A stretch of DNA of 64,000 nucleotides from Malaciobacter molluscorum LMG 25693 (GTDB lineage Bacteria > Campylobacterota > Campylobacteria > Campylobacterales > Arcobacteraceae). Location of the stretch: the NCBI RefSeq assembly GCF_003544935.1, contig NZ_CP032098.1, forward strand, positions 2,542,001 through 2,606,000. The letters are read 5' to 3'. The notes under the pieces were generated by a model. That model had not been told where the DNA came from. It searched no databases and saw nothing but the letters and a program-made list of their open reading frames with translations. A program made the translations under genes and the position numbers. This document shows positions 1-64,000 of the stretch, piece after piece (position 1 is the first letter of the stretch; each line of letters opens with the position of its first letter).

Positions 1-3000
1 CCATCTGTTTCACCATATACATCATCATGACTTGCTACTGTTACACTTCCACTTGTTTCTCCAGCTTTAATTGTAATCTCTGCTCCATTACTTAATTTGA
101 TTACTAAATCTGTCTTTGGTGGATTAGCTACACTTGCTGTATATGTTATATCTTCACCTGCTTCTACTTCTTTTGTGGCTGTAAGATTTACTTTTGTTGT
201 ATCAGGTGTATCTTCTGTTACTACTGTTGTTGCTGTTGCACTTGTATCTAGGTCTTCATAACCTCCACCAGTAGTTCCTGTGATTGATACGTCCTCTGTT
301 GTTCCATCTGTTTCACCATATACATCATCATGACTTGCTACTGTTACACTTCCACTTGTTTCTCCAGCTTTAATTGTAATCTCTGCTCCATTACTTAATT
401 TGATTACTAAATCTGTCTTTGGTGGATTAGCTACACTTGCTGTATATGTTATATCTTCACCTGCTTCTACTTCTTTTGTGGCTGTAAGATTTACTTTTGT
501 TGTATCAGGTGTATCTTCTGTTACTACTGTTGTTGCTGTTGCACTTGTATCTAGGTCTTCATAACCTCCACCAGTAGTTCCTGTGATTGATACGTCCTCT
601 GTTGTTCCATCTGTTTCACCATATACATCATCATGACTTGCTACTGTTACACTTCCACTTGTTTCTCCAGCTTTAATTGTAATCTCTGCTCCATTACTTA
701 ATTTGATTACTAAATCTGTCTTTGGTGGATTAGCTACACTTGCTGTATATGTTATATCTTCACCTGCTTCTACTTCTTTTGTGGCTGTAAGATTTACTTT
801 TGTTGTATCAGGTGTATCTTCTGTTACTACTGTTGTTGCTGTTGCACTTGTATCTAGGTCTTCATAACCTCCACCAGTAGTTCCTGTGATTGATACGTCC
901 TCTGTTGTTCCATCTGTTTCACCATATACATCATCATGACTTGCTACTGTTACACTTCCACTTGTTTCTCCAGCTTTAATTGTAATCTCTGCTCCATTAC
1001 TTAATTTGATTACTAAATCTGTCTTTGGTGGATTAGCTACACTTGCTGTATATGTTATATCTTCACCTGCTTCTACTTCTTTTGTGGCTGTAAGATTTAC
1101 TTTTGTTGTATCAGGTGTATCTTCTGTTACTACTGTTGTTGCTGTTGCACTTGTATCTAGGTCTTCATAACCTCCACCAGTAGTTCCTGTGATTGATACG
1201 TCCTCTGTTGTTCCATCTGTTTCACCATATACATCATCATGACTTGCTACTGTTACACTTCCACTTGTTTCTCCAGCTTTAATTGTAATCTCTGCTCCAT
1301 TACTTAATTTGATTACTAAATCTGTCTTTGGTGGATTAGCTACACTTGCTGTATATGTTATATCTTCACCTGCTTCTACTTCTTTTGTGGCTGTAAGATT
1401 TACTTTTGTTGTATCAGGTGTATCTTCTGTTACTACTGTTGTTGCTGTTGCACTTGTATCTAGGTCTTCATAACCTCCACCAGTAGTTCCTGTGATTGAT
1501 ACGTCCTCTGTTGTTCCATCTGTTTCACCATATACATCATCATGACTTGCTACTGTTACACTTCCACTTGTTTCTCCAGCTTTAATTGTAATCTCTGCTC
1601 CATTACTTAATTTGATTACTAAATCTGTCTTTGGTGGATTAGCTACACTTGCTGTATATGTTATATCTTCACCTGCTTCTACTTCTTTTGTGGCTGTAAG
1701 ATTTACTTTTGTTGTATCAGGTGTATCTTCTGTTACTACTGTTGTTGCTGTTGCACTTGTATCTAGGTCTTCATAACCTCCACCAGTAGTTCCTGTGATT
1801 GATACGTCCTCTGTTGTTCCATCTGTTTCACCATATACATCATCATGACTTGCTACTGTTACACTTCCACTTGTTTCTCCAGCTTTAATTGTAATCTCTG
1901 CTCCATTACTTAATTTGATTACTAAATCTGTCTTTGGTGGATTAGCTACACTTGCTGTATATGTTATATCTTCACCTGCTTCTACTTCTTTTGTGGCTGT
2001 AAGATTTACTTTTGTTGTATCAGGTGTATCTTCTGTTACTACTGTTGTTGCTGTTGCACTTGTATCTAGGTCTTCATAACCTCCACCAGTAGTTCCTGTG
2101 ATTGATACGTCCTCTGTTGTTCCATCTGTTTCACCATATACATCATCATGACTTGCTACTGTTACACTTCCACTTGTTTCTCCAGCTTTAATTGTAATCT
2201 CTGCTCCATTACTTAATTTGATTACTAAATCTGTCTTTGGTGGATTAGCTACACTTGCTGTATATGTTATATCTTCACCTGCTTCTACTTCTTTTGTGGC
2301 TGTAAGATTTACTTTTGTTGTATCAGGTGTATCTTCTGTTACTACTGTTGTTGCTGTTGCACTTGTATCTAGGTCTTCATAACCTCCACCAGTAGTTCCT
2401 GTGATTGATACGTCCTCTGTTGTTCCATCTGTTTCACCATATACATCATCATGACTTGCTACTGTTACACTTCCACTTGTTTCTCCAGCTTTAATTGTAA
2501 TCTCTGCTCCATTACTTAATTTGATTACTAAATCTGTCTTTGGTGGATTAGCTACACTTGCTGTATATGTTATATCTTCACCTGCTTCTACTTCTTTTGT
2601 GGCTGTAAGATTTACTTTTGTTGTATCAGGTGTATCTTCTGTTACTACTGTTGTTGCTGTTGCACTTGTATCTAGGTCTTCATAACCTCCACCAGTAGTT
2701 CCTGTGATTGATACGTCCTCTGTTGTTCCATCTGTTTCACCATATACATCATCATGACTTGCTACTGTTACACTTCCACTTGTTTCTCCAGCTTTAATTG
2801 TAATCTCTGCTCCATTACTTAATTTGATTACTAAATCTGTCTTTGGTGGATTAGCTACACTTGCTGTATATGTTATATCTTCACCTGCTTCTACTTCTTT
2901 TGTGGCTGTAAGATTTACTTTTGTTGTATCAGGTGTATCTTCTGTTACTACTGTTGTTGCTGTTGCACTTGTATCTAGGTCTTCATAACCTCCACCAGTA

Positions 3001-5353
3001 GTTCCTGTGATTGATACGTCCTCTGTTGTTCCATCTGTTTCACCATATACATCATCATGACTTGCTACTGTTACACTTCCACTTGTTTCTCCAGCTTTAA
3101 TTGTAATCTCTGCTCCATTACTTAATTTGATTACTAAATCTGTCTTTGGTGGATTAGCTACACTTGCTGTATATGTTATATCTTCACCTGCTTCTACTTC
3201 TTTTGTGGCTGTAAGATTTACTTTTGTTGTATCAGGTGTATCTTCTGTTACTACTGTTGTTGCTGTTGCACTTGTATCTAGGTCTTCATAACCTCCACCA
3301 GTAGTTCCTGTGATTGATACGTCCTCTGTTGTTCCATCTGTTTCACCATATACATCATCATGACTTGCTACTGTTACACTTCCACTTGTTTCTCCAGCTT
3401 TAATTGTAATCTCTGCTCCATTACTTAATTTGATTACTAAATCTGTCTTTGGTGGATTAGCTACACTTGCTGTATATGTTATATCTTCACCTGCTTCTAC
3501 TTCTTTTGTGGCTGTAAGATTTACTTTTGTTGTATCAGGTGTATCTTCTGTTACTACTGTTGTTGCTGTTGCACTTGTATCTAGGTCTTCATAACCTCCA
3601 CCAGTAGTTCCTGTGATTGATACGTCCTCTGTTGTTCCATCTGTTTCACCATATACATCATCATGACTTGCTACTGTTACACTTCCACTTGTTTCTCCAG
3701 CTTTAATTGTAATCTCTGCTCCATTACTTAATTTGATTACTAAATCTGTCTTTGGTGGATTAGCTACACTTGCTGTATATGTTATATCTTCACCTGCTTC
3801 TACTTCTTTTGTGGCTGTAAGATTTACTTTTGTTGTATCAGGTGTATCTTCTGTTACTACTGTTGTTGCTGTTGCACTTGTATCTAGGTCTTCATAACCT
3901 CCACCAGTAGTTCCTGTGATTGATACGTCCTCTGTTGTTCCATCTGTTTCACCATATACATCATCATGACTTGCTACTGTTACACTTCCACTTGTTTCTC
4001 CAGCTTTAATTGTAATCTCTGCTCCATTACTTAATTTGATTACTAAATCTGTCTTTGGTGGATTAGCTACACTTGCTGTATATGTTATATCTTCACCTGC
4101 TTCTACTTCTTTTGTGGCTGTAAGATTTACTTTTGTTGTATCAGGTGTATCTTCTGTTACTACTGTTGTTGCTGTTGCACTTGTATCTAGGTCTTCATAA
4201 CCTCCACCAGTAGTTCCTGTGATTGATACGTCCTCTGTTGTTCCATCTGTTTCACCATATACATCATCATGACTTGCTACTGTTACACTTCCACTTGTTT
4301 CTCCAGCTTTAATTGTAATCTCTGCTCCATTACTTAATTTGATTACTAAATCTGTCTTTGGTGGATTAGCTACACTTGCTGTATATGTTATATCTTCACC
4401 TGCTTCTACTTCTTTTGTGGCTGTAAGATTTACTTTTGTTGTATCAGGTGTATCTTCTGTTACTACTGTTGTTGCTGTTGCACTTGTATCTAGGTCTTCA
4501 TAACCTCCACCAGTAGTTCCTGTGATTGATACGTCCTCTGTTGTTCCATCTGTTTCACCATATACATCATCATGACTTGCTACTGTTACACTTCCACTTG
4601 TTTCTCCAGCTTTAATTGTAATCTCTGCTCCATTACTTAATTTGATTACTAAATCTGTCTTTGGTGGATTAGCTACACTTGCTGTATATGTTATATCTTC
4701 ACCTGCTTCTACTTCTTTTGTGGCTGTAAGATTTACTTTTGTTGTATCAGGTGTATCTTCTGTTACTACTGTTGTTGCTGTTGCACTTGTATCTAGGTCT
4801 TCATAACCTCCACCAGTAGTTCCTGTGATTGATACGTCCTCTGTTGTTCCATCTGTTTCACCATATACATCATCATGACTTGCTACTGTTACACTTCCAC
4901 TTGTTTCTCCAGCTTTAATTGTAATCTCTGCTCCATTACTTAATTTGATTACTAAATCTGTCTTTGGTGGATTAGCTACACTTGCTGTATATGTTATATC
5001 TTCACCTGCTTCTACTTCTTTTGTGGCTGTAAGATTTACTTTTGTTGTATCAGGTGTATCTTCTGTTACTACTGTTGTTGCTGTTGCACTTGTATCTAGG
5101 TCTTCATAACCTCCACCAGTAGTTCCTGTGATTGATACGTCCTCTGTTGTTCCATCTGTTTCACCATATACATCATCATGACTTGCTACTGTTACACTTC
5201 CACTTGTTTCTCCAGCTTTAATTGTAATCTCTGCTCCATTACTTAATTTGATTACTAAATCTGTCTTTGGTGGATTAGCTACACTTGCTGTATATGTTAT
5301 ATCTTCACCTGCTTCTACTTCTTTTGTGGCTGTAAGATTTACTTTTGTTGTAT
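1..5353 (-). repeat. 303-bp tandem repeat array inside the adhesin gene
   Basis: The unit period is exactly 303 bp: the landmark CCATCTGTTTCACC recurs at 1, 304, 607 and so on to 5152. That gives 17 full units plus about 200 bp of an eighteenth, which diverges at 5354. By eye I found no base difference between copies. 303 bp is 101 codons, so gain or loss of units keeps the frame. The array continues past the left edge, so the true copy number is not known. Confidence 0.97.
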
Positions 5354-5993
5354 TTGGAGTTGTTGTTGTAGGAGTTGTTGTAGTTGGTGTTGTTGTTATA
5401 TTATTATTTGCATTATTATTTCCATCTATATTAGCTGGATTTAGATTTCCATTTACATCTATATCTAATTGTGTTCTACCAGCCAGAACATTCGATTCTG
5501 ATATTTCATCAAAAGATATAGGATTAAAAGTTGATGTATCTCCTTGTGGTCCACCAGCAGCTGCTGCATCTAATGCACTAGACAAAGAACCAAAATTATC
5601 AATTAGAATACCATCATTTGTTCCTAATTCTGATTTTGATAACATATCTTTCAATGAAGATATAACATCATCACCTTTAAAGTTTGTATTCATAACTGTA
5701 TTTTGTAAATCATATATTCCTGTTGGATTATTAATCATACCTAATACAGTTTTTTCATCACCTTGATTAGTAATTAAATCAACCATATCATTAAATATAA
5801 TCTTTACAGGAGGATCAAGATTTATAATAAGTTCAATAGATTTATCACCATCTACTAAATTAAAGGTATAATTTGAACCTGAATAATTATCAAAGTAAAA
5901 TTGTTGTCCTGCTTTTGGCGAGATAACCATATCTTCTTTTACACTAACAACATCATATTTACCATTTGGTTCTTTTACAATAAGATTTAACAT
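1..5993 (-). CDS. Giant LapA/RTX-type repeat adhesin, partial (C-terminus off the left edge)
   Basis: The frame stays open from the ATG at 5993 to the window edge, about 1,997 codons with no stop. AGGAG precedes the ATG by 8 nt. The N-terminal ~210 residues are non-repetitive and lack a Sec signal peptide, as expected for a type I secretion substrate. They contain DAAAAGGP at residues 142-149, resembling the di-alanine LapG cleavage site of LapA retention modules, then an Asn/Thr-rich linker (about 190-213). From about residue 214 the protein is a tandem array of a 101-residue acidic Ig-like unit (starts VNLTATKEVEAGEDITYTAS; contains AEITIKAGETSGSVTVASHDD), like the extender domains of LapA-type adhesins. 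The type I exporter genes lie directly upstream in the same run. Inferred role: surface attachment or biofilm. The secretion signal and any RTX repeats would lie beyond the edge, so the family call rests on the N-terminus, repeats and neighbours. Confidence 0.85.
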   Translation of the reverse strand, partial: MLNLIVKEPNGKYDVVSVKEDMVISPKAGQQFYFDNYSGSNYTFNLVDGDKSIELIINLDPPVKIIFNDMVDLITNQGDEKTVLGMINNPTGIYDLQNTVMNTNFKGDDVISSLKDMLSKSELGTNDGILIDNFGSLSSALDAAAAGGPQGDTSTFNPISFDEISESNVLAGRTQLDIDVNGNLNPANIDGNNNANNNITTTPTTTTPTTTTPNTTKVNLTATKEVEAGEDITYTASVANPPKTDLVIKLSNGAEITIKAGETSGSVTVASHDDVYGETDGTTEDVSITGTTGGGYEDLDTSATATTVVTEDTPDTTKVNLTATKEVEAGEDITYTASVANPPKTDLVIKLSNGAEITIKAGETSGSVTVASHDDVYGETDGTTEDVSITGTTGGGYEDLDTSATATTVVTEDTPDTTKVNLTATKEVEAGEDITYTASVANPPKTDLVIKLSNGAEITIKAGETSGSVTVASHDDVYGETDGTTEDVSITGTTGGGYEDLDTSATATTVVTEDTPDTTKVNLTATKEVEAGEDITYTASVANPPKTDLVIKLSNGAEITIKAGETSGSVTVASHDDVYGETDGTTEDVSITGTTGGGYEDLDTSATATTVVTEDTPDTTKVNLTATKEVEAGEDITYTASVANPPKTDLVIKLSNGAEITIKAGETSGSVTVASHDDVYGETDGTTEDVSITGTTGGGYEDLDTSATATTVVTEDTPDTTKVNLTATKEVEAGEDITYTASVANPPKTDLVIKLSNGAEITIKAGETSGSVTVASHDDVYGETDGTTEDVSITGTTGGGYEDLDTSATATTVVTEDTPDTTKVNLTATKEVEAGEDITYTASVANPPKTDLVIKLSNGAEITIKAGETSGSVTVASHDDVYGETDGTTEDVSITGTTGGGYEDLDTSATATTVVTEDTPDTTKVNLTATKEVEAGEDITYTASVANPPKTDLVIKLSNGAEITIKAGETSGSVTVASHDDVYGETDGTTEDVSITGTTGGGYEDLDTSATATTVVTEDTPDTTKVNLTATKEVEAGEDITYTASVANPPKTDLVIKLSNGAEITIKAGETSGSVTVASHDDVYGETDGTTEDVSITGTTGGGYEDLDTSATATTVVTEDTPDTTKVNLTATKEVEAGEDITYTASVANPPKTDLVIKLSNGAEITIKAGETSGSVTVASHDDVYGETDGTTEDVSITGTTGGGYEDLDTSATATTVVTEDTPDTTKVNLTATKEVEAGEDITYTASVANPPKTDLVIKLSNGAEITIKAGETSGSVTVASHDDVYGETDGTTEDVSITGTTGGGYEDLDTSATATTVVTEDTPDTTKVNLTATKEVEAGEDITYTASVANPPKTDLVIKLSNGAEITIKAGETSGSVTVASHDDVYGETDGTTEDVSITGTTGGGYEDLDTSATATTVVTEDTPDTTKVNLTATKEVEAGEDITYTASVANPPKTDLVIKLSNGAEITIKAGETSGSVTVASHDDVYGETDGTTEDVSITGTTGGGYEDLDTSATATTVVTEDTPDTTKVNLTATKEVEAGEDITYTASVANPPKTDLVIKLSNGAEITIKAGETSGSVTVASHDDVYGETDGTTEDVSITGTTGGGYEDLDTSATATTVVTEDTPDTTKVNLTATKEVEAGEDITYTASVANPPKTDLVIKLSNGAEITIKAGETSGSVTVASHDDVYGETDGTTEDVSITGTTGGGYEDLDTSATATTVVTEDTPDTTKVNLTATKEVEAGEDITYTASVANPPKTDLVIKLSNGAEITIKAGETSGSVTVASHDDVYGETDGTTEDVSITGTTGGGYEDLDTSATATTVVTEDTPDTTKVNLTATKEVEAGEDITYTASVANPPKTDLVIKLSNGAEITIKAGETSGSVTVASHDDVYGETDGTTEDVSITGTTGGGYEDLDTSATATTVVTEDTPDTTKVNLTATKEVEAGEDITYTASVANPPKTDLVIKLSNGAEITIKAGETSGSVTVASHDDVYGETD

Positions 5994-6079
5994 AACAAAC
6001 TCCTACAGTTTTATATTTATTCTGTTATGTTATAAAAAAAAAGTCTCTTTAAAGTTTCTTTTTACTTAAAAATTAGATT

Positions 6080-6895
6080 TTAATTATTTTTTATAAGGTT
6101 AAGAGGAGTAATAATTGTAAAAAGTGCTCCATGTTGTAAGTTTTCAACATCAAGATAACCATTCATATTTTTTTCTATTATAACTTTTGACATAAAAAGT
6201 CCAACACCAGTACCATTACTTTTTTCAAAAGTTAAAAATGGCTTAAAAATATCTTGAATATTTGTTATTTTAACTCCACCTGCATTATCTTCAATTAATA
6301 CAATTGCCGTATCATCTTTTTTATCAATTGTAATTTTTATAAGTGGGTTTTTTATTTTTCTTAAAACTAACATTTCTCTTGCATTATTTATTATATTAAT
6401 TAAAACTTGAGAATATTCACTTTTTAAACCATACATTTCTGGATTTTTTTTAACAACAATTTCTATATTTATATTATTCTCTTTTAAAGAAGTGCTTAGA
6501 ATATTCATTACTGAATTTAATTGTGTAGATAAATTAAATTTATGTTTTTGTTTATTCGCTGAAAAAAAGTTTCTAAAATCATTAATTGTATTTGACATAT
6601 AATTTGTAATCTCATTTAATTTCTCAATTGCTGTTAATAACTCCTTTTTATTAACTGTATTTTCTAATTTTGCTTTAGCTTCAATAGGAATAAATAAAGA
6701 ATTTATTTCCATTAAAGGTTGTCTCCATTGATGGGCAATAGAAGATAACATTTCACCCATTGAAGCCATCTTATTTTGTTCAACCAAGACTTTTTCTTTT
6801 TCTTGATTTTTTCTAACTTCTTCTTTGAATTTAGATTCTAATTTTTTATTTTTTTCTTCAAGTTGTAAAAATTCATCAAGATTTGTTTGTCGCAT
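6080..6895 (-). CDS. Cytoplasmic histidine kinase without sensor domain
   Basis: At 271 residues this is a bare transmitter. Residues 1-45 are a charged coiled coil. The dimerisation/H-box follows (MGEMLSSIAHQWRQP, phospho-His about residue 54). The ATPase domain shows an N box (NIINNAREML), G1 (EDNAGGV) and G2 (GTGVGLFMSK). There is no membrane segment, PAS or Cache domain, so any input must come from a partner protein or the coiled coil. It lies between a WG-repeat lipoprotein (stop 4 nt upstream of this start) and the giant adhesin (start 86 nt downstream), all on one strand. No response regulator is adjacent; the nearest is at 14381, divergent from the other end of the operon, and may be the partner (inference). 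The start has no strong Shine-Dalgarno sequence, suggesting translational coupling. Confidence 0.88.
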   Translation of the reverse strand: MRQTNLDEFLQLEEKNKKLESKFKEEVRKNQEKEKVLVEQNKMASMGEMLSSIAHQWRQPLMEINSLFIPIEAKAKLENTVNKKELLTAIEKLNEITNYMSNTINDFRNFFSANKQKHKFNLSTQLNSVMNILSTSLKENNINIEIVVKKNPEMYGLKSEYSQVLINIINNAREMLVLRKIKNPLIKITIDKKDDTAIVLIEDNAGGVKITNIQDIFKPFLTFEKSNGTGVGLFMSKVIIEKNMNGYLDVENLQHGALFTIITPLNLIKNN

Positions 6896-6899
6896 ATTA

Positions 6900-7625
6900 T
6901 TACTTTATATTATTTTTATCTATAAAATATGATTTATTACCATCTAATATTTTTGCTTTTTCACCAATAAAGTCAGATGCAAAATCAAATTTAGCAGGGA
7001 TTACTTCTTTACATTCTATATTAATAAATCCCCATTTATTATCTTTTAATACTCTTGCTAAACCTTCAGAAAAATCAAATACTTTATCATAAATAAAATC
7101 TGATAAAAGTTTCATATTAGGATTAATACAAGCATATTTATTATTTATAAAAGATTTAACAAAAGATATTTTTTCTATAAAATCTCTAGCATCACTATAA
7201 GTAGGCTTTTGAATAAGTTCAAATTTTTTATTTATATATCCATATTTATCATTTTCTTTCACTACTGCAACACCTTGATAAAAATCAGATATTTCACTAA
7301 ATATTGGTTCAAATATAAGTTTATTATCTTCACTAATTATTCCATATAACTCTTTATACTCATAAATATAATACTCTTTTGTATCTCTACTATGAACCCA
7401 GTGTAAATTAAATACATTTTTAGAAGAAAACTGCTCATTTTTAGAATTATAGTTTTTCATCAAAATCAAATCATCATATATTGTAGGAATTTGAGTTTTA
7501 TTTGTATCTACATTATAAAGTCCAAACTTATTATTTTGATTAACTATTTGTAAACTATTATTTGCCGTACATCCTACAAATAAAAATATTATAAATAACT
7601 CTATTATAATAACCTTCAATTTCAT
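6900..7625 (-). CDS. WG-repeat lipoprotein
   Basis: The 241-residue protein starts with a lipoprotein signal (MKLKVIIIELFIIFLFVGC, lipobox FVGC), so it should be exported and lipidated. The rest consists of about five WG-type beta repeats, each with a K-[FYW]-G-[LYF]-I core followed by a P-x-[YF]-x-D/S segment (KFGLYN, LYGIIS, KYGYIN, KWGFIN). WG repeats are usually protein-binding propeller-like modules with no known catalysis. AGGA lies 6 nt before the ATG. It sits between the ankyrin/OmpA-like lipoprotein and the sensorless kinase in the adhesin operon, so it may be a surface or periplasmic partner of the adhesin or exporter (inference). Confidence 0.8.
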   Translation of the reverse strand: MKLKVIIIELFIIFLFVGCTANNSLQIVNQNNKFGLYNVDTNKTQIPTIYDDLILMKNYNSKNEQFSSKNVFNLHWVHSRDTKEYYIYEYKELYGIISEDNKLIFEPIFSEISDFYQGVAVVKENDKYGYINKKFELIQKPTYSDARDFIEKISFVKSFINNKYACINPNMKLLSDFIYDKVFDFSEGLARVLKDNKWGFINIECKEVIPAKFDFASDFIGEKAKILDGNKSYFIDKNNIK

Positions 7626-7633
7626 TTTATGTC

Positions 7634-8869
7634 CTAATCTTTAGCTACTTCTATCTTAAATTTAATAATACTATTTTTTCTATCTTTTATATTCATATTT
7701 TCATCAGCAAATATATTCTTTTCTATCCAAATTATATTATTTTGAACAGTTTTATTTTTGATATTTTTTAAATAATCATAAACTTTTTGAGCACTTTCAA
7801 CAGTTCCATCTTCAGATAATTTTTCATTAGAAAGTATTATTATATTTACAATCTGATTTTCATATTTTCTCAATACTTTTACATATTTTGGAATAAATTC
7901 ATCCAATGATTTTTTAATATTATCTTTTAATTCATTATTTTCAAAAAAGCTATTCTTACTTGAAAAAGTAATTGTCAAACTATTTTCATCTAATAATGCA
8001 CCCCATGAAGGTAATTCAAGTAAAAACTCATTTTTTAATTCTTGATTTAATTCATCTAAAACATAAATTGAAATCTCTTCTTCTTTTATATCTTTAAAAT
8101 TATCATAAGTAGCCATTACTTTTATTGTATAAACACCATTTTTAAGAGGATTATCTATTTTAGAGCACCATCTATTATTTTCTATATTTACTTTATAAGT
8201 TTTATCTTTTATTGATAGAACAATATTATTAGTATTCAAATCAAGAATATTTCCACAAATTTTTGGTTTTTTATTATTTAATAAATGATAATTATCAATA
8301 GAAATTAACTCTTTTTTAACTATTTTTTTCTCTTCTTCAATTGTTTGTTGTGCACTTATATCTTCAAATTCATTGTTTAAAGCTTCATTTTCTTTGCACA
8401 ATAACTCTTTATTATTTGAATTAATTAACTCTAATAAAAAACTATTATTTAACTGCTTTATATAATCTTTTGTTGTTAGACTTTTTTTATCTTTTATATT
8501 AATATTTGCACCATTACAAATTAGAAGTTTAGACATATCTACATAATTATTTTTAACTGCATCTAATAATGCTGTATCTTTAAAATTATCTTTTTTATCT
8601 AAATTAGCACCATTATCTATAAGCAATTTTGCAATTTCAATATTGTTATTTCTCACTGCAATATGCAAAGGAGTATAACCTAAAGTATCAACATTATTAA
8701 TATTCTTTTTATTCATAAGTGTTTTGACTTTATCATAATCATTTATTCGAACAGCTAATAAAATATCATTTTTATTTAAAGTTATACTTTCTTCTTTTCT
8801 ATTAAAATTTGAAGTTGCACATCCTGATAATAAAATAAAAACTAAAAATCCTAAAATATAACTTTTCAT
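7634..8869 (-). CDS. Lipoprotein with ankyrin repeats and an OmpA-like C-terminal region
   Basis: The 411-residue protein starts MKSYILGFLVFILLSGC, a clear lipoprotein signal. Residues about 45-155 form three ankyrin repeats (GYTPLHIAVRNNNIEIAKLL is the best). A Glu/Lys-rich linker and a beta-rich segment (about 200-275) follow. The last ~130 residues resemble a degenerate OmpA-type peptidoglycan-binding domain: ITFSSKNSFFENNELK, a helix, VNIIILSNEKLSEDGTVESA and RKNSIIKFKIE. OmpA-family lipoproteins often accompany LapA-type exporters, but ankyrin repeats in one are unusual. AGGATAGTT precedes the ATG. Its place between hlyD and the WG lipoprotein suggests an outer-membrane or peptidoglycan anchor for the secretion machine. 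The OmpA assignment is moderate; lipoprotein and ankyrin calls are firm. Confidence 0.75.
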   Translation of the reverse strand: MKSYILGFLVFILLSGCATSNFNRKEESITLNKNDILLAVRINDYDKVKTLMNKKNINNVDTLGYTPLHIAVRNNNIEIAKLLIDNGANLDKKDNFKDTALLDAVKNNYVDMSKLLICNGANINIKDKKSLTTKDYIKQLNNSFLLELINSNNKELLCKENEALNNEFEDISAQQTIEEEKKIVKKELISIDNYHLLNNKKPKICGNILDLNTNNIVLSIKDKTYKVNIENNRWCSKIDNPLKNGVYTIKVMATYDNFKDIKEEEISIYVLDELNQELKNEFLLELPSWGALLDENSLTITFSSKNSFFENNELKDNIKKSLDEFIPKYVKVLRKYENQIVNIIILSNEKLSEDGTVESAQKVYDYLKNIKNKTVQNNIIWIEKNIFADENMNIKDRKNSIIKFKIEVAKD

Positions 8870-8876
8870 AACTATC

Positions 8877-10328
8877 CTATCTTTCTGTTAATGCATTTTG
8901 TTTTACTTTTAAAATAGGTTTTAAAATAAAATCTAAAATTGTTTTCTTTCCTGTTATAATATCGACACTTGCAACCATACCAGGGATAATAGGTAATTTT
9001 CTACCATCTTTTTCTAAAAAATTTTTATCTGTTTTTACAACAACTCTATAATAACTTTTTTGATCTTTTGATTCTTTATCAACAATACTATCTGCTGAAA
9101 TATCAACTATCTTTCCATCTAATCCACCATAAATTGAAAAATCATATGCTGTAATTTTTACTATTGCTTTATGGCTTGGATTTATAAAGGCAATATCTTT
9201 TGGATCAATTTTTGCTTCAACTAATAAACTACTACTATTAGGAACAATTTCTACCAAATCCATACCAGATTGAACAACTCCACCAATTGTATTTAAATAT
9301 ATTTGTTTAACTGTTCCATCAACAGGTGATTTTAAAATAGTTTTTGCAACTTTATCTTTATCCGCAATTAATTTTGCTTTTACTTTATTTAATTCACCTA
9401 TTGTTTTTTGCAAAGTATCAGAAGCTTCTCTTTTAAAAGTATTTATTTTTTCTTCTATTTTAAATTTTGCTTCTTTTATTGCTAATTTAGATCTTGGAAC
9501 AGATAAAAGTGCAGCATCCAAATCACCACTTGTTTTGTTATACTCTTTTTCTATATTTAAAACATCATATTTAGATTTTGCACCTTTTTGAGCCAATAAT
9601 TGTATAGTTCTTCTTTGCTCTTTTATAATTCTAAAACTCTTTCTTAAATTTTTGATTGTATATTGAACTTCTTTTAATTCTTGCTCTTTTTGTCCTAATT
9701 GATTTTTCAAAACATCTACTGAAGATTTTAATTCATTATATTGACTATATAAAAGACTTCGTTCAGAGGCTGCATACTCTTGTCCATTTTCTAAAATTTC
9801 TTTAGGAAATTCTAATTTTGGTATAGGTTTATTTATATCAATATTTGCTTCTGCTTCTAATCTAACTTTTACAGCCATTAAACTTAAATAAGCTTGTTTA
9901 TTTTCCTCAAAAGATGATCTAAATCTTGTAGTATCAATTTTTAATAAAGGATCACCTTTTTTTACTTGTTGTCCCTCTTTTATCAAAATTTCTGAAATAA
10001 TACCACCATCAAAAGATTGAACACTTTGAACTTTATCATAAGGAATTACTTTACCATCTCCCTTTGCTACCTCATCAATTTTTGCAAAAGATGCCCAAAG
10101 AACAAAAAGAGTTAAAACACCCACAACAATAGAAAATACTATTTTTGAAACATATGTAGGTTCTTCATTTGCATAACTATAACTTGTATATACAAAATCT
10201 AAATCTTCTTTTTTATTCTCATCTAATCCATATATATTTTTTATGAATTTTATTGGATTTATTTTTTTTGCTTTTTTTATAAAATTATTAAATATTTTAT
10301 TTTGAAATTTATTTTTTTGTTCACTCAT
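8877..10328 (-). CDS. HlyD-family type I secretion membrane fusion protein
   Basis: The 483-residue protein has a cytoplasmic N-terminus, one transmembrane helix (about residues 64-84, VFSIVVGVLTLFVLWASF) and a periplasmic remainder. A split biotinyl-lipoyl fold is visible (GKVIPYDKVQSVQSFDGGII and, after the hairpin, LKSPVDGTVKQIYLNTIGGVV), separated by about 200 residues of coiled coil. The C-terminal beta-barrel region ends near GMVASVDIITGKKTILDFILKPI, the standard HlyD/LapC terminus. It joins the inner-membrane ABC exporter to the TolC channel. The start sits 1 nt after the exporter stop codon, so the two are translationally coupled. Adhesin export is the obvious job given the operon. 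Confidence 0.93.
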   Translation of the reverse strand: MSEQKNKFQNKIFNNFIKKAKKINPIKFIKNIYGLDENKKEDLDFVYTSYSYANEEPTYVSKIVFSIVVGVLTLFVLWASFAKIDEVAKGDGKVIPYDKVQSVQSFDGGIISEILIKEGQQVKKGDPLLKIDTTRFRSSFEENKQAYLSLMAVKVRLEAEANIDINKPIPKLEFPKEILENGQEYAASERSLLYSQYNELKSSVDVLKNQLGQKEQELKEVQYTIKNLRKSFRIIKEQRRTIQLLAQKGAKSKYDVLNIEKEYNKTSGDLDAALLSVPRSKLAIKEAKFKIEEKINTFKREASDTLQKTIGELNKVKAKLIADKDKVAKTILKSPVDGTVKQIYLNTIGGVVQSGMDLVEIVPNSSSLLVEAKIDPKDIAFINPSHKAIVKITAYDFSIYGGLDGKIVDISADSIVDKESKDQKSYYRVVVKTDKNFLEKDGRKLPIIPGMVASVDIITGKKTILDFILKPILKVKQNALTER

Positions 10329-10329
10329 A

Positions 10330-12486
10330 TTATTTACTCATTTTATTAAATACTTCTTCTTTAGGTCCATCAAGTATAATTTGTCCATTTTCAACAATAA
10401 TAACTCTATTAACTAATCTTAAAAGTGATGTTTTATGAGTTACAACAATCAAAGTTTTATCCTCTACAATCTTTTCAACTCTATCTATGAACATTTTTTC
10501 TGTTTGTCTATCCATTGAATTTGTTGGTTCATCTAACATTAAAATATTTGGATTTGAAATAAGTGCTCTTGCTAAAGTAACTGATTGTCTTTCACCTCCA
10601 CTTAAGCCTTCACCTCTTTCTCCAACAATTAAATCATATCCAGCTTCATGCTTACCTAAAAATTCATCAAGTCCTGCTACTTTTGAAGCTCGTAATAACT
10701 CTTCATCAGAAACATACTGTTCACCTATTGTTATATTATCTTTAATTGTTCCCATAAATAAAAATGGTTCTTGAGGAACAAATCCAACTGCTTGTCGTAA
10801 ATCAACAGGATCAATTTGTCTAATATCAACCCCATCAACTAATACAGAACCTTTAGTTGGTTCATATAAATTCATAAGAAGCTTTAATAAAGTAGATTTT
10901 CCAGAACCAATTTTACCTAATATTGCAATTCTTTCACCTTGATTGATAGTAAGATTAATATTTTTTAAAGTTTGATGATTTTGATTTTTATATGCAAATT
11001 GGACATCTTTAAATTCAATCTTTCCACTTAAATTTGGTCTGCTTATATAAGTTTTATTCTCTTTTTCAACTGGCATTTTCATAACTTCATCAAGGTTATT
11101 CAAAGATAACATTGTTTTATCATATTTAATTATCATACCAACAAGCTGAGAAACAGGAGCAATAACTCTTCCATTTAACATCATAGAAGCAATGATTGCT
11201 CCCATTGTCATTTCACCTTCACCTGCTAAATAAACACCTGCTGCAACAATTAAAATATTTGAAAACTGCGAAATAAAAGCAGTTAAAAAAGTAATAGTTT
11301 GTGATAAGAATTGTCCTTTATCAGAGTAGTGAATAGTTTTATTTACAGCTTGATCCCAATGAGTTCTCATTCTATTTTGGGCTCTAATACTTTTAATAAT
11401 TTCAAGACCAGTAACAGTTTCAATTAAAGTTGTATGTTTTATCTGCTCTTCTTTTACTGAATTTTCAATTATTGATTTTAGTGGTCTTTGTATATACCAA
11501 GAAATACCAACAGATATAAGTACAGTTAAAATTGTAATATAACCTAAAGGTCCTCCAATATAAAAAATCACTGTAATAAAAATAAGAATAAATGGAAAAT
11601 CAACAGCAGCAGCAATACTTGCACTTGTAAAAAATTCTCTTACACTTTCAAAAGATTGTAATCTACTTACAAACTGCCCTGTTGAAGCTGGTTTAGCATC
11701 AATTTTTATATTAAGTAATTGATTAAATATTCTATTTGAGATTAAAGTATCTGCTCTTTTACTTGCAAGTCCTAAAAAATATGACCGAAGTAGTTTTAAT
11801 ATAAAATCAAAAATCATTGCTAAAGATATACCAAAAAATAAGGCCCATAAAGTTTCCATAGCATTATTTGGAAGAACTCTATCATATACATTCATAGTAA
11901 ATAAAGGGGTTGCTAATATAAGCATATTTACAAATAAAGATACTATTATTACTTGTTTATAAATACCTCTATTTCTTTTTAGAGTACCCCAGAACCACTC
12001 TTTTGGTTGTTCAACTATTACTTCATTTTCAATTCTATTATTAAAATTAAATTCAGGTTTTACAATTATTAATTCACCTGTATATTCTGATTCTAATTTT
12101 TCTAAAGTAAGAGTTGTTACACCAGAACTAAGTCCAGGAATTATAACTTCAACTCTTTTTTCTTTAATATCATAATCTAATAATACACAAGCTCTACCTT
12201 TTCCTAGAATTAATACAGAAGGTAATGCAAGTTTTGTAATATTTGGTATTGCTCTTTTTACTACTTTTGTAGTAAGTCCTATTCTTTTTGAAGCTTTTAA
12301 AAACATATCCACATTCATTGAAGATTTATGAATAGGTAAACCAAAGGTCAAAGATTGATGAGAAGTCTCTCTTTTATGGTATTTTGATAGAAAAACTAAG
12401 CATTCTAATAAGTCATCTACTTGTCTTCTATCCTTTAAATTTTTTAATGTTCCATCTTTATTGTCATTTACAGTTTCATTGCTCAC
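10330..12486 (-). CDS. Type I secretion ABC transporter (LapB/HlyB-like, C39-like domain)
   Basis: The 718-residue exporter has three parts. Residues about 20-145 are a C39-like domain that lacks the catalytic His context, as in LapB/HlyB-type transporters that bind rather than cleave substrate. Residues about 170-460 form the six-helix ABC membrane domain. The nucleotide-binding domain carries Walker A (GKIGSGKST, about residue 523), Q-loop (FVPQEPF), signature (LSGGERQ), Walker B (ILMLDEPT) and H-loop (VVTHK). The start is GTG at 12486, with AAGGCGG about 11 nt upstream just after the tolC stop. With the HlyD and TolC genes it completes a type I secretion system, presumably for the giant adhesin. 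Confidence 0.93.
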   Translation of the reverse strand: MSNETVNDNKDGTLKNLKDRRQVDDLLECLVFLSKYHKRETSHQSLTFGLPIHKSSMNVDMFLKASKRIGLTTKVVKRAIPNITKLALPSVLILGKGRACVLLDYDIKEKRVEVIIPGLSSGVTTLTLEKLESEYTGELIIVKPEFNFNNRIENEVIVEQPKEWFWGTLKRNRGIYKQVIIVSLFVNMLILATPLFTMNVYDRVLPNNAMETLWALFFGISLAMIFDFILKLLRSYFLGLASKRADTLISNRIFNQLLNIKIDAKPASTGQFVSRLQSFESVREFFTSASIAAAVDFPFILIFITVIFYIGGPLGYITILTVLISVGISWYIQRPLKSIIENSVKEEQIKHTTLIETVTGLEIIKSIRAQNRMRTHWDQAVNKTIHYSDKGQFLSQTITFLTAFISQFSNILIVAAGVYLAGEGEMTMGAIIASMMLNGRVIAPVSQLVGMIIKYDKTMLSLNNLDEVMKMPVEKENKTYISRPNLSGKIEFKDVQFAYKNQNHQTLKNINLTINQGERIAILGKIGSGKSTLLKLLMNLYEPTKGSVLVDGVDIRQIDPVDLRQAVGFVPQEPFLFMGTIKDNITIGEQYVSDEELLRASKVAGLDEFLGKHEAGYDLIVGERGEGLSGGERQSVTLARALISNPNILMLDEPTNSMDRQTEKMFIDRVEKIVEDKTLIVVTHKTSLLRLVNRVIIVENGQIILDGPKEEVFNKMSK

Positions 12487-12503
12487 TAAAAAATACCGCC
12501 TTA

Positions 12504-14258
12504 TTAGTTATACTTACGATAAAGTTCTTGATGCTTTGCTATATTATCTACATATGGATTAGAAGATAATATATCTTTTGATAAATTATTTAAAGCCTCT
12601 TTTGCTTTACTATATTTAGTAAATATACCCAATAAAACCTTTGAATTCATTTTATTTTTTCCAATAGGAAAAGCAATAACTTTTCCTATTAAATTATTTT
12701 TTTTCAAATAGTCATTTAACATTTTTGTCTCTACTGTAGCTAAATTGATTGTATAATCATCGTTTTGTCTATTTAAAAACTCTTTAAGATTTTTATTATT
12801 TTTTTCTTTTTTAGGTAGTGTATAAAGTTGCGTTGATGCAGTTGATATTTCATTTTCTTGAATATCAGATGAGTTAGTTTCTAATAGTTCTTTTAATTCA
12901 TCAGAAAATTCTTCTCTTTTTTTATCTGGTTCTATTTTATATACCCTTGGTTTTATTTTACTACAATCTTGATCTTTTGATCTTAAAATTGAATCACCAA
13001 TTTTTGATAGAGAATATAAAAGATCATAATAATTATCAAATAATGAATATTCTCTTTCAATCAAACTTTGAGTTGATTGATATAATTCTGTTTGTGCATT
13101 TAAAATATCAACAAAAGTTCTTGTACCTGCTTCAAACTCATTTTTATAAACTTCTACAATATTAGCATTTGCATCTACATATTTTTTAAGAACATCAACT
13201 CTTTTTTTATCATTTTGATATCTATAATATTTATCTTTTACATCTTGAATTACTTTATTTGTAATTTCATCCAAAGTTTTCTTTTGTTCTTGTAAAAAAA
13301 GTTTTTGTTGTGTATCTTTTACTTTATTTGCTCCACCATTAAATAAATTCCAATTAAAATTTAATCTTGCATAATTTTCATCTTCTTCACCATTTCCATC
13401 AAGTTCTATATCACTATCTCTACTTGCTTTTAATTCAATATCAATTGTCGGTAAAAATGAAGCTTTGTTTTGTTCTACTTTTTCTCGTTGAACTCTTATT
13501 TTTTCTAACTGCTCTTTTATTTCATAATTTGATAATACTGCTTTTTTAATAACATCTGTTAGTTTATTTGGGATATTCTTTTCATTTATTACAGGCCTAC
13601 AAACAGGAGTTTTAATATCAATACCAACATATTTTTTTAGTGCATTAAGTTGTTGTTGTTTACTATTTTCTTCTTCATAATATTTATCTGTTGCAAAATG
13701 TAATTTTGAAGAAACTTGATATGTTTCTAAAACTTCACCACTTATCTCTTCTTTTTGTTTTGCAATTTTTAAGTTATTTTTATTAGTTTTTATCATCTCT
13801 TCAGATAAAGACATAAGTTCATTAAATTTAACCAAAGCTGTATATGCTTTAGAAGTCTCTAATACAGTATTTTCAATAGCGTTTAAACTTCTATATTTAT
13901 TTGATAGATTTTGATGTTTCATCTCCCCTATTTCGCTAGGAGTTAGTCCCCCATCATAAATTAATTGTCTTAAAGTAAGACCAATGTTATATCCCTTTTT
14001 TGAAGTATCTGTGTGGTCTTTATCTTCATATTTGTCTTTTACTTTTGATTTTTCAGCAAATGCACTTAAATCAAGAGTTGGTAAATATTTACTCTGTTTT
14101 TCATCAACATAATATCTATAAGCTTCTTGGTTTTTTCTCTCTGCCATCACATCAGGATTTGAGATAAGTGTTCTTTCGACACTTTCTTTTAAACTTAATG
14201 CATATAAATTATTAAGTAAAAGTAATGTAAAAGTAAAGAATACAAAAAACTTTTTCAT
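12504..14258 (-). CDS. TolC-family outer-membrane channel with a C-terminal SPOR-like domain
   Basis: The first ~430 residues are a TolC/LapE-type outer-membrane efflux protein: a signal peptide (MKKFFVFFTFTLLLLNNLYA), then two repeats of long helices and beta strands (NPDVMAERKN, SKYLPTLDLSA, then SFLPTIDIELKAS, YNGG/FNGG turns). After a low-complexity linker (about 440-500), the last ~85 residues look like a SPOR domain: YTINLATVE, a helix, then KVLLGIFTKYSKAKEALNNL and PYVDNIAKHQEL. SPOR domains bind denuded peptidoglycan glycan strands, so this would tether the channel to the wall (inference). At 584 residues it is longer than ordinary TolC proteins (~450-480), consistent with a fusion. 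It is first in the adhesin operon, with AAAGG 6 nt before the ATG. Confidence 0.85.
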   Translation of the reverse strand: MKKFFVFFTFTLLLLNNLYALSLKESVERTLISNPDVMAERKNQEAYRYYVDEKQSKYLPTLDLSAFAEKSKVKDKYEDKDHTDTSKKGYNIGLTLRQLIYDGGLTPSEIGEMKHQNLSNKYRSLNAIENTVLETSKAYTALVKFNELMSLSEEMIKTNKNNLKIAKQKEEISGEVLETYQVSSKLHFATDKYYEEENSKQQQLNALKKYVGIDIKTPVCRPVINEKNIPNKLTDVIKKAVLSNYEIKEQLEKIRVQREKVEQNKASFLPTIDIELKASRDSDIELDGNGEEDENYARLNFNWNLFNGGANKVKDTQQKLFLQEQKKTLDEITNKVIQDVKDKYYRYQNDKKRVDVLKKYVDANANIVEVYKNEFEAGTRTFVDILNAQTELYQSTQSLIEREYSLFDNYYDLLYSLSKIGDSILRSKDQDCSKIKPRVYKIEPDKKREEFSDELKELLETNSSDIQENEISTASTQLYTLPKKEKNNKNLKEFLNRQNDDYTINLATVETKMLNDYLKKNNLIGKVIAFPIGKNKMNSKVLLGIFTKYSKAKEALNNLSKDILSSNPYVDNIAKHQELYRKYN

Positions 14259-14380
14259 GCAGAACCTTTAAAATGTAAATAATAAATTCAATTATTTCAT
14301 ATATAATGTTTAAAGTAACTTAAATCTTAATATAATATAATTAATTCTATTATTAATAAAATTATCAGTAAAGGTTAAAT

Positions 14381-15082
14381 TTGCAAAATATTAATATTAA
14401 AGAAGTCCTTAAAAACATGACAATTTTGTATATTGAAGATGAAAAGAGTATAAGAGAAAATCTTACAAAAATGTTAACATTATTATTTAAAAAGTGTCTT
14501 AGTTTTGAAAATGGAAAAGACGCAATAAATTATTTTGAAAATAATAAAGTTGATATTTTACTTACTGATATTAACTTAGTTGATATAAATGGAATTGATA
14601 TAATCAAAAAAATAAGACAAACAAATGAAGATATTCCAATTATATTACTTACTGCATATTTAGAAACTGATTATCTACTTGATGCAATAAAATATGAAGT
14701 AACTGAATATTTAAATAAGCCCATTAATTTTGAACTTTTATTAAAATCATTTGAAAAAGCTGCAAAAAAAATAGTATCTAAAGGAAATTATTTTTTTACT
14801 TTAAATAATAATTTAGAATATAGATTTTTAAATAAAGAACTATTTGATAAAGAAAATAACAAAAGTATATCTTTAACTTCTAATGAATTAAAATTCTTTG
14901 AACTTTTAATAAAAAATAGTAATAGAGTTGTTACATATGATGAAATTAAAAATGAAGTTTGGAGCAATAGTCTTGAAGTTACAGATTCTGCTTTCAAAAA
15001 TTTACTAACAAAACTAAGACAAAAAATAGGTAAAGACATCATTTTAAATATCTCTAAAGTGGGATATAAACTAAATATATAA
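14381..15082 (+). CDS. OmpR-type response regulator
   Basis: This has a receiver domain (residues about 13-130: IEDEKS acidic pocket, phospho-Asp in VDILLTDINL, switch Thr in ILLTAY, Lys in LNKPI) and a winged-helix DNA-binding domain (LTSNELKFFELLIKN ... VTDSAFKNLLTKLRQKIG ... ISKVGYKLNI). I take the TTG at 14381 as the start because AAGG lies 6 nt before it; the first in-frame ATG (14417) has no ribosome site. The gene diverges from tolC across a 122-bp region and is not next to a kinase. The orphan kinase at 6080-6895 is a candidate partner, and the adhesin operon a candidate target (both inference). Confidence 0.88.
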   Translation: MQNINIKEVLKNMTILYIEDEKSIRENLTKMLTLLFKKCLSFENGKDAINYFENNKVDILLTDINLVDINGIDIIKKIRQTNEDIPIILLTAYLETDYLLDAIKYEVTEYLNKPINFELLLKSFEKAAKKIVSKGNYFFTLNNNLEYRFLNKELFDKENNKSISLTSNELKFFELLIKNSNRVVTYDEIKNEVWSNSLEVTDSAFKNLLTKLRQKIGKDIILNISKVGYKLNI

Positions 15083-15090
15083 TTTATATC

Positions 15091-16128
15091 CTAATGTCTT
15101 TTTCTTTTTGTATTTAAATCAGACAATAATACACCTATCCATTTTGTATTATTAGTTGATTCAAATGCAATTTTAAGTGTCATAGTTATAGGAACAGCTA
15201 AAAACATTCCAACTATTCCTAAAATCCAACCCCAAAATATTAGTGAAAAGAAAATAACCATAGGAGATAAACCTAATTCTTTACCCATAAATTTAGGTTC
15301 CAAAACATTACTTATAGTGATATTTATAACCATATAAACAATTATCAACCAAATTGTTATTTCAAAATTGCCAGTAATAAAAGATAACAATATTGCAGGA
15401 ATTGCAGCAACAATAGAACCAATTACTGGAATAAAATTAAATAAGAATCCAATAATTGCCCATAAAATAGGATATTCTATATTAAAAAATATTAATGCAA
15501 TAAAAATAAACAATCCAGTAAGAAAACTAGTAAAAGTTTTAACAATAAAATATTTTTGTAGATTTTGAGAAAACAATTTAAAGTTTGATAATCTATTATG
15601 ATCACTTTTAAATATAACTTTCAATTTTTTCTCTAGAAGTTTTGATTCAGACAGAATAAAAGCAATTCCTATAAATACTAATAAAGCTTTAGAAAAGACT
15701 GCACTTATATTTCCTAACAATCCTGTGGTGAAGTTAAAAAAATAACTAAAATTTAATGTTTTTAAAATTTGTTCTTTATCAATAGCAAAACCATAATTTT
15801 CAATATATGATATTATTTTTATAATTGATGACTTGATTTTTGTTTCATAAGTAGGAAGATTTGCACTAAAACTAGCCAATGAACTATTTACCATATAACT
15901 TAAAAGAAAAGTTATAATTGTAAGTACAAAAAGTAAAATAACATAAGCTATAAACTTTGGCACTTTTTTATCTTCTAAAATTTTTAAAAATGCTGATAAA
16001 ATTGATGCTATAAAAATTGATAATAAAAGAATTATTACGATTTCTGATGCTGCTTTAATTCCTGCTATTATTACAACTGCTGTTGCTAAATAATAAAAAT
16101 AGTTTTGAACATTTGTTTTTTCTTCCAT
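15091..16128 (-). CDS. AI-2E family membrane protein
   Basis: The 345-residue polytopic protein has about seven to eight membrane helices and a soluble segment around residues 75-130 (NSSLASFSANLPTYETKI). The conserved C-terminal half is typical of the AI-2E/YdiK/PerM family (GFLFNFIPVIGSIVAAIPA, SNVLEPKFMGKELGLSP, WGWILGIVGMFLAVP). Characterised members are permeases or Na+/H+ antiporters; autoinducer export is only one proposal, so the substrate is unknown. It converges on the response regulator (8-nt gap) and sits 12 nt downstream of the sensor kinase gene, so it is probably co-transcribed with that kinase. Confidence 0.9.
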   Translation of the reverse strand: MEEKTNVQNYFYYLATAVVIIAGIKAASEIVIILLLSIFIASILSAFLKILEDKKVPKFIAYVILLFVLTIITFLLSYMVNSSLASFSANLPTYETKIKSSIIKIISYIENYGFAIDKEQILKTLNFSYFFNFTTGLLGNISAVFSKALLVFIGIAFILSESKLLEKKLKVIFKSDHNRLSNFKLFSQNLQKYFIVKTFTSFLTGLFIFIALIFFNIEYPILWAIIGFLFNFIPVIGSIVAAIPAILLSFITGNFEITIWLIIVYMVINITISNVLEPKFMGKELGLSPMVIFFSLIFWGWILGIVGMFLAVPITMTLKIAFESTNNTKWIGVLLSDLNTKRKRH

Positions 16129-16140
16129 TTTGAACCTATA

Positions 16141-18027
16141 TTATATTGGTATTTCTATTATGAACATTGCGCCTGTGTATTCTACATCATTGTAAGTAAA
16201 GTTATAATTATTTACTGTTAAATTACCATTTAAATGTTTACAAATTATTTCATGACTCATGTATAATCCAATTCCTGTACCAATACTTTTATCTTTAGTA
16301 GTAAAATAAGGTTCAAAAACTTTTTGTAAATTTTTTTCTTTTATTCCTCCTGCATTATCATATATTTTAACTAATACTTTTTCTTCTTCCAATGCAGTTT
16401 CTATAAAAATATATCTATTTAAATCATCACGCTTAATAAGTTCATCTCTTGCATTATTTAATATATTTATCAGAACTTGTAATAATTCATTTTCTAATGT
16501 AAAAAAGTTTATACAATTAACATCTTTTATTATTTTTATATTTTTTGTTTTATATTGAGCATCTACTAATTTTATAGTCTTATTTACTACATCTTTTATA
16601 TCAATTCTAACTTCACTTTTATTTGGATTAAAAAAATTCTTAAAATCATCAATTGTTTTAGATAAATATTGTGATGATTCATTTATCTTTTTAGTAGAAT
16701 TATAAAATTCCTCATCACTTAATATTCCCATCTCTTTTTGAAAACTTATTCCAGTAGCTGCTGTTGATATGACAGATAAAGGTTGTCTCCATTGATGAGC
16801 AATATTTGCTATCATTTCTCCCATACTTGCCATTTTTGATTGCTGGGCTAAAACATTTTGTTGTTTTTCTATCTCTTCTTTATACTCTTTAAATTTATTT
16901 TCTAAAAGTTTTGAAACATATATAGAAATAAATAATAGTAAAATAATTAATATAGAAGATAAAATTGCAACATTTTCTAAATATTTTACAAATTGAGCAT
17001 TTAACTCTTTTTCTTTTTCTTTTAAATCTAATTGAAAGTCATCTTCATAAAAACCACTCCCAATTATCCATTTCCATTGATTCATCCCTTTTATAAAACT
17101 TGTTTTTTTTACAGACTTATTTGTTCCTGGTTTATGTTTTTGTACATATGTATAAAAACCCTCACCTTCTTGAGCTATTTTTTTCATATTTCTCAAATCA
17201 TTTAGAAAATAATTTAAACTATCATTTTTATGTGCATTTTTACCTAAATACTCTTTTTTTATATGACTTAAATAATTAAAATTATAATCTAAGATAAAAA
17301 TATATCCTTCACCAAAATATCTTATTCTATTTATATAAGCAAGAACTTTTTTTTTCACATTCTTTTCAAAATCAGCAACATATTCACCTGTTCCAATAAC
17401 TACATTATAAGGAGCAAAATATTTATAAAAACTGATTTTTTTATAAGCTTTTTTATCCTTATGTTTATACCAATAATAAGTATCAAAAGATTCAGTCTTA
17501 TTTTTTATAGTTTTTATAATCTTTTTTACAAAGTTATACCCATGAGCATCTTTAAAATTGGACAAATCTTTATTTTCATACTCTTTATTTAAAGGTTGTA
17601 ATCTTTTTATACCATTTATATCATCAATAAAATAATAACCTCTTCCTTCATTAAAAATAATTGAACCTAATGTTTGCTTTATTATCTTAAAAATCTCTTC
17701 TTTTGATTTTGTATTTTTATTTTTTTCATAGAGTAATGTTGCAATTTTATGTGCTTCATAAACTCTATCTTTGATAGATTCTTTTAACTGTTTTTCTGTA
17801 GTTTCTTTTATAAAATTTATATACTCATATACTCTTTGAACCTCATCAAAAACCACTTTCTTATTTTGCTTAATAAAAGTTTGTCTTAATTTTTGTTTTT
17901 CTAATTCATAGTTTTTTTTATGTTCTAAATATAATGCAAAAGTTATAAAAATAGAAATTATAATAGTTAGCAAGGGTAAACTATATCTAATAATTTTTGT
18001 TAAGATTTGCTCACTTTGATAGTTCAT
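16141..18027 (-). CDS. Membrane sensor histidine kinase with two Cache domains
   Basis: TM1 is near residues 14-31 and TM2 near 345-366. Between them are two sCache_2-like modules (FNEGRGYYFIDDINGIKRLQPL with NVVIGTGEYVADFEK, and YFGEGYIFILDYNFNYLSHIKKE with WKWIIGSGFYEDDF), which typically bind small organic ligands in the periplasm. The transmitter has MGEMIANIAHQWRQPL (His about 409), NILNNARDEL, YDNAGGI and GTGIGLYMSHEI. I chose the ATG at 18027 over the GTG two codons upstream because only the ATG has a GAG at usable distance. It diverges from another kinase at 18167 with 139 bp between. No response regulator adjoins; the AI-2E gene follows. Confidence 0.9.
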   Translation of the reverse strand: MNYQSEQILTKIIRYSLPLLTIIISIFITFALYLEHKKNYELEKQKLRQTFIKQNKKVVFDEVQRVYEYINFIKETTEKQLKESIKDRVYEAHKIATLLYEKNKNTKSKEEIFKIIKQTLGSIIFNEGRGYYFIDDINGIKRLQPLNKEYENKDLSNFKDAHGYNFVKKIIKTIKNKTESFDTYYWYKHKDKKAYKKISFYKYFAPYNVVIGTGEYVADFEKNVKKKVLAYINRIRYFGEGYIFILDYNFNYLSHIKKEYLGKNAHKNDSLNYFLNDLRNMKKIAQEGEGFYTYVQKHKPGTNKSVKKTSFIKGMNQWKWIIGSGFYEDDFQLDLKEKEKELNAQFVKYLENVAILSSILIILLLFISIYVSKLLENKFKEYKEEIEKQQNVLAQQSKMASMGEMIANIAHQWRQPLSVISTAATGISFQKEMGILSDEEFYNSTKKINESSQYLSKTIDDFKNFFNPNKSEVRIDIKDVVNKTIKLVDAQYKTKNIKIIKDVNCINFFTLENELLQVLINILNNARDELIKRDDLNRYIFIETALEEEKVLVKIYDNAGGIKEKNLQKVFEPYFTTKDKSIGTGIGLYMSHEIICKHLNGNLTVNNYNFTYNDVEYTGAMFIIEIPI

Positions 18028-18166
18028 TGTCACTCTTTTGTTACGAAATAGTAAACTTTATGTTATTATAGTAAAAGTTTTTTTAGTTTAGTTGAATTTT
18101 TTTAATTTAGTTTAATCTATTTTTTATATTCTTTTATAATTGAATTGTATTTTATAAGGAAAAATC

Positions 18167-20263
18167 ATGAAAAGTAAGATTTATATAAAACATTTTCTTA
18201 ACACACTGTTAGGGATTTTTTCTGTTGGTGCAATAGTCTCAATACTACTTTATTTTTTTTTAATATCCTTTGAAAAAGAGTCAATATATAAAAATAATAT
18301 GCAATATGCAAAATATGAGTTTAATGAAAATAAAAACCATATAGAACAAACGATAAATGATTATAAACAACAATTAATTGCATTAAAAGATATAATAAAA
18401 AGAAATAATCTACTAAAAAATAAAGAACTTTTAAAAGATTATATGCAACTACTTATAAAATCAAACAATTCAATATTTCAAATTAGATATTTAAATAACA
18501 ATGCAGATGAAATAATTAGAATTGATAGATTATTGGATGGAACAATAGTGGAAAAGAAATTCCTCCAAAATAAAAAAGACAGATATTACTTTACTAGAAC
18601 AGCAAATCTTCCCAAAAATGAATTTTATGTTTCCAATTTAGATTTAAATGTAGAACATAAAGAGATAGAAAAACCTTTTAGACCAACTTTTAGAGTTGCA
18701 ACTCCTTTATATATAAATGATACATTTAAAGGTATTTTAATTTTCAATTTTAATGCTAAACTTCTTATTGATAAAATTACACAAAGTAGGATTTTTAATA
18801 TTTATTATATGGATGAACAAGGTAATTTTCTACTTCATCCTGATGAAAAAAAGTCATGGAGTACACAACTTAAAACAAATTTTAAAGTAAAAGATGAGAT
18901 AAAAAACATTACTCAACTTTTAAAAAACCCATTTTCAGATAAAAATGAACATTATTATATAGATAAAATCAATATAACGGACCATGACTTTTATATAATT
19001 TTATCTACAAAAAAAGTTTACTATGAACAATCAATTAAAAAAATAAGAAATGAAATCTTATTTTTATTTTTTATTGTAAATCTAATAGGATTCCCTTTTG
19101 CTTTATTTGTAGGATTTATTCAATCGAAACATGTAATATTATTAGAATATATAATTAACTCTATTCCTCATCCTTTATATATAAAAAATAGCAAAGGTAA
19201 TTTTGTTTTGGTAAATGATGAATTAGTAAAATTTTATAACTTAAGAAATAAAAAACAATTAATTGGAAAAAACTCTTATACTTTAAATAATCAGAAATCT
19301 TTTGATTCTAAAGAAAAAGACCAATTAGTTTTACAAAAAGGTATATTAAAAACAGTAGAAGAGATTGAACTAGATAAGAACAATATTTTATATTACGAAA
19401 TCATAAGAGTAAAGATTCCATACTATTATTTTATGAAGAATACATTTTTATTAGGTATTGCTATTGATATAACTCAAATAAAAGAGCTAAATGACAAACT
19501 TAATGAAAGAGTGGAACATGAAGTATCTTCAAGAATAAAAACAGAACAACTACTTGCACAACAATCAAAAATGGCATTAATGGGTGAGATGATTGGAAAT
19601 ATTGCCCATCAATGGAGACAACCATTATCTAATATCACAACTATTTCAACGGGATTAAATTTACAAAAAGAGATGGATATTTTAAATGATGATCAACTAC
19701 ATAAGGGATTAATTCAAATAAATGAATCTGCACAATATTTATCTCAAACAATTGATGATTTTAGAAACTTTTTTAAACCATACAAATTAAAAACTAATTT
19801 TACAATTGATTATATTGTAAAAAAAGCATTAAAACTTGTAAGTACACAATTTAAAGATAGAAATATACAAATTATAAAACAAATTGAAGATATAAAATTA
19901 AATAACCTAGAAAATGAATTTACACAAGTTATTTTAAATTTATTAAATAATGCAAGAGATGAATTGACATCACTATCTTTAGATAAAAAACTTATATTTA
20001 TTGAAAGTAAAATAAAAGATAAAAAATTAATTTTTGAAATAAAAGATAATGCTGGAGGAATAGAAGAAAATATCCAAGATAAAATATTTGATGCATATTT
20101 TACTACAAAACAAAGTGATCAAGGTACTGGAATTGGATTATATATGTCAAAAGAGATTATAGAAAAACATATGGGAGGAAAACTATCTTTTAAAAATGAG
20201 ACTATAAAATATGAAAATAAAATTTATAAAGGTGCCTGTTTTAAAATAGAATTTGATATTTAA
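18167..20263 (+). CDS. Membrane sensor histidine kinase with periplasmic sensor and PAS domain
   Basis: TM1 lies about residues 9-32 and TM2 about 295-318. The ~260-residue periplasmic part has a dCache-like pattern (SIFQIRYLNNNADEIIRID, YVSNLDLNVEHKEIEKPFRP, then FNIYYMDEQGNFLLHPDE). A PAS domain follows (IINSIPHPLYIKNSKGNF ... FLLGIAIDITQIKELN), then the transmitter with MGEMIGNIAHQWRQPL (His about 482), LNLLNNARDEL, IKDNAGGI and GTGIGLYMSKEI. AAGGA precedes the ATG by 8 nt. Its transmitter is closely similar to the divergent kinase at 16141, suggesting duplication with a new sensor. No response regulator is next to either. Confidence 0.9.
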   Translation: MKSKIYIKHFLNTLLGIFSVGAIVSILLYFFLISFEKESIYKNNMQYAKYEFNENKNHIEQTINDYKQQLIALKDIIKRNNLLKNKELLKDYMQLLIKSNNSIFQIRYLNNNADEIIRIDRLLDGTIVEKKFLQNKKDRYYFTRTANLPKNEFYVSNLDLNVEHKEIEKPFRPTFRVATPLYINDTFKGILIFNFNAKLLIDKITQSRIFNIYYMDEQGNFLLHPDEKKSWSTQLKTNFKVKDEIKNITQLLKNPFSDKNEHYYIDKINITDHDFYIILSTKKVYYEQSIKKIRNEILFLFFIVNLIGFPFALFVGFIQSKHVILLEYIINSIPHPLYIKNSKGNFVLVNDELVKFYNLRNKKQLIGKNSYTLNNQKSFDSKEKDQLVLQKGILKTVEEIELDKNNILYYEIIRVKIPYYYFMKNTFLLGIAIDITQIKELNDKLNERVEHEVSSRIKTEQLLAQQSKMALMGEMIGNIAHQWRQPLSNITTISTGLNLQKEMDILNDDQLHKGLIQINESAQYLSQTIDDFRNFFKPYKLKTNFTIDYIVKKALKLVSTQFKDRNIQIIKQIEDIKLNNLENEFTQVILNLLNNARDELTSLSLDKKLIFIESKIKDKKLIFEIKDNAGGIEENIQDKIFDAYFTTKQSDQGTGIGLYMSKEIIEKHMGGKLSFKNETIKYENKIYKGACFKIEFDI

Positions 20264-20338
20264 AATAATAATTTTTATTGTTGTGTTATATTTTTATTAC
20301 TATAATAGCGCCTTAAATAAATCAACATAAGGACAAAA

Positions 20339-21703
20339 ATGAAATTCTCCCTGAAAGTTCTATTAACAGTAATAGTTATAATATTGGCAGCAATAATAAT
20401 AACTCCTAATATTTATAGCACTAAAATCAATCAATCAATAGAAGAAACTCAAAAACAATTACAAACAATAGGTATTAACAATGAAATAAAAAATACAGCT
20501 GATACTTACTTTAATGTAAAAAGAGAATATATTTTAACAGTAACTGACTCTACTTTTATTTTTAATAAAATAATGGAAAAATACAAAAATTCATTTAATC
20601 CAAGAACAGTAAAAAATATAAAGGAACGACTACTTAACAACTCACAATTTTTAGTATCTTTGGATTTAAAAAAATATCCATTTGGTGATGATAAAATAAA
20701 AATAACTCTAAAAAATCTTTCTGATAATATTCAAAAAGAATTAAAAAAAGATAACATAGGAAGACAATTATTAGAATTTATACAAAAAGATGGTTTAGAA
20801 TTAAATATTTCTATTAAAAATATGAAACTAAAAAAAGCAAAATTAAAAGATATTGATCTAAAAATAAGTGATAAATATAATTCAATTACACAAGTAGTAA
20901 AAAATTACATTATCACTTTTAAAGATTTAAATAACTACACAATTAACATAGAAAAATTAAAAACACTTATTTTAGTAAATTATCAAATATTTCAATTAGA
21001 TGGTGAATCTTTTTCTACAACTAAAGAAAAACAAGATGATTATAATTCAAAAAAAGAGACAAAAGCTAAAAATATATCTTTTAAATTTACAAGTATGTAT
21101 AGTCGTGGATTTACAGAAGGTGAAATAAAAGATCTTGATATTATCTCAAAAACAAAATTAGTAGATAATAGTGTTGATTTAAATGAAAAATTAACAGCAC
21201 AAAATATCTATTTACATAAGAATAATATAAAGTTAAAATTTAAAAATCTAAAATCTGATATTTCTCTTTTAAATGTTGATAAAGATATTATTAAAAATAT
21301 TGAAAATATCTTTTTTATAATAGATAATAGAAATTTCAATAAATATATAACAAATCAAGTTAATAAAGGGTTTAAAATAAATTTAGATAATTTTTCAATT
21401 GATTCAACTAATGTATCATTTCATAATGATGAATTAAAACTTGATAAATTTGCTATTAATTCAAAATTTGAACTTAAAAATAATAATATTAAAGTTTCAA
21501 GACGTCCACTAGATGAAATTATAAAAAATATCTATTTATCTGCAAATGCTGTTTTACAAAAAAATGATCTTTCAAAAATCATGTCAAAACTTAACTTACC
21601 AAATGATTTTTTAAATTATGTGAAAATAAAAAATGATAAAGCACATATTGATGCTGAATTTAAAGATTCTCAACTATTTATAAATGATAAAGTAGTTAAA
21701 TAA
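20339..21703 (+). CDS. DUF945/YdgA-like envelope protein
   Basis: The 454-residue protein has one N-terminal membrane anchor (residues 5-24) and a long periplasmic-type region rich in Lys, Asn and Ile with alternating beta strands, e.g. FTSMYSRGFTEGEIKDLDI and NIYLHKNNIKLKFKNLKSDISLL. The N-terminal hydrophobic anchor followed by a repetitive beta-rich body resembles DUF945 (YdgA-type) proteins, but identity is weak and I give it as a likely family only. AAGGA lies before the ATG. It stands alone, 75 bp after the kinase, and is followed by a 13-bp terminator-like stem. Function unknown. Confidence 0.55.
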   Translation: MKFSLKVLLTVIVIILAAIIITPNIYSTKINQSIEETQKQLQTIGINNEIKNTADTYFNVKREYILTVTDSTFIFNKIMEKYKNSFNPRTVKNIKERLLNNSQFLVSLDLKKYPFGDDKIKITLKNLSDNIQKELKKDNIGRQLLEFIQKDGLELNISIKNMKLKKAKLKDIDLKISDKYNSITQVVKNYIITFKDLNNYTINIEKLKTLILVNYQIFQLDGESFSTTKEKQDDYNSKKETKAKNISFKFTSMYSRGFTEGEIKDLDIISKTKLVDNSVDLNEKLTAQNIYLHKNNIKLKFKNLKSDISLLNVDKDIIKNIENIFFIIDNRNFNKYITNQVNKGFKINLDNFSIDSTNVSFHNDELKLDKFAINSKFELKNNNIKVSRRPLDEIIKNIYLSANAVLQKNDLSKIMSKLNLPNDFLNYVKIKNDKAHIDAEFKDSQLFINDKVVK

Positions 21704-21710
21704 ATTAAAA

Positions 21711-21739
21711 TATGAAAGTAATTAAAAATTACTTTCATA
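21711..21739. terminator. Intrinsic terminator after the DUF945-like gene
   Basis: A perfect 13-bp stem (21711-21723 paired with 21727-21739, loop AAA) begins 8 nt after the stop codon and is A/T-flanked on both sides. It could terminate both this gene and the tRNA transcript arriving from the right. Confidence 0.7.
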
Positions 21740-21801
21740 AAAAAGTTCTAATTTTTATTATAATATTTTGGGATTGTTTTGATTTATATTAGATTAAAAA
21801 G

Positions 21802-21877
21802 TGGAGGAGGTAACCGGACTCGAACCGATGAATATCTGATTTGCAATCAGGTGCATTACCAACTTTGCTATACCTCC
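21802..21877 (-). tRNA. tRNA-Cys (GCA)
   Basis: The 76-nt cloverleaf has acceptor stem GGAGGTA/TACCTCC, anticodon stem CTGAT/ATCAG with loop TTGCAA giving anticodon GCA, T-arm CGGTTCGAGTCCG, discriminator U73 (diagnostic for tRNA-Cys) and an encoded CCA. It lies downstream of the EamA gene on the same strand. Confidence 0.96.
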
Positions 21878-21915
21878 AAAAATTGGAATGAAATTATAGC
21901 AATAAATCCTTAAGA

Positions 21916-22836
21916 TTAATTTAAACTTATTGCTTTGCTAGATTTATTCTCATGTCTAGCTAAATATATCCCCGAACAAATTACAATTATTGCGCCTAAA
22001 ATAGTGAGCTCATCAGGAGTATTATTAAAAATCAACCAACCTAAAAATGTAGCACTGATTATCTCTAAATATTGAAAAGATGCTAAAGAAGATGCTTTAG
22101 CATGATAAAAAGCACTAGAAATAAGAAGCTGAACAATAACAGCTAAAAACCCTAAACAAAATATTAATATATATAAAGAACTATCAATACTTTTAAACAT
22201 CATCACATCAATATCATAAATTTGTCCTACTATTAAAAAAATAAAAATAAAAATTGAGGCAACTATACTATTATAAAATTGAACACTTATTTTACTTCCT
22301 AAATCAGTAGAAATACGAATAAATATCAAGTATAAGGCATAAAAAAAAGCTGAACCAATAGGTAAAAAAGAAGCTATTCCATATAAAGAAAAGTTTGGTC
22401 TTATTATAATCAAAGTTCCTACTAAACCTAAAAATAATGCTATTAAATGATTTCTAGTAATTTTTTCATTTAAAAATACTATTGATAAAATCGTTAGAAA
22501 TAATGGTTCTGCAAAAAATAGTGCTGTACTATTTGCTAAAGGTAAATATTTTAAACCCCAAAATAGAAGAATTATAGATATTGAAACACAAACCCCTAAA
22601 TATAAATATACAATTTTAAATGTTTCAATTCTTTTTTTTGAGAATATAAAAAATGGTAATAAAAAAATAAATTGTAAGAAGTATCTCAAAAATACAATTT
22701 GAGTAGGACTTAAACTTGTTGAAAGATATTTTCCTAAAGCATCAGTGAAAGGAAGTATAAGTACAGCTAACAACATATAAACCATACCTTTATTAACATT
22801 TGCAATAATAACTTGTGAATTTTGATTGTTTTTCAT
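21916..22836 (-). CDS. EamA/DMT-superfamily transporter
   Basis: The 306-residue protein has about ten membrane helices as two EamA repeats (LPFTDALGKYLSTSLSPTQIVFLRYFLQF ... FFAEPLFLTILSIVFLNEKIT; second half ending FNNTPDELTILGAIIVICSGIYLA). Such proteins export or import amino acids, nucleosides or related metabolites; the substrate cannot be read. The open frame extends upstream to 22962, but that extension would translate tRNA-Ser, so I start at the ATG at 22836. The gene is unusual in lying between tRNA genes and may share their transcript. Confidence 0.88.
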   Translation of the reverse strand: MKNNQNSQVIIANVNKGMVYMLLAVLILPFTDALGKYLSTSLSPTQIVFLRYFLQFIFLLPFFIFSKKRIETFKIVYLYLGVCVSISIILLFWGLKYLPLANSTALFFAEPLFLTILSIVFLNEKITRNHLIALFLGLVGTLIIIRPNFSLYGIASFLPIGSAFFYALYLIFIRISTDLGSKISVQFYNSIVASIFIFIFLIVGQIYDIDVMMFKSIDSSLYILIFCLGFLAVIVQLLISSAFYHAKASSLASFQYLEIISATFLGWLIFNNTPDELTILGAIIVICSGIYLARHENKSSKAISLN

Positions 22837-22879
22837 AATAACTCTGATAAAATATTTGATTTTAAAAAAAGAAAGTAAG

Positions 22880-22968
22880 TGGCAGTGAGTGAGGGATTCG
22901 AACCCTCGGAGGCGTGAACCTCGCCGGTTTTCAAAACCGGTACTTTCGACCAACTCAGTCAACTCACT
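22880..22968 (-). tRNA. tRNA-Ser (TGA)
   Basis: An 89-nt type II tRNA with a long variable arm. Acceptor AGTGAGT/ACTCACT, anticodon stem CCGGT/ACCGG with loop TTTGAAA giving TGA, T-arm GAGGGTTCGAATCCCTC, discriminator G73 and an encoded CCA. Confidence 0.96.
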
Positions 22969-22983
22969 ACAACAATAAAAAGA

Positions 22984-23071
22984 TGGTGCGAATGGTGAGA
23001 ATCGAACTCACACTCCCAAAACGGGAACGGGATTTTAAGTCCCGCGCGTCTACCAGTTCCGCCACACTCGC
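22984..23071 (-). tRNA. tRNA-Leu (TAA)
   Basis: An 88-nt type II tRNA. Acceptor GCGAGTG/CATTCGC (one G-T pair), anticodon stem GGGAC/ATCCC region with TTAAA giving TAA, T-arm GTGAGTTCGATTCTCAC, discriminator A73 and an encoded CCA. It is first in the tRNA transcript, 15 nt before tRNA-Ser. Confidence 0.96.
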
Positions 23072-23114
23072 ATATTTGCATTTTTTGAAGGTGTTCTTCT
23101 CAAAATGGACTGGA

Positions 23115-23143
23115 ATTATAATAGAAAAAAAATCTTTTGTCAA
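23115..23143 (-). promoter_or_regulatory. Consensus sigma-70 promoter for the tRNA-Leu/Ser/EamA/tRNA-Cys unit
   Basis: On the minus strand TTGACA (23143-23138) and TATAAT (23120-23115) are separated by exactly 17 nt. Transcription would start near 23108, about 37 nt before tRNA-Leu. A perfect -35 is rare in this phylum and suits a stable-RNA promoter. Confidence 0.85.
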
Positions 23144-23213
23144 GGGTTTTTAAATAATTTTTTAAAATTTTCTTTTTTTTTATTTTTTTATCTAAATAAA
23201 ACTGCAAAACTAG

Positions 23214-23219
23214 TATAAT
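23214..23219 (+). promoter_or_regulatory. Putative -10 element for ilvD
   Basis: TATAAT at 23214-23219 with T-rich upstream sequence and no clear -35, the usual Campylobacterota sigma-70 pattern. It lies about 65 nt before the ilvD start. Confidence 0.55.
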
Positions 23220-23282
23220 CTTGCCTATCTTATAAATATAATATATATAATAATAAATATGATTACACTAAAGGATATATAT

Positions 23283-24971
23283 ATGAGAAGTGATGAAGTA
23301 AAAAAAGGTTTTAGTAGAACGCCACATAGGTCTTTATTTAGAGCTACAGGATTAAAAGATGAAGATTTTGACAAACCATTTATTGGTGTTGCGAACTCTT
23401 TTATTGAAATTATTCCTGGACATTTCTTTTTAAATAAAGTTGCTGAAATTATCAAAGATGAAATTAGAGCAAATGGATGTGTTCCTTTTGAATTTAATAC
23501 TATTGGTGTTGATGATGGTATTGCAATGGGTCATGATGGTATGTTATTTTCATTACCAAGTAGAGAAATTATTGCAAACTCAATAGAGTCTGTTATGAAT
23601 GCACATAAACTTGATGCTATGATTGCTATTCCAAACTGTGATAAAATTGTTCCAGGTATGATAATGGGAGCTTTAAGAGTAAACGTACCAACAGTTTTTG
23701 TAAGTGGTGGACCTATGGCAAAAGGTCATACGAAAGAGGGAACTCCTATTGATTTAGCAACAGCTTTTGAAGCTGTTGGAAAACATGAAGCAGGAGAGAT
23801 GAGTGATGAAGAGTTAAAAGATATTGAATGTAATGCATGTCCAAGTGGAGGTTCATGTTCTGGTATGTTTACAGCTAACTCTATGAATACACTTATGGAA
23901 GCTATGGGTATTGCATTACCAGGAAATGGAACTATTTTAGCTTTAACTCCACAAAGAAAAGAATTATATAGAAAAGCAGCTAGAAGAGTATGTGAAATTG
24001 CAAAAGATGAACAATCAAGAGAAAAATTTAAATTAAAAAATATTTTAAATGAAAATGCTGTAAGAAATGCATTTGCTGTTGATATGGCAATGGGAGGAAG
24101 TTCAAATACAGTATTGCATATGTTAGCAATCGCAAAAGAAGCAGAAGTAAACTTCAATCTTGAAGATATTAACTCTATTTCAAAAAAAGTTTCACATATT
24201 GCTAAAATATCTCCATCATTATCAACTGTACATATGGAAGATATAAATAAAGCTGGTGGAGTAAATGCAGTTATGAAAGAGATGACAAAAAGAGGAGATA
24301 ATATTCTTCTTGATAATCTTACAATAACTGGTGAATCTTTATATGAAAAAATAGAAGATGCTTATATAAAAGATACAAATATCATCCATACTATTAATAA
24401 TCCTTATAGTCAAGTTGGTGGATTAGCTATTTTATATGGAAACCTTGCACAAGAAGGTGCAGTTATTAAAACAGCTGGAATTACTGGAGATAGAGTATTT
24501 ACAGGAAAAGCTGTTTGTTTTGATGGACAACCTGAAGCAATCAAAGGAATTGTTGATGGTAAAGTAAAATCTGGAGATGTTGTAGTTATTAGATATGAAG
24601 GTCCAAAAGGTGGTCCAGGGATGCAAGAGATGCTTGCTCCTACTTCATTAATAATGGGAATGGGACTTGGAGATAAAGTTGCACTTATAACTGATGGTAG
24701 ATTTAGTGGTGCTACTAGAGGTGCTTCAATTGGTCACGTAAGTCCAGAAGCTGCTGAAGGTGGAATGATTGGATTATTAAAAGATGGTGATGAAATTCAC
24801 ATCGATGTTGATCAATATATTTTATCTGTTAATTTAACAGATGAAGAGATTGCCAAAAGAAAAGCAGAATTTACTCCACTTAAAAAACCTCTTAATTCAA
24901 AATGGCTAGGACAATATAGAGCGCTTGTAACAAATGCAAGTAATGGTGCAGTTTTAAAAACTGACTTATAA
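23283..24971 (+). CDS. ilvD: Dihydroxy-acid dehydratase
   Basis: IlvD dehydrates 2,3-dihydroxy-isovalerate and -methylvalerate in valine/isoleucine synthesis, and also feeds leucine and pantothenate. It is an Fe-S enzyme of the IlvD/Edd family. Visible hallmarks: PFIGVANSF and PGHFF near the N-terminus, [36 protein letters not shown] (cluster Cys), and C-terminal [11 protein letters not shown] and [21 protein letters not shown]. The ATG at 23259 is possible, but AAGGA lies 7 nt before the ATG at 23283, which gives the N-terminus [10 protein letters not shown] seen in Campylobacter relatives; hence 562 residues. Monocistronic, flanked by the tRNA cluster and the phage cassette. Confidence 0.96.
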
Positions 24972-24973
24972 AA

Positions 24974-24998
24974 ATAGTATAGCATTAGGCTATACTAT
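24974..24998. terminator. Terminator between ilvD and the phage cassette
   Basis: A 10-bp stem (24974-24983 with 24989-24998, loop ATTAG) immediately follows the ilvD stop and overlaps the last codons of the convergent endolysin gene. It may serve both directions. Confidence 0.65.
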
Positions 24999-25663
24999 AT
25001 ATATTTCTCAATTTTCGCAAAGTGTTGTCTTCTTTTTTCATAAGAATTTGTATATCTATTTATAACTGCAGTAACTTTATCTACTGTTTTTAAATCTTTT
25101 CCTAAATCTGCTTTTTTAAAAATATCTTTCCATATCCAAAATCCAAGCCCTGCAGCCAAAGTTCCTTCTAAAGTATTTATATCATCACTATTTAAAATAT
25201 CAATGTTTAAATTTTTTATATATTTGTCAATTCTTTTTTGAACTTCTAAATAGTTCGCTTTTCCAGTAATCTGTAAAGCTCCGGCACCTCTATATTTCCA
25301 ACCATCATAGCTATTTATATCACCATTTCCTAGTCTATTCGCATAAGCAATACTTGCTATCATCTTTTCATTTGCACTATGCATTTCATTTCTTCCATAC
25401 TTTTTTGCAAAATCATTATTTCGAAAAGATTTAAATAGTTTTGGTAAAACCTCTTCACTATAATTTAAATTTTCAAATACTGGTTTAAACTCATCTCCTA
25501 TTTCTTCTCTTACTTGAGCTAAAAAATGAGCCAATCGTAAAGAAGTATCTACTTTAAAATCACAAAATGCACTTTTTAACAAATATTCAATTTTATATAT
25601 ATTTTCTATTTTTGTTTTAGGAAAAAGTGTTTTTATCATCTCTACACTATTTAAATAACTCAC
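24995..25663 (-). CDS. GH19 chitinase-like phage endolysin
   Basis: At 222 residues this is a single-domain glycoside hydrolase 19 lysozyme. Recognisable motifs are LRLAHFLAQVREEIG (first catalytic Glu region), ANRLGNGD, YDGWKYRGAGALQITGKANY and AAGLGFWIW, the usual phage/chitinase GH19 signature. It would cleave peptidoglycan, reaching it through the holin encoded just upstream (its start overlaps the holin stop by 4 nt). There is no signal peptide, as expected for holin-dependent release. It is the last gene of the phage-derived run and appears intact. Confidence 0.9.
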   Translation of the reverse strand: MSYLNSVEMIKTLFPKTKIENIYKIEYLLKSAFCDFKVDTSLRLAHFLAQVREEIGDEFKPVFENLNYSEEVLPKLFKSFRNNDFAKKYGRNEMHSANEKMIASIAYANRLGNGDINSYDGWKYRGAGALQITGKANYLEVQKRIDKYIKNLNIDILNSDDINTLEGTLAAGLGFWIWKDIFKKADLGKDLKTVDKVTAVINRYTNSYEKRRQHFAKIEKYI

Positions 25664-26058
25664 TGTTTTGCCTTTTTTCTATTTACACTCTCAATAAATC
25701 CTCCACCAAAATAAAAAGATACAATAGCTAACATAATCTCACCTAACCACATTTTATTTGCAAAATCCAAAGCTTTTTGAACATTATTTATATCTACCCA
25801 ACCATACAATGCTGCAAAAACTCCATTTACCATAATAAATAAAAATACAATTGTAAAAAGTAAAGCCAAATATCGTTGTGCTATTTTGAAAGGAGCATAA
25901 GCGCTGATTAAATCAATCTTTGCTTTTGTTTTTGCTTCTATTAACTTTGCTTGATTTTCTGTCTTTTCTCCTTCACTTGTCCAAGCATCATCTATTAAGT
26001 CTAAACCTTTTTTTATAACTTCACTATTTCCAAAAATTGAAGATAAAATTTCTAACAT
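25660..26058 (-). CDS. Phage holin (3TM-type)
   Basis: The 132-residue protein has a charged N-terminal half (KGLDLIDDAWTSEGEKTENQAKLIEAKTKAKIDLISAYAPFKIAQRYLAL) followed by two to three membrane helices (FTIVFLFIMVNGVFAALYGW; MWLGEIMLAIVSFYFGGGFIESV). This layout matches the 3TM holin family (DUF3154-like) found next to lysozymes in tailed phages. It would permeabilise the inner membrane and release the GH19 endolysin that follows. Directly downstream of the small coiled-coil membrane protein (adjacent start/stop). Confidence 0.8.
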   Translation of the reverse strand: MLEILSSIFGNSEVIKKGLDLIDDAWTSEGEKTENQAKLIEAKTKAKIDLISAYAPFKIAQRYLALLFTIVFLFIMVNGVFAALYGWVDINNVQKALDFANKMWLGEIMLAIVSFYFGGGFIESVNRKKAKQ

Positions 26059-26367
26059 TTATGCTCCTTTTTCTAAATGATTGATTATTCTACTTATACT
26101 CTTTTCCAAAGTATCAAATCTTCTATCAATATGTTTTTCAAATAATTCAAACTCTTTTCTTCTTAAATAAACTTCATCTGCTCTATTTGTCGTCAGATAT
26201 TGTTTTCTTTGAGTTTGTAGTTGGACAATATCTTCAGAGTGTTTATCTGCTCTTTTAAATAAAGAATCAATTTGCTTTTTAAACTCTGCATTTTGATACT
26301 TGTTTACTGCAAATTGAGCTATAAGGCCACAAATAACAACAGCTAAAGATATATACCAACTTTGCAT
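26059..26367 (-). CDS. Small phage protein: N-terminal membrane helix plus coiled coil
   Basis: The 102-residue protein has one N-terminal membrane helix (WYISLAVVICGLIAQFAV) and a long charged helix (QIDSLFKRADKHSEDIVQLQTQ ... LFEKHIDRRFDTLEKSISRIINHLEKG). Its layout resembles an inner-membrane spanin or another lysis-module accessory, and it sits next to holin and endolysin, but no family signature decides it. No outer-membrane spanin lipoprotein is visible beside it. Confidence 0.55.
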   Translation of the reverse strand: MQSWYISLAVVICGLIAQFAVNKYQNAEFKKQIDSLFKRADKHSEDIVQLQTQRKQYLTTNRADEVYLRRKEFELFEKHIDRRFDTLEKSISRIINHLEKGA

Positions 26368-26375
26368 AAAAATTC

Positions 26376-27314
26376 CTAGTATTTAATGCAATACATCATT
26401 GCTACGTTTCTTGGTCTTGTTTCAGTGCCACCTCCTGAAGGGTCCATAGGGAAATACCATGCATCAGAAGCATTTGCATAATTAGATACAGCATCAAACG
26501 GACCATCTTTACCATATCTTGCAAGAAATGAATTATTCCCCCTAATAGTATGGGTATGATTTTTTAATTGTTCATCTTGATAATTACCTATATTTCTATC
26601 TTTATCAACACCTCTTCCATTATCAAAACCTCTTATAAATTCACCTCTTAAATCAGGAAGATTAAAAGTTGTAGTTTTATCTCCACCTCCATAAGTTGTA
26701 CCTATTACTTTAAAAAGTTCAGAATATTTTTCTCTTGAAACTTCTGAACCATTACACTCTAAAAATCCAGAGGGAATAGTTGCAACTGGGTTAATAAGAA
26801 TAAATCCAGTTGGTACAGTAAATTGATTTAAATTTTCTTTTGTTGGAAGATTTTCTAATTTCTCTTTTAACTCTTTTGTAAAGTGTTTTAACTCATTTGT
26901 TTCAGCAATATTACTTAAATCAAGAGTTGATAAATCTTCTTTATTTTGTTTGATAAAATTTACAATTTCTTGTAATTCATCTAAAGTTGTGTCATCACTT
27001 GCTAATACTGTTTTTATTGCTTCAATTGCTTCTGAAACAATCTTTACTTTCTCAGCTAATACTCTTCCTTGATTTGCACTTAATGGTGCATCTGCAAGTG
27101 TTGATAATAAGTTATCAACAATATCAGAAACATTTACTTTTAAATCTAAAGCTTCATCCAAACCTATAATCTTTGAAGAGTCAATATTTTCTAAATCAAC
27201 TCTATTTTGTTTAACACAAAGGTCAATCTCTTTTAAACTCTCTAAACTAGTATCACTTGATAATAATAATCTTACATTATCCACTAAATTTTCTACAACA
27301 TTATCTGCTGCCAT
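26376..27314 (-). CDS. Phage tail fibre with tail-collar domain
   Basis: Residues about 1-160 are helical and contain phage-fibre repeats of the type [LA]SDDT[TS]LDELQEIVNFIKQN, plus LSTLADAPLSANQGRVL. The C-terminal part is a classical phage tail-collar domain: PVATIPSGFLECNGSEVSREKY, LFKVIGTTYGGGDKTTTFNLPDLRGEFIRG, LKNHTHTI, and the terminal ETRPRNVAMMYCIKY. Such proteins form distal tail fibres that contact the host. The N-terminal module is about 83% identical at DNA level (by eye) to the fibre gene just upstream, so the two are paralogues with different heads. A 50-bp block shared by both genes precedes each of them. Confidence 0.9.
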   Translation of the reverse strand: MAADNVVENLVDNVRLLLSSDTSLESLKEIDLCVKQNRVDLENIDSSKIIGLDEALDLKVNVSDIVDNLLSTLADAPLSANQGRVLAEKVKIVSEAIEAIKTVLASDDTTLDELQEIVNFIKQNKEDLSTLDLSNIAETNELKHFTKELKEKLENLPTKENLNQFTVPTGFILINPVATIPSGFLECNGSEVSREKYSELFKVIGTTYGGGDKTTTFNLPDLRGEFIRGFDNGRGVDKDRNIGNYQDEQLKNHTHTIRGNNSFLARYGKDGPFDAVSNYANASDAWYFPMDPSGGGTETRPRNVAMMYCIKY

Positions 27315-27363
27315 TTTTTTTCCTTTTATTTTTAACTTATTTAAGCTATTTGCTCACCTTATA

Positions 27364-27387
27364 AAACATAGCTTTTAAGCTATGTTT
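27364..27387. other. Strong hairpin between the two fibre genes
   Basis: An 11-bp perfect inverted repeat (27364-27374 with 27377-27387, TT between). It lies 76 bp past the end of the DGR-like fibre gene and 50 bp before the collar-fibre ATG. No T-run follows on the minus strand, so it is not a standard terminator for the upstream gene. It could be a leader hairpin, or a structure analogous to the inverted repeats found beside DGR variable regions; I cannot decide. Confidence 0.6.
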
Positions 27388-27404
27388 ATGCCTTTTTACA
27401 CCAA

Positions 27405-27454
27405 AATTATAAGAAAAAAAGAGTGCATAAAACAGTTACTTTTTTTCAAATTTT
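27405..27454 (-). repeat. Direct repeat copy A upstream of the collar fibre, with -10 element
   Basis: A 50-bp block that matches 29060-29109 at 44 of 50 positions. On the minus strand it reads AAAATTTG-A7-GTAACTG ... TGCACTC ... CTTATAATT, with TATAAT at 27411-27406. It sits about 90 bp before the collar-fibre start, so it probably carries that gene's promoter. Confidence 0.75.
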
Positions 27455-27462
27455 TTATACTA

Positions 27463-28959
27463 TTAATTAGAACTTTTATGTTCACTAGAGAAACGACAAC
27501 CAATGTTCCAATACATATTCCAAACATAACTGTTCCAATTTGAGGCACGCGACCCCGCAATCATACCATTGGCCCGGCCACCGCCCAATACCACCGCAAC
27601 AGGTGCATTTGCTGTTGCATATATTTGACCTCTATTCTCTGTATTATTTTTCCAAGAAAATGATGTTGTACCATATCCATTTGTTAAATCATTACCCCAA
27701 ATCCACTGCGTACCTGATGCTTGTTCAATACCCCATTTTGATGTAAGGTAATCATAATGCTCAACAGTAGCACCATCACCATCAACTGCACTTGCATCAA
27801 CGCCTTCTTGCACGCCATATGCAATTGTTTGAAATTCTGCATAATCAATAAGTTGTTTTGCGTTTGCTTTTGCTATTTCACAAGCGTGAAACCATTTAAA
27901 ACTTTCATATGTTAAAGTATTATCTCCACCAAATTCAAGTGGTATTTTTGGATATTTTCTACCATTTGTTAATGTACCACCTGCAATTGTTGTAAGTGCT
28001 TTTGATGTTCCATTTGTGATATGTTCACTATTACATAGATAAATGTCATACCATTTATCTTTTATAAAAACCATACCTTTTGGTGAAGCAACAGGTCTAA
28101 ATTTTAAATCCCAAAAAGAATAAGCGTTAATCCCTCTAATTTGTGCCATATCAGCTTCTGTTTTATTTCCTGTTGCAATTTCTGTATGACCTATTAAACC
28201 ATAGTGAAAACCACCAATTAATCTATCTTCTGTTTTTTTCTCATTTGCACTTAAATAAAATGTTCCATCTTTTTTTGCATATACAACATAATCTGTCCCT
28301 GCTATTTTGCTTCCTGTATCAAGATTTGTATCTAAATCTAATGTAGTATTTAAGCTTACTTCCACTATTACATTATCAATTTTTACAGTAAAACCTTTTG
28401 GAATAATAAGACTTGATGGTGTACTTTTTATAAACAACACTTCATCAAAATTTGGTTTGTTATATACATCAATTTTAAATATATCTATTTTATTATCTAT
28501 TGTTTCAACTTTATTTTTTAGCTCTTTTGTAAAATGCTTTAACTCATTAGTTTCTGCAATATTACTTAAGTCTAGTGTGGATAAATCATCTCTATTTTGT
28601 TTGATAAAGTTTACAATCTCTTGAAGCTCATCTAAACTTGTATCATCACTTGCTAATAAGGTTTTTATTGAGGTAATTGATTCTGAAATAATTTGTATTT
28701 TTTCATCTAATACTCTTCCTTGATTTGCACTTAAAGGTACATCACTTAGTGTTGACAATAAATTATCAACAATATCAGATATATTTACTTTTAAATCAAA
28801 TTTTTTATCAAGTGTTTGTTCATCATAAGCACTTAAACTTTCAATTCTTTTTCTATTTTCTTTTATATAATTAACAATATCTTGTAATTGATCTAAACTT
28901 GTATCATCACAAGATAAGATACTTGATAGTGTTTCATTTAATACTTGCACTAATGCCAT
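27463..28959 (-). CDS. Tail fibre with C-type-lectin-like C-terminus; probable DGR target protein
   Basis: The 498-residue protein has three parts. Residues 1-150 are the fibre module shared with the collar fibre (SLDQLQDIVNYIKEN, SDVPLSANQGRVL, SLDELQEIVNFIKQN). Residues about 165-300 are a beta-rich linker. Residues about 300-498 resemble the C-type-lectin/FGE-sulfatase fold of Mtd-like receptor-binding proteins: GMVFIKDKWYDIYLCN, FKWFHACEIAKANAKQLIDYAEFQTIAYG, GTQWIWGNDLTN. The C-terminal ~45 residues (AVVLGGG, NGMIAGSRASNWN, WNMYWNIGCRFSSEH) match the variable-region layout of DGR targets. Base composition changes sharply there. AAGGA precedes the ATG. No reverse transcriptase or template repeat is visible, so whether it still diversifies is unknown. 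Confidence 0.85.
   Translation of the reverse strand: MALVQVLNETLSSILSCDDTSLDQLQDIVNYIKENRKRIESLSAYDEQTLDKKFDLKVNISDIVDNLLSTLSDVPLSANQGRVLDEKIQIISESITSIKTLLASDDTSLDELQEIVNFIKQNRDDLSTLDLSNIAETNELKHFTKELKNKVETIDNKIDIFKIDVYNKPNFDEVLFIKSTPSSLIIPKGFTVKIDNVIVEVSLNTTLDLDTNLDTGSKIAGTDYVVYAKKDGTFYLSANEKKTEDRLIGGFHYGLIGHTEIATGNKTEADMAQIRGINAYSFWDLKFRPVASPKGMVFIKDKWYDIYLCNSEHITNGTSKALTTIAGGTLTNGRKYPKIPLEFGGDNTLTYESFKWFHACEIAKANAKQLIDYAEFQTIAYGVQEGVDASAVDGDGATVEHYDYLTSKWGIEQASGTQWIWGNDLTNGYGTTSFSWKNNTENRGQIYATANAPVAVVLGGGRANGMIAGSRASNWNSYVWNMYWNIGCRFSSEHKSSN
27490..27600 (-). other. Putative DGR variable region (VR)
   Basis: The last codons of the fibre gene encode AGSRASNWN and WNIGCRF, the usual DGR variable-region frame. 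In the 60 nt from 27600 to 27541 (20 codons) I count 39 G/C and only 6 A on the coding strand, with codons such as GCG, GGC, CGG, GGG and TCG that are scarce elsewhere in the window. Immediately upstream the gene returns to ordinary AT-rich codons. Adenine depletion is what template-primed adenine mutagenesis would leave. Confidence 0.7.
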
Positions 28960-29059
28960 ATGCTTTTCCTTTTTTCTTTTTATAATTATTGAGACTAATA
29001 TCTCACCTAAATAAAACTCACTTTCTAGAACAGTTTGTTTTAATCCCTTTCAACTCTCA

Positions 29060-29109
29060 AATTATAAGAAGAATCAAGTGCATAAAATAGATACTTTTTT
29101 TCAAATTTT
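29060..29109 (-). repeat. Direct repeat copy B upstream of the DGR-like fibre, with -10 element
   Basis: Matches 27405-27454 at 44 of 50 positions, including TATAAT on the minus strand (29066-29061) and the TGCACTT and A7 tracts. It lies about 100 bp before the fibre ATG, directly after the small ORF that follows the Mor-like gene. Likely promoter of the fibre-lysis run. Confidence 0.75.
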
Positions 29110-29111
29110 AT

Positions 29112-29261
29112 TTATAATTTTGAGAGTAATTCCTCCTCTTCTTCTTTTGTTGCTTTCGCACATTTTACTTTTTGAACTAACTTTTTATCTATATAAACAA
29201 TTTGATTTATATAGCTATTTTTTTGTTTTGTTTTTTTATTTTGATTTTTTTTATTTTCCAT
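29112..29261 (-). CDS. Small 49-residue basic/acidic protein overlapping the Mor-like gene
   Basis: ATG at 29261 overlaps the end of the Mor-like gene (stop at 29251) in another frame, suggesting translational coupling. The product begins MENKKNQNKKTKQ, has a hydrophobic stretch INQIVYI, and ends in an acidic helix EEEEELLSKL. I recognise no family. No independent ribosome site is visible and A-rich sequence can give such frames by chance, so it is tentative. Confidence 0.35.
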   Translation of the reverse strand: MENKKNQNKKTKQKNSYINQIVYIDKKLVQKVKCAKATKEEEEELLSKL

Positions 29262-29538
29262 TTTTTCTTATCTCATCTTCCACATCTTGAATTATTTTAT
29301 ATATAGCTCTAGGGCTTAATTCTAACTCTTGACTAAATAATTTCACAAATTTACATTTTTTATCTTTTTGTTGTAAAAGATTTATATGTCTTTTTACAAT
29401 CTCTTTAATTCTAAATGTTTTATGTGCTTTTTTAGGTATTTTTATATCTATACCACCAAATACTTCACAAACTTTAAAAGCTGTCTCTTCTCCTAGTTCT
29501 TCAACTAGTAATTCATATGTATTTACTCTTATTGACAT
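29251..29538 (-). CDS. Mor-like phage transcriptional activator
   Basis: About 95 residues from the ATG at 29538; an earlier in-frame ATG at 29559 abuts the operator region and has no ribosome site, whereas a weak GAAGA precedes 29538. The layout matches the Mor/C middle-late activators of Mu-like phages: LVEELGEETAFKVCEVFGGIDIKIPKKAHKTFRIKEIV (dimerisation part with FGG.x.I.IPK), then a helix-turn-helix FSQELELSPRAIYKIIQDVE. It is divergent from the S24 repressor across a 145-bp operator region and points toward the fibre and lysis genes, which it presumably activates (inference). Confidence 0.8.
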   Translation of the reverse strand: MSIRVNTYELLVEELGEETAFKVCEVFGGIDIKIPKKAHKTFRIKEIVKRHINLLQQKDKKCKFVKLFSQELELSPRAIYKIIQDVEDEIRKNGK

Positions 29539-29563
29539 GTTTTCTTCTTTTATTAGCATTTTA

Positions 29564-29660
29564 ATTACTATAATAGTAATTTAATTAATATTTTAATAGT
29601 AATATTATTTCCATAAAAGATTACTTAAATAGAAATTATGTTACTATTTATTTTGGTAAT
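29564..29660. promoter_or_regulatory. Operator cluster between the Mor-like gene and the S24 repressor
   Basis: A perfect 17-bp palindrome, ATTACTA-TAA-TAGTAAT (29564-29580), is followed by further half-sites: TAGTAAT at 29597-29603, GATTACTT near 29619-29626, TTACTA at 29641-29646 and GGTAAT near 29655-29660. The palindrome lies just upstream of the Mor-like gene and the last sites just upstream of the repressor start. This is the layout expected for binding by the repressor encoded alongside. Confidence 0.65.
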
Positions 29661-29683
29661 ATAATGACTAATAAGGAGATTTG

Positions 29684-30406
29684 ATGCAATTTAGTAGTAA
29701 TCTTAAATTCTATAGAAAGCAAGCAAACATATCACAAGGTGCTTTAGCACAAAAAGTTGAGGCAATTACAGGGAAAAATACAACATATGAAAATATAAAA
29801 TCATGGGAAAATGGAACAAATGTAAAAATAAGTGACATCTATGCACTTGCAGAAGCTTTAAACATTCCAGAACAATTACTTTTTGATAACTCTGAAAAAA
29901 CATTACAAAAAATATCAAAATATCAAACTATACAAGCAAATAATGAAGATTTTATTTTTAATACAACAGATGAAGATAGTTATAGTATAGAAGTTTATAA
30001 TGGAGCAGTTGGAGCAGGAAGTGAAGGTGTTATAGAAGAGAGTAATACAAAAAAAATAAGAGTTAGTAAAGCATTTGTTTTGGATGCAAATATAAAACCT
30101 GAAAACCTTATGATGTTTAAAGTTGTAGGAGATAGTATGGAGCCAACTATTTCTATGAATGACTGGGTAATTATTGATATGGCAAATGGAAGAGAGTTTT
30201 ATGAAGTTGATGGAATATACTTAATAAATATTGATGATACGATTCAAATCAAAAGATTACATTTTAGAGGGACAAAAGGTGTTGATATAATTTCAGATAA
30301 TAAAGAATTCCCTAAACTAAATAGTAAAGATGATTGCGATAGAGTAACTATTCTTGGAAAATTATATACACATATAAAAATAGGTTCAGGATTGGCTTTA
30401 AAATAA
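29684..30406 (+). CDS. Phage CI/LexA-like repressor with S24 autoprotease domain
   Basis: I use the ATG at 29684, which has AAGGAG 5 nt upstream, rather than the TTG at 29681. Residues about 1-70 form a Cro/CI-type helix-turn-helix (NLKFYRKQANISQGALAQKVEAITG ... NVKISDIYALAEALNIP). The C-terminal half is a peptidase S24 domain with a likely Ala-Gly cleavage site in VGAGSEG, catalytic Ser in GDSMEPT and catalytic Lys in IQIKRLHFR. Both catalytic residues are present, so RecA-stimulated self-cleavage and induction by DNA damage are plausible. It should repress the divergent Mor-like gene through the palindromic sites between them. Confidence 0.9.
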   Translation: MQFSSNLKFYRKQANISQGALAQKVEAITGKNTTYENIKSWENGTNVKISDIYALAEALNIPEQLLFDNSEKTLQKISKYQTIQANNEDFIFNTTDEDSYSIEVYNGAVGAGSEGVIEESNTKKIRVSKAFVLDANIKPENLMMFKVVGDSMEPTISMNDWVIIDMANGREFYEVDGIYLINIDDTIQIKRLHFRGTKGVDIISDNKEFPKLNSKDDCDRVTILGKLYTHIKIGSGLALK

Positions 30407-30531
30407 ATAAAATATTTGTAAACTCCCTTAAAAATGCCTATTTTATTAACCATTTGTTAATTTTTTATTGTAAAATAGTTTACACTAAACACTTATAATT
30501 TTAATTATATATTTTAAAAAAGGATATTAGT

Positions 30532-31947
30532 ATGAAATCAAAATTTTTAATTATTTCAACATTGATAGCTACTAATCTACTTGCTAACTCTATAGATTTT
30601 AATATGGCACAAAAAGATGTTCAAAGAGTTACACCAAGTACGACAAAACAACTGCTATCATTTAATGACAGTGTAAAAGACGCAATGAAATCTGTTGTAA
30701 ATATTTCAGCACAAAGACATATAAATGCATCTGCAAATATTCCACTTCAAATGTTCAATGACCCTATTTTCAAAAGGTTTTTTGGAGATCAATTTGGAAA
30801 TCAATTCCAACAAGATAGAATTCAAAGATCTCTAGGTTCTGGTGTAATTTTATCAAAAGATGGATATATAGTTACAAATAACCATGTTATTGAAAATGCT
30901 GAAGAGATAAGTGTAACTATTGGAGATGACTCAACTGAATATGATGCAAAAGTTATAGGTAAAGATCCAGATAGTGATATTGCAGTTATTAAAATAAATG
31001 GTAGTAACTTTACTCCTATTAAAGTTGGATATTCAAAAGATTTAAAAATTGGAGATGTAATATTTGCACTTGGAAATCCATTTGGTATAGGAAGTACAGT
31101 AACTCAAGGTATCGTATCTGCATTAAATAAAAATAAAGTTGGTATAAATAGATATGAAAACTATATTCAAACTGATGCTTCTATAAATCCTGGAAATTCT
31201 GGTGGAGCATTGATTGATAGTAGAGGTGCATTAATTGGTATAAATAGTGCAATTCTTACAAAAAGTGGTGGAAACAATGGAATAGGATTTGCGATTCCTA
31301 TAAATATGGTTAAAAATGTTGTTTCAAAACTAATAAAAGATGGAAAAGTAACAAGAGGTTATTTAGGTGTTGTTATTGATGATTTAAATCCAAATCTATC
31401 AAAAGTATATAACCATAGAAAAGGTGCTTTAATTTTAGATGTATCTCCAGATACTCCTGCTAAAAAATATGGTTTACGAAGAGGAGATTTAATCTACGCA
31501 ATAAATGATAAACCAGTTAGAGATAGAGCTGATTTACAAAATATTATTGCATCATTTAAACCAAATCAAAAAATTACTTTAAATATAGAAAGAGATAAGA
31601 AAAATCTAAAATTTGATATTGTTTTAGGGAATAGAAGTGGTTTAATTGTATCAACTGCAAATAATGGTAAATTCCTTGGTGGTCTTGCACTAGCAGAATT
31701 AGATCCAAATGTAATAAAAAGATTTAGAATCAATAGCAATGTATCTGGTGTTTTAATTACAAATGTAGAACCAAAATCAAAAGCAGAAAAAGCAGGTTTT
31801 CAACCAGGAGATGTTATTGTACAAATAGAAGATATGCAAATTAAATCTTTCGTAAACGTACAACAAGCAATAAGAAAATATAATAATGTACACAAAAGAG
31901 TTTATGTTAATAGATATGGACAAACTATTTTATTAGTAATCAAATAA
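30532..31947 (+). CDS. Periplasmic serine endoprotease DegP/HtrA family
   Basis: The 471-residue protein has a signal peptide (MKSKFLIISTLIATNLLA), a trypsin-like domain with the triad His (TNNHVIENA, about 117), Asp (PDSDIAVIK, about 148) and Ser (NPGNSGGAL, about 223), and two PDZ domains (GYLGVVIDDLNP ... and LITNVEPKSKAEKAGFQPGDVI). It degrades or chaperones misfolded envelope proteins. The ArsRS-like two-component pair starts 26 nt downstream, the same order seen around htrA in other Campylobacterota, and is likely co-transcribed. Confidence 0.95.
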   Translation: MKSKFLIISTLIATNLLANSIDFNMAQKDVQRVTPSTTKQLLSFNDSVKDAMKSVVNISAQRHINASANIPLQMFNDPIFKRFFGDQFGNQFQQDRIQRSLGSGVILSKDGYIVTNNHVIENAEEISVTIGDDSTEYDAKVIGKDPDSDIAVIKINGSNFTPIKVGYSKDLKIGDVIFALGNPFGIGSTVTQGIVSALNKNKVGINRYENYIQTDASINPGNSGGALIDSRGALIGINSAILTKSGGNNGIGFAIPINMVKNVVSKLIKDGKVTRGYLGVVIDDLNPNLSKVYNHRKGALILDVSPDTPAKKYGLRRGDLIYAINDKPVRDRADLQNIIASFKPNQKITLNIERDKKNLKFDIVLGNRSGLIVSTANNGKFLGGLALAELDPNVIKRFRINSNVSGVLITNVEPKSKAEKAGFQPGDVIVQIEDMQIKSFVNVQQAIRKYNNVHKRVYVNRYGQTILLVIK

Positions 31948-31973
31948 AAGGATAAAAGATAATAAAGGTACTT

Positions 31974-32642
31974 ATGATAGAAGATGATTTAGAACTTGCT
32001 GAAATCATCACAAATTACTTAAAGTCATTTGATATTGTTGTAGAGAATTATGATAGCCCTTATCTTGGGCTATCTACTCTCGAAATAAAAAAAGATTTTG
32101 ATCTATTGATATTAGATTTAACTCTTCCTGAAATTGATGGATTAGAGCTTATTCCAAAAGTTAGAAATATATCAGATATTCCTATTATTATTTCAAGTGC
32201 TAGAGATGATATTCTTGACAAAGTAATGGGTCTAGAAAGAGGTGCTGATGATTATCTTCCTAAACCATATAATCCAAGAGAACTTCAAGCTAGAATAAAA
32301 GCTATTTTAAAAAGAATTGGGGCATTAACACAACAACAAGAAGAACCAACTACTAATAACAGTGCTTTTACAATAAAAGATGATGATATGCAAATATCTT
32401 TTAAAGGTACTACATTAAGTCTTACACTTGCTGAATTTGATATATTAAAACTTCTAATTCAAAGAAATGGTGCAGTTATTGCAAGAGAAGATTTTATATA
32501 TTCAAGTAATCATATAGAAGACGATAGTAGTTTAAAAAATATTGATGTTATTATTTCTCGAATTAGAAACAAAATTTCTAAAATTGATGATAGTAAAACT
32601 TACATAAAATCTGTAAGAGGAATAGGATACCAGCTTATATGA
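31974..32642 (+). CDS. OmpR-type response regulator of the HtrA-linked two-component pair
   Basis: A receiver (IEDDLELAE, phospho-Asp in DLLILDLTLPE, IIISSARDD, YLPKPY) and a winged-helix domain (LTLAEFDILKLLIQRNGAVIAREDF ... IDVIISRIRNKI ... VRGIGYQL). AAGG precedes the ATG at 31974, but this start cuts into the first receiver strand: in frame upstream the sequence reads ATA ATA AAG GTA CTT, i.e. IIKVL, completing the usual KVLxIEDD. No ATG/GTG/TTG precedes it, so either the ATG is real or an ATA start is used. The kinase gene overlaps by 4 nt. Confidence 0.92.
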   Translation: MIEDDLELAEIITNYLKSFDIVVENYDSPYLGLSTLEIKKDFDLLILDLTLPEIDGLELIPKVRNISDIPIIISSARDDILDKVMGLERGADDYLPKPYNPRELQARIKAILKRIGALTQQQEEPTTNNSAFTIKDDDMQISFKGTTLSLTLAEFDILKLLIQRNGAVIAREDFIYSSNHIEDDSSLKNIDVIISRIRNKISKIDDSKTYIKSVRGIGYQLI

Positions 32643-33871
32643 TAAAACACATCTCAATTTCTACTTTTATTAATACAATTTTTTCTATTGCTGTTGTTGC
32701 AATTATTATTACTTTTGCTCTTTTTATAAATCTTGATAAACAAAGACATCAAATTGTACAAAAAAATAGATATGAGATGATTGCTGATAATTTCTTATCG
32801 GTATTTGATAAAAACCCTTCAAAAACACAATTAAATAGCCTTTATAAACAATTCAAAGTAAAACTTATAAAAGATAGACAAAAAAAACTAAAAATACTAA
32901 CTTTAGGTGAAGAATTAGTTATGAGAAGAACATATCTTGGTACTTATAGAATCTATTTATATAATTCTGAATACTATTTATATACTCAACAATTTGGTTA
33001 CAATCTAATGATTGAAGACTTACACTCTAATAGATATAATATTGCTATTATTATTTTATTATTGGTTTTATCTTTATCAACTTTACTATTTTTATATATA
33101 ATTTTAAAAAGAAAACTATTTCCTTTAAAATATTTGGATAGAGAAATAACAAAGTTTTCAAAAGGTGATTTAAATATATGCATAAAAACAGATTCAAATG
33201 ATGAAATAGGTGAGATTGCAAAAAACTTTAATACTGCTGTTGCACTAATAAAAAATCAAACAGAATCAAAAAAATTATTTATGCGAAATATGATGCATGA
33301 ATTAAAAACACCTATTACAAAAGCCATGTTTATTGCAGAAACATTAGAAGATGAAAAAAGCAAACAAATGCTTCAAAAAGCTTTTAAAAGAATGGATGAT
33401 ATTATAAAAGAGCTTGCAACTGTTGAAAGAATCACATCTAAAACCTCAGTAATTTGTAAAGAACCTACTTCTTTTTTTAATATTTATAAAAAGACTTTAG
33501 AAATTATGATGATTGATAGTTCTAATTTATCATCAAAAATCAGTGATTTTAACTTTGATGTTGATAGCAGTCTATTTAGTGTAGCACTTAAAAATTTATT
33601 AGATAATGGTATAAAATTTTCAAAAGATAAAAAAGTAACTCTTATTGCAAACCAAAAAAGAATTGATGTTATTTCAAATGGAAAAAAATTAAAAAATAAT
33701 CTAGATTATTATACAGAGCCTTTTTCTCAAGAAGAGAAAAGAGCTGATGGCTTTGGGCTTGGATTGTATATAGTAAAAACAATAGTACATATGCATGGAT
33801 ATAAATTAAAATATTCGCATAAAGATAATAAAAACTATTTTTCAATTATCCTTGTTTCACATTTTTCATAA
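32639..33871 (+). CDS. ArsS-family sensor histidine kinase
   Basis: TM1 is at residues about 11-30 and TM2 about 137-157, enclosing a ~105-residue periplasmic domain. A HAMP segment (DREITKFSKGDLNICIKTDSNDEIGEIAKNFN) follows. The H-box is MRNMMHELKTPITKAMF (His about 221) and the ATPase has LLDNGIKFS and GFGLGLYIVKTI. This arrangement matches the ArsS-type kinases of Campylobacter and Helicobacter relatives, some of which respond to pH; the signal here is not known. It overlaps the upstream regulator by 4 nt. Its 3' end overlaps the convergent Cys-rich gene by 26 nt. Confidence 0.92.
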   Translation: MIKHISISTFINTIFSIAVVAIIITFALFINLDKQRHQIVQKNRYEMIADNFLSVFDKNPSKTQLNSLYKQFKVKLIKDRQKKLKILTLGEELVMRRTYLGTYRIYLYNSEYYLYTQQFGYNLMIEDLHSNRYNIAIIILLLVLSLSTLLFLYIILKRKLFPLKYLDREITKFSKGDLNICIKTDSNDEIGEIAKNFNTAVALIKNQTESKKLFMRNMMHELKTPITKAMFIAETLEDEKSKQMLQKAFKRMDDIIKELATVERITSKTSVICKEPTSFFNIYKKTLEIMMIDSSNLSSKISDFNFDVDSSLFSVALKNLLDNGIKFSKDKKVTLIANQKRIDVISNGKKLKNNLDYYTEPFSQEEKRADGFGLGLYIVKTIVHMHGYKLKYSHKDNKNYFSIILVSHFS

Positions 33872-34268
33872 TAAAAAACCAATCTCTTGAAAAATTCTTT
33901 TTAATATATTTTTCTCTATGAGGGACTATGCAACCTGCACAATTTTGATGAATATAAGTATCTCCTATAAATTGACTTCCATCTTTTGAATCAATATCAC
34001 AATAAGAGAACAAAGTCTTATCCTCTTTTATTTCAAATCCATTATCATCAAATCTAAAATTTGGACAGGCACATAAATAGCAGTTCAACTCTTCATATTC
34101 GTGACATTTTTTATTTTTTTCATATAAAGGACAAAAGTTTGGTTCATTTTTTACCATATTTTCAAATCTAAAATACTCTATAACCTCATCATCACTTTTA
34201 TCTTTTAATTTTTCCATGATTTTTGCATGTTTTTTTCCATGTGCTTCAAACCAATCAATATAACGCAT
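33846..34268 (-). CDS. Cysteine-rich small-domain protein of the cobalamin operon
   Basis: The 140-residue protein has eight cysteines (46, 55, 63, 66, 68, 90, 110, 113) in NFCPLYEKNKKC, NCYLCACPNF and NCAGCIVPHR. This fits the 'cysteine-rich small domain' family often found beside cobD/cbiB genes and thought to bind metal; its role is not established. It overlaps cbiB by 14 nt at its start, so it is the last gene of the cobalamin run. Its 3' end overlaps the convergent kinase gene by 26 nt. Confidence 0.75.
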   Translation of the reverse strand: MRYIDWFEAHGKKHAKIMEKLKDKSDDEVIEYFRFENMVKNEPNFCPLYEKNKKCHEYEELNCYLCACPNFRFDDNGFEIKEDKTLFSYCDIDSKDGSQFIGDTYIHQNCAGCIVPHREKYIKKNFSRDWFFIMKNVKQG

Positions 34269-35145
34269 ATAATACTCCCAATCCTATTATTATAAAAATA
34301 TCCAATGATGATTTGAAACTCAAAGCCCTATAAACATCACTATCTTCTATTTTCTCATTTCCTATACCAAAATATGGTTTTTGTTTTATTTTTCCAAAAT
34401 ATGAAGTTGGTCCACCAAGTTTAACTTTAATTGCAAATGCCATTGAAGCTATTGGTAATCCAGCATTTAAACTTTCATGTTTTTTACCACATTGATAAAA
34501 CTCTTTTAAAGCTTTTTTACTTTTGAAAAGTATTGCTATTAAAATTGCTGTTATTCTACTTGGTATATAATTAGCAATGTCATCTAATCTTGCACTTACT
34601 TTTCCAAATCTTTCATACCTTTTATTTCTATATCCAACCATTGAATCAAGTGTATTTATAGCTTTATATAAATATGCTCCAATAAGACCAAAACAGATTA
34701 AATAAAATAAAGGAGCAATTACGCCATCACTTAAGTTTTCTGCATATGTTTCTATACTTGCTTTATTTATATCACTATTTGTCATATCTTTTGTATCTCT
34801 ACTTACAAGCATAGATAATTTTTCTTTTTTTTCTTCAATATCTTTACTTTTTAGTACATCTAATACGCAATCATATAACATCTTTGAAGATAGGGTAAAT
34901 GAAGCTAAAAAGCCTTGAATGATAATACTTTCAATAAAACTAATAGAATAAACAACTATAAATACAATACTTAATGTAAATAAAGTTAGTAATAAACCTT
35001 GAAATATAGAATCTTTATAAAATCTATTTTCAAAAAATTTAATCAAATTTCCAATATAAATAATAGGATGATTTATATTTAATTTTTCAAACTCTCCAAA
35101 AAATTTATCTAATAAAAAAGCTATTAGTGCAACACTATAAAACAC
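34255..35145 (-). CDS. cbiB: Adenosylcobinamide-phosphate synthase
   Basis: The 296-residue integral membrane protein joins aminopropanol phosphate (or a related amine) to adenosylcobyric acid. Family hallmarks visible: AFLLDKFFGEFEKLNINHPIIYIGNLIKFFENRFY near the N-terminus, LVSRDTKDMTNSDINKASIETYAENLSDGVIAPLFY, and GLPIASMAFAIKVKLGGPTSYFGK. The start is GTG, overlapping the cobQ stop region by 11 nt. It would use the product of the decarboxylase-like gene in the same run. The name cobD is used for the same family in some genomes. Confidence 0.93.
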   Translation of the reverse strand: MFYSVALIAFLLDKFFGEFEKLNINHPIIYIGNLIKFFENRFYKDSIFQGLLLTLFTLSIVFIVVYSISFIESIIIQGFLASFTLSSKMLYDCVLDVLKSKDIEEKKEKLSMLVSRDTKDMTNSDINKASIETYAENLSDGVIAPLFYLICFGLIGAYLYKAINTLDSMVGYRNKRYERFGKVSARLDDIANYIPSRITAILIAILFKSKKALKEFYQCGKKHESLNAGLPIASMAFAIKVKLGGPTSYFGKIKQKPYFGIGNEKIEDSDVYRALSFKSSLDIFIIIGLGVLYALY

Positions 35146-36535
35146 TATTCAATATCCTTTTTACATCAAGTTGAGATTTCATTTTATTTACAAATTCATC
35201 AACTTTACTCTCTTTATATGACTTGAAAATAAATCCTTTATATTCATCACAAATTGATTTAAAATAATCTGTTCTAAACTCATCATTATCAAAAATACCA
35301 TGAATAAAAGTTCCTTTTAACTTCTCATTTTCATACTCTAAAGGATACTTTTTTGAAACTCCATGATGTATTTCAAATCCATTAATATCAAACCCAAATA
35401 TTTTATAACTACTCTTTTTTAATATTTTGTTTTTTTCAAATACAACCTCATCATCAATTAAAGCAAAACCTTTTTCTATTATTGCAGTATCATTTTCTAA
35501 AGCATATTTGTCATTTAAAGTGTTAAACATCATCTCATATCCACCACAAATAACAAATATATCTTTTTGAAAACTTTTAATATTTTCAAAAAGTCCTGTA
35601 TCTTTTAGCCACTTCAAATCTTTTATTACAAGTTTAGAGCCAGGAAGTATCAATAAATCAAACTTATCAAGTGCTATATTTGAGCTTACAAACTCTACAA
35701 AAACTTCTTGGTCTGCAATTAATGGCTCAATATCATTATAATTACTCATAGTTGGATATGCAATCACACCTATTTTTATTTTTATATTTTGTTTTTTTTG
35801 AATAAAATTTTGTAAACTCGCACTATCTTCAAAACCTAAATTAAAAGGTATATAATCTAAAACTCCCAAAACTGGTATTTTAAAATCCTCTTGTATTATT
35901 CTAACACCTTCATCAAATAAAGTCTTATCACCTCTAAATTTATTTATAATCACACCAATTACATTATCTCTTAACTTCTTAGGCAATAGATTATAACAAC
36001 CATAAATTGATGCAAAAACTCCACCTTTTTCTATATTTGCTACTAATATAATCTTTGTATTATAATAATCTGCAATAAATATATTTGATAAATCTTTATG
36101 CATTAAATTAAGCTCAACAGGACTTCCAGCGCCTTCGCTTACAATACAATCATATCTTTTATCTAAATATTCATAACATCTTTTTACTGCTGGTTTTAAA
36201 AGGTCTAAATCTCTATAATATTCCCTTACATCTTTATTTGAGACCACTTTTCCTTCAACTATGAGTGAAGCACTACTTCCTCGACCAGATTTTAAAAGTA
36301 CAGGATTTAAGTGATAAGAAGTCTTTACACCTAAAACTTCACTTTGAAAATATTGAGCAATTGCTATTTCACTTCCATCATCACAAACTTTTGAGTTATT
36401 TGAAACATTTTGAGCTTTAAAAGGAGCAACTTTATAACCTTTTTCTTGAAGTATTTTACCTATTACAAAAGTTAATGTTGATTTTCCTGCATCACTACTT
36501 GTACCAAAGATTGATATGTTTTTTATTTTACTCAA
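35135..36535 (-). CDS. cobQ: Adenosylcobyric acid synthase (glutamine-hydrolysing)
   Basis: CobQ/CbiP amidates carboxylates b, d, e and g of the corrin ring. Residues 1-230 are the ATP-binding part (ISIFGTSSDAGKSTLTFVIG P-loop, FKAQNVSNNS, SEGAGSPVELNL, ANIEKGGVFAS). The rest is a class I glutamine amidotransferase (LLILPGSKLVIKDL, FVICGGYEMMF with the Cys position, EIHHGVS, GTFIHGIFDN). The start is TTG, overlapping the stop of the transglutaminase-like gene as TTGA with GGAG about 8 nt upstream. Length 466 is a little under the ~490 typical of the family. Confidence 0.94.
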   Translation of the reverse strand: MSKIKNISIFGTSSDAGKSTLTFVIGKILQEKGYKVAPFKAQNVSNNSKVCDDGSEIAIAQYFQSEVLGVKTSYHLNPVLLKSGRGSSASLIVEGKVVSNKDVREYYRDLDLLKPAVKRCYEYLDKRYDCIVSEGAGSPVELNLMHKDLSNIFIADYYNTKIILVANIEKGGVFASIYGCYNLLPKKLRDNVIGVIINKFRGDKTLFDEGVRIIQEDFKIPVLGVLDYIPFNLGFEDSASLQNFIQKKQNIKIKIGVIAYPTMSNYNDIEPLIADQEVFVEFVSSNIALDKFDLLILPGSKLVIKDLKWLKDTGLFENIKSFQKDIFVICGGYEMMFNTLNDKYALENDTAIIEKGFALIDDEVVFEKNKILKKSSYKIFGFDINGFEIHHGVSKKYPLEYENEKLKGTFIHGIFDNDEFRTDYFKSICDEYKGFIFKSYKESKVDEFVNKMKSQLDVKRILNSVL

Positions 36536-37143
36536 TACCTATACTCCAAACTTTTATACTTCACTTTTTTGTTTTTAAAAGGATCCACAATTGCTTCTAT
36601 TTGATCAAAACTATATCTTAAAGGGAATCCAATTTTAGAATTAGTCGCTGTTGTTTCTAATTTATAAAAAGCTTTACCATCTATGTATAAAGCTTTTTTA
36701 TTTATAGTTTGATTTAATTTTAGATGTACTATTACAAATATATGTTTAGGAACCAAAACAAAATATGCTTCATAACCTTTCACATGAAGTAAAGATATTA
36801 AAAGATTTGATTTATCATCACAATCTCCATAATTTTGACTTACAACTTTTCTTGCACTTCTTGCAATACTTTCATTTACTTTATATGGAATATTAGTAGT
36901 AAAATCAAGCATACTTTGAACTTCACAAAGTTCATTTCCTTTACAATGCAAAGTTAATCTCTTTGCAAGTGAGTATGTAAAATCATCAATTTTTACTTGA
37001 TTTACATAGGTTTTATCATCTATATCTAAAAATTGCCTATCCACTATAAAGATTGATTTATATATCATATAAAAAAGTGTACATATAAATACAATACTAA
37101 TAATAATTGAAAAATAGTGTACAAACTTATTTTGAAATAGCAT
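36532..37143 (-). CDS. Transglutaminase-like cysteine protease-fold protein
   Basis: The 203-residue protein has an N-terminal membrane segment (HYFSIIISIVFICTLFYMIYKSIFI) and a transglutaminase-like core: QNYGDCDDKSNLLISLLHVKGYEAYFVLVPKHIFVIVHL, containing the Cys (GDCDDKS) and His (KHIFV) catalytic positions, followed by YIDGKAFYKLETT. Such proteins act as proteases or transferases in the envelope; the substrate is unknown. It overlaps both cobQ and the aminotransferase-like gene, so it is embedded in the cobalamin operon although no cobalamin role is known for this fold. Confidence 0.75.
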   Translation of the reverse strand: MLFQNKFVHYFSIIISIVFICTLFYMIYKSIFIVDRQFLDIDDKTYVNQVKIDDFTYSLAKRLTLHCKGNELCEVQSMLDFTTNIPYKVNESIARSARKVVSQNYGDCDDKSNLLISLLHVKGYEAYFVLVPKHIFVIVHLKLNQTINKKALYIDGKAFYKLETTATNSKIGFPLRYSFDQIEAIVDPFKNKKVKYKSLEYRY

Positions 37144-38143
37144 CTAAAGCCTTTTTTAAAGCATCTAAGTCATTTTGAGACTTCACTGCAACTCTTATAA
37201 ACTTCTCATCTAAAAAATCAAAATTACTACAATCTCTTATCATTATTTTATACTTTTTTAACTCTTCTTGGAACTGCTTTGCAGTATAGTTTTTAAGCCT
37301 TGCTAAAACAAAATTTGCACTACTATTAAACAAATAATCAATAAGTCCACTATTTTGTAAAATTTTTTCTAAATATATTTTATTTTTAACGTTTATTGCT
37401 CTTGCTACTTTTTTGAACTTTTTATCTTTTAAGGCTTCTTGCAAATATTCACTATCAAAAGATGAAAGTTTCCACATTGGTTCAAATTTCTTCAATTCAT
37501 CAATATTAAGTTTATTAGAAATAAGAGTCCCTACTCTAATTCCTGCACTACTATAAAATTTTGTCATTGATTTTAGTATATATAATCTTTCATATCTATG
37601 TATATATTTTACTGCTGACGTTCCTTCAGTGAAATCTAAAAAACTCTCATCAATTAATATAGTTGCATCCTGTTGATCCCAATATTCTAGTAACTTATCA
37701 ATATCATAAAGTGTTCCATCAGGAGTTGATGGATTTACAAATATAACTAAAGAGTTTTTTTCTAAAGGAACATCTAATCTTTCAAGTCTATTTATCAAAT
37801 TATAATCATATTTATAAATAGTACAAGCTTTTTTATACTCTAAATATGCTGGTGAATAAATCGTACAATGACTAAGATTTAAGTGTCTAAAAAGAGTAAA
37901 TATTGCGCTACTTCCACCATTATATAGTTCTAGTTCAAAATCTTTTACATTATAATTATTTGCAATTGCTTCGTATAATTTTTCATATTTTGGATAAGAG
38001 GAAATTGATAAGGAGTTAAAATCACAATTTATTTGGGGTTTTATAAAGTTTATATTTGAAGATAAATCTATAACTTCATCTATTTTGCAATCAATACTCT
38101 TTGCAAAACTTACTACATCTCCACCATGCTCAAATGTATTCAA
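37127..38143 (-). CDS. PLP-dependent aminotransferase-fold enzyme, probable threonine-phosphate decarboxylase
   Basis: A fold-type I PLP enzyme of the histidinol-phosphate aminotransferase/CobD group: HGGDVVSFAKSIDCKIDEVIDLSSNINF at the N-terminus, FVNPSTPDG, ILIDESFLDF, and the PLP lysine in LKSMTKFYSSAGIRVG. In a cobalamin operon this should be L-threonine-O-3-phosphate decarboxylase, supplying aminopropanol phosphate to CbiB. The frame opens at 38203, but I choose TTG at 38143: it forms a TTGA overlap with the cobS stop and has AGGA 7-8 nt upstream, giving the expected N-terminus MNTFEHGGD (338 residues). Named cobC or cobD in different species, so I give no symbol. Confidence 0.85.
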   Translation of the reverse strand: MNTFEHGGDVVSFAKSIDCKIDEVIDLSSNINFIKPQINCDFNSLSISSYPKYEKLYEAIANNYNVKDFELELYNGGSSAIFTLFRHLNLSHCTIYSPAYLEYKKACTIYKYDYNLINRLERLDVPLEKNSLVIFVNPSTPDGTLYDIDKLLEYWDQQDATILIDESFLDFTEGTSAVKYIHRYERLYILKSMTKFYSSAGIRVGTLISNKLNIDELKKFEPMWKLSSFDSEYLQEALKDKKFKKVARAINVKNKIYLEKILQNSGLIDYLFNSSANFVLARLKNYTAKQFQEELKKYKIMIRDCSNFDFLDEKFIRVAVKSQNDLDALKKALDAISK

Positions 38144-38880
38144 AGAATAAATCCTATATTTAAAAGTAAAAGTTCTGTTATTTCGATTGAACACCCAAGA
38201 CAATCACCATTTAAAAATCCAAATCTTTTATATAAAATTTTTAGATTTATATATAAAAAAACTAAAGCTAAAAATAAAAAAACTAATGCATTTGATTTTA
38301 AAAATAGTGCAAAAACAACAAACAATAAAATAGCAACTCTTACAGTATTTATTCCTTTTGCAAGAAATGCTTGATTCATAAAACTATCTTTTTTAAACTC
38401 AAATAAAGGCAAGATATAAGTTAAACTAAGTCTTGAAAACATAAAAGTTATTATGATAATTTCATATTTTTTTTCATATAATAAATATGTAATTATGGCT
38501 ACTTTTAATAAAACAAAACAAAATGTAGCAAGTGCTCCAATTGCGCCTATTGTTGATTCTTTCATGATTTTATAAGCATCTTTACTTGAATAACTTGCAA
38601 ACCAAGCATCAACTACATCAGTTATTGCTTCTGTATGTAAAAATCCATAAAGACAAAAAGATAAAATTGCACTTACTAAACTTGCATATAAAGGATGAAA
38701 AAAATCACTTAAAAACATAGATATTAAAATAGTAATTAAAGAGATAAAAAGACCAATTAAAGGTAAGAAAAAAAGACTATCTCTAAAAGTATTTTTATCA
38801 ATTATCATATCTTTTATAAAAATAGGAAATACCGTAAAATAAGAGAGAGAAAAAGCAAAAGATTTGAATAATTGTCTCAT
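38140..38880 (-). CDS. cobS: Adenosylcobinamide-GDP ribazoletransferase (cobalamin synthase)
   Basis: The 246-residue polytopic membrane protein joins adenosylcobinamide-GDP and alpha-ribazole. CobS features: FSLSYFTVFPI at the N-terminus, FFLPLIGLFISLI, and the Mg-binding FLHTEAITDVVDAWFASYSSKDAYKIMKESTIGAIGA. In most CobS proteins this reads G-x-hhHhDGhaDhhDah; here FLHTEAITDVVDAW keeps the DxxDA core but departs from the usual DGLAD wording. ATGA overlap with the cobU stop indicates coupling. Confidence 0.9.
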   Translation of the reverse strand: MRQLFKSFAFSLSYFTVFPIFIKDMIIDKNTFRDSLFFLPLIGLFISLITILISMFLSDFFHPLYASLVSAILSFCLYGFLHTEAITDVVDAWFASYSSKDAYKIMKESTIGAIGALATFCFVLLKVAIITYLLYEKKYEIIIITFMFSRLSLTYILPLFEFKKDSFMNQAFLAKGINTVRVAILLFVVFALFLKSNALVFLFLALVFLYINLKILYKRFGFLNGDCLGCSIEITELLLLNIGFIL

Positions 38881-39368
38881 TTTAATCTTCTTTCAAGTGA
38901 GTATTTAACTTCTATTACTTCATCACAATTTTTAGCTAATATTTGTCCTACTAAACTTGATAAATCTACAAACTCTCTACTATATTTATCCATTGGTATT
39001 ACACCATTGTTTATATCATTTAAAATGAATACAATATTACAATCTATTTTAAATATCTCTTCTAATTGTCTTTTTATATAATCAAATCCATTATTCATAT
39101 TATTTAAAATAAACATAGTCATACAATCAATTAAATAAGTCTCGTTTGATTTTATTACTTTAGTTAAATCCTTTGTCTCTTCAATTGTAAAAAAATCATC
39201 ACCACGCTCTTTTATATGATTTTGGACTCTTTGTTGCATGGCTTTATCATCATATGAGTTATCATATGTTGCGATATAATATGGCTTTGAAGTTGCTATT
39301 TTTAAAACTTTTTTAATTGCACAAGAAGTTTTTCCAGATTTTTGTCCACCAAAATAAAAAGACTTCAT
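38877..39368 (-). CDS. cobU: Adenosylcobinamide kinase / guanylyltransferase
   Basis: The 163-residue CobU has the N-terminal P-loop GGQKSGKTSCA, followed by YYIATYDNSYDDKAMQQRVQNHIKERGDDFFTIEE (usual Y-[IL]-AT and R[IV]..H...R..~W..[IV]E pattern), LIDCMTMFILNN, and FVDLSSLVGQILAKNCDEVIEVKYSL at the C-terminus. It phosphorylates adenosylcobinamide and transfers GMP to it. AGGAT lies before the ATG. The enzyme is a little shorter than the ~180-residue norm. Confidence 0.9.
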   Translation of the reverse strand: MKSFYFGGQKSGKTSCAIKKVLKIATSKPYYIATYDNSYDDKAMQQRVQNHIKERGDDFFTIEETKDLTKVIKSNETYLIDCMTMFILNNMNNGFDYIKRQLEEIFKIDCNIVFILNDINNGVIPMDKYSREFVDLSSLVGQILAKNCDEVIEVKYSLERRLK

Positions 39369-39370
39369 TA

Positions 39371-39982
39371 TTATCCTAAATTTAAAAAACTTTTAATTCC
39401 ACCAAACATAATTTGAGCAGATAAAGCAGCAAGAAAAAGTCCTGTGATTTTAGAAATAACTAAAATTCCTTGCTTTCCTACAATTTTCTCAAACTGACTT
39501 GATAAATAAAGCATCACACCAATTGTTGCAATTGCACATACTAAAGCAAAACTTCCTGACATCATTTTTGAAAAAGTATTAAACTCTGCACCCATTACAA
39601 GCAAAATACCAATTGTTCCTGGGCCAATTGTAACAGGAATTGCTAAAGGAACAACAGCAAGATCTAAAACTGATTTGTTTTTTATCTCTTGTTTGTCTTT
39701 ATTTCCTTTTACTAACTCAACTGCTGTTAAAAATAAAAGTGCTCCAGCACCTATTTTAAAAGCATCTAATGTTATTCCAAATACTTGAAAAATATATTTA
39801 CCAAAATATAATAATATTAAAGACATCACTATAACAGATATTGTAATTTTTATAGCTAATGAGTGTTTTTCTTTTAAATCACTATCATTTGTAACAGTTA
39901 AAAAAACTGATAATACAAAAAAAGGAGTCATTATAAAAAACATTTTTAAATATGTAGATATAAAATATGATCCTATTTCCAA
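39371..39982 (-). CDS. MarC/NAAT family membrane protein
   Basis: The 203-residue protein has six membrane helices with family motifs (FIMTPFFVLSVFLTVT, FGITLDAFKIGAGALLFLTAVELV, VVPLAIPVTIGPGTIGILLVMG). MarC-family proteins are poorly characterised; some are called neutral amino acid transporters. The start is TTG with AGGAG 6 nt upstream, immediately downstream of the cobT-like stop. Its place between cobT-like and cobU genes may be incidental operon membership or hint at transport of a precursor (inference). Confidence 0.88.
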   Translation of the reverse strand: MEIGSYFISTYLKMFFIMTPFFVLSVFLTVTNDSDLKEKHSLAIKITISVIVMSLILLYFGKYIFQVFGITLDAFKIGAGALLFLTAVELVKGNKDKQEIKNKSVLDLAVVPLAIPVTIGPGTIGILLVMGAEFNTFSKMMSGSFALVCAIATIGVMLYLSSQFEKIVGKQGILVISKITGLFLAALSAQIMFGGIKSFLNLG

Positions 39983-39983
39983 C

Positions 39984-41051
39984 TTATACTCCTATAAATG
40001 ATTCAATTTTTTTAATAATATATTCTTTATCTAGTCCATTTATCGCTGCATAAACTAATGAACCTCCAGCACCAACACCCTCTTTTGCTTCACCACTATC
40101 ATAAAGTTTTAAAATTTCACTTTCACTAGTTGAAAAATCAAAATCTGTACTATATGCATTTACTTCAAAATCAAGTAATTGCAGTAATGCTTTTATATTT
40201 GAGTTTTTATCTTCTTCAATCCATTTTGTAGTACATAAAGCAATCTTTGAGCTATCAATTTGTCCACCCATTGTTTTTAATATAGAGTTCACAACAAGTA
40301 AAACGCTTGCTAATTGCGTTCCTCCTGCTAAAATTAGTTTATGTTCAGTTGATTGAAGTCCTAAAATAAATCCAGCATTAAAAATTATCATATTATCACT
40401 AACATTAGATAATCTTTCAAAAATATCCATATTTTCATTTATATTGTTTAATGCTTTTTTTATAACTTCATCTCGTATATTATTAGGAGTATTTTTAAAT
40501 GAACTTGAAAAATACTCTTTACATTCATAACCTAAAGCCAATGCAGTTGCTGCTGCTGTTGTAGTTCCAGCTGGAATTGTTTCTGCTAAAATTGTATATT
40601 CACAATTTGGTTTATAATTTTGTGCAAAATCTACACCCTTTTGAAATACTGTCATTGCATCAATTTTTGCACCACACTCTATATTATCACTAGGATTTAT
40701 ATCAAAATCATATCTTTTAAAATAATCAATTTGTGGGATTATTTTTAACCCTAAGTTTAAAAATTCTATATTTTCAAAAGGTCTTAGTTCATGTACTGCT
40801 CTTGTAATAATAGCAGGAGTAGGAATACCTTTTGGCGTTGTTGCAATATTATCTAAAGATCTAACTTCGCTTGTAGATAAAAATTCTGCATCTAATGTTG
40901 GAGTTAAGTACATTTTACCTGGTATTCCTGCTTGAGAAATACCTTCTATATCAGCTGTATTTGTAACAGAGCAAGAAAGTAAAAAGTTGGCTTTTTTACC
41001 TCTTAAATACTCTAAAAAATCTCTTTTTCCTAAAATAGTATTAAAGTTCAT
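39984..41051 (-). CDS. CobT-like nicotinate-nucleotide-dimethylbenzimidazole phosphoribosyltransferase
   Basis: The 355-residue protein resembles the cyanobacterial/archaeal-type CobT branch (TIGR00303-like) rather than the E. coli type: FLLSCSVTNTADIEGISQAGIPGKMYLTPTLDAEFL, GIPTPAIITRAVHEL, LAETIPAGTTTAAATALALGY, and the C-terminal EGVGAGGSLVYAA. It would make the lower-ligand nucleotide for CobS. AAAGG precedes the ATG, lying in a hairpin (41059-41080). The gap to the upstream response regulator is only 44 bp, with no riboswitch and no obvious terminator, so the cobalamin genes may be read from the two-component promoter. Confidence 0.85.
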   Translation of the reverse strand: MNFNTILGKRDFLEYLRGKKANFLLSCSVTNTADIEGISQAGIPGKMYLTPTLDAEFLSTSEVRSLDNIATTPKGIPTPAIITRAVHELRPFENIEFLNLGLKIIPQIDYFKRYDFDINPSDNIECGAKIDAMTVFQKGVDFAQNYKPNCEYTILAETIPAGTTTAAATALALGYECKEYFSSSFKNTPNNIRDEVIKKALNNINENMDIFERLSNVSDNMIIFNAGFILGLQSTEHKLILAGGTQLASVLLVVNSILKTMGGQIDSSKIALCTTKWIEEDKNSNIKALLQLLDFEVNAYSTDFDFSTSESEILKLYDSGEAKEGVGAGGSLVYAAINGLDKEYIIKKIESFIGV

Positions 41052-41058
41052 TTAGAAC

Positions 41059-41080
41059 CTTTCAAAATAATTTTTGAAAG
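41059..41080 (-). promoter_or_regulatory. Hairpin overlapping the ribosome site of the cobT-like gene
   Basis: An 8-bp inverted repeat, CTTTCAAA (41059-41066) and TTTGAAAG (41073-41080). On the minus strand the second arm contains part of the GAAAGG ribosome site, 5 nt or so before the ATG at 41051. No T-run follows, so it is more like a translation-modulating stem than a terminator. Confidence 0.4.
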
Positions 41081-41095
41081 AAGTATAACAAATGT

Positions 41096-41740
41096 TTAAT
41101 TGATATTTAGTTTATAACCCATACCACCTTGAGAAAGAATAGTATCTTTTGGCAATTTTTTTCTTAATCTCTTAACTAAAGCTCTAATATTTTCATTTGT
41201 TGTTAAATCTCCTTGCCAAACATACTGCTCTATTTGTTCAAAAGTAACTACTTTATCATAGTTTTTTACAAATAAAGTCATAAGTAATATCTCTTTTTTT
41301 GCAAGTTTTACTAACTCATTATTTTCATATAAAGTCTCTTTTGAGATATTATAAATAAATCCATCTTTTAAATTAACTTCAGATTGTTCTTTTATACATA
41401 ATTTTTTTAATTTAGTTTCTAATTCATAAATATAAAAAGGTTTTTTTATATACTCATCACAACCTTTTGAATATGCATTTTTTATAGTATCTAAATCAAC
41501 ATTTGCACTAATAATAATTGCAGGTGTTTTTTCATCCATTGTTCTTATCTCTTTTAATAAAGAAAGACCATCAATACCTGGAACATTTATATCCAAAATA
41601 AAACAATCATAGCCATCGTAAATAGCATCAATTGCACTTTTACCATTTTCAAACCAATCTACTTTATAATTTTTTTGTTCTAAAGCATCTATTATTAATT
41701 CTGATAATCTCTTATTATCTTCTAATAGCAATATTTTCAT
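41096..41740 (-). CDS. OmpR-type response regulator upstream of the cobalamin operon
   Basis: At 214 residues it has a receiver (LLLEDNKRLSE, phospho-Asp in DCFILDINVPG, AIIISANVD, YIKKPFY) and a compact winged-helix domain (KLAKKEILLMTLFVKNYDKVVTFEQIEQYVW ... NIRALVKRLRKKL ... SQGGMGYKLNI). It follows the kinase gene by 24 nt and precedes the cobT-like gene by 44 nt, all on one strand. The target genes are not identifiable; control of the adjacent operon is inference. Confidence 0.92.
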   Translation of the reverse strand: MKILLLEDNKRLSELIIDALEQKNYKVDWFENGKSAIDAIYDGYDCFILDINVPGIDGLSLLKEIRTMDEKTPAIIISANVDLDTIKNAYSKGCDEYIKKPFYIYELETKLKKLCIKEQSEVNLKDGFIYNISKETLYENNELVKLAKKEILLMTLFVKNYDKVVTFEQIEQYVWQGDLTTNENIRALVKRLRKKLPKDTILSQGGMGYKLNIN

Positions 41741-41764
41741 CTAGTTCCTTCCCAAAAATTAGAC

Positions 41765-43933
41765 TTATTTTTTTATACATATTTTTATAATTGCACCTTG
41801 ATTACATCTTAAAGCCGCTATTGATCCATCCATTTTTTCTTCAATAATCAACTTAACCATATAAAGTCCAAATCCATCACCATCTTTTTTGCTTGTGAAA
41901 AAAGGTTCAAATATTCGATCTAAATGACTATCTTCTATTCCTATTCCATTATCTTTAATATATATACAAGTACAATCATCTTCATCCTCAACCTTTATAT
42001 CTATTTTACCATCTAAAGCAGGATTTGTTTGTTTTCTTTTTAATATACTATCTTTTGAGTTATTTATAATACTTAATATACATTGTTTAAACTCATTTGG
42101 GTATCCATAAATTTTAAATAATTTATTATTTTTAAAATCTAAATTTACTTCTATATAATTATACTTTATATTATGTTCAACTACTTTTAGAAGTTCAACA
42201 ATTGCAGAATTTATTTCAAATTTACTTTTTTTCAAGGAAGGTTTTACAAAATCCCTAAAATTATCAATAGTATCTGTCATATAACTAACTTGAGTCATTA
42301 TTTCATCAACTATTTCTTTACTATCTTCTTGTGTAAAAGATTTTCTACTTCTTTTATACAATAACTCTTGCGCAATTGTTGATATTTCTATTAATGGTGT
42401 TTTCCATTGATGAGCGATTGAAGTAATCATTTCACCTAGTTCTGAAAGTTTTGATCTATGAATTAAAAACTGTTCATTTTTCTTTCTTTGATTTTCCAAT
42501 ATTTTTATTTGTGTTACATCACTTATGATTGTTACAATTCCAGCTTCTTCATTATCTTTATTTAAATATTTTTTCCTTCTAATTAAAGCTTCGAACTCTT
42601 TAGTACCAAGTGTTATATTTGTTTCTATTTGCTCAATAAAAGTATCATTTCCTGAAAAAAGTTCATTTATTTCAGGCATAATTTCTCTTATTTCTTTTTT
42701 TATTATTTCTTTTTTTGATATATTCAAGAATGTACATAAAGCTTCATTACAACCCAAAAGCTTATTATCTTTACTCTCCCAATAAACTATACTTTGAATA
42801 TTATTTAATAAAACTTTATCTAATTTACTTTGTTCTAATAATCTATTTTCTAATCTTATTTTTTTTATTATATTTACTATTAAGCCTAATATCAAAAGAA
42901 TAAATATTGGCATAAGTAAAAAAGTATTATCAATAACTTTTCTATACTCTTCAAAAAAAGTTTTTGGTTTATTTATAATTATTGCATCTTCTGGTATATT
43001 TTTAAAATCTATATGATATTTTTTTAAGATATGATAATCAAAATAATATTTTGAATCAGGTGTTTCTATTGGAATATCTTTTATATTTTTACCATTAATT
43101 AATTCAAAAGCTTTAGCTGCTGCTAATCTTCCTTGTTCTTCTGGATCTACAACAACTCCTCCTATTATGCCTTCACCTAAATGAATTTTATTGATTGCAA
43201 AAACAGGATATTTTGAATTATTAAATAGTTGTCTTAGTTCATTATATATTACAAATCTTCCCTTTATATCTCTATATAAACTTGTAAATAAAACTGCGCT
43301 ATTTTCAGGTAATTTATTTACCTTATCAGTTATTGTATTTATATCTATTTTATTATCATAAATAATATTTATTTTATTTGTGAATTGTTTTGATTCTTTA
43401 ATAATCTGATTTTTTATAGCAAGAGAAGATAAAGTATCATCACTAATTATATAAAGTGTATTTAATTTAGGTATTACTCTTGAAATAACTTCAATATTTT
43501 TTGTTATTTGTTTATATTCTATTACTCCTGTCATTTTCTTTTTTACATCTTCTGGAATATTCATTTCTTCATAATTTTCTATTCCACAAAATACAATAGG
43601 AGAATTATTAAATATCTTTTTATGATTTTTTACAACAAAATTTAAAGCATAATTATCAGCTACAAGAATCACTTTATAATGTCTAGAGGAAAACTTTTGT
43701 TCATATAACTTTTTTAATGTATTAAAATATACTTTACTATTTATTTTTTTACTGTCCATACATTCTGTAGTTAATTCATAATCAGGATATTTATCAAAGA
43801 CTTCTTTCACTCCTTTTGTTATATTATCAGTCCATTTTAGACCGATATTATATGAATGTAAAAGTAAAATATCTTTTTGTGAATTAGCAAATATTAAGAT
43901 AGGTAAAAATAATATGATAAACTTAAATTGCAT
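41765..43933 (-). CDS. Sensor histidine kinase with ABC-substrate-binding-like periplasmic domain
   Basis: A signal/anchor (MQFKFIILFLPILIFAN) leads a ~310-residue periplasmic domain resembling the ABC-substrate-binding (Peripla_BP/ABC_sub_bind) fold: ILLLHSYNIGLKWTDNITKGVKEVF, NNSPIVFCGIENYEE, TLYIISDDTLSS, YPVFAINKIHLGEGIIGGVVVDPEEQG. TM near 337-356. A PAS domain follows (LLNNIQSIVYWESKDNKLLGCNEAL ... GIVTIISDVTQIK), then the transmitter with LGEMITSIAHQWKTPLIE (His about 508), SIINNSKDSIL, IKDNGIGI and GDGFGLYMVKLI. The H-box has HQWKTPL in place of the usual HQWRQPL. The sensor probably binds a small molecule; identity unknown. Confidence 0.92.
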   Translation of the reverse strand: MQFKFIILFLPILIFANSQKDILLLHSYNIGLKWTDNITKGVKEVFDKYPDYELTTECMDSKKINSKVYFNTLKKLYEQKFSSRHYKVILVADNYALNFVVKNHKKIFNNSPIVFCGIENYEEMNIPEDVKKKMTGVIEYKQITKNIEVISRVIPKLNTLYIISDDTLSSLAIKNQIIKESKQFTNKINIIYDNKIDINTITDKVNKLPENSAVLFTSLYRDIKGRFVIYNELRQLFNNSKYPVFAINKIHLGEGIIGGVVVDPEEQGRLAAAKAFELINGKNIKDIPIETPDSKYYFDYHILKKYHIDFKNIPEDAIIINKPKTFFEEYRKVIDNTFLLMPIFILLILGLIVNIIKKIRLENRLLEQSKLDKVLLNNIQSIVYWESKDNKLLGCNEALCTFLNISKKEIIKKEIREIMPEINELFSGNDTFIEQIETNITLGTKEFEALIRRKKYLNKDNEEAGIVTIISDVTQIKILENQRKKNEQFLIHRSKLSELGEMITSIAHQWKTPLIEISTIAQELLYKRSRKSFTQEDSKEIVDEIMTQVSYMTDTIDNFRDFVKPSLKKSKFEINSAIVELLKVVEHNIKYNYIEVNLDFKNNKLFKIYGYPNEFKQCILSIINNSKDSILKRKQTNPALDGKIDIKVEDEDDCTCIYIKDNGIGIEDSHLDRIFEPFFTSKKDGDGFGLYMVKLIIEEKMDGSIAALRCNQGAIIKICIKK

Positions 43934-44003
43934 ATATTTCCCAATTTTTAGGTGTTTTCTTTATTTTATCCTATTTTAGATTTAAAAGCATATAAACTTA
44001 AAA

Positions 44004-44036
44004 AATGAAGGCTTATTAAAAGAAAAAGCCTTCATT
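44004..44036 (-). terminator. Intrinsic terminator of the fumarase gene
   Basis: An 11-bp stem (44004-44014 with 44026-44036, AATGAAGGCTT/AAGCCTTCATT) begins 9 nt past the fumarase stop and is followed on the minus strand by TTTTT. Confidence 0.85.
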
Positions 44037-44045
44037 AAGAGTATA

Positions 44046-45536
44046 TTATAATCTATTCCATTGACTAGGCCCAGTAGTATGAATAGACGTACCTTCAGTA
44101 TCAACAGCAACAGTAACAGGCATATCTTTTACTTCAAACTCATAAATAGCTTCCATACCCATCTCTTCAAATGCTAATACTTTAGCATCTTTGATTGATT
44201 GTGATATTAAATATGCTGCGCCTCCTGTTGCTATTAAATACATTGATTTATACTCTTTTATTAAATCAATTGTTGGTTGTTTTCTCTCTGCTTTTCCAAT
44301 CATCCCCATGATTCCTATTTCCATCATGTCTTTCGTGAATTTATCCATTCTTGTTGATGTTGTTGGTCCTGCTGGTCCTACTTTCTCATCTCTTACTGGA
44401 TCTACTGGTCCTACATAGTAAATAAATCTATCTTTTAATTCTACTCCATTTGGTAGTGGTTTCCCTGCTTCTTTATATTCTACTATCTTTTTATGTGCTG
44501 CATCTCTTGCTGTTAAGATTTTCCCTGACAATAGTAATGTATCCCCTGATTTAAATTGTGACAAGTTCTCTTTTGTTAAATCTTTTATATTTACTCTTTT
44601 TACACTATCCATTGGTATCTCTAAATCTGGCCATATATTCAAATCTGGTTTCTCAAATTTTGCTGCTCCATTCCCATCTAATTCAAACTCTATATGTCTT
44701 GTTGCTGCACAGTTTGGTATCATTGCTACTGGTTTTGATGCTGCATGACATGGGTAATCTAAGATTTTTACATCTAATACTGTTGTTACTCCTCCTAGTC
44801 CTTGTGCTCCTAATCCTAGTTTATTGATATCTTCATATAGTTTTAATCTTAATTCTTCTACTGCGTTTTTTGCACCTCTTGCTTTTAATTCATGTATATC
44901 TACATGATCCATCAAAGACTCTTTTGCTAGAAGCATCGCTTTCTCTGGATTTCCACCAATTCCTATTCCTAGAATCCCTGGAGGACACCATCCTGCTCCC
45001 ATATGTTTTACATTCTCCATCACCCAATCATAGATACTATCACTTGGATTTAGAACTGTGAATTTTGATTTATTCTCACTTCCTCCTCCTTTTGCTGCTA
45101 CTGTTATATTTATTTTATCTGAGTTATCTACACTATAATGGATTACTGCTGGTGTATTATTTTTTGTATTTTTTCTTTCACCTGCTGGATCGCTCACTAC
45201 TGAATATCTTAGTGTATTATCTGGATCTGTATATCCTTTTGCTACACCTTCATTTAATACTTCTTCTAATTCTTTACTCAATTCTAGTTTTGCGTTTAAT
45301 CCCACTTTTATAAATATATTTACTGATCCTGTATCTTGGCATAATGGTCTGTGCCCCATCGCACACATCTTTGAATTTATTAATATTTGTGCTATCGCAT
45401 TTTTCGCTGATTGCGATTCCTCTTTTTCATATGCTTCTACCATCGCTTTTACAAAATCTTCTGGATGATAATATGATATATATTGACAGGCCCCTGCTAT
45501 ACTATCTATTATATCTTGCTCTTTTATTACTTTCAT
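44046..45536 (-). CDS. Class I (Fe-S) fumarate hydratase
   Basis: The 496-residue protein is a fused alpha/beta class I hydro-lyase. The N-terminal part carries three cysteines in class I context (HRPLCQDTGS, GAGWCPPGILGIGIGGN, MIPNCAATRHIEF) that should hold a [4Fe-4S] cluster. The C-terminal swivel domain has LLLSGKILTARDAAHKK, YYVGPVDPVRDEKVGPAGPTTSTRMD, ATGGAAYLIS and VDTEGTSIHTTGPSQW. It interconverts fumarate and malate in the TCA cycle; tartrate dehydratase or mesaconase activity in this family cannot be excluded. AAGGTGA precedes the ATG. It has its own promoter (TATAAT at 45642-45637) and a strong terminator, so it is monocistronic. Confidence 0.9.
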   Translation of the reverse strand: MKVIKEQDIIDSIAGACQYISYYHPEDFVKAMVEAYEKEESQSAKNAIAQILINSKMCAMGHRPLCQDTGSVNIFIKVGLNAKLELSKELEEVLNEGVAKGYTDPDNTLRYSVVSDPAGERKNTKNNTPAVIHYSVDNSDKINITVAAKGGGSENKSKFTVLNPSDSIYDWVMENVKHMGAGWCPPGILGIGIGGNPEKAMLLAKESLMDHVDIHELKARGAKNAVEELRLKLYEDINKLGLGAQGLGGVTTVLDVKILDYPCHAASKPVAMIPNCAATRHIEFELDGNGAAKFEKPDLNIWPDLEIPMDSVKRVNIKDLTKENLSQFKSGDTLLLSGKILTARDAAHKKIVEYKEAGKPLPNGVELKDRFIYYVGPVDPVRDEKVGPAGPTTSTRMDKFTKDMMEIGIMGMIGKAERKQPTIDLIKEYKSMYLIATGGAAYLISQSIKDAKVLAFEEMGMEAIYEFEVKDMPVTVAVDTEGTSIHTTGPSQWNRL

Positions 45537-45642
45537 TTCTTCACCTTAAATTATAAATAATTAACTCTTCCCTAGAGCGACTGGATCAAAATCCTATTAA
45601 TTTAAAATCAAAATTAAATTTTATCGATAAAGGTTAATTATA
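45537..45642 (-). promoter_or_regulatory. Fumarase promoter and ~95-nt leader
   Basis: TATAAT (45642-45637, minus strand) within CTGTTATAATTAACC is a good -10. The leader to the ATG at 45536 is about 95 nt and holds an unusually GC-rich patch, GATCCAGTCGCTCTAGGG (near 45589-45572), in otherwise A/T sequence, followed by AAGGTGA. I recognise no known riboswitch. Confidence 0.5.
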
Positions 45643-45713
45643 ACAGTAAGAAAAGGATAAAAAAAGGACTTTAATATATTTTTTTATGCTTTTCTTAAGG
45701 AAGTAAGTTTTTT

Positions 45714-47456
45714 TTAAAAGTTTTTTTCTAGATTTTCCAAAAATTCTTTAGGATTTTTATAACCAATAATTTTTGCTTTTTTTATTTCATTTGCATTTTT
45801 ATCCCAAAAAATAATTCCAGGAGGTCCAAAAATACCAAATTTTTTTTGTAACTCTTTATCATCTATTGTATTTTTAGTTACATCAGCTTTTAATAAAGTA
45901 AATTTTTTTAATTTTGATATTACTTGTTTATCTTTAAAAGTAATCTCTTCAAACTCTTTACAAGCAACACACCAATCTGCATAAAAATCTAACATAACTG
46001 GTTTTGTTGAATTCTTGATTGATAAATTTAACTCTTCAATATTTCTAACTTTTTTCCAAGACAGTTCACTCATTTCATATGTTGCAACTTTTTGTGAGAT
46101 AAACTTTTCTAAAGGATTTAAAATATTTTTTGCCAAACTTAAGGCTCCAACAAACGCTACTATTCCATATACTAAAATTAAAATAGATATAGTTTTAATT
46201 ATTATATGTTCAAATTGTTTTAAATAAACACCAGTTGCTATTAAAAGGATTGCCCATAAATATATTACATAATTAGGTATAACTCTATCTAACATCCAAA
46301 TAGCAATTGCCAACATTACGATTCCAAATAGTTTTGTTATTGTATCCATCCAAATACCTGGTTTTGGCATAAACTTTCCTGCACCAAGACCAATAAGTAA
46401 TAAAGGAACTCCCATACCAATACTTAATACAAATAAAGCTATTCCACCCAAAATTGCATCACCTGTTTGACCAATATAAACTAAAGCACCAGCAAGTGGA
46501 GGAGCAACACAAGGACCAACAATTAGTGCAGATAAAAATCCCATAATTGCTATTCCTATAACGCCTTGTTTCTCTTTTCCATCTGTTGTTTTATTTATTT
46601 TATTTTGTAAACTTTGAGGTAATTCTAACTTATAATATCCAAACATAGAAAGAGCAAGTGCCACAAATATTAAAGCAAAAATAACTAAAACATAAGGATT
46701 TTGTAACATAACTTGTAAATTAGAACCAAATAATCCTGCAATAACACCTGCAATTGTATAAGCAAGAGCCATTGACAATACATAAACTAAAGATAAAGAA
46801 AAACCTCTAAAAGCAGTAAGTTTTTCTTTATTACTCGCTTTTACAATAATTGAAGAGAGTATAGGGATCATAGGAAAAACACAAGGTGTAAAAGATAATA
46901 ATAATCCAAATGTAAAGAAAGTAAATAGCACAAAAACTATATTTCCATCTTTTAATGTATTTGTAATTAAATCTGTTTCATTTAAATCTTTATTATTTTC
47001 TACTATTTTATTTTTTGAAGGAATAATATTATTTTTGTTATTAGTTATTTTTGAAGAATAAGTTTGAGTCATTGGAGCATAACAAAGACCAGCTTTTGAA
47101 CATCCTTGAAAATGTACTTCTATTTCATAAGATTTAGAATTTACTTTTGATGAGATTAGTTTTTTAGGTATTTTTATATGTTGATTATCAAAATGTACGA
47201 TAAATTCTTCATATTTAACAGGCTTAGGAATATCAAGTTCTTTAGTAATTTCAATTCTTTCAGGTTTTGATATAAAAACTTTTAATTTATCATCATATAA
47301 ATATATATCTTTACCCAAATTCAAAGTAAAAATAATTTCTTGAGTATTCTCTTCAAATTTTGTTTTAAATGCATCTTCTGGTTCTAAAAAATCATAATTC
47401 GATGCAAATACACTATAAAAAGAAATTACTAAAAATACAAATAATCTTTTTAACAT
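45714..47456 (-). CDS. dsbD: Thiol:disulfide interchange protein DsbD
   Basis: The three DsbD parts are present. A signal peptide and periplasmic alpha domain have the reactive pair in HFQGCSKAGLCYAPM. The eight-helix membrane domain has TPCVFPMIPILSS and VGPCVAPPLAGALVYIG with the paired Cys. The C-terminal thioredoxin-like domain has DFYADWCVACKEFE. DsbD passes electrons from cytoplasmic thioredoxin to periplasmic thiols and cytochrome c maturation. It lies 11 nt downstream of a periplasmic thioredoxin gene in the same run, which is likely its partner. Confidence 0.95.
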   Translation of the reverse strand: MLKRLFVFLVISFYSVFASNYDFLEPEDAFKTKFEENTQEIIFTLNLGKDIYLYDDKLKVFISKPERIEITKELDIPKPVKYEEFIVHFDNQHIKIPKKLISSKVNSKSYEIEVHFQGCSKAGLCYAPMTQTYSSKITNNKNNIIPSKNKIVENNKDLNETDLITNTLKDGNIVFVLFTFFTFGLLLSFTPCVFPMIPILSSIIVKASNKEKLTAFRGFSLSLVYVLSMALAYTIAGVIAGLFGSNLQVMLQNPYVLVIFALIFVALALSMFGYYKLELPQSLQNKINKTTDGKEKQGVIGIAIMGFLSALIVGPCVAPPLAGALVYIGQTGDAILGGIALFVLSIGMGVPLLLIGLGAGKFMPKPGIWMDTITKLFGIVMLAIAIWMLDRVIPNYVIYLWAILLIATGVYLKQFEHIIIKTISILILVYGIVAFVGALSLAKNILNPLEKFISQKVATYEMSELSWKKVRNIEELNLSIKNSTKPVMLDFYADWCVACKEFEEITFKDKQVISKLKKFTLLKADVTKNTIDDKELQKKFGIFGPPGIIFWDKNANEIKKAKIIGYKNPKEFLENLEKNF

Positions 47457-47467
47457 ATAAGTCTATC

Positions 47468-47827
47468 CTAAAATAAGTTTTTTACATTTGATTGTAATTC
47501 TGAAACAGATCTTATTCCAACTTCTTGTTTAACAACTTTACCATCTTTAAAATAAATCAATGTTGGAATTGTTCTAATTCCAAACTTTTGTGCTAATTCA
47601 GGTTCTTTATCAACATCAACTTTATAAACTTTAACATTTGGATTTTTTACTTTTTCATATTTATTTAAATTCTGTGTCATAATCTTACATGGAGGGCACC
47701 ATGTTGCATAAAAATCAACAATTACAGTTTTATCTTTTATCTTTTCATCTATATTCATAATATTTATATGTTCAAAAGCAAAAACAGAAACTACACTTGC
47801 CATTAACAAAATAATAAACTTTTTCAT
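47468..47827 (-). CDS. Periplasmic thioredoxin-like protein
   Basis: The 119-residue protein has a signal peptide (MKKFIILLMASVVSVFAF) and a thioredoxin fold with active site ATWCPPCKIM and the cis-Pro segment IRTIPTLIYF. It is likely a DsbD-reduced periplasmic reductant, e.g. for cytochrome c maturation; DsbD follows immediately. GAGGGGATAGG precedes the ATG. Divergent from the rhodanese gene at 47973. Confidence 0.9.
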   Translation of the reverse strand: MKKFIILLMASVVSVFAFEHINIMNIDEKIKDKTVIVDFYATWCPPCKIMTQNLNKYEKVKNPNVKVYKVDVDKEPELAQKFGIRTIPTLIYFKDGKVVKQEVGIRSVSELQSNVKNLF

Positions 47828-47972
47828 CCTATCCCCTCAATCATTTTTATTAATTATAATAAATTATTGTAAAGAGTTTGTTAATATAAAATTGTACAAT
47901 TTAAATTAACTTTTATTTTATAAGTTTTATTAATAATTTATTGTTAGAATTCTAACTAAATAAGGGGATATT

Positions 47973-48329
47973 ATGCAAGAAGTAATTGACTTAATTCCAA
48001 GAAAAGTTGATTTTATGAACAAAGATAATATTGTATTAATTGATGTTAGAACACAAATGGAATTTAAACAAACAGGCATTATAGAAAATTCACATATGCT
48101 TACATTTTATGATGAATTTGGGAACTATGATTTAGAAGAGTGGTTAAATAACTTTCAAAAATTAGTAACTTCAAAAGATCAAACATTTATTTTAATTTGT
48201 GCACACGCGAATAGAACACGAATGATTGGAAATTACTTAATTCAACAAGAAGGTTATAAAAATTGCGCTCACTTACATGGTGGAATTGCCCAATGGCTAC
48301 AAGAAGGTAGAAAAACAGTAACTATTTAG
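47973..48329 (+). CDS. Cytoplasmic rhodanese-domain protein
   Basis: The 118-residue single rhodanese domain has VLIDVRTQMEFKQTGIIENSHML (CH2A-like), catalytic Cys in FILICAHANRTRMIGNYL, and LHGGIAQWLQ at the C-terminus. It would carry sulfane sulfur as a persulfide; the acceptor is unknown. AAGGGGA precedes the ATG. Its 3' end overlaps the convergent rhodanese-like gene by 8 nt. Confidence 0.88.
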   Translation: MQEVIDLIPRKVDFMNKDNIVLIDVRTQMEFKQTGIIENSHMLTFYDEFGNYDLEEWLNNFQKLVTSKDQTFILICAHANRTRMIGNYLIQQEGYKNCAHLHGGIAQWLQEGRKTVTI

Positions 48330-48708
48330 TATTATTATTTTTCCAATTATCAAAACCACCTTTTAAATAAATTGCTTGAATAAAACCATCTTTTTTTAAT
48401 CTTTGTGCTAATTTTTTAGAATTAGTTCCATCTTCATCTACAATTAAAAAACTTCTTTTTGCACTTTTTAAAATTTTCAATAATTTAAATTTCCAAATTT
48501 TTAATGATTTTTCATCATTTTTAATAAGTGGTAATTTATAAGACTCTGGAATAACACCAGTTTTTTCTTGTATTTGTTTTGAACGAATATCTACTACTAT
48601 ACCATTTAACGATAAATATTTATCAAGTTTTGTAATATTTAATGATTTTACATCTGAAGCATTTAAAAAAATACTTAAAGATAATAAAAGAAAAAAAAGC
48701 CATTTCAT
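48322..48708 (-). CDS. Exported rhodanese-like protein lacking the catalytic cysteine
   Basis: The 128-residue protein has a signal peptide (MKWLFFLLLSLSIFLNA) and a rhodanese-like fold (GIVVDIRSKQIQEKTGVIPESYKLPL ... AIYLKGGFDNW). Where the active loop should begin with Cys it reads FLIVDEDGTNSKKLAQRL, i.e. Asp. It is therefore probably not a sulfurtransferase and may bind ligand or act structurally. It converges on and overlaps the cytoplasmic rhodanese gene. Confidence 0.75.
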   Translation of the reverse strand: MKWLFFLLLSLSIFLNASDVKSLNITKLDKYLSLNGIVVDIRSKQIQEKTGVIPESYKLPLIKNDEKSLKIWKFKLLKILKSAKRSFLIVDEDGTNSKKLAQRLKKDGFIQAIYLKGGFDNWKNNNTK

Positions 48709-48746
48709 GATTTTCCTTTTAATTAATAGAAGAAATTAAATTTCTT

Positions 48747-48980
48747 CTATTTTGTTTTTTTATACTCTTTGTTTACTTTTTGAAGAATTTCAATTACTTC
48801 ATCTAAATTATCATAAGGAATATGAGATTTCCACTCAATATCTTTACCATTCAATGCGATTCCAATACTTACAACATCATCTGTTTCTTTTCCATATGGT
48901 TCAGTAAGATTTGAAATAATTATTTTACCTTTTTTTGTTCCAGATAAATCAAGAGTTGCTATTTCTGTAGTAACTGACAT
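48747..48980 (-). CDS. Small hypothetical protein (77 residues)
   Basis: I do not recognise a family. The protein is soluble and has no Cys, His cluster or membrane segment. It looks like a small beta-rich fold (EIATLDLSGTKKGKIIISNL, VVSIGIALNGKDIEWKSHI) ending in an amphipathic helix (NLDEVIEILQKVNKEYKK). AAAAGGAATT precedes the ATG. It sits between psd and the exported rhodanese-like gene on the same strand. Confidence 0.7.
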   Translation of the reverse strand: MSVTTEIATLDLSGTKKGKIIISNLTEPYGKETDDVVSIGIALNGKDIEWKSHIPYDNLDEVIEILQKVNKEYKKTK

Positions 48981-49059
48981 ATTAATTCCTTTTTATTTGA
49001 TTTGTACTAATTTTGACAAAATTATACTTTTAAATAACTAAATTTTTTATTCTTAATTA

Positions 49060-49869
49060 TTATTTAACTGTTGCTATTTTTTGTCCAAATTTTACTTTTT
49101 GATTTAAAAGATTTTCTAATTCAACGCTATCTTCTTCCCAAATCATAACAATTGTCGATCCCATTTTAAAATAACCTAAAGCATCACCTTTATTTATTTC
49201 AACACCTTCATAATCAATATATTTAATATCTTTTGCATTTTTATTTGTTTCAACTGTAGGTTCAAAATTAAATACCATTTGTCCTACATTTAATGCACCA
49301 ATAAAAACCATATAAAAAAGTTTTCCTTTTGCTGATATACACTCTAAAATAACTCTTTCATTTTGCACAAATAATTCAATCTCTTTTTTTAAATATTTAA
49401 AATTAACAGGATATAGCTTTCCTGGAATATGAATAAGTTTTTTTATAACAAAATCTATTGGAGCATGGTATCTATGATAATCACTTGGAGCCAAATAGAA
49501 ATTTATATAAGAGCCATTTTTAACTTTTTGAAAATTATCAGTACAATAATATGTTAATAAATCTTCAAGACTATATTCCATGCCTTTTATTTGAAAAAGA
49601 ATATCTTCTTTTATTTTTCCACCTTGAGTAATAAAACTATCACAAGGAGAAATAATATTATTTTCTAGCTCATCAATTTGTCTTGGAATTGCCAGTTCTC
49701 TAGTAAATAAATCATTTAATGATTTATAATATTTTGCTTTTCTAAATTCACTTAGATCAATTTTAAAAATTTTCACATAAATGCTATTTATAATTTTCTG
49801 AAAAAAAGATGGAAACTCTTTTTTTGCGAACTTTCCAAAATATTGAGAAATCAAATTTGTTATATGCAT
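49060..49869 (-). CDS. psd: Phosphatidylserine decarboxylase proenzyme
   Basis: Psd makes phosphatidylethanolamine at the inner membrane. The self-cleavage site is visible as GYFKMGSTIVMIW near the C-terminus (Ser of GST becomes the pyruvoyl group), with APSDYHRYHAPID carrying the conserved His and the N-terminal LNDLFTREL and ISPCDSFIT. I prefer the ATG at 49869, which has AAGGA 6 nt upstream, over the ATG at 49890 with no ribosome site; product about 269 residues. Confidence 0.94.
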   Translation of the reverse strand: MHITNLISQYFGKFAKKEFPSFFQKIINSIYVKIFKIDLSEFRKAKYYKSLNDLFTRELAIPRQIDELENNIISPCDSFITQGGKIKEDILFQIKGMEYSLEDLLTYYCTDNFQKVKNGSYINFYLAPSDYHRYHAPIDFVIKKLIHIPGKLYPVNFKYLKKEIELFVQNERVILECISAKGKLFYMVFIGALNVGQMVFNFEPTVETNKNAKDIKYIDYEGVEINKGDALGYFKMGSTIVMIWEEDSVELENLLNQKVKFGQKIATVK

Positions 49870-50016
49870 TCTTTTCCTTATTGTATTCATTAATTTTTTA
49901 TTTTATCCAAATATCACTTGAATTTTAAAATTATAATATAAATTATAGATATAAGTGCTTTTAATATTCTAATAAGTTATTATATATAAATATAAACAAA
50001 TTTAAGGATATTTTAT

Positions 50017-50256
50017 ATGCATAAAATCGTTGTATCAAATCAATGTGGATGCTTCAAAAGAAGTGATTTAAAAAATAATATAAGCTTTGAATCAAAAGAT
50101 GATGCTTTAGAAAAAGCATTAGAAATGAAAAATACAATGAATACTGAATTTTGTGGAAAACATGAGTTTCAAGTAGTAGAATTTGGTGATAATTTTGTAA
50201 TATCTTTTGATACTGAACCTAAAAGTACATGTTGTGGAAATGGGTGTTGTGGTTAA
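50017..50256 (+). CDS. Small Cys-rich protein with CCGNGCCG tail
   Basis: The 79-residue protein starts VVSNQCGCFKRSDL, has a middle EFCGKHEFQVVEF and ends STCCGNGCCG: seven or so Cys in all, suggesting metal or Fe-S handling or a redox-active tail. I do not recognise a characterised family. AAGGA precedes the ATG. It stands alone between psd (divergent) and the convergent mltA. Confidence 0.75.
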   Translation: MHKIVVSNQCGCFKRSDLKNNISFESKDDALEKALEMKNTMNTEFCGKHEFQVVEFGDNFVISFDTEPKSTCCGNGCCG

Positions 50257-50268
50257 ACAACACTCATT

Positions 50269-51375
50269 TTAATCCATTAATTGATCTTTGGGAATTAATA
50301 TATATAAAGTACCTTTTTCTTTCATCTTACCAGCATATTTAAAAGCCTTATCTCCATATCCCCAAAAGAAATCTGCTCTAATTTCACCTTTAATAGCGCC
50401 CCCTGTATCAGCTGCAACCATTAATTTATTTATTTGTTCTTTTGTAATTGGATTTGATGTTGATAAAAATACTGGCATACCAAGAGGAATATAATTTCTA
50501 TCAACAGCTAAATTTCTTTTTGCTGTTAATTCTACACCTAAAGCACCTGTTGCGCCTTGATTTGCTTTTCTAAAAAACACATAACTTTCATTATGATTTA
50601 ATATATCATCAACTTTGTCTGGATTTTTATCAAAAAAAGCTTTCATTCCTTGAATTGAAGCATTATTTGGTTTTAAGTATCCTTTTTTTAGCATATATTT
50701 TCCAACAGAAGTATATCTTCTTCCATTTTGATTTGCATAACCTACATTTATAATATCACCATTTGTTAGTTTAACTTTTCCAGAACCTTGAATATGAAGT
50801 AAAAATAGTTCAAACTTATCATCCACATAACAAATTGGTTCTAAATTTTGATTATCTTTTTTATCTAATACTGCTCTACTATCATATGGAACTACTTTAT
50901 TGCCTTCTAGTTTCCCTCTTAATCTATATTTCTTCAATTCAGGATAAATAGAAGATAAATCTACCATAACCATATCTTTTGGTGTTTTGTATATTGGATA
51001 TTTATATTTTTCATCTTTTGTAAGACTTCCATTCAATAAAGGTTCATAATATCCAGTTATTATACCTTCATCTTTACCATTTTTATCAATTAGTTTATAT
51101 GGTTGAAAATTTGAAATAAAAAAATCTCTGCCATTCTTTGCTTTTAAAGACTCTTCACATACATCTTCAAATAAAGAGAATCTTTTTGATTTTTTGCAGG
51201 CTTTTTGAAATGTTTTTAAAGCAAAATCAAAATCATCATTATAAAAATTTTCTATATCATAAAAATTTACTTTTTCCAGTGAGGCTTTAGAGATATTGTC
51301 ATACTTTTCATACTCTTTTATTGCACATCCAGTAAAAAGAAAAATAGGAACTAAAAAAATTATTAAATATTTCAA
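50269..51375 (-). CDS. mltA: Membrane-bound lytic murein transglycosylase A
   Basis: MltA cleaves peptidoglycan to 1,6-anhydro products at the outer membrane. The family core is clear: GIITGYYEPLLNGSL, YPIYKTPKD, PYDSRAVLD, LFLLHIQGSGKVKL, VGYANQNGRRYTSVGKYM, and the C-terminal 3D domain VAADTGGAIKGEIRADFFWGYG with its Asp residues. I start at TTG 51375, which has AGGAG 5 nt upstream and gives MKYLIIFLVPIFLFTGC, a proper lipoprotein signal; the longer frame from 51408 would add 11 residues before it. Length 368 is normal. Confidence 0.93.
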   Translation of the reverse strand: MKYLIIFLVPIFLFTGCAIKEYEKYDNISKASLEKVNFYDIENFYNDDFDFALKTFQKACKKSKRFSLFEDVCEESLKAKNGRDFFISNFQPYKLIDKNGKDEGIITGYYEPLLNGSLTKDEKYKYPIYKTPKDMVMVDLSSIYPELKKYRLRGKLEGNKVVPYDSRAVLDKKDNQNLEPICYVDDKFELFLLHIQGSGKVKLTNGDIINVGYANQNGRRYTSVGKYMLKKGYLKPNNASIQGMKAFFDKNPDKVDDILNHNESYVFFRKANQGATGALGVELTAKRNLAVDRNYIPLGMPVFLSTSNPITKEQINKLMVAADTGGAIKGEIRADFFWGYGDKAFKYAGKMKEKGTLYILIPKDQLMD

Positions 51376-51426
51376 ATTTACTCCTTTAAATTTGCCATAT
51401 TTTAACATCTTTAATTAAAAGTTTGA

Positions 51427-51726
51427 TTACATATTACAACTATGTGAAGGAACTTGGTGTAACTCTTTTAAATTACAATTTCTACATTTAAATTCCACTT
51501 CTATTACACCTGAACATCCATGGTTTTTTACCACTCTTTTAGTAATAATCTCATTTTTAAAGACTGTCTTTGTATTTTCATCATAAAAAGTTCTTGTTTT
51601 CTCTCTACAATTAGGACATTCACCTTTAAGTAATTTATAAACTCTTTGATTTTTTAATTTGAAATATAAAAGTATTGAAAAGATTGAAATAAGAAATAGT
51701 ATTAGTAGAAATATAAAAGTTTGCAT
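51427..51726 (-). CDS. Small membrane protein with zinc-ribbon-like motifs
   Basis: The 99-residue protein has an N-terminal membrane helix (FIFLLILFLISIFSILLYF) and a cytoplasmic-type domain with two Cys pairs (GECPNCREKT and EFKCRNCNLKEL) that should form a zinc ribbon, plus HSCNM at the end. Function unknown. It lies 12 nt after dnaK on the same strand and 50 bp before mltA, so it may be read from the heat-shock operon. Confidence 0.7.
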   Translation of the reverse strand: MQTFIFLLILFLISIFSILLYFKLKNQRVYKLLKGECPNCREKTRTFYDENTKTVFKNEIITKRVVKNHGCSGVIEVEFKCRNCNLKELHQVPSHSCNM

Positions 51727-51738
51727 GAAGTAGAGGGA

Positions 51739-53625
51739 TTACTCTACTTCTGCATCGATAACATCATCGTCATCTTTTTTTGCTTTTTGATCAGCTTGTT
51801 GTCCACCTTGATTAGCTTGTTCTTTTTTATACATAGCTTCAGCTAATTTGTGAGATTTTTCAGTTAATGCTTTAACTTTTTCTTCGATTTGCTCTTTAGT
51901 CGCATTTTCATCTTTTAAAAGTGTTTCTAAATCTGCTGCTGCATCAATAATAGCTTTTTTCTCTTCTTCAGAAACTGCATTTTCATTCTCTTCTAATGTT
52001 TTTCTAGTTGAGTGTAATAATGCATCAGCTTGGTTTCTGATTTCAATTACTTCTTTTCTTTTTGCATCAGCATCTTTATTTGCTTCTGCTTCATTTACCA
52101 TTTTTTCAATTTCATCATCACTTAATCCAGATGAACCAGAAATAGTAATTTTATTTTCTTTTCCAGTACCTTTATCTTTAGCAGATACATTTAAAACACC
52201 ATTTGCATCAATATCAAATGTTACTTCAATTTGAGGAACACCTCTTGGTGCTGCTGGAATATCAGAAAGTTCAAACATACCTAAAGATTTATTATCTTTT
52301 GCAAATTCTCTTTCACCTTGAACTACATGAATTGATACAGCTGGTTGATTATCTTCTGCTGTACTAAATACTTGAGATTTTTTAACAGGAATTGTAGTTC
52401 CTTTTTCAATTAATTTAGTAGCAACTCCACCTAAAGTTTCAATTCCAAGTGATAAAGGAGTAACATCTAATAATAATACATCTTTAACATCACCTTTTAA
52501 TACACCAGCTTGAACAGCTGCACCTGCTGCAACAACTTCATCAGGATTTACACCTTTATTTAAATCTTTTCCAAAATACTCTTTTACAACTGTATTTGCT
52601 TTTGGTAATCTTGTTGAACCACCAACCATGATGATTTCATTAATTTCACCTTTATCTAATCCAGCATCTTTTAATGCAGTTTTAATGTGTCCTAAAGTTT
52701 CATTAATTAAGTGCTCAGTCATAGACTCAAATTTTGCTCTTGTTAAAGATTTAACTAAGTGAATTGGTCCAGCATTACCCATAGAGATAAATGGTAAATT
52801 GATTTCTGTTGATTCTGCTGATGAAAGCTCTTTTTTAGCATTTTCAGCTGCATCTTTTAATCTTTGTAATGCCATTTTATCTGTTTTAATATCAAATCCA
52901 TTCTCATCTTTAAACTCTTTTGCTAACCAATCAATAATAGCGTTATCAAAATCATCCCCACCTAAGAATGCATTACCATCTGTTGAAAGTACTTCAAATG
53001 TTCCATCACCAATTTCAAGAACAGTAACATCAAATGTACCACCACCTAAATCATATACAAGAACTTTTTCTTCATCTTTTTTATCAAGTCCATATGCTAA
53101 TGAAGCAGCTGTTGGTTCATTTATAATTCTTAATACATTTAAACCTGCAATTGTACCAGCTTCTTGAGTTGCTTTTCTTTGTGCATCATTAAAATATGCA
53201 GGAACAGTAATAACTGCATCAGTAACAGTAGTACCTAAATACTCTTCAGCATCTGCTTTTAATTTTCCTAAAATCTTTGCAGAAATTTCTTGTGGAGTAT
53301 ATACTTTACCAGCAATATCAACTGCTGCAGCACCATTTCTATCTACAATTTTATATCCAACTTTTGATTGTGCTTCTTTAGCATTCTCTTCATTCATCAT
53401 AAGACCCATAATTCTTTTTACAGAATAAATAGTTTTTTCTGGGTTTGTAATAGCTTGTCTTTTTGCTGGATCACCAACTAATACTTCACCTTTATCTGTA
53501 AAAGCAACAATTGAAGGAGTTGTATTTTTCCCCTCTTTATTAGGAATAACTTTTGCTTCACCACCTTCATAAACTGCCATACAAGAGTTTGTTGTACCTA
53601 AGTCAATACCAATAACTTTACTCAT
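51739..53625 (-). CDS. dnaK: Chaperone DnaK (Hsp70)
   Basis: The 628-residue Hsp70 has all family signatures: [11 protein letters not shown] (phosphate 1), [17 protein letters not shown] (phosphate 2), [11 protein letters not shown] (adenosine), the linker [16 protein letters not shown] and a C-terminal acidic tail ending [11 protein letters not shown]. It folds and protects proteins with DnaJ and GrpE. AAGGA precedes the ATG. Third gene of hrcA-grpE-dnaK; a 90-bp gap from grpE contains a TTGAC/GTCAA inverted repeat (53687-53702). Confidence 0.98.
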
Positions 53626-53715
53626 CTTTTTTCCTTATCAAGTTTTAATTTTATTTTAAAATAATTTTTTTAATCTATCTAGTTTATTGACATCACGGTC
53701 AAATAATTAAAGTAT

Positions 53716-54300
53716 CTATTTTTTACAAATAGATACCATTGCAGGTCTTAGTAATCTATCTTTATACTTATAACCTTTTTGTAATTGTTGAACTATTTGT
53801 CCATCTTCATGATCTTCACTATCAACTTGCATTACTGCATCATGAAAATTTGGATCAAATTCACCATCAGTATCTATTGGTGTAATTTCATGTTTTTCAA
53901 AAACTGTATAAAAATTTTTGATTGTTAATTCAACACCCTCTTTTAATTTTTTAAGAAGTTCTTGAGCATCTAAATCTTTAGAACTCTCTTCTGCTGCTAA
54001 TGCCATTTCTAAAGTATCAATTGGAACTAATAAATCTTTTGCAAACTTTTCACTTGCATAATCTATTGCTTGATACTTCTCTTTTTCTAATCTTTTTTTA
54101 ATATTTTCAAAATCTGCATGAACTCTTAAATATTTATCTTGTTCTTCTTTTAATTTTGCTTCATATTCAGCTTTTACACTCTCAACTGTCTGCTCTTGTT
54201 GTTCTGAAACCTCTTGTTCAGTATTGTCTTCACAAGTTTGATTTTCACAAGTTTCTACAACTTCTTCTTGATTTAATTTTTCTTTTTTTTCTTCACTCAA
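53716..54300 (-). CDS. grpE: Nucleotide exchange factor GrpE
   Basis: The 194-residue protein has an acidic N-terminal tail, the long coiled coil ([30 protein letters not shown]) and the C-terminal GrpE signature ([46 protein letters not shown]). It releases ADP from DnaK. The start is TTG at 54300 with AGGAG 6 nt upstream. Confidence 0.97.
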
Positions 54301-54309
54301 TTTTAACTC

Positions 54310-55101
54310 CTAAGACATACTAATTTGATTATAAAAATATTCATAGTCTTTCGATAACTCACCAACTACTAACATTTTTGAATTATACCCATTGATATTA
54401 CAGATATTGCATGATCCAACATATCCAGTAGGTAATAACTCTTCATAATAAAGACCTTCTTCACACTTATCTACAACTTCTCCATTTAAAAATGAATTAA
54501 TAAAACTTTCATCAAAGTCATATGTAAGTGCTAATCTTAAAAACTCTTTTGTATTATATATAGAAAGATCTCTTTCTTTTACAAACTGACTTAACTGCTC
54601 ATAAAGTTCATATGCGCCAACATCTTTTGAGATTCTTATTATATGATTAATTTCTAATCCAATCATATCCATTAAAAATCTATAAAGAGCAGATGAATAC
54701 TTAATTGTAATTGGAAAATTATCAAATTCCAAAATCATATATTTATCTTGAATATTTAATATATTTACCAATTTGTCATTTTTTAACTCTTTAATAAATA
54801 CAGTTACTCCAATTCTTTGCGCTAAATACTCAATCGTTTTCAAATCAACAAAAGATAGTTTAAAGTTTAATTTATTATCCCAATATTGCTTCAATGCTTC
54901 AGTAGTTGGAGTCCTACCACTACTTGCATGTTCTTGTGCCAAGAAACCTTCATCTCCTAACTTTTTAAAGTATCCTCTAATTGTCGCAGGAGAATAAGCA
55001 ATATCATACATTGTTTTTAATTGACTTGAACCTATTGGCTCACAATGTTCAATGTATGCTTTAATAATAGACTGTAATAAAAACTCTTTTTTATCAATCA
55101 T
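54310..55101 (-). CDS. hrcA: Heat-shock repressor HrcA
   Basis: The N-terminal winged helix has KKEFLLQSIIKAYIEHCEPIGSSQLKTMYDIAYSPATIRGYFKKLGDEGFLAQEHASSGRTPT, the family hallmark. The rest is a GAF-like regulatory part. The frame opens with GTG at 55131, but that codon lies inside the CIRCE operator, so I start at the ATG at 55101 (263 residues). HrcA binds CIRCE and represses its own operon; folding by GroE usually sets its activity. Shorter than the ~340-residue Bacillus protein, as in other Campylobacterota. Confidence 0.92.
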   Translation of the reverse strand: MIDKKEFLLQSIIKAYIEHCEPIGSSQLKTMYDIAYSPATIRGYFKKLGDEGFLAQEHASSGRTPTTEALKQYWDNKLNFKLSFVDLKTIEYLAQRIGVTVFIKELKNDKLVNILNIQDKYMILEFDNFPITIKYSSALYRFLMDMIGLEINHIIRISKDVGAYELYEQLSQFVKERDLSIYNTKEFLRLALTYDFDESFINSFLNGEVVDKCEEGLYYEELLPTGYVGSCNICNINGYNSKMLVVGELSKDYEYFYNQISMS

Positions 55102-55124
55102 TTTAAACCAATCTTTTTCAATTT

Positions 55125-55151
55125 TTAGCACTCTTTATCTTGAACTGCTAA
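55125..55151. promoter_or_regulatory. CIRCE operator of the hrcA-grpE-dnaK operon
   Basis: TTAGCACTC (55125-55133), exactly 9 nt, then AACTGCTAA (55143-55151). The first arm is perfect CIRCE; the second differs from GAGTGCTAA at two positions. It lies directly downstream of a minus-strand TATAAT (55160-55155), so bound HrcA would block transcription start. Confidence 0.93.
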
Positions 55152-55154
55152 AGG

Positions 55155-55160
55155 ATTATA
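55155..55160 (-). promoter_or_regulatory. -10 element of the hrcA operon
   Basis: TATAAT on the minus strand within AGTTATAATCC, immediately upstream of the CIRCE operator; the start site would fall inside CIRCE. Confidence 0.7.
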
Positions 55161-55292
55161 ACTTATTGAGTCTGTATTTGTCAAGTATTTTTATGGAAAA
55201 TGATAAATTTTTTATTAAAAAGAGTATTTAAATTAGCTAAATAACTAAAAAAAGTAGCTAAAATTGCATCTGAATTTTATAAAAGGATAAAT

Positions 55293-56336
55293 ATGTATGA
55301 AAAAATAAATGAGCAGTTTGCAAGTGACAACTACTCACAGATTTGTCCTGAAGTACTAAAAAAAATAATCGAATTAAATAATGACAATGCTTTAGCATAT
55401 GGAAATGATTACTATACAAAATATGCAGCAGATAAATTAAGAGAATTATTTGAAACAGATTGTGAGATTTTTTTTGTATTTACTGGGACAGCTGCAAACT
55501 CATTAAGTTTAGCAGCACTATGCAGTTCGTACCATAGTATTATATGTACAGATGTTGCACATATAGAAACTGATGAATGTGGAGCTCCTGAGTTTTTTTC
55601 TAATGGTTCAAAGCTTCTATTAGCTGAAGAAAAAAATGGAAAATTAACTCCTGAGGATATTATTCATTTAGCAACTAAAAGAACAGATATTCACTATCCT
55701 AAACCAAAAGTTATTTCAATTACTCAATCAACAGAATTGGGAACTGTTTATACAATTGAAGAATTAAAACAGATTCAAAAAGTAGCAAAAGAGTATAACT
55801 TATATATTCAAATGGATGGTGCAAGATTTGCAAATGCTGTTGCTTCACTTAAATGTAAACCAGCTGATATTACATGGAAAGTTGGTGTAGATGTTTTATG
55901 TTTTTCAGGGACTAAAAATGGTATGGCAATGGGAGAAGTAATAGTATTTTTTAATAAAGAATTAGCCCAAGATTTTGACTATAGATGTAAACAAGCAGGA
56001 CAACTTGCTTCAAAAATGAAATTTATATCTGCACAATGGCTAGGATTATTAGAAAATGATTTATGGAGAAAAAATGCAACTCATGCTAATAATATGGCTA
56101 AATATTTTGAAGAACAGATTTCTGATATTAAAAATATTAAAATAAAATTTCCTGTTGAATCAAATAGTGTATTTATTGAAGCTCCAGCACAAATACTTGA
56201 GCAGTTAAAACAAAGAGATTGGATTTTTTATGGCTTTATTGGGCTTGGTGGAGGAAGATTTGTATTTGCATGGAATACATCTAAAAAAAGAGTTGATGAA
56301 TTAGTTAAAGACTTAAAAGAGTTATCAAATAGTTAA
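55293..56336 (+). CDS. Low-specificity L-threonine aldolase family protein
   Basis: The 347-residue PLP enzyme of the beta-eliminating lyase group has NDNALAYGNDYYT at the N-terminus, FVFTGTAANSLSLAAL, AHIETDECGAPEFF, YIQMDGARFANAV and the PLP lysine in DVLCFSGTKNGMAMGE. It would split L-threonine (allo or threo) to glycine and acetaldehyde. AAAAGGA precedes the ATG. Stands alone, followed by a hairpin. Confidence 0.9.
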   Translation: MYEKINEQFASDNYSQICPEVLKKIIELNNDNALAYGNDYYTKYAADKLRELFETDCEIFFVFTGTAANSLSLAALCSSYHSIICTDVAHIETDECGAPEFFSNGSKLLLAEEKNGKLTPEDIIHLATKRTDIHYPKPKVISITQSTELGTVYTIEELKQIQKVAKEYNLYIQMDGARFANAVASLKCKPADITWKVGVDVLCFSGTKNGMAMGEVIVFFNKELAQDFDYRCKQAGQLASKMKFISAQWLGLLENDLWRKNATHANNMAKYFEEQISDIKNIKIKFPVESNSVFIEAPAQILEQLKQRDWIFYGFIGLGGGRFVFAWNTSKKRVDELVKDLKELSNS

Positions 56337-56354
56337 TATAGGTTTCCTATATTA
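56334..56354 (+). terminator. Terminator-like hairpin after the threonine aldolase gene
   Basis: A 9-bp stem TAATATAGG/CCTATATTA (56334-56342 with 56346-56354, loop TTT) overlapping the stop region. The T-rich tract (ATATTTTTTAT) comes about 15 nt later, so termination efficiency is uncertain. Confidence 0.5.
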
Positions 56355-56408
56355 GCTATTATTAAAATATTTTTTATAAAATAACACAATTTATTATAAG
56401 GATTATAT

Positions 56409-56789
56409 ATGAAATATCTAGTATCAACTTCTAAAAGTGTACAAGAGACTTATGAAGCACTTCAAAGAACAATTCCAAATCATGGATTTGGTCTTCAACA
56501 TACACATAATATAGAAGAAAAGCTTTCTAATAAAGGTGTTACTCTAGGAAGGAAATGTTTAGTATTAGATATTTGTCAGCCTCATATTGCAAAGGAGATA
56601 TTAGATATTGATCCAAGTGTAAGTGCAATTTTACCTTGCAGTATCTCTATTTATGAAGAAGAAGGGAAAACAAATATTTGTCTTATTAAACCATCTTTTA
56701 TATTCCCTCAACTAAATGCAAATTTAAAAGAAGTTATGCAAAGAGTTGAGAAAAGTATTTTTAAAATAATTGATGAAGCTGCTATTTAA
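56409..56789 (+). CDS. DUF302-family protein
   Basis: The 126-residue soluble protein has the DUF302 pattern: SVQETYEALQRTIPNHGFGLQHTHNIEEKL, then VLDICQPHIAKEILDIDPSVSAILPCSISIYEEEGKTNICLIKPS. DUF302 proteins are small alpha/beta folds of unknown function that sometimes occur in redox or sulfur gene sets. AAGGA precedes the ATG. It converges on the helicase gene with a 4-nt overlap. Confidence 0.85.
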   Translation: MKYLVSTSKSVQETYEALQRTIPNHGFGLQHTHNIEEKLSNKGVTLGRKCLVLDICQPHIAKEILDIDPSVSAILPCSISIYEEEGKTNICLIKPSFIFPQLNANLKEVMQRVEKSIFKIIDEAAI

Positions 56790-59545
56790 ATATTTAATGT
56801 GAACTCATCATATAAATACGTTGGAAGCTCTTTTTCTAACTTTAAAGTTAAATTGATGGGTTTTTCATTTTCATACTTAATTGTATTTGCCAAACCTAAA
56901 TATATAAAATTTTGTGTTTTATTATCTACTTTGATAAACTTTCTAACAAAAATATGCAATCTTACTTTGTGTTTTTGATTTGCTATTAATATCTTTCCAT
57001 CACCTTTTTCAATTGTTGCATTAGGTTTTGTCTGCCAAGAAAAAGTATCTTTCGAAAAGAAAGTATTACTATATCTTCTACTTTTAGGTGCATTTTGTTT
57101 ATCTAAATTAATAAATAAAAAATAATCATTTTTAAATTTTAACTGACCACTTCCTCTAAAAGAACTATGAATTTTATCAAGATTACAAAGTAAAGCAATA
57201 TTTTTCATATTATACTTTTCATATAATTTAAAAAATGGTATTGAATAATAAGTTCTATTAAACTCTTTTTCATATAGTAAAATTGCATACTCAATGCTAG
57301 ACTTTATTATCTTTTTTTGTTGTTCATTTTTTAAAATATTTTTAAAAACATTAGTAACTTCTAAAATATCATCATTTAAATTTACAATCTTTTCCTGTCT
57401 ATTTATTTGTGCACTATCAAAAAATTCTTGATTCAAATATCTAAAGCTATGTTTTACTGTATTTAAATCAACTTTTTCTTGATATTTTAAAATCTGTTCT
57501 TTTGCTATATTTAAATCTACAAAGTCATGATTTAAAAGATAACTTAATATTGCAAACTCATGCACTCTTTTCAATTTTATATGAGAATCAATAAACCTTA
57601 TGACTTTTATAAATTCACTAGAAAATTCACATTTTTGTTTTAATACTTTCAATACAAATTCTATATAAGATTTTGATTCATCTATAAAATCTTTTGGATT
57701 AATTATTGTTTCATATGTTATAAAATCAACTAAAGTTGGTATTTTATTTATACTATTTTTAAAATCAATAAACTGCTCTTTTAAGTATCTAAAAGAACTA
57801 AAATTCTCTTCATCTAATTGTTTTAGAATTCTTTGTTTTGATATTTCATCCATATATATAAATGTATTGTTTGAAATCATTGCAAAGCTATTATTTAGTG
57901 CAAGTTTTATACTATCTTTATCAATTACTCTATTTCCTAATAATGCAAATGCCACTAGATATGCTCTGTTATGATTTCCAATAAAATCTAAAACTGTTAA
58001 AAACTCTTTATCTTTAGTTTTTCTAAGACCTCTTCCTAATTGTTGAATAAAAATAGTAGAAGAAGTTGTAGGTCTTAGCATCAAAATAGTATTAACTTTA
58101 GGAATATCAATACCTTCATTAAAAATATCAACACTAAAAATAACTTCTAAGCCATCATTTTCATCTTCTAATTTTTTAATTGCTACTTCTCTATTTGAAA
58201 TAGAATCTTCACCTAAAAGGGTTGTAGAGTAAATTCCTTTTTTATTAAACTCTTCGCACATATAATTTGCATGTTGTTTATTTATACAAAAAGCTAATAT
58301 TTTTCTTTTTCCTTTATCATGTCCATAAAATTTCAACTTTTCAATTATAAAATCGACTCTTTTATTAACACTTAAAAGTTTTGATAATTGTGCAATATTA
58401 TCAAGATTTACACCTTTGTAATCAGTTACAATATCACTAATTCCAAAATAGTGAAAAGGTGCAATTAATTTTTGTTCTAAAGCCTCACTCAATCTCAAAT
58501 CAATTGCAAGATTATCATCAAAAAGTTCAAATATATTTTGATTATCACTTCTATTGGGAGTTGCTGTTAAACCTAAAGAGAATTTTGCATTAAAGTATTT
58601 ATATACTTTTTGAAAGCTTTGGCTTGAAATATGGTGTGCTTCATCATATACAATATAATCAAATTCATCACTTTTAAATAGATTTAAATTTTTACTTATT
58701 GTTTGTATAGTTGCAAAAATATAATCAGATTCTAACTCTTTTATATTTCCTGTAAAAAATCCTAATTTTTTATTATCAATTATCTTTTCAAAACTAAACT
58801 TTGCAGAGATTAATATATTTTCCCTATGGGCTAAAAATAGCATTTTGTTTGCAGCAAACTCTTTTACATCAAATGCACTAAGATATGTCTTTCCTGTACC
58901 TGTTGCACAAATAGCAAGAGCTTTATTCTCATTATTTAATCTTAAATCTTTTAAATTATTTAAAGCAAAAGATTGCATTATATTTGGTTCAATATTTTGT
59001 TTAAAAATAAAACTTTGATTTATTTTTGCACTGTTTTGAGTAATAAAATCTTCATAGGAATTAAGAAACTTCTCATCTACATAATATGCTTTTTTAAATA
59101 GCAAATCATACTCTTTTAAAACATCTATTACAAACTCATCATCTTTTTTACTTATAACTTTTAAATTCCATTCAATATTTGTTTTAAAAGCACTTGCAGT
59201 TATATTTGATGAGCCTATAATTATTTTGTAACAATCATCATATTCAAAAATATAAGCTTTACTATGAAATCCCACATCATTACTATCAAATATTTTTAAA
59301 TCAATATTTTTAAATTCTTGTAATTTTTTAAGTGCTTTTACTTCTGTAAAATTTAAATAAGTTGATGTTAATACTTTTGCTTTAATATCTTTTTTTTCAC
59401 ATTTTTTTAAACTATCAAGTAAAAGCTGTAATCCACTATAATTTATAAAAGCAACATTTATATAAAAACTTTTGCACGTACTAAAAAGTTCAATTAATAA
59501 ATTGTAAAAATTATCTGTTTTATTGTTTGTAATAAGTCTTTTCAT
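56786..59545 (-). CDS. PLD-nuclease-like / SF2 helicase / DUF3427 protein
   Basis: The 919-residue protein has three recognisable parts. Residues about 1-150 are phospholipase D-like with one HKD-type motif (FHSKAYIFEYDD followed by GSSNITASAF). Residues about 195-560 are a superfamily 2 helicase: Walker A ATGTGKTYLS (about 218), YDEAHH (about 298), LTATPNR, FSVDIFNEGIDIPKVN and QQLGRGLRK. The C-terminus is DUF3427-like (FSKDTFSWQTKPNAT ... LHIFVRKFI ... YLGLANTIKYENEKP). Such proteins look like DNA-processing or restriction-type enzymes, but I cannot name a defined system and no methyltransferase or other defence gene adjoins. The MFS gene ends 1 nt before its start. Confidence 0.85.
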   Translation of the reverse strand: MKRLITNNKTDNFYNLLIELFSTCKSFYINVAFINYSGLQLLLDSLKKCEKKDIKAKVLTSTYLNFTEVKALKKLQEFKNIDLKIFDSNDVGFHSKAYIFEYDDCYKIIIGSSNITASAFKTNIEWNLKVISKKDDEFVIDVLKEYDLLFKKAYYVDEKFLNSYEDFITQNSAKINQSFIFKQNIEPNIMQSFALNNLKDLRLNNENKALAICATGTGKTYLSAFDVKEFAANKMLFLAHRENILISAKFSFEKIIDNKKLGFFTGNIKELESDYIFATIQTISKNLNLFKSDEFDYIVYDEAHHISSQSFQKVYKYFNAKFSLGLTATPNRSDNQNIFELFDDNLAIDLRLSEALEQKLIAPFHYFGISDIVTDYKGVNLDNIAQLSKLLSVNKRVDFIIEKLKFYGHDKGKRKILAFCINKQHANYMCEEFNKKGIYSTTLLGEDSISNREVAIKKLEDENDGLEVIFSVDIFNEGIDIPKVNTILMLRPTTSSTIFIQQLGRGLRKTKDKEFLTVLDFIGNHNRAYLVAFALLGNRVIDKDSIKLALNNSFAMISNNTFIYMDEISKQRILKQLDEENFSSFRYLKEQFIDFKNSINKIPTLVDFITYETIINPKDFIDESKSYIEFVLKVLKQKCEFSSEFIKVIRFIDSHIKLKRVHEFAILSYLLNHDFVDLNIAKEQILKYQEKVDLNTVKHSFRYLNQEFFDSAQINRQEKIVNLNDDILEVTNVFKNILKNEQQKKIIKSSIEYAILLYEKEFNRTYYSIPFFKLYEKYNMKNIALLCNLDKIHSSFRGSGQLKFKNDYFLFINLDKQNAPKSRRYSNTFFSKDTFSWQTKPNATIEKGDGKILIANQKHKVRLHIFVRKFIKVDNKTQNFIYLGLANTIKYENEKPINLTLKLEKELPTYLYDEFTLNI

Positions 59546-60688
59546 CTAATTATCAAAATCTTTTCTAAACCTAAAAAATATACTATAAATAATTATCAAT
59601 ATAATAATAAATATACTTAATACTACATTCCACCCAAAGGTATGATAAATCATCGCTGGAATTATTGAACCAACTGCTCCTCCAATATAATAAAAAGTCA
59701 AGTACATTCCCGATGTTAATGATTTTTGTGATTTCTTTATTGAATTAGCTATTCCTGTACTAACACTATGGACCATAAACATACCTACACAAAAAAAGAA
59801 AATCATAAAAAATACAAAAAGCATATTATCACTAAAAAATGCAAAATTTACTATACAAAAAATCAAACCACCAACTAAAATTGTATTTTGTTCACCCTTC
59901 AAAATTTTTATAATCTTTTTTGATAATAATGAAACAACAATTCCCATTCCATAACCTAAATATAATAATCCTATTTGTGTTTCTGTTGCGTCTGGGATTA
60001 ACTCTTTCATTCTAAAAGGTAAAATATTTAACAATCCTGCAAAAACAAAGAAAGTAGTAAACATTAATAAATATATTAAAATAAATCTTCTATCCGTTAA
60101 TATTTCAATAACATCTTTTATTTTTGCTTTAGTAAGTTGTGTATCACCCTCAAATTTAAGTTTTTGAATAAAAAATAAAGCAACAAATAATGCAACACTT
60201 AATGATAAAAAAACACTTCTCCAACCAAAATGTGTTGCAATAATTCCAGAGATAACTCTACCTACCATTCCTCCAAAAACAGTTGCAGCAACATAGATTG
60301 CCATATTATATTTAACATTTTGTTTGTCACTATTAGCCAAGATACTCATACAAGAAGTTATTATTGCTGGAATAATTACTGATTCGATAATTCTTATAAT
60401 TAGAAACATTTCGTAACTATTTGAAGATGATAAAACTAAATTTGTTACAAGAAGTATCACTGATGAATAAATTAACATCTTTTTAGGACAAATAGTTTCT
60501 AAGACATACCCATAAATTATAGGTGCAATTGCTAAAGAAAACATAATTACAGCAGTAAATTGTGATGCTTGTATTATATTTATTTCAAACTCTTTTGCAA
60601 GTAGGGGTTGAAGTGGTTGAGTCGCATACATTATAGAAAAGACCACCAAAATAATGTAAATTATAATTATTAATTGTTTTCTGTTCAT
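59546..60688 (-). CDS. MFS transporter
   Basis: The 380-residue protein has about twelve membrane helices. N-terminal YATQPLQPLLAKEFEINIIQASQFTAVIMF resembles the YnfM/arabinose-efflux-type drug transporters. The substrate is unknown. The ATG at 60688 has no ribosome site; a TATAAT lies at 60700-60695 on the same strand, so the mRNA may start at or very near the ATG (leaderless). It is directly upstream of, and probably co-transcribed with, the PLD-helicase gene. Confidence 0.88.
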   Translation of the reverse strand: MNRKQLIIIIYIILVVFSIMYATQPLQPLLAKEFEINIIQASQFTAVIMFSLAIAPIIYGYVLETICPKKMLIYSSVILLVTNLVLSSSNSYEMFLIIRIIESVIIPAIITSCMSILANSDKQNVKYNMAIYVAATVFGGMVGRVISGIIATHFGWRSVFLSLSVALFVALFFIQKLKFEGDTQLTKAKIKDVIEILTDRRFILIYLLMFTTFFVFAGLLNILPFRMKELIPDATETQIGLLYLGYGMGIVVSLLSKKIIKILKGEQNTILVGGLIFCIVNFAFFSDNMLFVFFMIFFFCVGMFMVHSVSTGIANSIKKSQKSLTSGMYLTFYYIGGAVGSIIPAMIYHTFGWNVVLSIFIIILIIIYSIFFRFRKDFDN

Positions 60689-60900
60689 TATAAAATTATA
60701 ACATAAATCTACATTTGTTTAAGTTTACATAAATAATACATATGTTAAATTTATACGATTAAATGCAACTAATGAGTAATTTTTATACAACTTTCTAATA
60801 ATTATATCGTAGATTTATTATATTATTATTTTATGATATAATGATTTTGTTGTAATAATGTCATTACAAACTTTAAGTAAAAACCTAAAAGGAGAACAAA

Positions 60901-61844
60901 TGAGAAAACTTGCTACAGCTGCTCTTTTAACAGCTTTAACACTTCCAGCATTTGCTGCTGAGTTCATTACTATTGGTACTGGTGGAGTAACTGGAACATA
61001 CTATCCAACAGGTGGTGCTATTTGTAGACTTGTAAACCAATACAAGAAAGAGACAAAAATTAGATGTTCAGTTGAATCAACTGGTGGTTCAGTTTATAAT
61101 ATCAATACAATCAAAAATGGTGAGTTAGATTTTGGTATTGCTCAATCAGATGTTGTTTATCAAGCATCTAAAGGTACTGGTAAATATAAAGGTGAACCAG
61201 TAAAAAAACTAAAATCTGTAATGGCAATTTATCCTGAATTATTAACTTTAGTTGCAAGAAAAGATGCAAATATTAATAAACTTTCTGATGTAAAAGGGAA
61301 AAGAATTAATTTGGGAAATCCAGGTTCTGGTAATGAAGCAACAGCATTAGATTTATTTAAATATAGTAATATTAAAAAATCTGATTTAGCATTAGCTGGT
61401 GCTTTAAAAGCTTCTGAAATGCCTGATGCATTAAGAGACAATAAAATTGATGCATATTTTTATATGGTTGGACACCCAACTGCAAATATTAAAGATGCTT
61501 CAAACTCTGTTGATGTAAAAATTGTTCCTTTAGAAGGAAAAAATGTTGATGAATTAATCAAAACTCACCCATACTTTGCAAAAGCAGATGTTCCAGGTGG
61601 AATGTATAAAGGAAATGATAAACCTACTCCTACTTTTGGTGTAAAAGCTGTACTTGTAACAAGTGATGATGTAAGTGAAAAAGCTGTATATACTGTAGTA
61701 AAAGCTATCTTAGAAAACTTTGATACTTTCAAAAAATTACATCCAGCATATTCAAATATTACTAAAAAATCATTATTAGATGGTTTAAGTGCTCCTTTAC
61801 ATGAAGGTGCTAAAAAATACTTCAAAGAAGCAGGTATTTTATAA
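60901..61844 (+). CDS. TAXI-family TRAP transporter solute-binding protein
   Basis: The 314-residue periplasmic protein has a signal peptide (MRKLATAALLTALTLPAFAA) and the TAXI hallmarks: FITIGTGGVTGTYYPTGGAICRLVN, RCSVESTGGSVYNINTIKNGELDFGIAQSDVVYQA and RINLGNPGSGNEATALDLF. The frame opens at 60858, but AAAGGAG just before the ATG at 60901 and the signal peptide fix the start there. It delivers a solute (often an organic acid such as glutamate) to the permease encoded next. Confidence 0.95.
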
Positions 61845-61851
61845 TAAAACT

Positions 61852-61876
61852 TTTCGAAAGCATTATGCTTTCGAAA
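61852..61876 (+). other. Intercistronic hairpin between TRAP binding protein and permease
   Basis: An 11-bp stem TTTCGAAAGCA/TGCTTTCGAAA (61852-61862 with 61866-61876) with a 3-nt loop. No T-run follows, so it probably stabilises the upstream message or partly attenuates transcription, giving more binding protein than permease. Confidence 0.6.
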
Positions 61877-61951
61877 CTGTATTGTTATATTTCATCTAAT
61901 TTCTTCACACTTAAATGACGTATGACAATCTAAAATATATAAGGTATAAAT

Positions 61952-64000
61952 ATGATAGAACGTGATAAACACCACACACTTGGCGAACTAGAAGTCGAAC
62001 AAGCAAATGAAACAGAAAATATTGTTAATGATTTAGAAGGACAAAGAGTTTTTGGAAGACAACATTATGAATTCTGGCTTATTTCAATAATTGCACTATC
62101 TTGGACACTATTTCAATTATATATAGTAATTGAACCTGTAAACTCAAATATTTCAAGATCTATTCACTTAACTTTTGCATTAGTGCTTTCGTTTTTAATA
62201 TATCCAATGTTTAGAACAGAATATTTTTTGAAAAAAATTAGATGGTTTGGATATACGTTTGCAACACTTGGATTATGTACAGCTGGGTATATTGCATTTT
62301 TTTATAATGATTTAGCATTAAGACCAGGTGATTATACAACAATTGACATCTATGTTGCACTATTAGGGATAGTTATTTTATTAGAAGCTGGTAGAAGAGT
62401 ATTAGGTTTTGCACTTAGTATAATTGCTATAGTATTTTTAGCATATGATGTACTAGGACCTTATATGCCAGAACTTATTATTCATAAAGGTGCTAGTTTA
62501 AATAAACTTGCAGGACATATGTTTTTAACAACAGAAGGTATTTTTGGTGTACCATTGGGTGTTTCAACTGGTTTTGTATTTTTATTTGTACTTTTTGGTT
62601 CTCTTCTTGATAAAGCAGGGGCTGGAGAATATTTTATTAACTTAGCATTTGCATTACTTGGTAGATTTAAAGGTGGTCCAGCAAAAGCTTCAGTAGTTGC
62701 ATCTGGATTTACTGGTATTATGAGTGGTTCTTCTATTGCAAATACAGTTACAACTGGTACATTTACTATTCCTTTGATGAAAAAAACTGGTTTTAGACCT
62801 GAACAAGCTGGTGCAGTTGAAGTTGCTGCTTCTACAAATGGTCAACTAATGCCTCCTGTTATGGGTGCTGCAGCGTTTATTATTGCAGAATTTTTGGCAC
62901 TTAATTATACAGATGTAATTTATGCTGCATTTATTCCAGCATTTGTTTCTTATTTTGCACTATTTTATATAGTTCATTTAGAAGCATTAAAACTAGGATT
63001 AAAAGGTGCAAAAAAAGAGGATTTACCTCCAAAATTCCAAACATTTATTAGAGGTATTCACTATTTAATTCCTATTTTATTTTTACTTTATACTTTGATG
63101 GTTTTAAGAGAAAGTGCCGCAAGTGCTGCATTTAATGCTGTTTCTTTATTAATGATATTAATGATTGTTCAACATCCATTTAGAGCATTAATTTATAAAC
63201 AAAAAATCACAAAAGAAGTATGGATGAGTGGATTTGTTGATATTTTAGCTGGATTTATTAGTGGAGCTAAAAATATGGTTCCTATTGCTGTTGCTACTGC
63301 ACTTGCTGGTATTGTTGTTGGTTCAATTACATTAACTGGACTAGGACAAGTATTATTAGAAGTAATTGAAACTATCTCAGGTGGTAATATATTTATTATT
63401 TTATTACTTGCTGCATTTGTTTCTTTAATACTTGGTATGGGATTACCAACAACTGCAAACTATATTGTAATGGCATCATTAACAGCACCTGTAATTTTAA
63501 CACTTGCTCAAGATAATGGATATTTAATTCCATCAATTGCAGCACACTTATTTGTTTTCTATTTTGGTATCTTAGCAGATGATACTCCTCCTGTTGGTTT
63601 AGCAGCATATGCAGCTGCTGGTATTGCAAAAGCAGATCCAATAAAAACAGGTATTCAAGGATTTAAATATGATATTAGAACAGCAATTTTGCCATTTATG
63701 TTCTTCTTCAATCCAGACTTATTATTAATTGCAGGGGTTGATTCATTTAATCCAGGAGATCCACATGGTTGGATTTGGATAACTAATCCATTTAGAATAG
63801 CAGAGATATTTACAACAGCATTTATCGGAATGATGGCCTTCTCTTGTTTTACTCAAGGTTATTTTATTACTTGGGCAAATATTATAGAAAGATTACTATT
63901 TTTAGTAATTGTTCCTTTTATGTTCTTACCAGAACTTATGGCAAAACATATTTCTTTACCTACATATCATTTATCATATTTAATAGGTATTAGTTTATTC
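61952..64000 (+). CDS. TAXI-TRAP transporter fused permease (4TM-12TM), partial
   Basis: ATG at 61952, AAGG 7 nt upstream, open to the window edge (683 codons). The sequence is hydrophobic throughout and shows the fused small (DctQ) and large (DctM) TRAP subunits: HYEFWLISIIALSWTLFQLY and four N-terminal helices, then GVPLGVSTGFVFLFVLFGSLLDKAGAGEYFINLAFALLGRFKGGPAKASVVASGFTGIMSGSSIANTVTTGTFTIPLMKK, AASTNGQLMPPVMGAAAFII, LGMGLPTTANYIVMASL and ADDTPPVGLAAYAAA. It imports solute with Na+ using the preceding binding protein. The C-terminus is missing. Confidence 0.95.
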   Translation, partial: MIERDKHHTLGELEVEQANETENIVNDLEGQRVFGRQHYEFWLISIIALSWTLFQLYIVIEPVNSNISRSIHLTFALVLSFLIYPMFRTEYFLKKIRWFGYTFATLGLCTAGYIAFFYNDLALRPGDYTTIDIYVALLGIVILLEAGRRVLGFALSIIAIVFLAYDVLGPYMPELIIHKGASLNKLAGHMFLTTEGIFGVPLGVSTGFVFLFVLFGSLLDKAGAGEYFINLAFALLGRFKGGPAKASVVASGFTGIMSGSSIANTVTTGTFTIPLMKKTGFRPEQAGAVEVAASTNGQLMPPVMGAAAFIIAEFLALNYTDVIYAAFIPAFVSYFALFYIVHLEALKLGLKGAKKEDLPPKFQTFIRGIHYLIPILFLLYTLMVLRESAASAAFNAVSLLMILMIVQHPFRALIYKQKITKEVWMSGFVDILAGFISGAKNMVPIAVATALAGIVVGSITLTGLGQVLLEVIETISGGNIFIILLLAAFVSLILGMGLPTTANYIVMASLTAPVILTLAQDNGYLIPSIAAHLFVFYFGILADDTPPVGLAAYAAAGIAKADPIKTGIQGFKYDIRTAILPFMFFFNPDLLLIAGVDSFNPGDPHGWIWITNPFRIAEIFTTAFIGMMAFSCFTQGYFITWANIIERLLFLVIVPFMFLPELMAKHISLPTYHLSYLIGISLF

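Follow-up and report, generated by a model that had tools for sequence, protein, structure and literature searches.

The 64-kb window, meaning the whole stretch of 64,000 nucleotides analysed here, carries a chimeric tail fibre gene at positions 27463-28959 on the minus strand, present in the open reading frame list of the window as an unbroken frame of 498 amino acids. Residues 1-164 (28468-28959, minus strand) resemble a resident fibre in both protein and DNA, and residues 165-498 (27466-28467, minus strand) form an Mtd-type domain. The gene belongs to a cassette (24995-30406) located between ilvD and htrA. At one end of the cassette stands a CI-like repressor with S24 peptidase domain (29681-30406, plus strand; PF00717, 8.5e-18). 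The remaining genes lie on the minus strand: a Mor-like late activator (29251-29559; phrog_836, and PF08765 with 7.8e-5, just under the curated cut-off), the chimeric fibre, the resident collar-domain tail fibre (26376-27314; Pfam Collar, 2.8e-22, with a syntenic orthologue in genome G002), a small, weakly spanin-like coiled-coil membrane protein (26059-26367; phrog_7090, phrog_739), a holin-like membrane protein (25660-26058; phrog_9646 and a weak match to the holin family phrog_3427) and an endolysin (24995-25663; phrog_181, 2.4e-35).

A conserved cassette and a chimeric fibre

The cassette was found at the ilvD-htrA site in five genomes of Arcobacteraceae representing three genera (G000, G002, G030, G100 and G113). 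In G002, G030, G100 and G113 it occupies the same site and contains no Mtd gene, and its lysozyme-like endolysin was observed only in G000 and G002. The synonymous divergence of the cassette is about that of the flanking genes. Omega values of 0.03-0.08 (repressor) and 0.07-0.12 (Mor-like gene) place the cassette under purifying selection; its fibres evolve faster. Family searches of this genome detected no sheath, Baseplate_J, tape measure of PF10145 or Terminase_6N; a weak tape-measure match at 343666 was rejected as a chemoreceptor-like ORF. Fibres at the ilvD-htrA site elsewhere (L058, 8928-10211; L059, 8305-9444) share their front and differ in their tips. G001 has, at another site, a small element of a different kind that contains two fibres, genes of lysis type and a gene resembling a repressor (L042, 5071-11997).

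The first-pass annotation had placed the frame AGSRASNWN...WNIGCRF in a C-type-lectin-like domain of the Mtd type, and independent comparisons agree with this. The Mtd part matched Pfam mtd_2nd (1.9e-14), the tail protein family phrog_11262 (1.9e-76) and, by sequence, the Mtd entries of the PDB (5e-46), and it shares 34% identity with BPP-1 Mtd over 98% of its length. As the model of the full-length protein (498 aa) was poor over the C-terminal 85 residues, residues 165-498 were modelled separately as a monomer. The resulting model (pLDDT 90.5) superimposed on Mtd crystal structures with a Z score of 37 over 302 residues at 1.9 A. By sequence and predicted fold, the gene thus encodes a receptor-binding protein of the Mtd family, C-type-lectin domain included. 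Both its expression and the binding of a ligand are predicted.

The first 164 residues make up a fibre front, whose repeat also occurs in fibres of Campylobacter phages. Residues 12-164 share 63% amino acid identity with the neighbouring collar fibre, and the front of the gene together with its promoter region shares 75% DNA identity with that of the collar fibre over 601 aligned bases. A promoter-like box precedes the Mtd fibre (29059-29087, minus strand) and is conserved in G002, G100 and G113, each of which has one fibre with the box before it; a second copy, recognized by its sequence pattern, precedes the collar fibre (27404-27432, minus strand). Genome-wide, when up to three mismatches to a longer pattern were allowed, the 29-base pattern was found before these two fibres only. 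Between the Mor-like gene and the start of the fibre, G002 and the window have nearly identical DNA, which in G002 continues into the collar fibre. By these alignments the gene is a chimera, in which residues 1-164 and the promoter match those of the resident fibre and are joined to the Mtd domain. The direction and order of the fusion, as well as the phage group that served as the source, are inferred.

The variable region and its phage relative

The closest relative of the Mtd part (L050, 78% amino acid identity) is located on the phage contig IMGVR_UViG_3300036546_000131, the one close relative in our scan of viral contigs. The opposite end of this contig carries the remainder of the Mtd gene, Avd, a template and RT, i.e. 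a full DGR. Aligned to the template of this phage (G060), the window gene has a variable-region core of 108 nt at 27490-27597 (minus strand), equal to the template at 96 of the 108 bases. Of the differences, seven fall on the 24 adenines and five on the 84 other bases (Fisher p 0.004). Here the template is that of a relative and not the true ancestral one, which would explain both the five remaining non-adenine differences and the modest p value. The phage's own variable region differs from its own template at 6 of 24 adenines and at none of 84 other bases. As a control, 748 aligned bases upstream of the variable region, where no DGR acts, were compared. There the bias was reversed, phage adenines changing less (18 of 265) than other bases (75 of 483). 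Across related loci, adenine was involved in 207 of 221 differences between variable region and template, some pairs having been compared in swapped orientation. Differing mainly at adenines from a relative's template, the segment 27490-27597 has the signature of a DGR target and is, on this comparison, a true DGR variable region.

The earlier count of 39 G/C and 6 A between 27600 and 27541 proved exact, and this stretch is the G+C-richest 60 bases of the window. Only eight 60-mers in the 64 kb, overlapping one another, reach 39 G/C, and all of them are located here. G+C makes up 51% of the 108-nt core, compared with 27% on average over the window; the GC3 of the core is 0.53, that directly upstream 0.11, and the template and variable region of the phage have values matching the core. 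Since the phage template and variable region share the high G+C, that of the window copy was inherited from the template. The other G+C-rich peak of the window corresponds to a tRNA-Ser/tRNA-Leu pair at 22880-23071.

On the same phage contig, two separate Mtd genes fit the single DGR template (L089, 6001-6810, and L052). The L089 target, which is far from the RT, differs from the template at 12 of 25 adenines and 1 of 92 other bases. As this gene and some other Mtd genes sit far from an RT, distance from the RT is by itself no proof of a frozen state.

The order Mtd-Avd-TR-RT was common among the 41 loci examined. These include loci of Arcobacteraceae bacterium GMC9 (JAOZVJ010000018.1; L010/L100) and of two Sulfurimonas MAGs, from which it follows that DGRs occur in Arcobacteraceae and other Campylobacterota. 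In the scan of genome contigs, an alignment used as query retrieved seven loci, and a single-protein query none. According to the first-pass annotation, a DGR in Arcobacter-like bacteria is not known to have been described. As far as publications are concerned this stands, as no description for Arcobacter, Campylobacterota, Sulfurimonas or tailocins was found in the open-licence literature; as to the bacteria themselves it does not, given the MAG loci above. In a contig of Arcobacter sp. LC1 (L048, 553-5141), an Mtd fibre and Avd adjoin P2-like tail genes (Tail_P2_I, Baseplate_J, gp25).

Absent machinery and lost homing sites

The genome searched consists of a single contig of 2,800,582 bases (2.80 Mb); a plasmid missing from this assembly might still carry an RT. 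Within this contig neither a match to RVT_1 nor one to the DGR RT of the relative (G017-type) was detected, and neither the 64-kb window nor the 2.80-Mb genome contains a template or other second copy of the variable region. The earlier remark that no RT and no second copy are visible in 64 kb therefore holds and extends to the whole genome. Judging from the open reading frames of the window and the families of the neighbouring genes, no Avd or other accessory gene adjoins the Mtd gene.

In BPP-1, two elements are required for homing, the IMH and, immediately 3' of the variable region, a hairpin whose loop is GRNA (PMC3240598). Among relatives with DGRs, most variable regions end with TTCGCYTGTGACCACYTG; next comes a motif of the type GTGAGCGAAAGCGAAC, in which a stem encloses a GRAA loop. 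The corresponding end of the window gene (27463-27489, minus strand), compared with these relatives, is diverged and reads TTCTCTAGTGAACATAAAAG, and the DGR hairpin was absent after it in a motif search combined with a mismatch-tolerant stem search. This search replaced a perfect-stem finder, which misses the DGR hairpin because the stem holds tandem G-A mismatches. A hairpin was found at 21 of the 23 loci with DGR machinery and at none of the 10 without it, the criterion having been picked after the data were seen; under the stricter, first threshold of the tolerant search the counts were 9 of 23 and 0 of 10 (p 0.03). Thus RT, template repeat, adjoining Avd, and IMH with GRNA hairpin, the hallmarks of an active DGR, are all lacking in the window. 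The downstream hairpin is also absent from Mtd genes with no nearby Avd or RT at L078, L085, L086, L087 and L103, so that orphan targets may recur.

Origin of the Mtd fibre and comparison with known systems

We propose that a DGR-diversified Mtd domain was captured onto the resident fibre without its machinery and is now frozen, a reading that we hold with considerable confidence. According to this model, the gene front and promoter would be a copy of the fibre already resident in the repressor/Mor/fibre/lysis cassette, and the back half would be the Mtd receptor-binding domain of an Arcobacteraceae phage that diversified it by a DGR of the Mtd-Avd-TR-RT type. The captured variable region would hold one past product of mutagenic retrohoming, Avd, TR and RT not having been brought along; from the captured copy, the 3' segment of the IMH and the hairpin after it have been lost. 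The Mtd fibre, if expressed at all, would be a second fibre made from the resident promoter, with one frozen binding surface. The tip is likely to be fixed, because Avd, TR and RT are missing and the IMH 3' segment and hairpin are gone.

The first-pass annotation had left two possibilities: either the element acts in trans, or the receptor-binding protein was diversified at one time and is now frozen. The latter is supported by the phage relative with its DGR, the adenine signature, the absent machinery and the lost cis sites. As for the former, a phage that carries a matching DGR, whether it infects the cell or resides in it, might occasionally rewrite the variable region, whose core still equals the phage template at most positions; moreover, a single phage template fits two targets, including the distant L089. 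Against this, the genome is devoid of RT and template, the cis sites needed in BPP-1 are missing from the target, and non-adenine differences have accumulated in the window copy. The absence of RT and template from the genome and of cis sites from the target favours a frozen target over one served in trans, and we regard the latter as very improbable.

The locus could also be what is left of a DGR prophage that integrated at this site and was then reduced to its fibre and lysis end, as might be suggested by the phage-like neighbours and by a fibre-then-lysis order similar to that in which late operons of phages end. This would not account for the four other genomes, of three genera, in which the cassette sits at the same site with no Mtd gene, nor for its divergence at the level of the flanking genes and the low omega of CI and Mor; besides, the N-terminus and promoter of the Mtd gene belong to the cassette's own fibre. 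This origin is improbable and largely refuted. Alternatively, the cassette might belong to a tailocin that has its tail genes at another place in the genome, with the Mtd fibre providing an alternative target. The presence of a repressor, an activator, fibres and lysis genes in the absence of capsid genes, purifying selection and changing fibre tips would all fit, but neither a sheath nor Baseplate_J nor a tape measure of PF10145 was found in this genome (family searches that cover non-contractile tails in part), and the two copies of the promoter box, the only ones in the genome, are both at this locus. We consider a tailocin unlikely. It is conceivable, if rather doubtful, that a conserved fibre/lysis cassette devoid of recognized tail genes took up a DGR-made domain and fixed one variant for non-phage use. 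If so, bacteria would harvest the winning variants of a phage's binding-protein lottery for a purpose of their own.

Captured and frozen, as we favour, the gene would represent a DGR-diversified domain apparently separated from its retroelement and fused to another fibre, the loss of the homing sites being still legible in the DNA. Beyond this, the analysis documents that phages of Arcobacteraceae and of other Campylobacterota carry DGRs of the Mtd type, and brings to light a conserved fibre/lysis cassette with changing fibre tips.

Compared with BPP-1 Mtd, the window gene has the same domain family and fold throughout its 334-aa part and an adenine-biased variable region at the equivalent place; it differs in its N-terminal part, in lacking Avd, TR and RT, and in the loss of the IMH 3' segment and hairpin. 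With the phage contig IMGVR_UViG_3300036546_000131 it shares the template lineage, whereas the complete DGR, the Mu/P2-like tail genes and the different fibre N-terminus are found in the phage only. Like the modular collar fibres with swapped tips at ilvD-htrA, it combines a conserved front with a variable C-terminal tip; unlike in those fibres, the tip derives from a DGR target. Finally, an engineered T7 with a gp17-Mtd chimaeric fibre (LR745707, LR745708; compared on the basis of the LR745708 annotation) likewise bears an Mtd receptor-binding part on a foreign fibre front. That fusion is a laboratory construct in a phage, whereas the one described here is natural and resides in a cassette of a bacterial chromosome.
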